64,000 nt of DNA from the NCBI GenBank assembly GCA_003024785.1, contig PUQB01000774.1:37162-101161 (forward strand), read 5' to 3'. Shown piece by piece: positions 1 through 64,000 of this stretch. This DNA is from Selaginella tamariscina. Taxonomy: Eukaryota; Streptophyta; Lycopodiopsida; Selaginellales; Selaginellaceae. The notes under the pieces were generated by a model. The model worked only from the letters and a program-made list of their open reading frames with translations, was not told the origin of the DNA and did not search any database. Position 1 is the first letter of the stretch. Each line of letters opens with the position of its first letter. The translations under genes and the position numbers were made by a program.

Positions 1-2859
<2,859 letters not shown>

Positions 2860-3058
2860 GATAAGAAAAAGTATATAGTGTTCGTATACGTGTACGTGTC
2901 TGTGTTCTTTTGTGCGCGTGCGTGCGTGTGTTCAAAATATCAATTGTCTGCACACAGATGTGTTATAGATCACAGTAGAAGATAATTGATGGCAAAAGAA
3001 GTAATTACATTGTATAGAAAGGATTTGATCCATTTTGAAGAACCATATGGAAGGATCA

Positions 3059-3576
3059 CTAGGAAATCTGGCCACAATTTGTGATAATAACCTTCTTATA
3101 CGGCTTACTACCTACAGTCCCAGCCGCCTCGATTGCCTTCAACACGTTCATCCCATCCACAACCTGTCCGAACACAACATGCTTACCATCAAGCCATGGT
3201 GCAGGTCCAAGGCATATAAAGAACTGTGAGCTGTTTCGTGTGAGGACCGGCATTTGCCATAGATACTACTCCGACTGCAGTGTGTTTCTTCTTGAAAATT
3301 CTCATCAGCAAACTTTGGCCCGTATATAGACTCTCCACTTGTCCCGTTCCCTTCTACTACATCACCAGCCTGTGCTATGAACCCTGGTATAACCCTGTAG
3401 AAGCTTGTCCCCTTGTAGTGCAGTGGTTACCCCTCTTTCCAATCCCCTTCTCACCTGTACACAGGCACCTGAAATTCTCTGCTGTTTTGGTGTTGTGTCT
3501 GAAAAAACTCGATAATTATCCTCCCGATTTTGTGGCTTGCAATGCTTATCTCCAGAAACACCCGCGGATTCCCCAT
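3059..3576 (-). CDS. Cyclophilin-type peptidyl-prolyl cis-trans isomerase, intronless, frame-broken
   Basis: A small cyclophilin of the CYP18 type (about 173 codons from ATG to stop), expected to catalyse proline isomerisation. Reading in order from the start [11 protein letters not shown], one sees [82 protein letters not shown] and the final NCGQIS. The usual PPIase residues are present (the R of FYRVIPGF, the F of QFFIC, the W of PWLDGKH). No intron is seen, which is normal for plant single-domain cyclophilins but also fits a retrocopy. The frame changes five times, each time at an A or T run of 2-7 that is one base too long or too short, which points to sequence error as much as to decay. 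The ATG lies only 99 bp downstream of the stop of the kinase gene on the same strand. Confidence 0.85.
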
Positions 3577-3618
3577 TCCAATTCAAAGTTTTCAAAAAGG
3601 CGTTCCCGCGTCTTTACA

Positions 3619-3662
3619 CCCTAACCCTAAACAGAGTTGTCCACGTCAGAAAGCTGACGTGG
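3619..3662 (-). promoter_or_regulatory. Compact promoter elements: telo-box and palindromic bZIP (TGACGTGG) site
   Basis: Between the kinase stop codon and the cyclophilin ATG lie a doubled telo-box-like run (CCCTAACCCTAAAC, 3619-3632) and the inverted repeat CCACGTCA-6-TGACGTGG (3641-3662). ACGT-core palindromes are the usual plant bZIP sites, and telo-boxes are common near transcription starts of housekeeping plant genes. The promoter role is inferred from position, 40-90 bp upstream of the cyclophilin start. Confidence 0.5.
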
Positions 3663-3675
3663 AATGCCCTGTACC

Positions 3676-7199
<3,524 letters not shown>

Positions 7200-8056
7200 T
7201 TCCTAGTGCGTATCTTTGTTACCAGTTGATGATAAGTTGTGAAGCAATTCTCGAGTGCATTTTGTACTCACATCTGACAGATAAAAGCGGTTAGGGTTTT
7301 ATCCGTGTTCTCCATCAAATTCTAGCTTAAACCCTGTCACATGAACAGAGGTCTATATGTGTGAGCACGTGCGTGTGCGTGAATAATATCGGTTTTAAAA
7401 ATACATGCTGCGTACTTAATATTATATTAAGATAAATTCAAATGAATATATATATGTAATTAGATTAGAACTTTGAATTACTGAAGAATAGGACAAGGGC
7501 ACAATTCTAAAACAAATTGGGAGGATCAATGGAAGAATGAATGCAAATGCCACACATCAGATCCATACAATGGCTTGGCACGAACCTGGCGAAGGAAATT
7601 GCCTGAGATGGTGCAACCCTAGCGGAATGGAGGGAGAGAGACGCCCCGGCTTCCTGCTTCATAGTGTATACAGAGCGCATTTTTGAAAACTTAGGGCTGA
7701 CGTCAGTTGTTCATTTTGACGGGCGTTTCGAATAACGGCAACAGTTCTCGTTACTCGATCTTCTAACGACGTGGAATCTGGCCAAAATATAAAATATTCT
7801 CGGTATATATAAATAATATTAAAGAATATCCTAGAATGAAACTGAATATTCTCTTAGCATTTATGTACTTGTATATATAATTTCTAAAATTTTAGAGTAA
7901 GTATATATAAACACCACCATTTCACTAGTTTTTCTATAAATTAAACCCCAGTAATCAGTAATTTGTTTATATATTATTTATTTGGCTGATTAAAATTATA
8001 TCCTATTAAACTTCAACACAAATATAAAACAAATAAGTTTAATTAGCTTGAGAGAG
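7200..8056. promoter_or_regulatory. Upstream region of the ankyrin-kinase gene; telo-box-like motifs near 7290 and 7330
   Basis: The region contains TTAGGGTTTT at about 7290 and TTAAACCCTG at about 7327, roughly 90-130 bp upstream of the kinase ATG, which suggests a 5' leader or promoter. The rest (7400-8056) is AT-rich and I see no gene in it. Confidence 0.4.
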
Positions 8057-8157
8057 ATGTGAATACCAAATATGATTCGATTAGGTCTATCGCCAAGTAA
8101 ATCTTGGTGGTCAGCGCCTAGATTAATGTGCCTGATCCTAGTGCCACATGACACCTT
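8057..8157 (-). mobile_element. Left LTR remnant of the older Ty3/gypsy element
   Basis: Begins TGTGAATACCAAATATG and aligns with 17915-18060 (TGTGAATATCAAATATG onward), the sequence on the far side of the gypsy coding block. The two therefore look like the two ends (LTR pieces) of one old element, here cut short by the insertion that starts at 8158. The strand follows the coding block. Broken fossil. Confidence 0.5.
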
Positions 8158-9730
8158 TGTCATAGTTTTTATTATGACTCTTCTTTACTTTGGATATTGA
8201 CTATTATTACCTAATGTACTATATTGATAAGCTCTAGATGTAATAGGAAACATGCCCGCTTAGTGCACTTGGGTATTTGGTGATGGTCCGGCCGGGTGTC
8301 ATTAGGTATTTACAAGAAACTCTATGCGAAGCTAGAACTTACCTTTTAGAAAACTCTTACCCTAGTTTTCCGTGTCCCGGTTGGGTTAATGGTTAGTTCC
8401 GGTGAGTTCGACATGTTGGATATGTTTAGAAATACCCTTAGATTTGACAGGTTAGGGTTTAGGGGTCCTCACCAAGTATATTCCCTCTGGGAATGAGATT
8501 TCGTGCTAGCCCACTTATGTAAATAGGAAAACAGGGGGGGCCTTTGTCACATAAATAAGGTAATATGTAGGAGTGAGGGTTCCTAAGTTTATGACTGAGC
8601 TCGTTACTCTTCTCTCGGTGCAAATTTGGTAGCTTACCCTTAACATTGGCGAATCCATGCCTGGGAGGTCTTGTGGGAATGCACGTTTCAAGAGGCAAAG
8701 GTTGAGGCTTTGTCTCCGCCTCCTCTTCCACGTCAAGCTAAGAGCAACACTCACAGCTAAGCAGGGCACGTTCGTGTCCTTGTCCAACTGTGGTCGTGGG
8801 TTCTTGATTGACAGGGCTTCCTTATCGAGTCCTAAGGGATAATTGAGGGGTTCTAGAGTTGGCATTTAGGAGCCACATTTGTGGCACTTGGTGCAACTCT
8901 TGAATTTAAGGGCTATGGCATGATAACCCACATCGTGGAAGGCAGTGTCACATGGAGATGTGACACTGGCTAGACTTCACACGATGCAATGCCTGAGGCA
9001 CGCCCTTTGCGGTCATGTTATGGGTTTGTCACCAAGGGGTTGGATACTCAGTAAACAGGCATGCTTGTGCTTGCACTAAGGTGCTAAACCTTAGATATCT
9101 ACTCAAGGAGGTTAGGTCTCGTAACTAGGTTGTTTTCCTTAGGACCTAAGGGTTGAACAACCTAAAACTCTTTAGTATAAGCCTTATCATGAGACATTCG
9201 CAAGGTCATGTACTTAGGGTTATCCAATCCTAGCTTTAAGGTTAGCAAAATATTCATGTTCGCCTACGGCGCACACTCATGTCCTCACTAAGTATTAACC
9301 CTAGGTCTAGGGTATGATGTGGCCACTCAAACCCTTAAGGGTTAGTCGTGGTTCAAGGTATCCCTTGTCACCCTAAAGGGGTTGTTTCTCCCAGATGAGG
9401 ATGATTTCTCAAGGGGTAAGTGATGATGCCTTAGCTTTGTCACGGGGGCATGTGTGAGACACATCTCCTTTGTGGGTTAGGGCATGAGCATGTCTAGGTC
9501 TACTAAGATAGATCCTAAAGTCTACTTGGATAACCTCTAAAGTTCGAGGGATGGTCATTCTAGGGGGCTTAGGGTATTACTCTAAGTCTTCTGTTTAACT
9601 AGGCATCTAAGTCAGACTCTTAGGGTCATCTTGGAAGATTTAGCGTTGCTCACACAGGGAATTGACGTCGGAAGGCCACTTGGCGGCCACGTGTTGCCAC
9701 GTGTTAGCCCTTCAGGTTAAAACTCTGACA
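8158..9730 (+). mobile_element. LTR of a second retrotransposon family, copy 1 (about 1.57 kb)
   Basis: Starts TGTCATAG and ends CTCTGACA, the usual TG...CA LTR ends with short inverted termini. It matches, with many differences, the reversed copies at about 13520-14913 and 37347-39174, and a weaker relic at about 54290-54735. A primer-binding-site-like stretch follows directly. Divergence between copies is visible on every line, so the family is not recent. Confidence 0.8.
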
Positions 9731-9750
9731 ATTGGTATCGAAGTTATTCT
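9731..9750 (+). other. Primer-binding-site-like stretch after LTR copy 1
   Basis: ATTGGTATCGAAG directly follows the CA end of the LTR and resembles the TGGTATCAGAGC type of site (complementary to initiator tRNA-Met) used by many plant LTR elements. This fixes the LTR as a 5' LTR in plus orientation. Confidence 0.5.
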
Positions 9751-12700
9751 CTACAGTTAGTAGGATTGCCTAAAGTTGTAGTGTGTTTCAGGGTTTAGTT
9801 AGTTCTAAATTTTCGAAGTACTTTATCACTGTCGGCTAGTGTCTGAATTCTGTGCAAAGAGTTAGTCCTGAGATTTATAACTCTTTAGAGAACACATACT
9901 TCATAAGTAGGTGTGGATTATGGACTCCAATGTTGGAGGTAACACACGGAAGGTAACTTCCAAGTTGTATGCCAGGTACTTTACCTTATAAATGTTCAGG
10001 TTACTTTACCATATATTTCGACAAACGTGGCATGTTAGTTGTTCTGACTTACAAACTAAGTCTTTGAGGTGGGTCTTGTATATCCTAAGTCTATATAATA
10101 TTGAAAAATTTTCTTTTTCTTTAAGGTGTTTGAACTTGGGATAACACATGATTTGAGAACATGACTATGTCAATTGAGTTTGGCTTAGGTCAAAGATTCA
10201 ATATTGATCCAATAGTGTTCAAACGGAGAAAGATTATGTTCAAATGTGTGTCTTTACTTCAAAGAAGGGCATATTCAAACATAAGAGTGACACTACATTT
10301 TGATAGAAGTTATAAAATAAGCTCTCATTATAGTGATGTTTTCTAGAGTGTAACTCCAGAAGCAACTATGGTGATGAACTTATAATACAACGAAATGTCA
10401 AATATTAACATATGATGAATATGTTAAGCAGTTGGTTCGAAGATCCAACGTAATCAAAGTATTGTCCATGTTTGCAATATTTTGATGACGCTAGCTACAA
10501 GTAACATTAGGTGAAATAGTTTACTAAGTTCAAGTTACCTATTTGAACAAAGTACAACTTGAAACCTTAGTTAGTTGTAAGCGTGCACTTTGTATTCAAG
10601 TTAGCTAGCTTGACTAACTTGATTATGAGGATCATAAGAATGAGATAGAATAATAGATTTTGGCAGTAGAAGATTTAACATCTATCAATACAGCTTTTGG
10701 ATAGATGGCATGATCTACTAGAAAAGTAATGTTGGAAACATACGTTTACATTTTTAGTTACTGAGTAATGAAGGACTTGCATAGTGAAGGCGTTCGGCGC
10801 ACACTTGTGCATTTTCATTATTAACTTAACTCTTTAATATTAAATTTATAACATTGTTTGCAATGTGGGGATAAGCTCTTGAACAAGGGTGATTCCTTGT
10901 TAAGAAGAGCATGATTTGGATTCTCCACTTTGGTTATTACTAAGTAAGGAAACTTGCTAAGTTTGATAACTTATGTTGGAATTATCAATGATAGTAACAG
11001 TCGAATTTCCATTAAAGGTTTAAGTGCATGTACCTCCTCAGAGAGTTGGTATTCGATGAAATCAGAAGTTGATATTGTTTTTTTAATAATTATTTCATTT
11101 TAGAGTCGAATACGATTATTCAAAAGATAGTTTCTTGACTTTGCATCATGGTCACAAATGTGGGCACTCAGAAAACTTATAAAGTAGGTATCTTTAATTC
11201 TTTGGAATATCAAAAACTTAAAAAAATAAAAAAATAAATTATTCTTGACTCAAGGTTTGATTGTATTCCTTGGTTAGTTACCGGTTTCTATCTCAAGATA
11301 TGATGGTGTTCCTTGAGTTTACTTTAACATTTGTGAAAGTACGATATCGAGTTTTGTGATTAACTCAAGAAGTTGGTGTCCCTTCTTGATTATCATAGTT
11401 CATGGTTCCTAGCGTATGGTCCAATATCTGATTTGAGAATATGAAGTTTCCTATCAACTCATCATTGAGATATTCATACGTTAGACTTTGGAAGGATTTG
11501 TGACAATCTTTTCAAGATTGCTTATAAATGACTTGTCAAAGTATGGTATGATATCTCTTTAATATTGAGTTTGGAGCGCTCAATATCGAAACTTGGTTAT
11601 GATCACATGAAGTGGCCATAATCATGAAATATAAAGACTCAAGCAAATATGAGTTCTACACTTTGGTAAGGCAGTACCTTAGTGTTATAACTTTAAACGT
11701 GTTTTAAATTAATTGAGAAATGAGGAGTTTCTCAATACATTGCTTGAGGAGCAATGTGGTACTTTGATTATTGTTAGGTGTCTAGAATGAATAATTATCT
11801 TAATTTGATGTACTAAACTAGATATCTTATTCATGTTTGGGGAGATCTATTGAATTATAAGGTATACTGAAACATGAAGTTGATATAACACTTCAGTGTT
11901 ATGATAACATTTATGTGAATGTTGATATCTTACTAAATCAGTTATATGAACTAGACACTAGTTCATGATTCTTTTTAGTCTCTAAACAAGTTCCTCGGAA
12001 TACTGTCATAACATTAGTTGTAACATTTCAATAAATTAATATGATTATAAGTTTATATCTGTTAGTATAACAACTAGTTGATAAGCTTAGGATTGAACAT
12101 TGAAACAATCATAGAGTATCAATATCGAAATTGCAATTGTTTATAGAATAAGGATTAGTTTAAAAAGATGTTTATCAAAACACTAATTGTTCTAATTAGT
12201 GAAAATGTTATATTTTGGTATAGTGTTGAGAAACATTTACATAATTAGTTTGAAAGTTGGACATGAATATAATGTTATAAAGGTGTGCAATATTCATGGA
12301 GACTCTTATCATGTAAATTAAGTTTTAAAATTCAATATTTTAAACTTAGTGAGATAAAGAGTTAGGAAGTATTGAACAGCATCTAGTATGATGTGCTCTT
12401 TGGGAAATGAGTACAATAAGAGTGTTAGTTAAGACACGTGCTATTTAAAGATTGATGTTTGAAGCACTAGAGATGGGTTGAATTTCTTAATTTCCACATT
12501 AGTTTGTACAAAAGGTATATTAGCTTATATGTTCCTTAAATTGGTCGGTGTTATTAAAGAGTACAAGTTGGTTGCGAAAGACAAATGGTAGTGCTATCAC
12601 ACTTGGTCACGAATTTGACTGAATTTAATTTCCATTTGGAAATGAAGTTATGTCAATGACACATCAAGTGGATGGTTAATTTTAAATTGGCGAGATCTTG

Positions 12701-12985
12701 TCGTATACATGTGTACAACCATGCGCCTCTGAGATCGCCTCTAGCCAGATTGACATGTTTACAAAGAATAGGGTTTTGAGAATAGTACTCTAATATTGGA
12801 AAAGAGCTTGATTTCGATAAAAGTCTCATACTTAGTTTGGCATAGCTAGTAATGAGAAACACTGAGGGATATAGAAAAGTGAAGCTACAATACCGTGACA
12901 TGTGGAAATGTGGAACAATTGGAGAAACGCCGCATTTGAGGTTAACTCAAATTGCTTGTTGTCACGACCCGATACAAGATGCAAA
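9751..12985. other. Gene-less AT-rich stretch, probably internal sequence of the LTR element
   Basis: About 3.2 kb downstream of the LTR and primer-binding site. I recognise no gag, protease, RT or integrase here and no host gene. It may be the non-coding inside of a LARD-like element or unrelated decayed DNA. Confidence 0.3.
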
Positions 12986-12990
12986 ATTCC

Positions 12991-13103
12991 GGATACAGGA
13001 TACAGGATATGGGATACAGGATATGCCCACAAGATATGCCTACATGATATGCCTACAGGATATACCTACAGGATATGCCTACAAGATATACCTACAGGAT
13101 AAG
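12991..13103. repeat. 13-bp minisatellite
   Basis: About six units of the form GATATGCCTACAG (variants CCCACAA, CCTACAT, TACCTACAG) from about 13020, preceded by a related GGATACAGGATACAGGATAT run. Confidence 0.9.
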
Positions 13104-13237
13104 GGTCATCATTTTTAGCTCATGACTAGATTAGGCTCATGACCAGATTAGCTCTTGCAGTTGTGAGTATAAAAGCTTTGACCTAATTGTTGTACAATTA
13201 GTTACTATCAACACCAGTCTTTCTACGATCAATCTTG

Positions 13238-13470
13238 TCTTGTTCTTGTCTTGCTCCTTACTTCCTGTTATCTCCTTATCTTGCTTTTAGTTCCTGTCAT
13301 GGTTCCTGTCTTGCTCCTGGTTCCTGTCTTGCTCCTATCTTACTCTTGGTTCCTGTCCTACTCCTATCTTACTCTTGGTTCCTGTCCTACTCCTATCTTG
13401 CTCCTAGTTCCTGTCCTGCTCTTGTCTTGTTTCTAGTCCTTGTCCTGCTCCTAAGTCAAGCCTCCTTGCT
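13238..13470. repeat. Pyrimidine-rich minisatellite, unit about 29-30 bp
   Basis: Recurring TTGGTTCCTGTCCTACTCC and TATCTTACTC blocks with small changes. The plus strand is strongly C/T-rich. The apparent reading frames across it are compositional, not a gene. Confidence 0.85.
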
Positions 13471-13519
13471 CTTGGATCGTGGCTTGACACTTGTTGTCTA
13501 TTAAACGATAGAGGTCGTC

Positions 13520-14913
13520 AACAACCCTAAACCCACAAAGAAGATGGTCTCACACATGCCCCCTTAAGGCATCATCACTCACCCCTTGAGAAATCACCCT
13601 CATCTGAGAGAACAACCCCTTTAGGTGACAAGGGGTACCTTGAACCGCAACTAACCCTTAAGGGTTTGAGTGGCCATGTCATACCCTAGACCTAAGGCTA
13701 GTACTTCGTGAGGCATGAGTGTGCGCTGTAGGCGAACAGGAATGTTCTGCTAAGCAAACTCCCTAAGGCTAGGTTTGGATAACCCTAAGTACATAACCTT
13801 GCGAGTGTCTCATGATAAGACTTCTGCTAAAGAGGTTAGGTTGTTCAACCCTTAGGTCCTAAGGAGAACACCTAATTACGAGACCTAACCTCCCTTGAGC
13901 GGATGTTTAAGGTTTAACACCCTAGTGCGAGCACAAGCATGCTTGTTTACTAGAGTATCCAACCCCTTGATGACAAACCCATGACATGACCCCAAAGGGC
14001 GTATCTCGGGCATTGCATCGTATGACGTCTAGCCCAGTGTCACATCTCTATGTGACACTACCTTCCACAATGTGGGATATTATGCCATAGCCCTTAGATT
14101 CAAGAGTTGCACCAAGTGCCACAAACGTGGCTCCTAAAATGCCAACTCTAGAATCCCTCAATTATCCCTTAGGACTCGGTAAGAAAACCCTGTTAATCAA
14201 GAACCCACGACCATAGTTGGACAAGGACACGAATGTGCCCTGCTTAGCTGTGAGTGTTGCTCTTAGCTTGACGTGGAGGAGGAGGCTGGAGACAAGCCTC
14301 AACCTCTGCCTCTTGGAACGTGCATTCCCACAAGACCTCCTAGGCATGGATTCGCCAAACGTTAAGGGTAAGCTACCCCAAAGGTGGGACGTACCCCTAT
14401 CATCTAGAAGTTAAGATTGGCACAATAGAGGGTTGTGCCTTGACGACACAAGCTAGAGCTTGCATCAAGAGAAGAGTAACGATCTCAGTCATGAACCCAG
14501 GAACCCTCACTCCTACATAATCTACCTTATTTATATGACAAAGCCGCCGCCCCCCTTTTTCTTGTTTACATAAGTGGGCTGGCACGAAATCTCATTATAC
14601 TTGGTGAGTTAATTAATGACCCATTAACCCCTAAACCCTAACTTGAGCGTGGGGTTAAGTCAACCCTAAGGGTGTTTCTACCCATATCCAACATGCCGAA
14701 CTCACCAGAACCACCCAAAAACCTAAATGGGACACGAAAAATCAAGGTAAAAGTTTTTATATGGAAGTGCTAACTTCACCTAGAGTTTCTTGCAATACCT
14801 AATGACACTCGGCTGGACCATCACTAGATATCCAAGTGCACTAAGTGGGCATGTTTCTTCTACACCTCAACAATCAACGTCCAAAGTAAAAGGGGAGTCA
14901 TAATAGAAACTAT
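13520..14913 (-). mobile_element. LTR of the second family, copy 2, inverted and truncated
   Basis: Reads as the reverse complement of copy 1 (for example the CACCCCTTGAGAAATCACCC stretch) and reaches the family end CTATGACA at 14913. Its other end (the LTR 3' end, about 200 bp) is missing at about 13520. With copy 1 it forms a facing inverted pair about 3.8 kb apart. Fossil. Confidence 0.75.
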
Positions 14914-17900
14914 GACACCTAGGAAGGACGCAATTGGGGAGGGCATTTGGCAAATATGCCACAGGTGTTGCCACCACCACATAAGCTTGGGATAATGCGT
15001 CCACATCTGCCATGCTAAATCTTGGTCAATGAACAACCCGAAATCAATACCCTTGTAGAATCAAAGCCCAACGTGCAAGTTGTCCTGTCACATTCCTCCT
15101 CTTCATGATTGAGTTGACTGCAGCATGATCAACTTCTAACAACGTGTCAGAGCCATACGCATGGAACTTCTGAAAGGCCCATACGACTGTTAAGCATTCC
15201 TTGTCTATGGTGAAATAGTTTTTCTCTACATCACTAAGGTTCCGACTTGCATAAGAAATTGGGTACTGTTGACCATCAAGAATTTCCTGCATCAAATCTA
15301 TTCCCAACCCGACATCTGAAGTATTGGTCCAAAGAATAAAGGATTTGTGAAGTCCGGATACTACAACAAAGGTGGAGATCCCAACAGCATCTTAACGTTC
15401 TCAAACGCCTTCTGACACTTTTGGACCATAGGAACCGAGCTCCTTGTTTTAACAATCCTTGCAATGGGGCTGTTAAACTGAGAACTACGGAACAAACCTC
15501 ATTAGGTATGTTGCCTTCCCCAAGAAATGTTGCAACTCAGCCACTGACTCAGGAGTAGGAAATTCTCGTATAACTAGGGTCTTCTCGGGATCCGCTTTCA
15601 CACCCTCTACCGTGATGATGAATCCTGGGTACTTCAGGGAACATCTGAACTTGCAGTTTTGCTCTTTTAACTTCAGCCCGTATTGCACCAATCACTGTAG
15701 GACCCGTTGTAATTGTTGAAGGTGCTCCTCCCACGTAATAGAGTGAATAAGAATGTCGTCAATATACGCATGTGCAAATTTTTCAAAGCCCTTCGATAAT
15801 TCATTCATCATCCGGTAAGGTTTCTGGGGCCTCGACCAACATAACAGTAAATTCGTACAAGCCAAATTGTGTTTGAAATGCTGTCTTTGCTGTATCTTCA
15901 AGAGCCATAGGGATTTGCTAATAGCCGGAAGCCATGTCAAGAATAGTAAAGTACCGGTTGTTCCGCAATGCATTGACCAAATCATCCACCCTCGGTAGTG
16001 AATACTAATCTAGAATAGAGACATCATTCAATAGCTGGAAGTTGATAGTGAAACGTGTAGTCCCATTTGGCTTCAGAATTAGGTGTGGTTTTGTCGCCCA
16101 CAGACTTCGGGACTTACGTATCACCTTCAACTCTAGTATCTCCCTCACACAACGATTAGAATATTCTTCTCTTTCAGAGAACGTTGCCTGTGCCCCATCC
16201 CGATCTGGTGAGGTGTACCAGTCGGGATGTGATGTCGAGTAGTCAACAGGGGATTCATAGCTCCTACAATGGGTTTAAATAGGTTCAGATACCTTGCCAA
16301 CAAGTCCTTGATGTCCTTGACTCATTGCTCTAGAGAATGCTCTTCCTTAGGTGCCATGACGCCCTGCAATGTCGCCATCATGTCATGAGGTGCATGTCCT
16401 ATAGCCCATAATAAAGGGGATCTTGGGATATACAGTGTGCACATCTCGAAATCACATCTCGCCTTGATCACACAGAGACAATTGATACCCAAGATGATGT
16501 CATGGACTTGACTCAGCATCACCCACAATGGAAGTATATAATGGTATCCTCCTAACATCACAGGCACGTGTGCAATTTGATGTGATCAAACAAATGACTT
16601 CTTATTAGCAAACACTACCTTTAAAGTTTGCTCGGCAAATATTGTGTGCAAGTGAAGGGACTTAGCTACTGATCGATTGATGGAAGATATACTAGATCCA
16701 AAGTCACTAGAACGTTCCTTCTACCATGCCTAAGAAGACAAACATAAAACGCTTGGTGTTCGACAACTCAATCGAAACCCCTATGCCCGCACAAGCATGG
16801 AAGAACAAAGGTGCTTCATGGAAGTGTTGACTGCGCAGAGTCAAATTCTTTAGAGGTGATGCAATGTGCCTAGTGCACGGGTCCTCTGACACCCCATGCA
16901 CTACTCCTCGTTTTCTGGCTGAGGAAGCATCTCAACTTCTTCTGCAGTCTCGATGGTGGGCTACTTGATGTCGATTTGCACACGCTCTTACAACATGTCT
17001 CCAACCTCAACACTCGTAGCATTGAATGTTCCGCCCCAACCATGACACGTCGACCAACAAACGGGCCTCAACCCCTCATGTGGCCTAAGGACTTGTCTTT
17101 ATATGGACAACATCCACTTTCATTGGAACATGATTGGATGTCGAAGAAGTTCTAGGAACAGGTGCCGGTACAAGAAACACACATTGTGCTGCTCCCAATG
17201 AGTTTCAAATTGTTGTGCAATCCTCAAGGCTTTTTCCATAGTTGAGGGACCAAATCCCTCCATCAAGCCATCCAAATCAAGGCAAAGAGCTAGCCACAGC
17301 AAGCCCAACCGTACACGTTCTGTCATGCTCAAATCTACACGATTGATCAAGTTCTGAAACTTGATCCCGAATCACTGAACGGGCTCTTTCGACACTTGCT
17401 GCAAGTCATGGAGCTCACGAAAAGCCACAGTGGAATCCTTGGAACTTGCTTGAATCGTTAGGACAAGATGTTCCAATCTCACCAATCGAGAACAGAACAC
17501 TATCGTACCATTGCAAGGCAAGTCCTTACAAACATGTTGGAATATATCGCAACCATTGGGATTCAAACCATCCATGGTAATCAGCAATCCCTTGAAAGTG
17601 TTCCTACCAATGATACACATCTACTCCAATCTCCCCCTTAATAACTCTAGACAAACATGTAGATTCGAACCCAAAAGGTGTGGATTGGCACTCTACTGCA
17701 TATTGGCATTTTATTGCAAAACTCGATGAATTTCCTCCAAGAAAGTGGTTTGATTCGCCATGCTCAACTACAACGCATCGAACAACTGCAACCATCTTTC
17801 TTCATTCACCATCACAAATAATAATAACAAGGGAAGAGGGAAACAAAGAAAAACACAAAAAAGCTAAGCCTTCATAAGATTACCCAACTTCTCCAACAAT

Positions 17901-17914
17901 GCACAATGAAAAGG
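14914..17914 (-). mobile_element. Ty3/gypsy retrotransposon internal region, reverse orientation, broken
   Basis: Minus-strand coding traces in the order expected for gypsy elements: gag-like sequence about 17620-17120, aspartic-protease-like about 16567-16322, reverse transcriptase about 15985-15485 (IDDILIHS box, then HFLGKATYLMRFV), and the RNase H side about 15307-15044 (YPISYASRNLSDVEKNY, with the IDKECL motif). No integrase is seen before the second-family LTR begins. The element is broken in many places, by eye more than ten. The repeats at its outer ends are at 8057 and 17915. Confidence 0.8.
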
Positions 17915-18060
17915 TGTGAATATCAAATATGATTCGATTAGGTCTGACTTATACAAGGTATTTATATTAAGTGTCTATGTCAAGTAAATCCTGATGCCCA
18001 TATTAGTTAGCACCTAGATTAGTGTACCTAGTGCTAAGTAAATCCACCACATGGCACCTC
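17915..18060 (-). mobile_element. Right LTR remnant of the gypsy element
   Basis: Starts TGTGAATATCAAATATG and aligns with 8057-8157, including a CACATGGCACCT/CACATGACACCT segment. The far boundary is unclear. From about 18060 to 18500 the DNA is AT-rich with no gene visible. Confidence 0.5.
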
Positions 18061-18500
18061 CATGGTAGAGTCTATTTGGCATATATACTGTGTATATACC
18101 ATGAAACCTTACAGCCTTTCCATTTAACATTTTAAATTATAAGTATTAAGAATGAAACAAAGTTTATTTAAAAACTCCATTTCATATTTTAATATAAATT
18201 TTAATTAATGGATTTATAAAAAAATATAGTGAAGTGTGTATTTTATGTAAAATATAATAAAATATATTTTATTGTTTATTCAAGATAAATATATGCAATC
18301 GGATTATTACAAATTTAGAATTCACACCCACGTGTATACATAAAATAAAATGTATAAATGTGCATACACATTGTGTATTATTGTGGAATCAAAATTGTTA
18401 ATAAATATCATAATTTTAATATATAATATATATATTTAATTCTGAAGTATATACTTACTTAATTTTATTTACTAGAAGATTGCAGCCATTATAGTGAAAA

Positions 18501-18572
18501 TGCTCCCAACGAGGTTCGAACTCATGACCTTTCGCTTACGAAACGAACGCACTACCACTGTGCTATGGAAGC
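18501..18572 (-). tRNA. tRNA-Thr (anticodon CGU)
   Basis: Folds by eye into a complete 72-nt cloverleaf: acceptor stem GCTTCCA/TGGGAGC with one G-U pair, D-stem GCAC/GTGC around loop AGTGGTA, anticodon stem TTCGT/GCGAA around loop TTCGTAA (anticodon CGT, reads ACG threonine codons), T-arm ATGAG-TTCGAAC-CTCGT, and discriminator A. A TTTT run directly after the 3' end fits a Pol III terminator. It has no intron and the CCA is not encoded, as usual for a nuclear tRNA. It lies alone between retrotransposon debris and a PPR gene. Confidence 0.88.
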
Positions 18573-18685
18573 ATTAACAAGACCTGTTCGTCTGATTTTT
18601 CAATATCTACAGAAAAATATTACATATAATCAATTACGGAAATTACCACTTATGTTAATGTAGAACTAATCTGTGTTTAATTACC

Positions 18686-20412
18686 ATGACAGTTCATTTT
18701 ATGGGACGTTCATGGGTAGAGAAAGACAAGTTATCAGACCTTGTGAGAGCTTGTTCTCGTTCTCGCGATCTAACATGGGGAAGAAAGATCCACGAACAGA
18801 TCCTCCAAACCAAGTTCAAGAACAACATGTACCTGGCAAACCTCCTGGTAGACATGTACGGCAAATGCGGCAGCACGGAGGACGCTCGTACGGTGTTCGA
18901 TACAATCCAGGAGCCGAACGCATATTCATGGACCATCATGCTCACTGCATATGCCCAGAACGGGCAAACCACAGAAGCGAAGGATTTCTTCCGGTGCATG
19001 CCGGACAAGACTGCATTCTCACAGAACACCATGATCAGTGTGTACACCGAGAGCAAGGAAATGCTACAGGCCAAGCAAGTCTTTGACAGCATTACAGAGA
19101 GGAACCTTGTATCGTGGACTACACTAACTCAGGGATATGCCCAGAATGGGCATCTGCACGAAGCAAAGGATGCGTTCGATAGAGCACCTCACAGAAACGT
19201 GATTGCATATACAACTATGTTTAATGCATTCGCACAAGGAGGATATCTCGATCAAGCTAGAAGTGTCTTTGAGGAAATGCCGGAGAGGGACCTGGTTGCA
19301 TGGAACTCAATGATCGGTGCATATGCCAAGACCGGGCATCTGCATGAAGCTCGGACTTTTTTTGAGAGAATGCCGCTGCAGAATGCTGTTTCTTGGTCGC
19401 CTCTTATTCAAGCGTATGCCCTTCACGGGCATGTGGAAGAAGCTAAGTTTCTCTCTCAGCACGTTCCTGATCGCGACACTCTCTTGTCCACTACCATGGT
19501 TCAGTTATACAGTGAGAGTGGAGACTTATACACAGCAAGGAGCTTGTTTGATAACATGAGTGGGAAGAATGTGATATCGTGGACTGCGATTCTTACTGCA
19601 TACTCGAGCAATGATCTCGTTGAAGCCAAGAAGGTTTTCCATCTCATGTCTCAGTGGGATCCAGTAGCTTGGACAACCTTAATGTCTGCATTTGCCCGTT
19701 CGGGGTATCTGCAGGAAGCTGGAGAGTTGTTTGAGAGCATTCCGGAGAGAGACCTGCGAGCATGGACGATCATGATCACCGCATATACTGAAAACAAGGA
19801 GCTGCAGAGAGTAGAAGAACACTACCAGAAGATGTGTGAACATGACGTGGTTGCTTGGACTGCGATCATTACAGCATACGCTCAGAATGGGCATTTGCAG
19901 CAGGCGAAGGTTTTATTGATACTGTACCGGAGAGGAACTTTGCCTCGTGGAACACTATGATGGCATCTTGCGCTCACTTTGGGGAGGGTAGAGAGGCCAT
20001 TAAACTCTTCGAATGCATGTGTTAGAAGGACTCGAGCCCGATGAGACAACATTCATCGTCATCCGTTGCTTATAGTTACGTAGGACTGCTAGACGGCGCT
20101 AGAACGTTGCTAAGGGGAATGCACGCGGACTTCGGGGTTTCCCCACTAAGGGAGCATTACTATGCCATGATCGATGTTTTTGCAAGGATGGGAAAACTGA
20201 AACAAGCCGAAGAACTTATAGAGACTATGCCTTTCCTGCCTGATGATGTCGCTTGGGCAACGCTACAGAGTGCTTGCAGGATTAACTCAGATGCAACGAG
20301 CTGCTCTAGAGCTGCAGAGCGTGTTCTTGAGCTCAACCCACAGAGAGGTGCCTCGTATGTCGTCCTTGCTAGCACTTTCAGAGAGCCAGAAAAACTGGTA
20401 CTTAACGAGTAA
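18686..20412 (+). CDS. Pentatricopeptide repeat protein (PPR-A), run of short S-type repeats
   Basis: PPR proteins bind organellar RNA, one repeat per base, and act in editing, splicing or stability. This one begins at 18686 (MTVHFMGRSW) and reads unbroken for 424 residues as about eleven 31-residue repeats of the kind MPERDLVAWNSMIGAYAKTG-HLHEA. It then continues in shifted frames through FIDTVPERNF, ETTFIVI and a C-terminal E-like stretch (GVSPLREHYYAMIDVFARMG, ETMPFLPDDVAWATLQSAC) to a stop at 20412. Breaks at about 19915 (T run one short), 20024 (T run one short) and 20072 separate the parts. No intron and no DYW deaminase domain are seen, and no clear targeting peptide. Long tandem S-type arrays are typical of lycophyte PPRs. 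Confidence 0.85.
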
Positions 20413-20437
20413 CAACTCTCTCTCTCTCCCGTTGTTG

Positions 20438-21914
20438 TCATCTTAGAACGTTTTTCAGTTTCTGTTTGATAACCTTGTCCAGATCAAAACCATGCTCTGT
20501 ATTCTTTTCACCATCTTGACTCAAAGTCTCGTATATATCACGCACTAGAACATACGCACTTGTATTTCTCTTACTCCCATCCACCAATGCATCAAATGCA
20601 ACCTTGCATGCTTCAAGGTTCCTCCATTTCCTACACGCCCCGATCAAAGCCGTCCACGTAACAATGTTTCCTTCAAAAGGCATGCTCTTGAAGATACACA
20701 ATGCCTCCTCTAACCTGTTGGCTCTCCCCAACATGTCAATTATGCAGTTAAATGTTCCACAGTCGGGGAGATACCATATGTAAACATAGACTCAAAGTAT
20801 GACTTACCCTCGTCCACGAGCCCTGCGTAGTTGCAAGCCATGAGAACACACAGAAACGTGACACAGTTCATTCGTACTCCGGCTTCCTGTACGTTCCTTG
20901 CCAAACGAAACACTTGAGAGGACTCACCACAAGAACTATATCCCGCCATCAACGATGTCCAAGAAACGATATCTGGAGAATACATATTATTAAACACCTC
21001 TTCAGCAGTAGCCATTCTTCCACACTTCCCATAGAAGTCCAACAAGGAGCTCGCTAATACTTCAATCTCTTCCATCCCTCGCTGGCAAACTTTAGAATGT
21101 ATAACCTGACCAACATCTAATGCACCAAGGCTGCTACATCCCTTGAGGGCAGCAATATACGTGTTATAGTTTGGTTCACAGTCCATAGAGATGAACAACT
21201 CCAGAGCTTTATAACTCTCCCAGTTTCCACGTATCCCAGAATGAGGCAGTTCCAGGAGACCACATCTCTAGTGACCATCTCATTAAAGACTTCCTGTGCA
21301 CGTTGTATACTTCCGCATTTCCTATACATGTCTACCAAGGTGGTTGCCACAACTGTGTCGGAGGCGTATCCATTGTTCTTAGCTTGCTCGTGAATGATAA
21401 TCCCCTTCTCCAGAAAACTCTCTTTCTCTGAGTCTCTCTCTGTAGCCAAGCTTGCATATGCCTTGAGTACAGCAGCGTATGTGTAGTTGTCCGGTTCAGA
21501 GTCCATAACTGTGAATAGATCAATAGCCACCGAGCTCTCCCCATTCTCCACGTATCCATGAATGAGGCAGTTCCACATAACATTATGCCGATGGGATGTG
21601 TTATCAAACACTTCCCGTGCACGTTCTACACTCCCGCATTTCATATACATACTGACCAAGGAGGCAGCAACATAGTTCGCCATGTGGTAGCCAGCTGCAA
21701 CCGCTTCCAGATGCAGTCTTTTCCCGCCTTCTAAATCCTTTCTTCTGCTACATTTCTTCAATGCAGTAATGATTTCCTTGGCACTCCTTCGTTCTCCTTG
21801 TCGCTGTTTTACACAATAGAGGTTAATAAGAGACCTTGAGCACTAAAGACTGACCTCCTTCGCTCCTGGGTTTTGGAAAACGCTATTCGAGCTCTTTCCC
21901 CCAATCGTATACAT
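20438..21914 (-). CDS. Pentatricopeptide repeat protein (PPR-B), PLS type
   Basis: Exon 1 is 21914-21855 (MYTIGGKSSNSVFQNPGAKE, donor GGAG|GTCAGT). A 51-bp intron follows and exon 2 starts at 21803. The protein runs through ALKKCSRRKDLEGGKRLH, PLS repeats (LVSMYMKCGSVERAREVFDN, LVDMYRKCGSIQRAQEVFNE) and a C-terminal E-like part (DMLGRANRLEEALCIFKSMP) ending at KNVLR before the stop at 20438. Two frame breaks, near 21215 (a G run one short) and 20745 (a T run one short), are homopolymer-type. Its layout and wording match PPR-C, which diverges from it head-to-head, so the two are an inverted duplicate pair. There is no DYW domain. The likely role is organellar RNA binding. Confidence 0.83.
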
Positions 21915-21973
21915 CTAAGCTACATATACCCTAAACCCTAGACCATTAGGGTTAGAGTTAGGGTTTAGGGTTT
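21915..21973. promoter_or_regulatory. Short bidirectional promoter with telo-box repeats
   Basis: Only 59 bp separate the start codons of two divergent PPR genes. The gap holds CCCTAAACCCTA, then ATTAGGGTTAGAGTTAGGG and TTTAGGGTTTA, that is, telomere-like telo-boxes in both directions. Shared regulation is inferred from the arrangement. Confidence 0.6.
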
Positions 21974-23334
21974 ATGTATGAAAACTGTGACTCCTTGTTG
22001 CTCCTGCATCAGCATCTTACTGGACACAAGATCAGAGGTGTACAAGGGGAGCTAAAGAGTGTCAGAGAGATTGTTTCTGCATTGAAGCAATGCAGAAAGA
22101 CAGGGGACTTGGAAGAGGGAAAGAAGCTACACATGAATGCAGTTGCAGCCAATTGTCACAGGAACAAGTATGTAGCAGCTGCTCTCATCGGCATGTATAT
22201 GAAATGCGGGAGCGTAGACTCTGCTAAGGAAGCCTTTGACAGGACATTCCCCCGGGATGTCGTTCTATGGAACTCTCTGATACTGGGATATGTGGAGAAT
22301 GGGGAAAGCTCAATGGCTATTGTTGTTCACAAGTATGGACTGTGAACCAGACAGTGTCACATATGTTGCAGTACTCAAGGCGATTATAAAGACGGAGTCC
22401 GAGAAGCAGAATTTACTTAAGAAAGGAATCGCCATTCATGAAGACTGACAGACGGTGGATTCAACTCGGACACGAAAGTGTCGACCACATTAATGGACAT
22501 GTATAGCAAATGCGGTAGCCTGCTCCGCGCTCAAGAAGTCTTCAATAAGATGATCAGGAAGGATATTATTGCATGGAACTGTCTCTTTCTAGGATACGTG
22601 GAGAATGGGGAAAGCTCTTTAGTATTAGATTTTTCAGAACATGGATTGTGAACCAGATGTTGTAACATATATCGCTCTACTGAAGGCATGTAGAGACTTG
22701 GGTGAGATAGGAACCGGGCAGGTGAGTCATGCTAGAGTTTACCGGGTTGGATTCGAACAAGTCGAGATGATAATGACTGCTTTGCTAGACTTATGGCAAG
22801 TTTGGGAACATGCTTATGGCAGAAGTGTTGTTTAACTCTATGTACTCTCCAGATGTAGTTTCATGGACCTCTTTACTAGCAGGGTACGCCTCGGTTGGGG
22901 ACTCCTCTCGAGTATTTGAGTTAACTAACAGGCTCCAGGAAGCCGGTTTACAAGTGACAGATATAACTGTTCTCGGTATACTTACGGCTTGCAGCCGTGC
23001 AGGTCTTGTAGAGGAGGGGAGAATGTGGTTTTCAGCGATGCCCAGATACGGCATCTGCCCGAGTCTAGAACACTACAACTCGATGGTTGACATGCTGGGT
23101 AGATCTAACAGAATATACGAAGCATTGTCCGTGGTTAATAGCATGCCTTTGAAACCTAACATGGTTACATGGAAGACTCTGCTAGGGGCATGTGGAAAAT
23201 GGAAGAACCTTGAAGTGGGAAAAGTTGCTTTCGATGCTTTAGTGGAAAGTGGTACAGCAGATACAAATGTGTATATATTGATGGGTGATATATATACCAG
23301 TTTGAGTATGTGGAAAGATTTAGAACAATTGTAA
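21974..23334 (+). pseudogene. Pentatricopeptide repeat gene (PPR-C), multiply frame-broken paralogue of PPR-B
   Basis: Starts MYENCDSLLLLHQHLTG at 21974, reads ALKQCRKTGDLEEGKKLH and LIGMYMKCGSVDSAKEAFD in frame to 22345, then continues in changing frames (MDCEPD motifs at about 22333 and 22641). The final 174 residues from 22810 are clean (SPDVVSWTSLLAGYASVG, DMLGRSNRIYEALSVVNSMP) to the stop at 23334. At about 22325 it is two bases shorter than PPR-B over the same AIDLF-MDxEPD segment, which is not a homopolymer effect. This copy is therefore more likely to be a true pseudogene than its neighbours. It lacks the exon-1 intron of PPR-B. Confidence 0.72.
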
Positions 23335-23590
23335 GTTTGTATTAAGTTGTAATAAATCTATAACTAATAAATCACGGAATAAGTTTACATTGGAAGAGAC
23401 CAACTCCAAGTAACTGTTTTGCCCACAATTCTTACATTGTTCTATGAAGGCGTTATATGAATTATTAGAATTTGAACGAGCCATATATACAATTGTGTAA
23501 CTTATCATTTAAAAAAAGCAATACAAAAACCCAAGGTAAGTGGGAGAAGCATTTTAGTTAGTTAGTTATAATTACGTATGGAGTTTCCTC

Positions 23591-24079
23591 TTAAGCCTCA
23601 ACTCTAATTCGAGTGGGCCGAGGTTCGACTCCAGCCGAAGGCCCAAAGTTGTCCATCTTCCTTACAACCGTCACTATCTCCGAAACATGGTCCACTATTA
23701 CTCCGTCTGTACCAAGTTCCTCTTGTTTATGTACTGCCTCTGTGACATTGCTGCAAAACAAACCATCGTCAATCTCTCTCTCTCTCACACACACTCACAC
23801 ACACACATACTTGAGTTCTCCATATGTAAGTAGCTGGAGTCCCGCTTCTTTTACGTGAGAAACAGCAATGGGATCATTCAACACAGCCTTAACTTCAGAG
23901 ACTACACCAAATAGATTACCTGCACATATACATGCATACATACACGTCTGTGTGCGTGCGGGTCTTAGACTTACATTTCTTACAAACTTCAACCGCTGCT
24001 TTGATAGAGTTCCGACGAGTATCATTGTACACATGCACTCCACCGTCCGTCAAGAAAAATATCTGTATTTAAGACATAT

Positions 24080-24111
<32 letters not shown>

Positions 24112-25138
24112 GATCTTTACCGGATATTCCTGCTGCATTTGACTTAACATCTCCACAGCATCAGGGTGAAACGATGAGTAGTAAACCTTACGTCCATTTG
24201 CAAGTTGTCTAACCTCCTGCTCATAATATTCTCATTTATACCATAACACAGCACGGGCACATACACACATACCTTAATCACGGTACTAATGACACGCTCC
24301 AATTCTTCAGGGGAGGTTGGCAAAGTATCATGGAGCTTAATCTCGATATTAAACCCCACATAAGGATAAACCTGCTCAAAAGCTTGTTTTAAAGTACACA
24401 GGGAATCCTCCACATTGGCCGTCCATTTGTACATAGAACCATCGTTTGCACGCCTTAATAGTGCTTTCCCATTCTAGAAAAAAACAAATACAAAATTAGT
24501 ATATAATATATACAAGTGCGGATACGTATATATATATATGAGAAAATCCAGTACCTGTTGTTCCCCATCTTTTCTGAAACCAATGGACAAAAACTCATCT
24601 AACGTCAGCTCTCCAATCCTCTTGGAGATCTGGAAAAAACATATTTAAGGATAATTAATCAACTGATTATATACTTACATGATCCTCAGTTATGATCAAA
24701 TCGTCGTGAAATATAACGGCGTGCCCGTCCTTAGTCACCTGAAACACAACAAAAACACACTCATATACACGTGTATACACACATATATATACATACTTGG
24801 ACATCGAATTCAACAAAGTCTGCTCCATTAGTAGCAGCCATGTTGAACGAAGTGATTGTATTCTCCATAATCGAAGTCCTTGGATCGTGGGGATCCCCAA
24901 TCTTGTTCTTCCCACATCCACGGTGCCCAATTACGACCATCTTCGGCTTCCCGTTGAACCACCTCGCATCTATACAGGAACATATACACCCATTCATATA
25001 TGCGCATATATACACAAAAAATACGCACCCAAGATACGTGTACACACAGAAAACACACAGAAGAATACGCACCCAGATAGAAAACGCACAGAAAACACCA
25101 GAATTACCTCCCCAGAAGTCGAAAGCTGTAGAACCCAT
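23591..25138 (-). CDS. Glycerophosphodiester phosphodiesterase (GDPD)
   Basis: Hydrolyses glycerophosphodiesters to glycerol-3-phosphate and an alcohol, in phospholipid turnover and phosphate recovery. There are about nine exons (25138-25108, 24969-24797, ~24738-24680, ~24630-24555, ~24475-24274, ~24216-24122, ~24061-23972, ~23920-23812, ~23753-23591) with introns of 40-140 bp, often carrying CA or CT repeats. The start is MGSTAFDFWGDARWFNGK, followed by the catalytic HRGCGKN, ENTITSFNMAATNGADFVEF with the metal ligand EFD, and the second histidine in VIFHDDLI. FNIEIKL (TIM-barrel strand), IFFLTDGG, GNLFGVVSE and the C-terminal DGVIVDHVSEIV follow. The frame is intact throughout, so it is probably a working gene. 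It has no signal peptide, which suggests a cytosolic or plastid GDPD of the GDPD1-3 group. Confidence 0.9.
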
Positions 25139-25812
25139 GAGGAAATCTGTGTGTGTTATATAGGTATATAGGATCCTTTCTGCACCCTTTTGTTCAATTT
25201 ATATAGGGAATACGTTACACACGCATTGTGAATTGGGAGAACTGGATTACCAGGAACGATCCTTGTATCAAATCTCTTCTTATTACGAATGCAGGATATA
25301 TTGATTCTACTCGCACACGAGAAATCGATCAATCTACACCGCAACGCACACCCCATATCGATCTCCCCTGTTCTTATACCTTCAAACCTTTAAACTTCTT
25401 TCCGCCATAGTCGTAAAAGACACCGGGTCGACATTCCGGTAAATCTGCTTGCCAATTCCGAATCCTCTGGCCATTCCATGGATCTACACGTGGGATTCCG
25501 TGGCGGAAACCGGACCGTTTCCCACGACTTGCTGACGTGTCTCCACTTAGGAAGAATATCCCCAGTGGATCTTCGAATCTACGTATTCGCATATCCGTGG
25601 CGCCGCATTCCGCGTGGGTCCCAGTTATTATTACAAGAAATAAAATTTAATTGAAAAGCATATCCCCTATTTCACTTTGGAAGATTCGTATAAACTATGA
25701 TTAGGAATAGAGATTATATTAAATACGGATTAATTAATTTCACATGGTTTAAAAAGAATATCACATGCACAACAATGCATGCTTCACACGCTACCCGTGT
25801 ATATTATGTGTA
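25139..25812 (-). promoter_or_regulatory. GDPD upstream region with G-box and TGACGTG element
   Basis: The gap between the PDX3 stop and the GDPD start holds a CACGTG G-box at 25487-25492 and TGACGTG at 25533-25539 in a locally GC-rich patch (25430-25620), 350-400 bp upstream of the GDPD ATG. The bZIP/bHLH role is inferred from the motif. From 25620 to 25812 it is AT-rich. Confidence 0.35.
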
Positions 25813-26593
25813 TTAAGGTGATAAACGCTCCATCTTCCATGTATCTGATGATACTCTTGTGAAGAGTATCCTACAAAAAATGATTATTAGTTATTAATTA
25901 TTACTAAACAACGTTTTAATTAATGTATACTTTTTAATATTTTTAAATAGTTAATTATAATTAAAATATTATTAATTGATGGTTAATTATATTATTTTGA
26001 TTAGACTTACCTGTCGTGAAGCCTAGACTCTCGTCCTTGCCAAAATTCTATAGCACGAGGTTGAAGTCTAAAACCACCCCAATGTGCTGGTCTAGGAATA
26101 GGAATATTCCTGCAATATTGATGTGTGTGTGTGTGTGTGCGTGTGTGATATATTATAATATTTAACACTTAACATAAATAAATAATTAAACCACCAAATC
26201 TGTGATACCTGTCCGCATACTTGGCAACAAGTTGTTCGTAGGATTCATCAAGGACGTGCCTTCCAGGGATAACAGAGCTCTAAAATAAGGATTAAATATG
26301 TTAATCTAGATTAATTAAATCCGGGAATATACCTGGGAGCTGACCAGGGCACCAATTTGACTCTCTCTTGGGCGGCTGTGGAAATATGCATCTGATTCCT
26401 CGTCAGAAACACGAGACACGTCCCCTTCAATGCGTACCTTATACATTATCAACAAGTTGCCTATTTGTGAGCTTTACACGCCTTATCCATGTGTTAGATA
26501 TATATATTTATATAGTGCACACAAATTTATACACAATATACATACATACATATATCCATATCAGCTCATTAATACGTATATTATATATATATA

Positions 26594-26656
<63 letters not shown>

Positions 26657-27874
26657 CTGATATATATGTATACATATATAAAAAGATGGGTACATATACA
26701 CCCATATAAATATACCTAAATCCACACACACGCAGATGTACCTGTCGGTGGAGCGCGTTCCAGAAGAAGACAAGTGATGCCTGCGGGTTCGCAGCGAGTT
26801 CCTTTGCTTTCTTAACTGTTATAATTGGTATACCTGCCAAGTATCGAGTAATGTGTGTGTGTGTGTGGTGTGTGTGTGAGAGAGAGAGAGAGAGAGGAAG
26901 GGATCATTTACCATACAAAACCTCGTTCATCATACCCCTTAAGTAAAGACATCCGGGCAGACCTGCAACAACACAATAGAATATATATTATAATATGCAT
27001 AATTAATTATATATTTAATGTTAATACTATGAATCAATAAACTTAAACAGGCTTACGGTCGCCCTTTAGCATCAGCAGTAGCAAGTGACATGGCATTTGG
27101 CTCGGGTAATCCTGCGGCCACAGCGTCCTCAAACCATTCTTGAAACTGCACAGTTAAATTTAACAAAAAGTTCAGTAAACTTATATAACGCAGTAAACCA
27201 AGTTAAACCATGTATACAAGTTTATATTTATCACATTATAAATTATAAATTAGTCAAACAAGTTATACCTGTTTAATAGGATCCTTATTAACTTGTTCTT
27301 CAAGTAAAACAGACCCCACGTAGTTTTCACGTAGATTTGCCACGTCTATAGGAGGGGTTTTACCAATCCTTACACACTGAGATGTACCTGCACAGGATGG
27401 TAGTTTTAGTCCGGTATTTACACAAGACGAAGTAAAAGAGTGTGTAAATGTGTGTGTGTGCGCGCGCGTCTATACGAATATGTATATATAATCAGGATCT
27501 AACCTGGATACGGTGGTAGTTTAAGACCGTATTTTTCTGTAATTGCCGGAGGTACAAATCTTCCTCCTAGAAAATGGTGTGGGCCTTTAAACATTTTTGA
27601 ACACATTTTGGGAGCAGTAAGTGAAACCTACATCAAATAATTAACTACATTATGAACTTGAAAATGGCAGTTATTATGTGATTAACTTGATAAGCTTACC
27701 AGCATATCTGGGTTTAGTCCAAGCCCATTTACATCGCCTTCTTCTACGTGCCACCCTGATGGAACATCAACGGATACAACATTGGGAGTGTGAACTATGC
27801 GTTGTATTAACTTGTCAAATGGAGGCCTCGGTACACCTAAGGAGAAGTCCTGTTATAATGCTTGTTGTGTGTGC

Positions 27875-27912
<38 letters not shown>

Positions 27913-29386
27913 ATATGAAGTATTATACAAGCTTTACAAGTATAATTATACATGTTTGTCTGTGCCTAGTATGTATGTATCTTCACTGTATACTACCAAT
28001 ACACACGCACACACACTTGTACCTTTGAATGAGAATCCAAACATAGCATCCACAACAATATCAAAATTGGACGAAAGCTCCTCAGGTGATTCTTCCGGTG
28101 ACATAAATGGGATATTCCAGCTTTCAAGCTGAAAACAATGAGCTTTAATATCATATAATATATACACATATATGTAATATAGAAGAAGTTGATATGAAAG
28201 CACTATTTAATGCACCCCATTACACAACTATACCTGTGTAACAAGTCCTTTGTAGAGAGGTTTATCAGTTTTTTAGGATAAACAATGCACGGTTTATAGC
28301 CGAAGTGATGAAGATGACGTGCAGCAACTAATCCATCCCCTCCGTTGTTTCCAGGGCCGCAAAGCACCAACACACGGCTATGATCCAGCACAGAGTACAC
28401 CTGAACAAACACATCGATCTTGTGCTGTGTGTGTTATATGTATGTTCTATGATGTATGCATGTGTATTTATTGTGTATCTGATAATGAGTACGTGCGTTA
28501 TGTGTGTGAGTGTGTGTGTGTGAGAGAGAGAGAGAGAGGGAGAGAGAGAATCTGCTGAAATAATGTAGGCTGTAAAGCAAACGTATCATACCTCGGCAAT
28601 GGCAGAAGCAACACTTAATCCAGCAAGCTCCTGCAATCAAACCAACATATATATACATTAACACATACAGCCACGCACACACTGTATATGCATATCTGTT
28701 ATACAGTACAAAAATGGATATACATATATGAAGCCTTGTCTATACATATGTACATTCATATACATACATATCTTTAGTTAATCTACATATAAGACTCGCA
28801 TTTAAGTCAGTTTGAAAATGCATATATGTATATACACTACAAATACATGAATTCATATATATCACATACCATAAGCTGATCCACGCTGAACCCAAGAGAA
28901 CCCATGAGAAGCTCATCAATCTCAACCGCAGCGGATTGCGTAAGATACGTAATTGAGTCTGGATCATGCAAATGTTGTACACTAACAGCTGCCATGACTC
29001 TCTCAGATATCTTATTACTTTGAGACAACCCAGAAGCTGTATGATAGAAATTCTTTCCTCAAGTCGAACAATTGTGAAGAAAACCGGTTGTTCTGAGATA
29101 ACCCAGATGATTTTCTATAGAAATTCCTGCTTGTATCGAACGAAATTCGAGAATCTGTATGATAATTCTTGCTTGAAACAAACAATTGTGAATAAATTCG
29201 ATTGCCTTGATAGAAATTCTTACTTGTATTGAAGAACAGAGGCCTGTTTGTGAATCTGATACAGTTTTTCGGGCTGGAAATTATTAGCTGTATAAGTACC
29301 GGGTTAGACTATGAAATATATGATGGAAAAATGAAAGCTTACATGGCTTTTCCAAGAAGAGCGATTGCCACAGTAGAGGCCGCCAT
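25813..29386 (-). CDS. PDX3: Bifunctional NAD(P)H-hydrate epimerase / pyridoxamine-5'-phosphate oxidase
   Basis: Plant PDX3 joins an N-terminal NAXE (YjeF_N) domain, which epimerises damaged NAD(P)HX, to a C-terminal PNP/PMP oxidase that makes pyridoxal 5'-phosphate. Start [14 protein letters not shown] at 29386, then a Ser/Asn/Phe-rich transit-peptide-like stretch. The NAXE domain shows [70 protein letters not shown] and LTAPK. The linker contains [16 protein letters not shown]. The oxidase domain shows [68 protein letters not shown], and ends TWKMERLSP, the family's usual C-terminus. It has about 14 exons with short, microsatellite-rich introns. Frame slips near 28275 (A6, A7 expected), 26818 and 29055 sit on short runs of a repeated base. 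The 5' part is duplicated at 44.2-45.2 kb. Confidence 0.9.
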
Positions 29387-30317
29387 GGCACATGCCCTTG
29401 CTAGTCGCTAGTTTAGTAGATAAATAATCTTGTTTATGGGTTTATGTTTAATTTACTGTTTTGATCATATTCATCCCTAAAAGATCAACGGTCTTGAATG
29501 TTGCCACTTGTAATGTATATACATACTTAATGAACTTACTATATTAAGATAAATTTTAAAAATGAGGTGAAATTTGAACATATTTAAAGCTATACAATGT
29601 AAAAGTATAATTGAGTTTGCGTATCATTATATTTATTTAATTATTAAACTTAGAGGCTGGAGGATCCCCATTTGTAATTTCCTTAATAGTAACCCATTCC
29701 CACTCGTTGCATAATTTAATCTAAAAACCCCTCTTTGTGTATACATGTATGTTTATATGTGTACATTTATGCAAAGGTGACAACTAAAAACATACACAAT
29801 TTTAAGAAATCTTAAATAGCTGATTTTCACATAGTTAACATATGGTGTTTACTAAAATAATATTTATTATATTTTAGTTTTAATACATAAAATGACATTC
29901 AAGTTATTTAATCATTCAAAAAAACAACACTCTTTAGATGAGTACTTATATGTTAGGGTCTTATTATAAAAAATTATTTATTTATAAATATGCTTAATAA
30001 ATAAATTTAATTATATGATGTGTGTTGCCACGTAAGCAAAAAGAGAGTTATGGAACCTTAAGGTAACTGTAATAAAAATGACTCTTAAATTAAGGATCAT
30101 TTTAAGGGAATAATATAGTATTTTAAGAATACTAAGGTTTAAGAATACTAAGGTTTAAGAAAATCAAGTGGGAAGGAAAATTTCTTAAGCAATAAACCTC
30201 GTGTCATGTGTTAAGAAATTTTTTTTAAGTTATGCAATGCAAAAGGTAAGTGGGAAGGCATTTTGCATAATTTATACTGTGCTAAGGGTAAGTGGGAAAG
30301 CGACTTAATCTTTATGA
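29387..30317. other. AT-rich spacer, no gene
   Basis: Upstream of PDX3. Its first 150 bp are shared with the duplicate near 45110-45180 (for example GATCAACGGTCTTGAATG). The rest is AT-rich with nothing recognisable. Confidence 0.6.
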
Positions 30318-30530
30318 CATTTCATGCTTGAGTGCATCAATCTTCTTTTTGAAGATTAAAGAGAATCTCTATAACAGGACTCAACTGCTGAGGCACAGTC
30401 ATCATCACAAACATCACCATCACCATGGTGATGATTTACTATTGCAACCATGGACGAACTACTTTTTCGACTATGTCAACATTGGCTACACGGTAAGTTG
30501 GTAAAGTGTCACAAAATGAAATTTTAAATT
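30318..30530 (+). pseudogene. Aspartic protease fragment with two internal deletions
   Basis: Matches the 5' end of the protease at 52324 (TCATGCTTGAGTGC, AACAGGACTCAACTGCTGAGG and the CAT/CAC histidine run), then jumps to the segment coding YFFGY...NIGY (30463-30495), then to the last codons (GTCACAAAATGAA). So it keeps only three pieces of the parent gene, about 210 of 1320 bp. Confidence 0.8.
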
Positions 30531-32265
30531 AGTCCGTGATTTTTGTAAATTAGAAATTTAATTTATTTATTTGTATTGTTACAAAGTAGAGACATGCATC
30601 AAAATATCACATTATACCCCATTAGTAAGTTTGGTGCATAATAGATTATTATTATATTTAAAACCTGATTAATTGGCAAATATTAAAATTGAGGAAAATA
30701 CATGTATATCACCATTTAATTTATATTATAAAATTAGTGAAATAATTGAATTATTAGTTGTAATGAAGGGAGGGTTTAGTTTTCATTAGAATATAAAGGT
30801 TTAATTTATTTAAAACATCGAATCTTTGTGTGTAATATCAACGAATAATCAATGTTATTTGTTTTATATCAACTTCAATAGGATTCCCTAAAGAAAACAT
30901 TAAATATTTAATATTAATAAAGTATATAATATATTAGAATAAATAAAAGTCATGCACAAATATACAATATGAATTTGAAGGATTATATGTAGAACTTATA
31001 TATATATATATATCAAGAATAGAAAGAGATTCTTACTTAGCTCTTTCTCTATGTGGGTGTAATAAACCAACAAATAATGATTTAAAAGCTAAACACACGA
31101 TGGGATGAGTACATGAATAATTATAAATAAGTATTTAAATATAAGACAAGTGACATTTATTCACACTGTCTTGTTTTTGTTAAGAGAGAGGGGGTAGAGG
31201 AAGTAAGGGAGAGAGAGGAAGAGAGAAGAAAAGGAGGGGAGGAGAGAGAGACATGGAAGAGAAAAATACTTGAAATATATGTAGTGAAACTTAATAATTA
31301 GTTCATAATGTTTTTTTTTTAATGCAATTGAAAAATTAGTGGTTATCGCAGTCTTTATATAATTTTACTAATGTTGTAAAAAAACTATAAAAAGAAGAAG
31401 TATGTATTTTAAATTAACCATTTGTATATTATAAGTAAAAACTAGCTTTTTTTATACTATAAAAACACGTAGTTCAAATGACACAAATATATTCACGGTT
31501 GTCCTTGTTTTTTTAATGAAATGTTGACAACATATATAATATAACTTACAATATGTGCAACGTACATACACATACCATATGTATATATAACCAGCTTGTG
31601 TATGAAATAATATATTACAATTAAAAACACATTAACTTATGCTACTTGATATGAGTCAAACCTAATTTGGGATTCTCATAAATGTTGTCAAGTGCACAAA
31701 CATTTAACTTAATATTTTCTAAGAGGTGGTTCTAAGATAGCCTAATGAATACTTAACTATGCAACATTTGTATGTTTCAATATTTAAAAATAATTTAATT
31801 CAGTAAGCAACCTTATCAAAGGTATTGCCATCTGTTTTTTAACACTTACATCTTTATTAAGAAGTAAACACAAATATGTAGAAGGTGTAAACTTCATTAT
31901 TGGGGCTACCATATCACATATGAGTTTAATTTATTCTTGATTAATTCAAAATAATTTTTGTACCTATCATTATCATTGTAACTTCAATGTAAAGAATGAA
32001 GTCGAACACTTTAAGCAAATGGAACTTATAATAATTTAGTATAGTAGATGCTTTGTGCAAGAGAGTGATTCTTTTTGCATCTTGCAAGTTTAATTTAGCT
32101 CCCTTTTATAATAATATATTATTGAATTAACTGAAAAATAACCATACCCAATACTTCAAATAAAATAGTATAATTGTTGTTATATGCATTCTCGTCCTCC
32201 CATTGCATCATCAAAATTTATAATTCTACCATTTGCTCTTATTGACATAACATAAAAATTAGGTC
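30531..32265. repeat. Duplicated 3' flank of the aspartic protease block, copy A
   Basis: AT-rich DNA that aligns piecewise with the flanks at 33580-36050, 46980-48960 and (inverted) 43300-41847/36443-36050: a TAAACCAAC...AAAGCTAAACA segment, a purine tract (31185-31255) and a CAAGTGCACAAACATT segment (31690). No gene seen. Confidence 0.6.
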
Positions 32266-33115
32266 ATATATTACCCTTATCTTTAGAAGTGCCTTCACCT
32301 TCAAGAATTTTTACCCTTACAGGGTCACATGTGACATTTTACCTCACCCTTGCAAGGGTTTTAACAGTAAGATTCTAAACAAGCCTAGATTTATTTAAAT
32401 TTCCTCACCTTCATAAGGGTAAAAATATGTTTTTTCTTACCACATGTTTAATTAATATAGGTTTTAAATAAAAAATTTAAAATATATTAATATAAATAGC
32501 CAAGTTTTTTATTTATATAAAAGAATTTTATATAATTGAGAAGCCTACAGTTCTAATTTATATTTATTTAATTTTAGAACAAATTTTTTAAGTTTAAATT
32601 AATACCACAAGGCTGGATAGGTCACATTTAACCTTCACCCTCACCTTCACCCTCACGTGAGGGTGATGGCACATGTGAACTGCCTCTTACCTTCACTTTT
32701 ATAAAAGTGAGGGCACATATAATCTTGCCACATTTATTAATTACTCTTAAGCTAATATGACATTTAAAAAAGGACTCACCGTTACCTTCACCTTTATAAG
32801 GGTGAAAGTACATGTGAATCACCCTCACGAGGATAAAAATATGTTTTTTCTTGTCACATATTTTATTATCATAAATTTAAATAAGATTTTAAAATATTTT
32901 AATATAAATACTTAAGATTTTTAATTTTCTTTTTTTATATAAAAGAATTTTATAAATTAAGAAGCATACAATTTTAATTTATACTTATTTTATTTTAAAA
33001 ACTAATATTTATTAAATTTAAATTAATATCATAAGGGTAAAAGGGTTAAGCGTATCCTACCCTTTGTGAGGGTGAGAGCACTTTAAGCCCTTACTTTATT
33101 TTAGGGTTCATAGCA
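32266..33115. repeat. Two-unit tandem repeat, period about 415 bp, with GTGAGGGTGA hairpins
   Basis: The words AAAAATATGTTTTTTCTT (32420 and 32836) and TATAAAAGAATTTTATA recur about 415 bp apart. The units begin and end in ACCCTTAC/GTGAGGG stretches that can pair, for example CCTTCACCCTCACGTGAGGG at 32641-32660. No coding sequence. Confidence 0.65.
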
Positions 33116-33184
33116 AAATGAGATCTTTATGTGCAACAAATTAACATTTAACACTAAACAATCCAAATAATTATTCTTATTACC

Positions 33185-33580
33185 TAAAAGGTGTTCATGT
33201 GGGGGAAAAAATTTCTCTTTCTTGGTGAGTCTAATACCACCACCTTATAAACTTGAGAACATATGAATGTTTAAACCTATATATAATTGAATGCGACTTT
33301 AATGTTTTGATCAATTTTCTATATTGTGATGATAATAATTTCATTTTTTCTTGGTGTTTTCATGTGATATAACATGATTAGACAAGAATTTACGAGGTTA
33401 ATTTATTATAAAGTGCAGGATTCAAGATTCCACTTGAGAATATATTATTAAAGAAATAAAAAAAAATGTAATGTATGACACTTAAAATGAAAGAAGACAA
33501 TACAAATATCATTAGAATATTATGCAACAAAACTATTGTATTATATATGACATAAAGAAGTTTATACTAAACAAATTAGT
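33185..33580 (+). pseudogene. Decayed 3' half of an aspartic protease copy
   Basis: Word-by-word match to the C-terminal half of the intact gene: GTGTTCATGTGGGGGA, TTTCTC...GGTGAGTC, TTTTCATGTGATATAACATGA and GATTCCACTTGAGAATATA. Nearly every C or G of the parent has drifted to T or A. This fits an old copy that decayed through methylated-cytosine loss. Confidence 0.75.
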
Positions 33581-36050
33581 CCCTAATTTTTAAAAAAAAT
33601 TTAAAGTTTAATTTATTTATTAGTATGATTATAAAGTAAATGTAAAACATGAGATACACATATATGTCTTTATGTCATAATAAGAACATTATGTTAAGTC
33701 TATTATATATGTCTTTATGTCATAATAAGAATATGTTTATTATGAGTTGAAATCGATTTACACATTAGCAAATATATTGATATTATAATCATATGAATCA
33801 CTTCTTATTTGCACTTATATTATTTATAAATTCTATATTATATGGTTTTCATTTATAAATTTTGAAATATATATAAAATATATTACATTCATTAATATAT
33901 ATTAATATATACAGTATATTATAAAAGGACATTAGTAATTTTAAAATTAAAATGTAAAGTTTTATAACGTGACTCTTCATTTCTATGTAAAATGTATAAA
34001 CTTATATATTAAAATTCAAAATTATTATGAATTTTGTGATTAATTTGTTGTTAGTAACATTATTATTGTTGATAAATATAAATAATTTGGTAATGTTAAT
34101 TTGTTTTATTTATTATTTTTTAACCTAATTTATACATTAATAGTCACCTTTATTTATTTGTTTATTTCATAAATTGTTAATATCTTAAAAGAACTATAAA
34201 TAATACAAAATGCAAAATATAAAGATTTCTTAATAATTTATAAAATATTTTTTTTCAAAGTTGATTAAAATATTAACTTGTTTCACATGCATAATATACA
34301 TATACAAGTATTACTAAGTTTAGTGTGTAATAGATAATAAAAATGTTAATATTATTATTATTTTATTTAAAAATTTCAAGATTAGTGGGATGATTTTAGT
34401 ATATCTCCCTTTGTATTAGTCATAATTAATTAAAACTTAATTAATTAGCAATACTAAAAATCAAGGGGGAAAATGTATTTAGGAAAATATATGTATACCA
34501 AATCATGTATATTAATGAAATACAATGAATGCATTAACCCTAAAGGTCTTTTTAATTTATATGGTAAAATTATTAAAATAATTAAATTAATTGTGATTAT
34601 ATATATGATGCAATTTAATTTGAAGTGTGATATAATTTAGTTTTCATTAGAATGAAAAAGGTTTTATTTAAATTATTTAAAACATTTAATTTTATACATG
34701 TGTATGTGTATGATAATAGTAAAGGAAATCTGCATCGATGAATAACCAATGATATTTGGTGTATGTCAAATCCAATGGAATCCTTGAAAAAAAAAACATA
34801 AAATACTTAATATTAATAAAGCATATATAATCACATATACAATATAATAAAATTTGAACAATTATATGTAAAACTTAGAATATTATTAAATAATATATGG
34901 ATTTATATTTGCAAAACATATTATTGTATGTCTACTTAGTTCTATATGGGTGTATGTAAAAAACCAATAAGTATATAGTTAATTATTTAAGAAGCTAAAC
35001 ATAAAATGAGACGAATGATTGATAATTTATTATACATATGTAGAACATATATATAAATATTTCAATATTAAACAAGTGCTATTTGTTTACATTGTCTTGT
35101 TGAGGAAGGAAGAAATGAAAAAAAGGAAGGAAAGAGGTAGGGGAGAGATATATTTAAATCAAAAAACACATATAATGAAAGTTAAAAAAGAAAAAAAAGG
35201 GAGGGAGGGAATGAAAAGAGGGAGGGAGGAAAGATATTTGAAATAAAAAAAACATATGCATGAAAGTCGGTAATCAGTTTAAAATAACATGAAATTTCTT
35301 TTTTTATGCAACTTCATAATTTATGAACAAATTGGTGATTGTCACATTCTGCATATGATTTTAATAATGTGATAAAAAAAACTTTGAAAAGAAAAAATGT
35401 ATTTAAAATTAATTATATGAATAAGAACAAGCTTTTTTTATATTATAAAAACACGCAATCCAAATAACCAACAATATATTCATTATTGTCCATGTTTCTT
35501 TTATGAAATGCTAATAAGATGTATAATATATTGTTTTGTTTATTATCATCTACAATATGTACAACATATATACACATACCATGATAAAAACAAGATTTAT
35601 GATTCTCATAAATGTCATTAAGTGCACAAGCATATTCTGTATAAGTTACTTTAAATTTTAATCCTTAAACAATTACTTTGTTTTACTAAATCCAAGTAAT
35701 GAGGTTTGTGTGTAAACATAATGTTTTTATGTTATAATGGTCTATTATATGTATGTCATTATAAAAATATCATGTTGAGTCTATTATATGTCTTTATGTC
35801 ATAATAAAAATATCATGTTAAGTCTATTATATATGTCTTTATGTCATAATAAAATATTATGTTGGGTTTATTTATGTCATAATATTATGAATTGAGCACC
35901 AATTTAAACATTTTGAATTTGTTACACATTAATAAATTTATTGATATATTATAATTATATGAATCATTTTTTATTTGCACTATAACTTTCTATTTATAAA
36001 CTATATATTATATAGTTTTTATTTATATTTTTTAAAATTTATATATAAAG
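33581..36050. repeat. Duplicated 3' flank of the protease block, copy B (direct)
   Basis: AT-rich and gene-less, with a purine tract at 35104-35236. It carries the un-inserted versions of two sites that are occupied in the inverted copy: the MITE site at about 33931-33959 and the Harbinger site at 34829-34831. Confidence 0.6.
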
Positions 36051-36443
36051 TACGATTGCAAGTTAAGAAGTTGTATGAAAAAAGAAAAAAAACATTATTA
36101 TTTTGAGTTAACTACCAATTTTTATTGTTTATGCTTCTTTATTTTAAGTATTTTTTTAATTCATTTTTTTCCTTCTCTAACCTCTTTTTTTTAACAAGGC
36201 AATGTGAATAAATGTAACTTATCTTGTATTAAAGTATACATATGTATAACAATTACTCATGCATTCATCTCATTTTGTTTTTAACTCCTAAAATAATTAA
36301 TTATATGCTTATTGATTTTTTATACACACTTATATAAAATTGAACTATCATATGTTTTGTAAAGTACAAATCCATGTCTTATTTAATTATGTTCTAAATT
36401 GTACATATAATCGTTCAAATTTTATTATATTATATGTGTGATT
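36051..36443 (-). repeat. Inverted copy of the protease flank, outer piece
   Basis: The reverse complement of this stretch follows copy B from about 34830 to 35100 (AATATAATAAAATTTGAAC, AAAAATCAATAAGCATATAATT). It continues on the other side of the transposon at 41847. Confidence 0.7.
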
Positions 36444-36939
36444 GGGCCGATCCGCACATAATACACAAACGTAAATTTATGTACTATTTAACAGATTTTT
36501 GATCCGCATTTAGTACATAAACTTAAAACTAGTGCTTAAATTTATGTACCTCAAAAATTTATGTATTAAACGTTAAAACCATTTAATCCGCACTTGAAAG
36601 TAAATTTATGTACTACTTAACATAAATTTATGTTCCCCATTATAATCTTAAACAACCTCTCTTGTGAGTACATAAAATTTGTGAAGTACACAAAAAAATA
36701 TTTTCGCTGAAGATTCTTAGGTTCATGGCACAAGGAGTTGGGGGCTCGATGGCACATTGCAGGTGTAGCAAATTCAGCCATGGAAATCGGGTGTGCCCAC
36801 ACCCTGGAAAATCCACCAGCGCAAAATCCTCCTTGTGCAAATCCACCCCGCCAAATCCATCGGTAAGCTTCTTCTTCTCCTTTCTAATTTTTTAGCTGCA
36901 TCTGAGTGTAGGAAATAGAGGACAATTCTGAGGTTGTTC

Positions 36940-39474
36940 GAGGTGCTGCAAGGGGGGGTGAAGGATAAAAACAGGGGGGAAAACTGGACGCTAGATGAAT
37001 CATTGGCGCTGGCGCAACTGAAAGGATAGGATATCATCAATCAACAAGAGTCTATAGGTCGTGATCGAGGATTGACATCTGATGCATGGTGGGAGGTGAT
37101 TTCCGAGAAGCTTCAGGAGCAGGGGATTGATCATGATGCTGATGCATGTCGGAGGAGATGGCTCAACATTCTGGGTTATTACAAGAAGGTTCAGGAGAAC
37201 CAGCTCAAGACTGGGGCACATAGCTACTTCTCCATGACGGACACTCAGAGAGGAAGCTCGCTGGTGCAAAGTTTGAGGACGAGTTGTACAACGTTCTGCA
37301 TGGTTTCCTCGGGGCCCGAGCTTCAACTCAACCTCCAAACATTGCCTGTCAAGAGTTTTAACCCAAAGGGCCAACACGTGGCAACACGTGGCTGCCAGGT
37401 GGCCATTCGGCGTCATCACCCTGTGTGAGCAACGCTAAGTTTCCCAGAACAACCCCAACGACCCCTAGGGTTAGACTCTAATGCCCAAGTGGACAGGAGA
37501 CTTAGGGTTTAGCCTAAGTCTCCCTAGAATGTCTGCCCCCAGAACCCTTGAGGGATAACCCTAGTTGACTTAGGGTTTAGCCTAAGTCTCCCTAGAGTGT
37601 CTACCCCCAAAACCCTTGAGGGATAACCCTAGTTGACTTAGGGTCTTGCCCTAGAAGACCTAGACAGGCTCATGCCCTAACCCCCATCAAGGAGACGTGT
37701 GTTCCACACATACCCCTGACAGAGCTAAGGCATCGTCACTTACCCCTTGAGGAATCACCCTCATCCGGGAGTACAACCCCTTTAGGGCGACAAGGGGTAC
37801 CCTGAACCACGACTAACCCCTAAGGGTTTGAGTGGCCAAGTTATACCCTAGACCTAGGGCTAGTACTTAGTGAGGACACGAGTGTGCGCCGTAGGCGACA
37901 CGAGTGTTCTGCTAAGCAAACTCCCTAAGGCTAGGTTTGGGATAACCCTAAGCACATGACCTTGCGAGTGCCTTACGAAAGGGCTTCTGCTAATGAGCTT
38001 AGGTTGTTCAACCCCTGGATTCCAAGGAGAACACTCCCCTAGCCAAGTGTGCCAAAGCACACCTAGTTACGAGACCTAACCTCCCTTGAGCGGATGCCCA
38101 AGGCTTAGCACCCTAGTGCAAGCACAAGCATGCCTGTTTGCTAGAGTATCCAACCCCTTAGCGACAAGCCCATGACATAACCCCAAAGGGCGTGCCTCGG
38201 GCGTTGTACCATGTGACGTTTAGCCCAGTGTCACATCTCCATGTGACACTGCCTTCCATGATGTGGGCTATCATGCCATAGCCCTTAGATTCAAGAGTTG
38301 CACCAAGTACCACAAACGTGGTCCTAAATGCCAACTCTAGAACCCCTCAATGAACCCTCAGGAACCAGGTAAGTGAACCTGTCAAAAGATCCCACGCCCA
38401 CAGTTGGACAAGGACACGGATGTGCCTTGCTGTGAGTGTTGCACCTAGCTTGACGTGGAGGAGGAGGCTGGAGACAAGCCTCAACCTCTGCCTCTTGGAA
38501 CGTGCATCCCACAAGTCCTCCCAGGCATGGATTCGCCAACGTTAAGGGTAAGCTACCCCGAAGGTGGGACGTACCCCTGGCATCTGGAAGTTAGGGCGGC
38601 ACAACAGAGGGTTGTACCTTAACGACACAAGCTGAAGCTTGCACCGGCAGAAGAGCAACGAACTCATTCATGAACCCAGGAGCTCTCCTACGTATACTCT
38701 ACCTTATTTATGTGACGGAGCCCCCCCCCCTCTTTTCCTGTTTGTATTAGTGGGCTGGCACTGAATTCTAGCCCCTTAGATAAATTAGCAATATGAGCCT
38801 ATAACTCACCCTTACTCCTACCCCTAAACCCTACCCAAGGGGGTGGGGGTTTTAGGGCGTGGGTTAGGGCAACCCTAGGGTTAGGTCAACCCTAGGGGTG
38901 TTCCTAACCCTACTTAACACGCCGAACTCATGCAAAGACCAATCAGCCTATTCGGGACGTCAAAATTGGGGGTGGGTTTCTAGAAGGTAAGTTCTAGCTT
39001 CGCTTAGAGTTTCCTGCAAATACCTAATGACACCCGGCCGGACCATCACCAGATACCCAAGTGCACTAAGCGGGCCTGTTTCCTACTACATCTAGGGTCC
39101 ATCAACATAGTACAGTAGGTAACAACAGTCAACGTCCAAAGTAAAGGGTCGAGTCATAGTAAAAAACTATGACATTGCCAAACAGCGAGGCAGACATTGA
39201 GGCTGCAGCGACTGTTGCAACTGCAGCGATTGCTGCAGAGAGCGACAACGAGGATGATTCTGGAGCAGAAATAGCTCACGGTTCAACTGGGATTCGAAAG
39301 AAGAAGAGGCGGAGCGACCAGTCGGTGACTAGTGTTATTCGAGAAGGAAACACAATTATGAATCGTCGCACTGAGCTGCAACGTGACTTCCTTGATGTGG
39401 AGCGAGAAAGCGGCGTGTGGAGGGATTATGTGATGGCAATAGTAAACCTCTCCAACTCTGTGGCGAGCTACTAA
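36940..39474 (+). CDS. Harbinger ORF1, Myb/SANT-like DNA-binding protein, split by the solo LTR
   Basis: The first part (36940-37346) reads NWTLDESLALAQLKG, then AWWEVISEKLQEQGI, ADACRRRWLNILGYYKK: the tryptophans and RRRW of a Myb/SANT trihelix fold, as in the partner protein of PIF/Harbinger transposases. The second part (39175-39474) is an acidic Ala/Asp stretch followed by a basic KKKRRS patch and a C-terminal TELQRDFLDVERESGVWRDY region ending at 39474. There are a stop and a frame slip in the first part besides the LTR insertion, so this copy cannot make the protein. The expected job is binding subterminal sites and recruiting transposase. Confidence 0.75.
37347..39174 (-). mobile_element. 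Solo LTR of the second retrotransposon family, 1.83 kb, reverse orientation
   Basis: Ends TGTCAAGAG (37347) and ACTATGACA (39174). It is flanked on both sides by the 5-bp duplication TTGCC, with no internal retroelement sequence. This is the most complete LTR copy in the window. It lies inside ORF1 of the Harbinger element, so it is younger than that transposon. Recombination between the two LTRs of a full element is the usual origin of such solo copies. Confidence 0.9.
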
Positions 39475-39704
39475 AGCAGATCTTGAGAGACATGAGATTT
39501 TTGAATTTTTTGTTTGCATGTTGTTTTTCCTTTGCTTTATTTTTTTTTTTCACTCAACGGCTTCTCGGGTTTTTTTAGGTTTTGCTCCACCAAGTTACTA
39601 TGGGGCGCCGAGGAGAGGCTCCAAATCGGGGAGAGGGGCCACGAGATGGAGTGAGTTTTGTATTTTTTTTTAAAGTCTATATATTTTTAAAAAATTTAAA
39701 ACAC

Positions 39705-39900
39705 AGTAGGCTTCCATCCCGGGGGCTTTCAACCTGGTTTTATCCCGGGAGGGAAGCCGAGGGGGGTTTAACCCCACCGATGCAACCCGAGATGCAGGGG
39801 TTTTTCCCTAGAGAGGGAAGTCGAGCGCCCAGCGAGGGAAATCGAGGGTCGGTTTTCTTCGGCGAGGGAAGCCGAGGGCCAGGGTTTAACCCAAGATGGA
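39705..39900. repeat. GC-rich subrepeat GAGGGAAGCCGAGG inside Harbinger
   Basis: At least four variants of GAGGGAAGCCGAGG (about 39749, 39815, 39833, 39861), separated by GGTTTAACCC-like words. It lies between the two transposon genes, perhaps in a 5' leader or intron of the transposase. Confidence 0.7.
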
Positions 39901-40085
39901 GATCCCACAACCCCGACATCAGAGAACTTGGACGTGGAGGTTTGTTCACTTTTTTTTGTTTGTTTTTTTAAAACTCTAATGAAACAGGAGGACATGCCCG
40001 AGCTGGAGGAGGTCCTGATGATGGAAATCTCCACTAGGAGATGGAGGGATTCCCCACGAGGTAACTACATATTTTTTTATTTGAA

Positions 40086-41465
40086 TTGTTTTTTAATTTG
40101 TGGGAAACAAGGGTCGAGGGGATGGATTGGAGGATGTTTGAGCCTGAGCCTGAGCCCGACAATAAAGCCTGGTGCCTCATCGGCCAGGCACTTTTAGTTG
40201 TTTTAGAAGGAGCAAAACAATTGTTATTAGATGATAGGATGTCTTGTGATTTTTTCAAGTTTCTAGATGATAAGGAGTGGAGATTCGAGCTTGCAGTAGC
40301 GTTCAATCGGCACTGCGGCATTTGGGGTCAAACCGAGGAACAAGAGTTGGTGGGAGGAGTTCATGCTCCAGTACTACGATCCCAGAGAATGGAAGAAGCA
40401 ACTGCGGATGAGGAAGCCAACGTTTAAGTTCCTTACTCGGGTGCTCGAGAGCGGGATTTCAAAGAAGAACACGAGGTGGAGGAAGGCTATACCTGCTGAT
40501 GTTCGGCTAGGAGTGACGCTTTGCAAGCTCATGAAGAATTTAGATTACAATGAGTTGTCGAACAAGTTCGCCATCGGCCATTCCACTGCTCATGAGATTG
40601 TTTTGGAGATGACTGAAACTATAGTTCGAAGTTTTCGAGTTCAGTAGCAGAGGTGTCTGCAGTTGTGAGGGAGTTTCAACGAATTACAAAAACCAAGCTT
40701 CCAATGTGGCTGGTGCGATAGACTGTACTCACTTTGAGATGCATAAGCCGCCAACCGGTGATGGAGCTGACTACTTCACCGGAAGCAATGTTAGCATGAT
40801 TCTCCAGGCGTGGTGGATCCAAGGAAGCGCTTTCTGAGCATCTACACGGGATGGCCAGGTAAAAATTTTCCTTGACTAGTTGCATGCTTCATATGTTTTT
40901 ACAGGAAGTGTTCACGACATGCGCGTTTGGAGGAACTCGACATTGAAGAATCGAATTGTGGAGGGGGATCTGTTGCAGGAGCCGGTTATACTTGCCTTTG
41001 ACGAGCAGTGAAGCCTTATCTTGTTGGGGATAAGGGTTACCAGTGGCAGAGGCGATGATGATTCCTTACCCGGGTAAGCTCCTCATTTTCACTCATGATT
41101 TTCAAGTATAAATCATTTTTTACAGGTTCAAACCACACACTGGGTGAACAAGCATTTAACAATCATCATCATAAGGCTAGAATCGTGGTGGAACAAGCCT
41201 TCGGCCTTCTAAGCAACGTTTTCGATGCTTGGATCAGAAACAAAAGGTTCATCCAAAGTTCTTTCCTACTCAGATTCATGCATGTTGCATTTTGCATAAC
41301 GTTTTGATTGATCTCGGCGAGGGAAACATGGATCAAATGCAACGGAGATGGGATAAGGAGTGCGAGCAGCAGAGGCTCAAGAAAGGAGTGTATTACGACT
41401 TGTATGGGCCACTAAGTGAGTACCCGGATCCCCATGTTGTAGAGGGTGAGCCCCCGGAGCCTTGA
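40086..41465 (+). CDS. Harbinger transposase (HARBI1-like DDE nuclease), frame-broken
   Basis: The nuclease of the element. Pieces in order: FMLQYYDPREWKKQLRMRKP-TFKFL, LGVTLCKLMKNLDYNELSNK (the N-terminal helix-turn-helix region), then the first catalytic aspartate in AIDCTHFEMHKPP (about 40717), RVWRNSTLKNRI, the second aspartate in VGDKGYQ (about 41024), and the glutamate in VVEQAFGLLSN (about 41190). The end is near HNVLIDLGE, with a stop by 41465. Two short introns fit (40860-40904 and 41074-41126). Several frame slips and a stop separate the pieces, so this copy looks inactive, although all three DDE residues survive. Confidence 0.85.
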
Positions 41466-41846
41466 TTGCTCAGGATGATGGAGCGAAAAAGAGGCTTGCT
41501 CTTGAACACCATGTTTGTTTCCCGTTGATTTTTAATTCAAACTGACTGGGAATTGAAAATTGAAATTCAAAAATTCAAATTGCTCAAAATTTTAAAATTT
41601 AAGTATAAAACCATGTGCGGATGAATAGGTTCTTAAAATTTATGTTTTATGTACTATGTGCGGACCAGACTCTATTTAGACATAAAATTTGTGCATCAAA
41701 ATTTATGTATACCATGTGCGGATCAAAAAATACTTAAATGGTTTCGTAAATCAAATTTTAAGTAGTATGTGCGGATCAAAGTAATACATAAATTTTAAGA
41801 TAAGTTTTAACGAATTTACGTTTGTGTACTATGTGCGGATCGGCCC

Positions 41847-43300
41847 ATTGTATATACTTTATTAATATTAATGTTTTCTTTTGTGGAATTTCATTTGATT
41901 TGACATGTATTAAGTATCATTGGTTGTAATTTAAATACAAAATCTTTTTGTTCGAATGAAAAATAAAGTATATCAATCACAATTACCAATTTAATTATTT
42001 CAGTAATTTTATAATATAAATTTAAAAGACTTGGGTTAATGCATTTCATTAATATACATGATTTTGGTATACATACGTTTTCCTAAATACAAATTTTTTT
42101 CCTTTGATTTTTAATATTACTAAATAATTAAAATTTAATTAATTATTACTAATACAAAGGGAGGGATATATACTAAATCTACCCATTAAATTTTAAAATT
42201 TTAAATAGAATAATATATTATACACTAAACTTAGTAATATTTTGTTGTCTATGTATATATATAATTATGCATGTGAGAATCCTTGTCGCAAAAATAGGTT
42301 AATATTTAATAAAGCTGAAATTTTTTTTTTATAAATTATTAAGAAATATATATTTTGGATTTTATTATTTATTTTTCTTTTAAGATATTAAAAATATGTG
42401 AAATAAACAAATAAATAAAGGCAATTATTAAGGCATAAATAAATTAAACAAATTACACATTGCCCAAACTAATTATATTTATCAAAAATTACAATGTCAT
42501 TAGCAACAAATTCATCACAAAATTTATAATAATTTAAATTTTAAATGTAATTTTTTTTTTAACATAAAAATGAAAAGTCCCACAATAAAACTTTATATTT
42601 AATTTTAAGAGAAAATTACATTTATACCCCTAAAATTTATCATATTTTAATATATATCCCTAGAAGTTTTTTTATATATATATATACCCTTGAAACTTTA
42701 ATTTAAAACTTCATAATTTTAAAATTAAAATTAAAAAATATTTTTAAAAAATCAATAAAAATTTATAATTAATTATTTTGGTCTAAAATATAACCTATTA
42801 AACATATATATCATAATTAAATATAATTATTTTAAAAATATTTCATTTTTTACTATGACAATTTTTTTGACATTTAACACTTAATAACTTTAATTATTTT
42901 ATTTGTAATACATTATGAATTGAAAATATATTTTTAGTTAATATTGTTATTTTAAAAGTCAAAATATTACAATTGAAGTTTTTAAAGAAGATATATGTAT
43001 AAAACTTTTAGAGGAGGGAATATATATGTAAATATGATAAATTCAAGGGTTTAAATGTATTTTCCTTAATTTAAAATTAGTAATGTGTTTTTTAATATAT
43101 ACTGTATGTATTAATATATATTAATGAATATATATAACAACCATGAATATACGGTTGCTCATTTGAATTGCATGTATTTCTAGTACTCATAATATACAAG
43201 TGATTTGTATATCTAGTTTAAAACATATACTTTTCTTATTCATAGTTTTTTAATCACATTCTAAATGTGACAACCCCACGAAATATATACAATATAATAT
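41847..43300 (-). repeat. Inverted copy of the protease flank, inner piece
   Basis: The reverse complement matches copy B from about 34830 back to 33880 (ACCAATGATACTTAATACATG...; TATATACAGTATAT). It is interrupted by a MITE at 42609-43065. No gene. Confidence 0.7.
42609..43065. mobile_element. MITE, 457 bp, TTAA-flanked
   Basis: Imperfect terminal inverted repeats of about 50 bp (GAGAAAATTACATTTATACC at the left; the right end complements to GGAAAATACATTTAAACCC), with TTAA directly on both sides (42605-42608, 43066-43069). The paralogous site in copy B (33931-33959) lacks the insertion. No coding capacity. The TTAA target suggests a piggyBac-like helper, but the ends do not start CCC. Confidence 0.75.
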
Positions 43301-43483
43301 TTTATCACACACATGCTCATACCACTGAGAAACCTGATCCCAGGTCTTCGTAAATGTTGCGAAGTGCATTATATACAAACCGAATATACATATATCGTTA
43401 TCGACTTAACTGTTTAAACCTTAAACCCTAATCCCTCACTTTGTTTTAGGGTTCATTAAAAGAACCATCAAATCCGCGACAGG

Positions 43484-43907
43484 ATGCGGAGAGCAGTGGG
43501 ATCTCTGTCTGCAAGCAAATTACCCATGAAACCTGCAGGTAAGCTAGTACGATCTACAAGTATAAACAATTTACAATATAGTAGATATATATGTATTCAA
43601 TCCTGCATTTGTGTAGTTTTTAGCACATTTTCTAAATAGTTTTCAATCCGTAGGAAGCGGATTTTGCACTCTTGCGATCCCCAAGGAAGAACCATGGGAA
43701 GGTGAAGAATGCACCAAAGAACCGAAATCTGCACTGGATCTTGTCTTAGAGGGCACATTTGGCCTGGTTACTGCCGAATCTCGAAGGTTAGAGCGCATAT
43801 ATAAACTTGTCCAGAGGGCCTAATGGCAAATATGAGAATCTTACCGACGTTGTATCGGACAAGGACACGTTGCTTGCTGCTTATCAGCGTGTCAAATCCC
43901 GTTCCAG
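43484..43907 (+). pseudogene. 5' duplicate of the maturase-like gene (first two exons)
   Basis: Starts MRRAVGSLSASKLPM, has the same intron after the first 19 codons as the copy at 49062, then EEPWEGEECTKEPKSALDLV and ESRRLERIY. The match ends just after AAATCCCGTTCCAG. It keeps the frame through ALDLVLEGTFGL where the full copy slips, and slips itself at KLVQRA. Only the N-terminal fifth of the gene is present. Confidence 0.75.
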
Positions 43908-43974
43908 CTGTGTGTGTACGCATGCATATGCACATAAAGATGAAGCTGCGATGGCCGTTTAAGTGTATGTGCGT

Positions 43975-44020
<46 letters not shown>

Positions 44021-44204
44021 GAGAGAGAGAGAAGGAAGAGAGAGAGAGAGAGATTATTTATGTGTTGTGGTGTGTGTTACATACATTTATATGCATATTG
44101 CATAAGCGCTGGTTCATGTCGGTATACACAGACATTCACAGATTAACTAACATCAATACATACAAATCATGCATACATAAACCTTCTAAACCTTCTATTA
44201 TTGT

Positions 44205-44240
44205 GTATCTGATAATGAGTAGGTGCGTTAGTGTGTGTGT

Positions 44241-44274
<34 letters not shown>

Positions 44275-45180
44275 GGAGAGAATCTGCTGAAATAATGTAG
44301 GTTATAAAGCAAACCTATCATACCTCGGCAACAACACTTAATCCAGTAAGCTCCTGCAATCAAACCAACATATATATACATTAACACATACAGCCACGCA
44401 CACACTGTATATGCATATCTGTTATACAGTACAAAAATGAATATACATATACGAAGCCTTGTCTATACATATGTACATTCATATACATACATATCTTTAG
44501 TTAATCTACATATAAGACTCGCATTTAAAGTCAGTTTGAAAATGCATATATGTATATACACTACAAATACATGAATTCATATATATCACATACCATAAGC
44601 TGATCCACGCTGAACCCAAGAGGACCCATGAGAAGCTCATCAATCTCAACCGCAGCGGATTGTGTAAGATACGTAATTGAGTCTGGATCATGCAAATGTT
44701 GTACACTAACAGCCATGACTCTCTCAGATATCTTACTACTTTGAGACAACCCGGAAGCTGTATGATAGAAATTCTTCCTCAAGTCGAACAATTGTGAAGG
44801 AAACCGATTGTTCTGAGATAACCCGGATGATTTTCTATAGAAATTTCCTGCTTGTATCGAACGAAATTCGAGAATCTGTATGATAATTCTTGCTTGAAAC
44901 AAACAATTGTGAATAAATTCGATTGCCTTGATAGAAATTCTTACTTGAATTGAAGAACAGAGGCCTGTTTATGAATCTGCTACAGTTTTCGGGCTGGAAA
45001 ATTATTAGCTGTATAAGTACCGGGTTAGTCTATGAAATGTATGCTGGAAAAATGAAAGCTTACATGGCTTTTGCAAGAAGAGAGATTGCCAGAGTATAGG
45101 CCGCCATGGCTGTTTATAGGTTTATTTATTAATCCCCTAAACGATCAACGGTCTTGAATGCTGCCACTTGTAATGTATAT
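44205..45180 (-). pseudogene. 5' duplicate of PDX3 (first exons and introns)
   Basis: Near-identical to 28470-29520: the start codon at 45107, a transit-peptide-like stretch ([18 protein letters not shown]), the NAXE start [20 protein letters not shown], and introns with the same CA/GA repeats. It stops inside the intron after exon 3, so neither enzyme domain is complete. It reads in frame where PDX3 itself slips (AGGAAGAAT here, AGGAAAGAAT there). Confidence 0.85.
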
Positions 45181-45686
45181 ATAACATTGTAAGCACTTAG
45201 TTGTGTTATACCATTTTTTAAAATTTTATATTTAATTTAGCAAGTTAATTATATTGTATATTTACCAGGGATTATAAATGCAATTTAAAACATATTTAAA
45301 GCTATACATAATGTACAAAATATTTCTTTTTAATTTTATTATTGTTTGTTTTGAGAATATGTGAATTAAACTTACTACAATTTGCAATGAACTTACTACT
45401 TAATTAATATGTTAAAAGTATACAATGTTATTATAAAATATTTTTAGCAACGGTAATACATAATATATAATTAACTTACTATATTAAATAATTTATTGTG
45501 AATTAAACTTACTATTAATTTGCAGTCATAAGAATTGAATTTACTACTTCATTTTTTAATGTCTTTAGTTCTAAAATAAACTAAGCTATATATAAAGCTA
45601 CACAAAATCAGGCTTTAGAGTTTTTATTAATTTAAATTAAGTTATATAAAGCTACACCAAACCGGGAGTTTATAGACGTAGAGTTG

Positions 45687-46952
45687 ATGGCTTCATCTTT
45701 AGTTTTTTTGGTTGATCGTCTCATGCTTGAGTGCTTCAAGCATCTGTCTGAAGATTGATCTAACGCATTATGAGATTTCTATAACAGGACTCGACTGCTG
45801 AGACACAGCCATCATCACAAACATCACCATCACCATCACCGTAGTCATGGGTTACTATTGCAAACCATGGACGAACCCAGCAATACTATCGTGGGAATGG
45901 AAATCTACATAGGAAACCCGCTCAAAAGTTATAGGGATTGCAGACACCGGCAGCGACCTAGTATGGGTGAAACTTGCAAGCGGATGTAACAACAATCATG
46001 CATCATTCCATGTTAAGAAATCTTCATCTTACCAACCAATCCTCGATGGTGACTATGAAAACTGCAGTTCCATGTTCAATAATTTCCCAACAAGTGGAAT
46101 GTGTAATCTGCTCTCCCCTCGTCTCCCTCGCCAATGCGCCTACTTCTTCGGCTATGGTAGCGGATTCAACATTGGCTACCTCGGAAAGGATACGTTTTCA
46201 CTCAGGCAAAACTCACCCGGTAAGTTGGTAAAGTTCCCTAACATGTTTGTTGGCGTCGCCGTTGGCTGGCCAAGAATTTTCGACAGTATACAAGGTGTGA
46301 TAGGTTTGGGGCAAGGTCCCCTATCGCTTGTGTCGCAGCTAGGGGACGCCATCGATAACAAGTTCTCGTATTGCTTTGTGGACGACGAACATGCCAATGT
46401 TTCTACGCCGTTGATGTTCGGTAAGGAAGCAGAACTCAGAGGCAAGGGGATACAATCAACACCGATGTTACCGAACAATCCCCATAATCATAATTCGGAC
46501 TACGATGTCTATTACAAGCTTAACCTGGAAGGTGTCCATGTGGGGGAGAAGTTTTTCTCGGTGAGTCCCAACACCACAACCATTATAGACTCCGGAAGCA
46601 GCTGGACGTCTCTGAACGCCGAGACATACCTGTCGCTGAATGTTATTTTCTCTTCCCTACTGCACCGACGAGAGTTTGGCTTTTGCCGGCGCTTTCATGT
46701 GCTATAACATGACGGGGCAAGAGAATTACAAGTTTAGTCTTCCGGTTTCAACTGCAGGGCGCTAGATTCGAAATTCCGCTCGAGAATATACTCTTAGGGA
46801 AGAAGATTAAAGAATGTAGCTGTCTTGCACTTCAGCTGAATGAAGACAATGTGAATGTCATTGGGAATATCATGCAGCGGAACTATCATACGAAGGAGTC
46901 TACACTATCTTTCGTTAAAACAAAGTGTCACAAAATGAAGTTTAATTCCTGA
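45687..46952 (+). pseudogene. Aspartic protease pseudogene, near full length
   Basis: Close duplicate of the intact gene at 52324, from the start codon to the stop after KMKFNS. The middle reads cleanly for about 230 residues (CNNNHASFHVKKSS through TTTIIDSGSSWTSL), so both active-site regions are present. Frame slips occur in the signal/His part, before the first DTG (45925-45945), and after ETYLSL, where a segment of the parent (about 20 codons) is shortened. It lies directly beyond the PDX3 duplicate, as the fragment at 30318 lies beyond PDX3. Confidence 0.85.
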
Positions 46953-47626
46953 TTTACTATTTTTGAATCTTTTAAATTCGAAATTCATTTAAATAATAAA
47001 TTCTTATATTTAAACCCTTAAAAGAGCTTTTTGACTTCCACATTTTAAGTTCTAATAATTAAGTAAATATAATGATGTAGGAAAGAGATTTCCATAAATA
47101 TTTTTTCTAAGCACATGTGTGTATAATAATTTGCATAGTTTATATTATACATGTAAAATTATATTATACAGATATACATGTATAAATTATATTGTATAAA
47201 TATACATGTATTTATGTGATATAATTTAGTTTTCCTTAAAATAAAAAAAGGTCTATTTATATTATTTAAAATATTTAGTCTTGCACATGTATAGTGTGTG
47301 ATATTAGCAAGAAGGAAATCCGCATCGATGCATTAAAATTGATGCTTCTCGTTTTAAGTCAAATCCAGTGGGATTTCCTAAAGAAAAACATAAAAATATT
47401 TAAACTATATTTAGAACTTATATATATACATTCAAACTACATTAAATAATACATGAATTTGTACCCTACAAAACATATTATATGTCTACTTTAGCTTTCA
47501 CATATGTACATGTGTATATATATTTATTTATGTGTGTGTAAAACCAATAAGCATATATTAATGAACTAAAGACGTAATTAGTATACATATGTAAAACATA
47601 TATGTAAGTACTCCAATGCATTGCCT
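46953..47626. repeat. Protease 3' flank, copy D, AT-rich
   Basis: Aligns with copies A and B (TCAAATCCAGTGGGATTTCC; AAAACCAATAAGCATATATTA). It leads into the purine tract. No gene. Confidence 0.6.
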
Positions 47627-47630
47627 TGTT

Positions 47631-48485
47631 GAGAGAGAGAGGAGAGGGAGGGAAGGGAGGGAGAGAGAGAAGAGAGGGCGGGAGGGCGAGAAGAGAGAGA
47701 GGGGGGCAGGAGGGGAGAGGGAGAGAGAGAAGGTAGGAGGGGGAGAGGGAGAGAGAGAGAGAGAGAGAAGGGGCGGAGAGGAGGAGAAGGGGGAGAGAGA
47801 GAGAGAGAGAGAGAGAGAAGAGAAGGGGGCGGGAGAGAGAAGGGAGGGAGAGAGAGAAGGAGGGAGAGAAGGGAGAGAGAGAGAGGGAGAGAGAGAGAAG
47901 GGAGGAGAAGGAGAGAGAGGAGGAGAGAGAGAAGAGGGAGAGAAGGAGAGAGAAAGAAGGGAGGGAGAGAGAGAGAGAGGGAGCAGAGAGAGAGAGGGAG
48001 AGAGAGAGAAGGAGAGAGAAAGAAAGGAGGGAGAGAGGGAGGGAGAGAGAGAGAAGGGAGGAGGAGAGAGAGAGAGGAGGGAGGGAGAGAGTGAGAGAGA
48101 GAAGGGAGAGAAAAAGGGAGGGAGAGGGAGAAGAGAGAAGGGAGAGTGAGAGAGAGAAGGGAAGGAGGGAGAGAGAGAGAAGGGAGAGAGAAAAAGGAAG
48201 AGAAGGGAGGGGAAGAGAGAAAGAGAGAAGAAGGGAGGGGAAGAGAGAAAGAGAAAGAGAGAGAAGAGAAGAGAGAAAGAGAAAGAGAGAGAGAAGGGAG
48301 GGGAGAGAGAAAAGAAAGAGAGAGAGAAGAGGGGAAGAGAGAAAGAGAAAGAGAGAGAGAAGGGAGGGGAAGAGAGAAAGAGAAAGAGAGGGGGGAAGAG
48401 AGAAGAGAGAAAGAGAGAGAGGAGGGGAAGAGAGAAAGATAAAGAAAGAGAGAGAGAAGGGAGAGGAGAGAAAGAAAAAAAGAAA
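47631..48485. repeat. Polypurine (GA) tract, about 855 bp
   Basis: The plus strand is almost entirely A and G, with only a scatter of C or T. It occupies the same place in the duplicated flank as much shorter purine tracts at 31185-31255 and 35104-35236, so it is an expanded allele of one ancestral tract. Long open frames on both strands here (Ser/Leu/Phe-rich or Glu/Arg/Gly-rich) are compositional. Confidence 0.97.
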
Positions 48486-49061
48486 TACCTGTGATAAAAA
48501 ACACATGCAATGCCAAATTAAGAATTAACTCGGACCAACATGAAATTCTTTTTTCCATGCAATTCTTTAATTTGTAAGCAAACTCCTGATTATTATCACA
48601 TTCTGCATAAAGATTTTGAAAATGCTATAGAAAAAACTATAAAGAAGAAGTATATGTTTTAAATTAGCATTTGTATATTATGAGTAAAACCTAACTTCTT
48701 TTATATTATAAAAACACACAAATCAAATGAGTAACAATATATTCATGGTTGTCCATGCATATTTAATGAAATTTGGTAATATGTATAAAATAATGTTTTA
48801 TTGGTAACCACCTACAATATGTATAAAATATTTATTGATAATCACCTACAATATGTATAAAATAATGTTTTATTGGTAACTACTTACAATAAAGAAATCT
48901 GATTGAGATCTTAATAAATTTGTCAAGTGCACAAACATATTATGTACAATCCGAATATACATGTATACGTTCCTTAAACTTAACAGTTTAAACCCTAAAC
49001 CCTAAGCCTTCCTTTACTTCGTTTTAAGGTTCATAACAATAACCCTAAAATCCGGGACAGG

Positions 49062-49559
49062 ATGCGAACAGTAGTGAGGTCTCTGTCTGCAAGCAAATTA
49101 CCGATGGAAACTGCAGGTAAGCTAGTTCGATGGACAAGTATAAACAATTTACAATATAGTATATAGTGTATGTATTCAATAGCACATTTTCTTATCTGAA
49201 AGTAGATTTCAATCCGTAGGAAGCAGATTTTGCACGCTTGCGGAAGAACCATGGGAAGGTGAAGAATGCACCAAAGAACCGAAATTGTACTGGATCTTGT
49301 CTTAGAGGGCACATTTGGCCTGGCTACCGCCGAATCTCGAAGGTTAGAGCGTATATATAACTTGTCCAGAGGGCCCAACGACAAATATGAGAATCTTATC
49401 GACATTGTATCGAACAAGGACACGTTGCTTGCTGCTTATCAGCGTGTCAAATCCCGTCCAGGTGTGTGTGTTATGCACATAAAGATGAAGCTGCGAGGGC
49501 TGGTAGATGTTAAGTGTCTCTAGATAGATCATATCTACCTCTGTGTGTGTCTATATATA

Positions 49560-49601
<42 letters not shown>

Positions 49602-51740
49602 TAGATAGATAGATACATTATTGAATATATGCATTACATTCAATCATAGTATCAGGAAAATATATACCTGCTAGTTACATGTGCGCGCGTGTGTACATAC
49701 ACAAACATGTGCATTTATATGCATATTGCATAAGCGCTGGTTCAAGGTACCATCGTATTCATTAAAAATGCTTTCACTATGAAAATATAACGGGAGGTGG
49801 AATGGGCTCTTGTATGTAATACCTATGGAAAACGTACCATTATGTGTTATGCATGTTTGTACACATACTTACGAATTCATCACAGACTCATATTATAAGC
49901 AGCTACAGGTCGTTTTGTACGTTTAGATCGCAGACACATAGAGATGTATTTTAATGTTTATGTATGTACGTCTGAATACGTGCTAAAGGTACCATATATA
50001 ATTTTAAATGCAGGATTAAGGATTCCTTTACTTGGTTCTAAAGAACTACCTCTAAACTGGCTTAACGAAACCAGAGCCAGCCTCTTAGCTGGAGGCTACG
50101 ACTTCAAGAACTACCGAAGCAGGCACATAATTCGAAGGTTTGGGGCAAGAGCGACACAGCACTCCATGAGCCGCTACACGCTCCTCCTTGTACACCTCTG
50201 GGCTCTCCGAACAAAACGTGCAGAGATCTTTGGTGGTAGATCGGAGTACTACATGAAGAAGGAGCCTGATACACTGAGGGAGTTCACCCTGGACTTCTTT
50301 CTTAACTACAGCATGTTTAGCAAGTTTAAGGTACGTCAAACTAAACCATATGCACCTGTAGAGGACCTCATTGTGCAAGAAGCAATGCTATGGCCACTAG
50401 AGAAAGTATATGAACCCCTTCTAGCTCCGACTGTACATGGTACCGTCTAAACAAGGGGTGTCATACGCTCTTCGAGAGATACGGGTGTTAAGTGGGCTTG
50501 GAGTTAAACTGCTAATGGAGTTTAACTTCAAGAACATATTCGAGGCCTGGACAGGGATATTCTCAGGTCAGTCCTTGGGGAACACATTGAAGATGATATA
50601 CTTTTGTAGATCTCATATTGAAGCTGTTTGAGGTGACCTCTACTACAGTACATGATGTGAAGTACTCGCCGAAGATGCTGAAGAAGAACCCAAGCTGGAA
50701 AATACGGTTATAGAGTATAAGGAGCTTGGTATACGGCATACGGTTCTAGCACCTTTTATATGTCACATATATATGCAGAAGGTGGATAGTGAGATACAGA
50801 GGATATGTGAGGAGCAGGAACAGATGCCAGTGGTGAAGAAACGGAAGACAATATTTCATGTTCGTGCAAATCCGATTAATGTTACCGATGAGCTTCCCAT
50901 TAATGTGAAGTATGCACGATATATGGATGAGTTTGTCATTGGGTTGGTGGTTCAAGGTCTGTTGTGGAGAAGATTCAGAGTTTAGTGCTTAAGTTTCTTA
51001 GCAAGGATCTTAATCTTCAGATATAAGGTAAGATTACTATCTGTATATATGTTCACACACACACACGCACATACAGACATTAATATGTACTTTTCTTAAG
51101 CTTTGGATCGACGCTCTTCCTGGGAATGAGGATTACAGCAGCAGAGTCTACATACAATCCCAAGATTGAGGCAAAGAGGATGGAGAAACGCAGAAGGTGT
51201 ATATTCAGGAATATGAAACTCCGTGCAATACGTGAACGTGTTTGGTTTGACAGAGTTAAGAGAATGACACTTCACTCTTGGGCGTTAGGATTGAGGTCAG
51301 TTTATATATTAATAATTAGTAAAACTAATTAACTACGTAATAGTTAAAACACATACATACATATATATGCTTTACTATACGATTGCCCAGGTTACTTTAC
51401 TTTATGGTTAATTTACCATATATATGTACATATGTTTAGGAGGATAAGCAAGGAGCTTCCGTCTTTGGAGAAATGTAGAAGAATTCTTGAACACAAATCT
51501 GAGAAAATGGTGAGGGACTTTGCTGTTGCTGAACTTGATAGAGGGGAATCGAGGCTGGCTATCGAGGAGATACTTAATACGGAGAATGCTGTGTTCTATA
51601 ATATGTCTGCTATTGGGATTCCTGAGCAGATTGTTCAAGCTCATAAGCACTTGACTGAGTTGCTTGAAAAAACACTACAGGTGTGTGTGTTAGAAATGCT
51701 GTGCAAGAGAAGTAATATTAAAATTTTATATTTAATATAG
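49062..51740 (+). CDS. Group II intron maturase-like nuclear gene (RT-type domain), frame-broken
   Basis: Exon 1 is 49062-49116 (MRTVVRSLSASKLPMETA, mitochondrial-presequence-like), exon 2 is 49221-~49462 (ESRRLERIYNLSRGPNDKYE), and a long exon starts at ~50013 (ELPLNWLNETRASLLAGGYD-FK, IVQEAMLWPLEKVYEPLL, GCHT then LREIRVLSGLGVKLLMEFNF). VKYARYMDEFVIGLV (50908-50952) matches the catalytic YADD box of group II intron RTs, here YMDE. A basic C-terminal region follows (RISKELPSLEKCRRILEHKS). Plants use such nuclear-encoded maturases to splice mitochondrial introns. Spliceosomal introns show this is a nuclear gene. Slips near 49290, 50440 and 50970 break the frame. The 3' end is uncertain: the duplicated protease block begins at about 51715. 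Confidence 0.62.
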
Positions 51741-52323
51741 TAAGTTAATTATATTGTATATTACCAGCGATTATAAATGCAATTTAAAACATATTTAAAG
51801 CTATACATGATGTAAAAGTATTTTTTTTAAAATTTTTATTATTGTTTGTTTTGAGAATATGTGAATGAAACTTACTACAATTTGCAATGAACTTACTACT
51901 TAATTAATATGTTAAAAGTATAGAATGTTATTATAAAATATATTTTAGATTCATATTCATCCCTAAAAGATCAACGGTAAATACATAATATAATTAACTT
52001 ACTATATTAAATATAAATTTTTAAGAAATTGAGGTGAATACATTAAAAGTCAAAAAGAGAGTAAATTTTAAACATAGTTAATGTACAAAGTATTCTTTTT
52101 TATTGTGAATTAAACTTACTATTAATTTGCAGTCATAAGAATTGAATTTACTACTTCATTTTTAATGTCTTTTTAGTTCTAAAATAAACTAAGCTATATA
52201 TAAAGCTACACAAAATCAGGCTTTAGAGTTTTTATTAGCTTAAATTAAGTTATATAAAGCTACACCAAATCAGGCTTTACGCTATTTAACTATATAAACT
52301 AGAGTTTATAGACGTAGAGTTTG

Positions 52324-53646
52324 ATGGCTTCATCTTTAGTCTTTTTTTGGTTGATCTTCTCATGCTTGAGTGCTTCAAGCATCTGTCTGAAGATTGATCT
52401 AACGCATTATAAGGAGAAAGAGGATTTCTATAACAGGACTCGACTGCTGAGGCACAGTCATCGTCACAAACATCACCATCACCATCACCATCACCGTAGT
52501 CATGGGTTACTATTGCAAACAATGGACGAACCCAGCAATACTATCGTGGGAATGGAAATCTACATAGGAACACCAGCTCAAAAGTTTATAGGGATTGTAG
52601 ACACCGGCAGCGACCTAGTATGGGTGAAACTTGCAAGCGGATGTAACAACAATCATGCATCATTCCATGTTAAGAAATCTTCATCTTACCAACCAATCCT
52701 CGATGGTGACTATGAAAACTGCAGTTTCATGCTCAATAATTTCCCAACAAGTGGAATGTGTAATCTGCTTTCCCCTAGTCTCCCTCGTCAATGCGCCTAC
52801 TTCTTCGGCTATGTCAGCGGATCCAACATTGGCTATCTTGGAAAGGATACGTTTTCACTTAGGCAAAACTCACCGGACGGTAAGTTGATAAAGTTCCCTA
52901 ACATGTTTGTTGGCCTTGCCGTTGGCTGGACAAGAATTTTCGATAGTATACAAGGTGTGATAGGCTTGGGGCAAGGTCCCCTATCGCTTGTGTCGCAGCT
53001 AGGGGACGCCATCGATAACAAGTTCTCGTATTGCTTTGTGGACGACGAACATGCCAATGTTTCTACGCCATTGTTGTTCGGTAAGGAAGCAGAACTCAGA
53101 GGGAAGGGGATACAATCAACACCGATATTACCAAACAATCCCAATAATTCGGACTACGATGTCTATTACAAGCTCAACTTGGAAGGTGTCCATGTGGGGG
53201 AGAAGTTTTTCTCGGTGAGTCCCAATACCACAACCGTTATAGACTCCGGGAGCAGCTGGACGTCCCTGAACGCCGAGACATACGTGTCGCTGAATGCTAT
53301 TTTTGACGCCTTGATTGGTCTTCCCTATTGCGTCGACAATAGTTTGGCTTTTGCCGGTGATTTCATGTGCTATAACATGACGGGACAAGAGGATTACAAG
53401 TTTAGTCTTCCACCGATATGGTTTCAACTGCAGGGCGCTAGATTCGAGATTCCGCTCGAGAATATACTCGTAAGGAAGATTAAGAAGATTAAAGAATGTA
53501 GCTGCCTTGCACTTAAACTGAATGAACACAATGAGAATGTCATTGGGAATATCATGCAGCGGAACTATCATATCTTATACGACACCAAGGAGTCTACACT
53601 ATCTTTCGTTAAAACAAAGTGTCACAAAATGAAGTCTAGTTCCTGA
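52324..53646 (+). CDS. Pepsin-like aspartic protease (A1 family, nucellin-like), intact
   Basis: Intronless gene of 440 codons. The first ATG of the frame is at 52324. Signal peptide MASSLVFFWLIFSCLSASS, then a short propeptide with a histidine run (HSHRHKHHHHHHHHRSH, residues about 44-60). The N-lobe has the active site IVDTGSDLVWVK, the C-lobe has VIDSGSSWTSL (the second catalytic Asp), and the C-terminus VIGNIMQRNYHILYDTKEST is typical of plant atypical A1 proteases. Cysteine-rich positions (CNNN, NCSF, MCNLLS) fit the nucellin-like disulfide pattern. A secreted or vacuolar protease is expected. It is the only unbroken member of at least four copies here. Confidence 0.93.
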   Translation: MASSLVFFWLIFSCLSASSICLKIDLTHYKEKEDFYNRTRLLRHSHRHKHHHHHHHHRSHGLLLQTMDEPSNTIVGMEIYIGTPAQKFIGIVDTGSDLVWVKLASGCNNNHASFHVKKSSSYQPILDGDYENCSFMLNNFPTSGMCNLLSPSLPRQCAYFFGYVSGSNIGYLGKDTFSLRQNSPDGKLIKFPNMFVGLAVGWTRIFDSIQGVIGLGQGPLSLVSQLGDAIDNKFSYCFVDDEHANVSTPLLFGKEAELRGKGIQSTPILPNNPNNSDYDVYYKLNLEGVHVGEKFFSVSPNTTTVIDSGSSWTSLNAETYVSLNAIFDALIGLPYCVDNSLAFAGDFMCYNMTGQEDYKFSLPPIWFQLQGARFEIPLENILVRKIKKIKECSCLALKLNEHNENVIGNIMQRNYHILYDTKESTLSFVKTKCHKMKSSS

Positions 53647-54289
53647 TTTACTTTTTAAAATCTTTTAAATTCGAAATTCATTTCATTTAACTTGTTTGCA
53701 ATAAATAATAAATTTTATTATATTTAAACCCTTAAAAAGAGCTCTTTTAATTGAAATTCAAATTTATTTAATGAATTAGTTACACAATAAATGTGAGAGG
53801 TGGGACATGTTTTGTGTTTGCATTTTGCATTCACAAATTGAAGTTTTTATAAATATAATGTACCTATAGTTCATGAAGAATCTCAAAATGCTACAACATT
53901 TTGAAATATTGTAAAACATGGTATTCCAAAACATAAACACATTTGAGGTGGGTGGTAAATGGTAATCAAAATAAGTTCATGTTTGTTTAAGAAACTCCTT
54001 TATGACTTGTTACTAAAGAGATATTTTGGTTGAAATTAAAATTCTTTAAACATTAAATTAAAAATTTAATTTTATAAATCACATGTTTTAATTACAAGTG
54101 ATAAGTCTTATTTTGGGTTTTCAAGGGTCCTAGCAAATTTGCCTATTCAATTGTGCATACTAGACATCACATGGTCACATAAGTTACAATCATATTTCTT
54201 GTATTAGCAATAAAATTGACAATCACACTTCTAGTACCAATAGTAAAATCAATAATCACAACATGGGATGTGACATATAACTCCAAGAG
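53647..54289. repeat. Protease 3' flank, copy E, AT-rich
   Basis: The first 120 bp match the flank after 46952 (CTTTTAAATTCGAAATTCATTT; TATATTTAAACCCTTAAA). Beyond that it is AT-rich with no gene. Confidence 0.5.
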
Positions 54290-54735
54290 GAATTAGCACA
54301 AGACTTAAGATCTTATTTTAAATCCCTACAGTGACGATCCTCTAAATGCTAAAGAATAACTCAAAATGAACTTTAAAATTTTGCCTTAAAAGACATAGTC
54401 CCTAACCGAGACATATCTCTTAAGCTCTCACATACCCTTAAAGCATTATAAAAAGAATCACTCTCATATGATAATACAACCCTTTTAGAGTGACGAGGGA
54501 TACCTTAGCCCACAACTAATTCTTAAGGGTTTGAATGAACTAAAAATCTAATCGAAAGTTTTTTTAAAATGAAAATGTTAACTTCGCTTAAAGTTTCTTA
54601 TAAATACTTAATGATACCCAATCGAACCACATAAGAGCACTAAGTGAGCATGTTTCTTTATATCAATATAATTTGGTATGTAACAACAATCAACTTTTGA
54701 AATAAAGAGTGGTCATATTAAAAATTATAACAAAA
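54290..54735 (-). mobile_element. Decayed, internally deleted LTR relic of the second family
   Basis: Follows the solo LTR in order (AACCCTTTTAGAGTGACGAGGG; TTCTTAAGGGTTTGA; AAATACTTAATGATACCCAA; GAGCACTAAGTGAGCATG; AACAACAATCAACTTTTGAAA), with most C/G positions changed to T/A. The oldest-looking copy of this LTR family in the window. Confidence 0.7.
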
Positions 54736-55636
54736 AAGATCTTTATTCCATGCGTAGACAAATAACTCCTACGAACTTTACTTGGATGTGGAAGTTTAAA
54801 GACTCCTTGTGATATGAGATCAATGGTCTTAAGCTTGCATCTCCCTCTCTTCGAACAAGCATGTACATGATGATCCTCAACCCTGTTGTGCAAACATAGA
54901 TTCTTCTCATGACATTGCCACTTTTTAGCTTTTAACAAAGGTTCATGGTGGGCCCAACATTTATGTCCATTGGCATTGGCTCAAAAATGGATCCGACCGG
55001 AAGAGAGCTAGAGGACAAAGATGGATTAGCTTCTCTTATCTTGCTCAAACAACACATTGTCACAACATATAGCCAACTTAATGAAATCATCAAATGCCCT
55101 TCATTAACAAAGAGCATGAGATTTTCGACGTTGTTGCACAAAATGCAAGTTGTAACTAAAATGGGCATGGCTATAGTCCCATTTCCTAATAATTAGCAAT
55201 TTTAGCTATTTAATTAGCATTTTCTAATATTAAAGGAATATTCTTTAGAATATATGTTTGAATATAGAATATTCTATTTTGTATTCTACCCTTTAATAAA
55301 TTATAGCATTCATTGAACAAAAATTAATAACATTATAAAAGTAGAATGTATTAAATTATATAATATATTGCCTAATATAACAATTAAGGAAGAGCATAAG
55401 AGGTACATTATATAAATATTGATGTTGTTATTAAAATATTAATATTTAAATATAACATTATTAATTAAAAATTTGTAGTAGTAATAATATATATATAAAT
55501 CCTATAATAATATAGTCAATCTTCCATATCATTTTTTAAATTTATATAGTTAAGTATACAATTTGGTACTATTATTAAAGAGTTTATAATAATTATGAAT
55601 ATTAAATATATGATATTTTATAATTTTGTAATTGCT
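54736..55636. other. Spacer, no recognised gene
   Basis: 54736-55200 has mixed composition with 80-residue open frames on both strands that resemble nothing I know. It may be retroelement interior. 55200-55636 is AT-rich and lies downstream of the next gene. Confidence 0.4.
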
Positions 55637-58600
55637 TTAAGCTTCAGAAAACATACATTCCCTTGCAGTTTTGTTAATCGTGACTTTATCAACGCTTCTT
55701 GACATCCACCCATATCGAATGGATTTAACATTTATAAAACATGCTGGGTCTTTTTGATTGGGAGACCATGTTTTCTCTAGGCATCCATTATATCTTTCGC
55801 TCTCCTTCTCGTGTCGCCTTTTTTGTGGTTTGAACCATGCAACCTTAACAATACTATTTTTTGTGATTACTTCAGGTGTGTCGATAATTTGACCCATCCA
55901 AATAGGCTGATTATATGACGCATCTGGAGTAATGAGAACCATCATTAGTTTTTGAAGATCCTTGCAGCAATCAAAGTATGCTTTAGGTTTTTGGTTCCTT
56001 TGTCCAACAAAGTGTGGGGTTTGCACTTCCACATCACTACTGGCTTCTATGTCGTCTATGCTCAGTGATGTCATTTCAATCTCCTCTCGCCACCTTGTTT
56101 TAGGCCAGAAAGGGTGTTGCAATTCTGTACTTGTGACAGTAGGCCCTTCCAACTCTCGAACAACAGTCTCCCAATAGTGACCACATGCTTATATAGTTCT
56201 GAGTAACCAGTTGCCTTATCAGAATTCTTTGGCATCGATTTTTGAACCCATGCCACATATTTTTTGATGCCATCAATAATAACCTCTTGTTCCTTGAGCT
56301 GGGCACTCAATGGAATAGGGTCTGGTTGTCCTTCTGGGAGAAGTGGCTTTCCATCCTCTCCACTTTTGAAGAGCATTAAGCCCTCTTTCGGTAACCACTC
56401 CTGCTCTGATGGCCGTAACTTGTACTGCATAATAGGTATACCATCTCGTATGGAGAAAAAGAATTGTAGCGGCACAAGGTGACCAACTAAAGAATCACTC
56501 CCTTCTTTTATATACTCCTTGAGAAATTTTTTGAAGTCTGGCACCTCAGTCACAAGCAAAGCACAACTTTTTTTGGAGATGCAATTTTCAAAAAGATTCA
56601 TCATATGCGGTAAGGTAAGTGCACTTGTCCTTTTTGTAGAGTTGGAGACCTTGCTGAAGAACGCATCAATATCTTCATGAGTGTGACCAACCATAAGGAA
56701 ACTGAGCGTGATTGTTTCAAACACACCTTTGGCAACAAGCATTGACAAGTATGCTAGCACATATCTAGAAAATAAAAGTAAGTATGAGCTTGAGAAACCC
56801 TTAAGTAAAATGATTTACCTATTTTTGTTCTCGCCTGCACAATTATCCATCTGTAAAAGCAAATGACGAGGAAGCTTATTTGATGTTGAGGACACATGTA
56901 CACTATTTGAGCTAGATCCCTCCACTGAACCTGAACTCTCAACAGGGCCATCTGTTTTTTGTGCAGGTTGCTGACAATGCCTCTCATATTCCCAAGTAGC
57001 CTCAAGTGCAGACGTGTTCATGAGAGCATTATGTAAAGGTTGAAGGTGTTGTTTCTTCACTTTGAGATCACTGATAGGACTTGTCTGTGAGTGGGCTTCA
57101 AGGTTTCTGAAACACATGGCTAACGACCCAATAGTGAAATTGGAGTCGCTAGACCAATGTGGAAGTGAAAAGTGTCCATATGACTCACAACCGTGTCCAT
57201 GTGTTAGCACACCTGTCAATGAAATCGGAAGTTTCATGACATTTCCAAGGCACTTTGGTGTTGCAAAGAGCTTTGGAATGCTGGTCTTTGAATGATCCAT
57301 CTTGTCATGGATCAAGCACAGGTACTCTGATGGGCGTGACACAGAAAGCATGCGGTGTGCATAGTACTGAGACCGGCAAGTTTGTTGTGCAATCATGTGG
57401 GCCTCCATCTTCCTTTGAATGGTAGTGATCTCCACCAAGGTTTTTGCACAAGCCTCTGCAGCCTTCAATGATGTACAAGTGTCACACTTAAAAGCTAGAG
57501 TGTTTTGCAATCTCCACATCCTTAAAATGAGTATTCCATATGTTGTTGAAGGTACCAGTGCAGATTGCTTGGAGCCCCATCAAACTGAGGCACTTGTTCA
57601 CATGTTCACACAGTTTCAATTGAGTGTAGATTGAAGGCAAAACCTTGAGATTTTCCCTGACCCCTGCATTTGTGGTTCGGCATTTGTGAGGCATCCTGTC
57701 TGCATTTGCTTCCACAAAAGCCTTGAGTATCTCTATGGCTGCCATGATGTGAGAGCGGGTTTTGACCAAGCGAGTGTTCCCATGAACTGAGGTTCGCGCT
57801 CCATCTAGCCACTCATCCCTCCGACGGTAGAACGTGGTCTTTGGGATCCCGTATATACTGTACCAAGCTTTGAAGCAGATGGCCACCTTATTAAATACCA
57901 TGGATGTACTCTGATAACCTGTGTCCGAGGCCATTCCATCAATACACCCAGTTAGTGCAGCATATACAAACTCATGCCTTTGCTTTTGGGTGAGCATACG
58001 AAAGACATGTCTACATTGGGTAATTTCATTCCGGTCTGCCATCTGACAACACTTCTTCTTGCAACAGTCAATCGTGGAAATGCTCGTAACACTTTCGGAA
58101 GATGTAGGATCCATCTTTACCCTCTTGCTGAAACTTGCAGGGGAAGATCTACAACCCATGAATCGCCTTTTTCTTACAATAGGACCAATGCAAGGAACCT
58201 CTTCAAATATGAGTTGTTCTTCCGGGTTGTTATTATTGAAATCCAACCCAGAATATGTTGAACCATCTTGCCGTCTTAATTCAGATGTTCGCCACCTCAC
58301 GAGGGATCCAGGATACAATGTGCCATTAGGTGAAACCTCTGTCACAACTACACCCACGAAGTCGGACCCTAGTTTCTCTTCTGACACTGCTTCCATTGGA
58401 TTTATAGCTGTGATGATGCCTCTTCCGACTTCAATCTCACGAAGAAAGAGAATCACCTCATCCATCACAGCAGGCAAGCCATCATCTGGTAAACTCGTGC
58501 TACTATTTGTTTGTGACTCTGCATATTCTGTGTCAGCCTTGACTTCATCCAAATTCCACAATACAGGAGAACCCTCCTCAAATTCCATTCCCAGAACCTC

Positions 58601-58753
58601 AACATGCTTGTAAATGGTGTTCACCCATACGTACACACAAGATCCTTGGGCAATATTGTGACATGATGCATTATTATCTCGAACTTCCACAGTTCCAGTG
58701 CCAACTATCTCGTTGTTCCGAAGAAGACATACTTTATCTCCAGTATTAAACAT
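55637..58753 (-). CDS. DUF7869-like protein with RNase-H/transposase-type core
   Basis: About 1000 residues. Reads from MFNTGDKVCLLRNNEIVGTG (58753; an upstream exon is possible, since GTGCAG precedes it) through a long N-terminal region with a Cys-rich patch (CCKKKCCQM), then YGIPKTTFYRRRDEWLDG, THFKDVEIAKHSSF and KCDTCTSLKAAEAC. The core is LLLQMDNCAGENKNR, a 54-bp intron (56820-56767), then YVLAYLSMLV and LSFLMVGHTHEDIDAFFSKV. That D-N-x-x-x-E-N-K-N/HTHEDID arrangement matches the widespread uncharacterised family annotated DUF7869, which looks like a DDE/RNase-H-fold element protein. Slips at about 57500 (T4 for T3) and 56160 break the frame. Composition is GC-richer than its surroundings. 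Function is unknown; a transposon-derived origin is inferred. Confidence 0.6.
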
Positions 58754-58905
58754 ATTGTCCTGCACATAAATAATTGTATTATTTATGATATCTGTTTATG
58801 CAATATTTTAAGAAATCTGAATTACGGTTACTTAATAATATGCATATGCAATAATACATAATTATGTTTAGAGATAATATCTCATGTTTGATTAATACAA
58901 CTGAT
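58754..58905. other. AT-rich gap between the DUF7869-like gene and the palindrome cluster
   Basis: 152 bp, AT-rich. A TTTATGTGCAG acceptor-like word sits just upstream of the first methionine, so a small 5' exon could lie here or beyond the palindromes. Confidence 0.3.
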
Positions 58906-59235
58906 GGGCGGGATTAATCCCGCCCACGAATCCCTCCGACGAGGAACGGTCGGCGGGATTAATCCCGCCGCCGACTCAACCCCTTCGGAGAGAGCGGGAT
59001 TAATCCCGCCGGACTCCCCCGAAGGAAGAGCGGCGGGATTAATCCCGCCGCTCTTCCTGTCGGGAGTCCGGCGGGATTAATCCCGCCCACAATTCTTACG
59101 ACGGGGAATGGGTGGCGGGATTAAACCCGCACATAACTCTCTCCAAAACTATGATTTCAAAGAGATCTCGGGATAAAATCCTGTCCCCAAATCCTTAAAA
59201 CAGGAAGTGTGGTGAGATTAATCCTGCCACCCCTT
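58906..59235. repeat. Palindrome cluster 1: five GGCGGGATTAATCCCGCC units plus decayed copies
   Basis: Near-perfect 16-20-bp palindromes at about 58906, 58950, 58993, 59032 and 59071, then degenerate ones (GGCGGGATTAAACCCGC at 59115, GGTGAGATTAATCCTGCC at 59210). The unit at 59032 sits in the perfect 34-bp palindrome GGAAGAGC-18-GCTCTTCC, and the arms go on (GGACTCCC.../...GGGAGTCC) so that about 58990-59090 can fold into one long hairpin. GC-rich island in AT-rich DNA. Confidence 0.95.
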
Positions 59236-60104
59236 TCCCTTACCGGAAAATGTAAAAAAACAAAGCAAAAAACTATGCCTAATTTTATAAATACTAGGGT
59301 AAAATTTTTTTTACTAACATACTAGGGGAAGTACTAAGGGTCCAAGAACAAGGGTTGGTTTTTGGGTTTGTAACATGTATAAAATTATATTATAATTCAT
59401 TAAAATATAGTGAAAAAACATTTTATTTATTTTCTCATTTAAATTATGTTTTTATTTCACCATGGTAGTTTGATAGTAAGTTAAATTAGGAATAATTTTT
59501 TACTTTGTAATAAGGATAGAAAGAAAAAAATTATTTAATTTAATATATCATAATAAAATATATTTTAGTTTTTGAATTATATTAGAAATGCACACATGTA
59601 TATTTCTACACACATACATCCTTTATGTAAATTCGACAATTATGGCTTAACAAAAGATATTTCATTTTGAATTATATAATGTTTAACCTATGTGGTATGT
59701 GTGTGTGAGAGACAAAAGAGGAGAGATGCATTATACATTCCACATCCATTGAAATGGTGTGCCTATGAATGTTTTAATTCTATATATGTGCGTGTGTGTG
59801 CTCATGGATGTGTATATGAGGTGCCCATGTTGGTTTTTGTCTCTGAGTTTTATAATTTGTGGTTTAATGGTTTGACATGAGCATGTGTTGAAAGTATATA
59901 AGCATGTGTGCATGCATAAATTCATCTCTCTTTGTCCCTCTCTACACACACATATATAAATAATGTCTGTAAGATGTATAGACTCACATATTTAAATTAT
60001 AATAGATATAATAGATATTGTGAAACTCTTAATATATACATACATTATACTTATATAAAATATTACATGTAATACACGTAAGCTAACCTAAACAGGGGAT
60101 CCTA

Positions 60105-60261
60105 GAATATGCTTTAGGGTTCTTCTGTGAAGCGGCGACGCTCCGTTGCTGCAGATTCATGGTCCGTGCGCAGCGAATACGGCAGCGTCTCGGATGCGGA
60201 TGAACTCGTTCGCCAGGCCGAGGCCATGATTGAGACGCCTCTGTCCAGGATTTCAGGTATC
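60105..60261 (+). other. Gene-like GC-rich fragment (possible captured exon)
   Basis: Reads GSSVKRRRSVAADSWSVRSE then YGSVSDADELVRQAEAMIET and SRIS, followed by a donor-like CAG|GTATCT. GCTTTAGGG at its start resembles a telo-box leader. Composition and codon use look like a real host exon, but I do not recognise the protein and nothing downstream continues it. Confidence 0.4.
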
Positions 60262-60281
60262 TGGCTGTGTCAATCTGAGAG

Positions 60282-60391
60282 AGAGAGAGAGAAGGGAGGG
60301 GAGAGAGAGAGGAGAGAGAGAGAGAGAGAGAGAAGGGAAAAGAGAGAGAGAGAGAAGGAAGAGAGAGAGAGGAAGGGGGAGAGAGAGAACA
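60282..60391. repeat. Purine (GA) tract
   Basis: About 110 bp of A/G only, between two gene-like fragments. A similar tract lies at 60845-60920. Confidence 0.95.
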
Positions 60392-60394
60392 CCA

Positions 60395-60550
60395 TCCCCG
60401 GCCGTACCATTGGTATCTTCTTGCCAGAATCTTTCTGTCCAGATCTGCAAGGCAGGGTTTGCTAATGCTCCCTCTCTTGCCATCTCTTGTGCCATTTCTG
60501 GAGGTATACTGTCACCCGAGTGCTTCCCCATATATGTCAGCTACAACAAA
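60395..60550 (-). other. Second gene-like fragment, opposite strand
   Basis: The minus strand reads MGKHSGDSIPPEMAQEMARE, GALANPALQIWTERFWQED and TNGTAGDG, a plausible exon of ordinary composition. Unrecognised. Its opposite orientation to the fragment at 60105 suggests separate pick-up or rearrangement within the foldback-like element. Confidence 0.35.
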
Positions 60551-60597
60551 GTAACATTTAATTAATACTACACAATAGAAGCATACAAAATGCGTTT

Positions 60598-60637
<40 letters not shown>

Positions 60638-62040
60638 GGAGAGAGAGAGAGAGAGTCAATCGTACATCATTTCTTTATAAATATATGCACATCCACACAT
60701 ATGTATGTATTTCTATGTAATTCAGTACACATGTATGTGTGAATCTGTGCGTTAATTTTACATAAAAATGGTGAAAATGATTTAAATCAATGCGATAGTA
60801 ATCTAATTTTATATATAATTTCACATACCTTTATGAAAATCCGGGAGAAGGGAGGGAGAGAGAGAGAGAAGGGAGGGAGGAGAGAGAGAGAGAAGGGAGA
60901 GAGAGAGAGAGAAGGGAGGAGTTAATTGTTTATCAATTTACGTTTCAGAAGATTGTGTCAATATATAATATTTCACTTTATGTAGTCTTATCTAATGCTA
61001 CCAATAAATGTTAAAAATATTTTTAGAAAGTTTATAAAAATTAAATAGTAGTTTATTACTCATTTGAATATTATACATCTCTAGTTATATCTGTTTATTA
61101 CATATTATCAACTGTTAATTACAAAGTTGGTTTTTACTTAACGCAAGAACTGTGTTATATATATATACTTAATGATTAGTCGTGTACAGGGATAATTGTT
61201 GTATACTATAGTTGCATACCCACTTAAATCGTTAAGCATGTGTATGTTGTCTTACATCAGAGTCTATGTACGCGTTTAATATATATGCATACATATAGAA
61301 TACATGTCAACATATATACATCCATATATACATGGACTTACGCAGTATGGGTGCATATTAGAAAATGTGTGTGTGTGGGTGCTTGCGTGCTATGACCATT
61401 TAACTATGCATATGTTACATGTCATCTGCTGTATAAAAAAATCTAAGCTTATTTAATAGCATATATGTCTTTTTGTTCTTATTTCATGTTCTGTGTCTTC
61501 ACAGATAATACAAAACTTGTTTATATTCTGCTGTGTGAGATACATTGCTGCTCGCACGTTTTGTTGTCCATGGATACACCTTGAGAGCACGATGGTTGTC
61601 ATATGCAAGATGTGTGCAAACTAATGCTGAAGATAAAAACCAGGTTTATTCATGTTTTCATGTGTACTCCTAGTCTCCTTAGTTAGTAATAGAATACATT
61701 CTCGGCAGGGATTATTGTTCCTTGCTATATATATTATATGTAATATTATATATAAATATTACATATAATATATACATACTCATATAGTTATTGCAAGGAT
61801 TAGAAAGATAAGTGAAAAAGCTTAGAAGAAAGAGACATTAGAGATTTAATGTTTATTGTTTTTAATTTAATTAATGAAATTTAAAGAGTTTTATTAAGTA
61901 CAATTAAAATCAATAAACAAACTTAAATTTAAATAAAATAAATTATATAGAAAATAAATAGAAATTATTACTGTATAAATAAGGGTAAAAACAAGGGTAA
62001 AAACAAAATAATATTACAAGGTATATTAACTAGAATAATT
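60551..62040. other. AT-rich spacer with microsatellites, no gene
   Basis: CA/TA/GA repeats at 60600-60655 and a purine tract at 60845-60920. Otherwise AT-rich with nothing recognisable. Confidence 0.6.
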
Positions 62041-62188
62041 ACAATGTTAAAAACAAACCAATGTTCAACCCTAGTATGTTAACTACTTTTTACAAAAACA
62101 AAGGCTTGTTTTCTAGAGATGTTTTTTACCTTAAAAATGACAAAAACTAGGGGTTTACATTTTCCGGTGCCTGCTTCCTAAAATGGTT

Positions 62189-62390
62189 GGCGGGATTAAT
62201 CCCGCGACAACTCTTCTAATAAATTCTGGTAACTCTTCATCAGTTGAGAAGGTTATCGGCGGATTAATCCCGCCACTCTTTTTAGTGGCAGAGAAGCATT
62301 GCCCGAGAGATGGTGGCGGATTAATCCCGCCACCTCTTCGAAGAGGCAAAAAAGAAATGGCCGGATTAATTCCGCCGCCCCGGTTAACCT
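62189..62390. repeat. Palindrome cluster 2: four GCGGGATTAATCCCGC-type units
   Basis: Units at about 62189 (GGCGGGATTAATCCCGCG), 62258 (GGCGGATTAATCCCGCC), 62315 (GGTGGCGGATTAATCCCGCC) and 62361 (GGCCGGATTAATTCCGCC), plus CCTCTTCGAAGAGG (62333), a perfect 14-bp palindrome. More diverged than cluster 1. Confidence 0.93.
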
Positions 62391-62935
62391 AGAATATTAA
62401 GTTAAAAGGATATTTAAACGGGATAAATCCCTAACGGAATATATTATAATCCTAATGATTCTTAAACCCTTAAATTGTAATTTTAAGAGAGAATGTAAAG
62501 AGAGTGAATCTTTATAAGTATTTTTAAATTTGTTTATAATACTTACTTGTAAACAGCACTAAAGGCGCCGTGCTTTCCTATAAAGAATAGCACCCAATTT
62601 AATCTCGCTCCTGAGATGATCACTATGAAGAAAAAAAGATCTAAAGAGTGAAAAATACAGAAATGAAGAAACCCTTACCGGAGAAAGAACCAGATCTGAA
62701 TTTGAGTGGGAAATTAAATGCATTTTCAAATTTACATGTCAGACCGACAATACATATGTCAGAAATTCAAATTTTTTTAAAAAGAACAGAAAATAAATTT
62801 AAGATAAGTTAACCAAATATCCGACACTCTGACATATATACTCTCCAGTTCCAATGAGTATTTTAAAATTGCATTTAATGTTATTCAAGTGATTTAAATT
62901 GTTTAATATTACGAAAATTTTAGACTATATTTTAC
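62391..62935. other. AT-rich spacer, no gene
   Basis: Contains CGGGATAAATCCC-like remnants just after 62418, perhaps the decayed outermost palindrome. Nothing else recognisable. Confidence 0.5.
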
Positions 62936-63745
62936 ATTCTTAGTATTCAAGTATATTTATATTATATATATATATATATAAATATATACTTATACAATAA
63001 ATAAATTGATATATTATTATGTATCATTTAAAATATATTCATAGTCTGTTTATTATTATTATTTTCTTAATTACTCGAGTATTTAGTTTTCATTTCCTAG
63101 TATCAATGGGATATTCTTTATTATTTTATTAATATTTGAAGAATATTCTAATATTAAACCTGAATCATAATTAAATTAGTCTTGTTCTTAATTATTGCAG
63201 TAATTATTCTACATTTGTATATATTAATGGGATTTTCTCAATTAATTTGTTATTATTTCAAGAATATCCTGTGTTAAACCTTATTATCAATATTAAATTA
63301 ATATATATTATTAAAACTATATATGACTATATATTAGATAAAATGAGTATTATTATGTATAATTTAAAATATGTTCATAGTGTGTATATTAATATCATTT
63401 CCTTAATTACTTGAGTAATTAATTCTTTATATTAATGGGATATTCTTTATTATTTTCTTTTTATTCCAAGAATATTCCAATATTAAACATGATTATGATA
63501 ATTAATTTAGTTAATTATTTGAGTACTTAATTTACATTTGTATATATTAATGGGATTTTCTCAATTAATTTCTTATTATTTCAAGAATATTTCAATGTTA
63601 AACCTTTTATCAATATTAAATTAATATAATATATTAAAACTATATATGGCTATATATTAATAAAATTATATATTATTATGTATAATTTAAAATATGTTCA
63701 TAGTGTGTTTATTAATATTATTTCTTAATTATTCGATGTTTGTTT
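62936..63745. repeat. AT-rich tandem repeat, period about 325-340 bp
   Basis: The word ATTTAAAATAT(G/A)TTCATAG recurs near 63026, 63362 and 63684, and TTAATGGGATWTTCT recurs with AAGAATAT about every 110-170 bp within each unit. It looks like two and a half units of a satellite-like repeat. 63746-64000 shows no gene. Confidence 0.75.
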
Positions 63746-64000
63746 TGCACACATATATAAACACAATCATAAATTTACACACGCATTACAAGAACTTACA
63801 AAAACACATATGCACACACATGCACAACCCTAAACCAAACTGAAGAAAATATGTTGTTTCTTTATTGAAAACATCATGTTCAACGCATGTATGATATATA
63901 TACTCAATCTGTGTGTATGTAACACATTGAATTTACATGTGTAATATTATATTAAGTTGTTGGGAGCAAACCCTACCCTGTGTATACATGTGTGTACAAA

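Follow-up and report, generated by a model that had tools for sequence, protein, structure and literature searches.

The window, a stretch of 64,000 nt of Selaginella tamariscina DNA, codes for PPR proteins with an E motif, for TAXi-type proteases and for a DUF7869 protein, whose gene has an array of palindromes beside its 5' side (Table 1). Palindromes of this kind make up the recurring core of two noncoding, GC-rich arrays, here called A and B, and both arrays are internal to a DNA transposon about 13.5-14.4 kb long. A dispersed repeat also occurs in the window at 54456-54734, 8156-9406, 13592-14859 and 37752-39165, seen as two blocks, whose separation is about 1 kb in three of its four copies; it is perhaps LTR-related, with reverse-transcriptase RNase H at 15047-15391.

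Table 1. Features of the transposon copy in the window (window coordinates)
Feature	Position	Strand	Basis or remark
Right terminus, window copy	55143..55169	.	Inverted repeat ATGCAAGTTGTAACTAAAATGGGCATG; homology to other copies stops here
DUF7869 gene	55637..58753	-	ORFs of 435, 254, 247 and 183 aa in neighbouring frames
Array B, gene-proximal part	58905..59235	.	Perfect palindromes and degenerate copies
Perfect palindromes, gene-proximal part	58905-58926, 58951-58970, 58994-59009, 59023-59058, 59070-59087		
Degenerate copies, gene-proximal part	59114-59131, about 59167-59184, 59211-59228		8 mismatches in the copy at about 59167-59184
Foreign insertion, 2,929 bp	59241..62169	.	Alignment to L068 and L069, both without the insertion
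Array B, distal part	62173..62431	.	Sites 62189-62206, 62257-62274, 62314-62331, 62359-62376; degenerate 62420-62431
AT-rich central region	62440..64000	.	About 323-bp tandem repeats at 63000-63736; TRF and matches to other copies

The palindrome array noticed in the first-pass annotation is real: the window has 11 GGCGGGATTAATCCCGCC-like sites at ≤3 mismatches, whereas 100 shuffles predict 0.01. Seven of these sites form a left block (58907-59228; spacing 45, 41, 39, 38, 44 and 97 bp), in which the perfect palindromes measure 22, 20, 16, 36 and 18 bp, while the other four, absent from the first-pass annotation, form a second block (62189-62376) of the same array. The end originally given to the array, 59235, does not hold, since the array resumes at 62173. 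The long nested palindrome is present at 59023-59058, but its length is 36 bp rather than 34 bp.

What separates the two blocks is a foreign insertion with inverted termini of its own, (T/C)ACCGGAAAATGT...ACATTTTCCGGTG, and a 3-bp target duplication, CCT, at 59238-59240 and 62170-62172. In the copies represented by L068 and L069 (97.2% identity between L068 and window 57888-59130), the array continues unbroken across the point that corresponds to the window's break at 59240/62170, and the proximal and distal parts adjoin directly in copies that lack the insertion. The window therefore holds a single array that was split later. The inverted arrangement of ACCGGAAAATGTAAA and TAACATACTAGGG within the blocks at first gave them the look of mirrored ends; however, the unbroken array in other copies led us to reject a foldback element, or a pair of facing transposon ends, across 58.9-62.4 kb. 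The inserted DNA holds GA- and AC-repeats as well as two exon-like stretches (60118-60255 on the plus strand, and within 60256-60531 on the minus strand). The idea that these are captured gene exons between the blocks was rejected, as they match no significant Pfam family and lie inside the later insertion.

The boundaries of the transposon itself were defined from five copies on contig C1 (A-E), which share common ends at lengths of 13.5-14.4 kb; among the matches listed, many end pairs lie about 14.6 kb apart. Its 27-bp inverted termini read ATGCACGTTGTAACTAAAGTGGGCATG on the left and ATGCAAGTTGTAACTAAAATGGGCATG, reversed, on the right. Both ends carry the terminal repeat ATGCA(C/A)GTTGTAACTAAA(G/A)TGGGCATG; copies A-C deviate from it by single changes, and in copy D the first letters of the left end are altered. 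At ≤2 mismatches the genome holds 3,160 left and 3,673 right termini, against 0 for the controls; if all 3,160 left ends belonged to full 14-kb copies, the upper figure for the family would be about 44 Mb. For the target site, 20 end pairs were picked by distance and orientation from 100 listed places per end, with some observed pairs left out. An exact 4-bp duplication was found at eight of these 20 pairs versus six of 380 swapped partners, and among the remaining 12 pairs two fit with a one-base shift, judged by eye, and ten mismatch. The element thus has both the inverted termini at shared boundaries and the fixed-length 4-bp duplication of a class II TIR transposon. Copies A and B have flanks (C1:894826-899000 and 913469-917661) that are 98.6% identical and 18.6 kb apart, which suggests that both were carried by a recent segmental duplication.

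The element has two genes that face outwards, each with one array beside its 5' side. Among the five full copies, the left end is 5.0-6.4 kb away from array A and the right end 3.7-4.7 kb away from array B, and 3.0-3.4 kb separate the two arrays. This central region holds tandem repeats, with a unit of about 323 bp in the window and tandem repeats in other copies too; in copy A the centre is 27% GC, between arrays of 56% and 51% GC. Because the contig stops at window position 64000, the window copy is without array A, the leftward gene and the left terminus. Across six copies, array A contains 12-28 sites and array B 13-17, with a spacing mode of 44-45 bp. The five full copies carry 27, 28, 31, 42 and 38 sites at ≤4 mismatches, and all but one site per copy lie inside the arrays. 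The earlier suggestion that the palindromes mark a transposon end is contradicted by this layout, since the arrays stand 3.7-6.4 kb from termini that carry a different 27-bp inverted repeat. Each of the five full copies also has, within the leftward gene region and remote from both arrays, a single palindrome-like site with 2 mismatches (L075 3289-3306, C1:902289; also L132 2164), which is possibly a source or an outlying regulatory site.

A count of the exact 18-mer gives 27,128 copies in the genome of 300.7 Mb, against 0 for a reversed control. We grouped by eye 100 listed places, all on contig C1; among these matches there were 17 groups, of which 12 made up six pairs about 3-4 kb apart. 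Sequence was examined for 16 of the groups (all except C1:2057730-2059107), and 15 of them lie inside element copies, in agreement with the proposal that the array is part of a mobile element. The sixteenth (C1:2071485) lies in a degraded array just outside copy D. The clusters recur in the genome and are often paired, but they are not the ends of the element. The element most likely carries the bulk of the 27,128 identical 18-bp palindromes. In the examined stretches, 18 further sites fall outside the five full elements, 16 of them in the one degraded array just left of copy D (≤4 mismatches; L083 6604-8468, C1:2070604-2072468), which lies beyond the boundaries of that copy and is perhaps the remnant of another.

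Matches in bacteria (49 stretches with the exact 18-mer) and viruses (seven stretches, with a 16-mer) were discarded as relatives, nearly all being single matches (bacterial stretch L011 has two). Nine of the 49 bacterial stretches (L012, L021, L025, L026, L032, L034, L036, L038 and L049) come from one Prevotellaceae MAG, Cus372_bin5; several of these matches are near contig ends, which suggests an unrelated repeat there.

The gene beside array B matches the DUF7869 family (Pfam PF25273, E=1.1e-13 and 1.2e-25). In the window it has a frame change near 57491-57579 that is absent from the copies L076 and L135, and we infer by eye an intron near 56760-56815. The exact start string is found in three of nine sequences (D, F and the window copy), and in all three the gene's ATG, at 58753 in the window, is 154 bp away from the nearest array B palindrome. 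The protein matches Transposase_23 (TNP1/En/Spm) below the cut-off (E=0.19 and 0.12) and has a helix-turn-helix-like stretch by eye (HTH_psq, E=0.18, non-significant). The 435-aa ORF had no relative in the viral contigs searched, and an AlphaFold model of this ORF alone was unusable (mean pLDDT 37.3). A search for the family gave 4,249 first-look candidates, of which 150 were scored, yielding 300 matches; runs of N, as seen in L134, may have lengthened the long open frames among these (up to 1,092 aa), which need not be intact genes. Three further loci, C585, C660 and C633, belong to the same family as the window gene. Upstream of the gene there are nine core sites in C585 and 14 in C660 at ≤4 mismatches; in C633 the gene match begins only at its position 1374, with no array and 0 core sites. 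DUF7869 was not mentioned in the literature searched, which yielded no more than analogues; since it did not extend to Repbase or to most subscription journals, the family may have been described elsewhere. The one paper that matched GGGATTAATCCC is on an unrelated subject.

The leftward gene lies on the opposite strand to the left of array A, and in the copies examined a distance of about 0.4-0.5 kb separates the start of its outermost ORFs from that array. It includes a NIF-type phosphatase region (E=9.3e-11, and 1e-08 in another copy) and matches DUF1015 below the cut-off (E=0.0096). One stretch is reminiscent of ParB/sulfiredoxin proteins, a likeness that the library searches did not support; no ParB family appeared among the Pfam, NCBIfam or PHROGs matches of the leftward-gene ORFs.

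We compared the core with its surroundings by aligning array B pairwise in nine sequences (36 pairs), which fall into the groups {D, F, W} and {A, B, C, E, G, H}. Between these subfamilies, differences amount to 183/3932 (0.047) in the core, 872/5892 (0.148) in the spacers, a figure that the alignment of non-orthologous units could raise, and 603/12306 (0.049) on the gene side. Within the larger group the corresponding values are 166/3851 (0.043), 285/6537 (0.044) and 193/9973 (0.019), and within the small group 4/510, 15/820 and 2/2102. The core is less divergent than the spacers in all 18 between-subfamily pairs, which represent one ancestral branch and are not independent, and in 27 of 36 pairs overall, the core sites having been selected by their similarity to the core itself. 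Once the spread of the larger group is subtracted, the core retains almost nothing, the spacers about 0.10 and the gene side 0.03; between the two lineages the core has thus hardly changed. Such a pattern fits constraint on the core while the elements are active. Within a lineage, decay strikes core and spacer alike; in the larger group both exceed the gene side, and decay is therefore not simply uniform.

The reading towards which we lean, from sequence pattern and analogy, is that the arrays may be binding platforms for a dimeric regulator that controls the element's own genes, in the manner of VANC. This is also the best of the readings first offered for the locus, that of a dense platform for a dimeric factor beside the DUF7869 gene, given the density of the arrays, the constraint on the core and the short distance to the ATG. 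Specifically, a putative sequence-specific homodimer would bind each 18-bp palindrome. The element itself probably encodes this protein, which would be either the DUF7869 protein or the product of the leftward gene, though a host protein is a possible binder. Multivalent binding at the arrays could then activate the element's promoters and shield them from silencing, as VANC does on VANDAL repeats and TnpA on Spm. The position at gene 5' sides, the density, the variation in copy number, the association with the element and the constraint on the core all match the target repeats of VANC proteins, which are encoded by their elements, bind arrays of motifs and take away silencing marks (PMC5735166, PMC10398659), and the mechanism may resemble that of VANC targets or of Spm TnpA sites.

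Other explanations of the arrays have to be set against this one. The DUF7869 protein might act as a transposase that binds them to assemble a synaptic complex, as at the TNPA sites of En/Spm or the THAP sites of Galileo. Dense arrays within the element would suit this, as would the long TIRs with multiple transposase sites that the consulted part of PMC3688188 describes for Galileo and the GC-rich and AT-rich parts of CACTA subterminal motifs described in that of PMC2613891. We nevertheless regard it as unlikely, since in the five full copies the arrays are kilobases away from the ends and the termini carry an unrelated inverted repeat. Somewhat less credible again is a passive minisatellite, in which the core is merely part of an expanding unit and owes its uniformity to array turnover. 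The wide range of array A counts and the equal decay of core and spacer inside the larger subfamily are as this predicts; however, core and spacer should then duplicate together, yet the spacers differ three times as much between subfamilies, and the same core is common to both arrays. A replication or maintenance origin, with the arrays flanking the AT-rich tandem-repeat core and loading a replication or partition protein in viral or plasmid style, would agree with the GC contrast in copy A and with genes directed outwards. We give it only a small chance, as no replication gene was found among the ORFs scanned (a subset of all ORFs) and a TIR transposon with target duplications requires no origin of its own.

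Slightly less probable than an origin is a structural role, in which selection acts on the fold of a hairpin or cruciform serving as siRNA source, terminator or recombination hairpin. The single strand does fold strongly, as had been claimed (z = -15.9, with a long stem around 59041, and -5.6), and the symmetry over 18 bp is perfect. Among 262 sites in ten sequences, however, symmetric pairs were changed on one side in 286 cases and on both sides in seven (13.7 expected if independent), four of the seven being still complementary. Of the one-sided changes, 136 are C to T or G to A, as methylation would give, and 91 are exchanges between C and G, which are not of the methylation type. Moreover, the longest palindrome at any site in the nine other sequences is 26 bp; that of 36 bp occurs in the window copy only, the longest hairpin is thus peculiar to this copy too, and long stems differ from copy to copy. 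Both the lack of enrichment in compensatory changes and the uniqueness of the 36-bp palindrome argue against a hairpin device, and the pattern of changes speaks for a symmetric sequence that a dimer reads rather than for a fold that is maintained. The faintest of these prospects is that the palindromes are parS-like loading and spreading sites, suggested by YYIISGQHTITAAQRLL, which we take to resemble the parS of ParB-parS systems. Here a ParB/Srx-like leftward protein, fused to or beside the NIF-type phosphatase, would load at the palindromes, spread along the element and keep it open or hold its copies together; a partition-type system would then have become an anti-silencing or clustering device of a plant transposon.

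If the palindromes do dock a regulator of the element's own, as in the reading we prefer, they would be a further example, this time beyond the MULE and CACTA elements, of a transposon that protects itself by arrays of a motif. They would also provide a natural assay, with a core kept between active lineages and decaying within them like the spacers. The palindromes are a large potential sink for host factors that recognise the core. More generally, the DUF7869 family gains a concrete mobile-element setting, with boundaries, a target duplication, a partner gene and cis sites.

On the features tested, the element is neither a MULE nor a CACTA transposon. The VANDAL elements, as MULEs, have a MULE transposase and an approximately 9-bp duplication. 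The element described here differs in its 4-bp duplication and its DUF7869 gene, and no MULE domain was found among the ORFs scanned (a subset of all ORFs). The likeness to VANDAL21, VANDAL6 and VANC of Arabidopsis lies in a family-enriched short motif, in noncoding tandem arrays and in variable repeat number. The part of PMC5735166 used here describes VANC21 as binding noncoding tandem repeats at a short motif and stripping methylation; it places the VANDAL21/VANDAL6 motif densely in noncoding tandem repeats within introns and upstream of the genes of the element, with a repeat number that varies between copies. In the C1 sample examined, our motif is likewise concentrated in noncoding tandem arrays; it differs in being an 18-bp palindrome with a period of about 45 bp, whereas the VANC21 motif in the same source, YAGTATTAY, has one orientation. 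Foldback elements and Galileo share internally repetitive DNA, with multiple transposase sites in Galileo (PMC3688188, in part), but foldback elements have long terminal repeats built of sub-repeats, while the repeats here are not terminal and the inverted repeat is only 27 bp. With En/Spm (CACTA) and its TNPA/TNP1, the element shares motif arrays near a gene's 5' side and a non-significant TNP1-like match in the DUF7869 protein, while differing in arrays that are internal rather than subterminal, in the absence of CACTA termini and in a duplication of 4 bp rather than 3 bp; TnpA, as stated in the portion of PMC10398659 consulted, activates Spm in correlation with demethylation.
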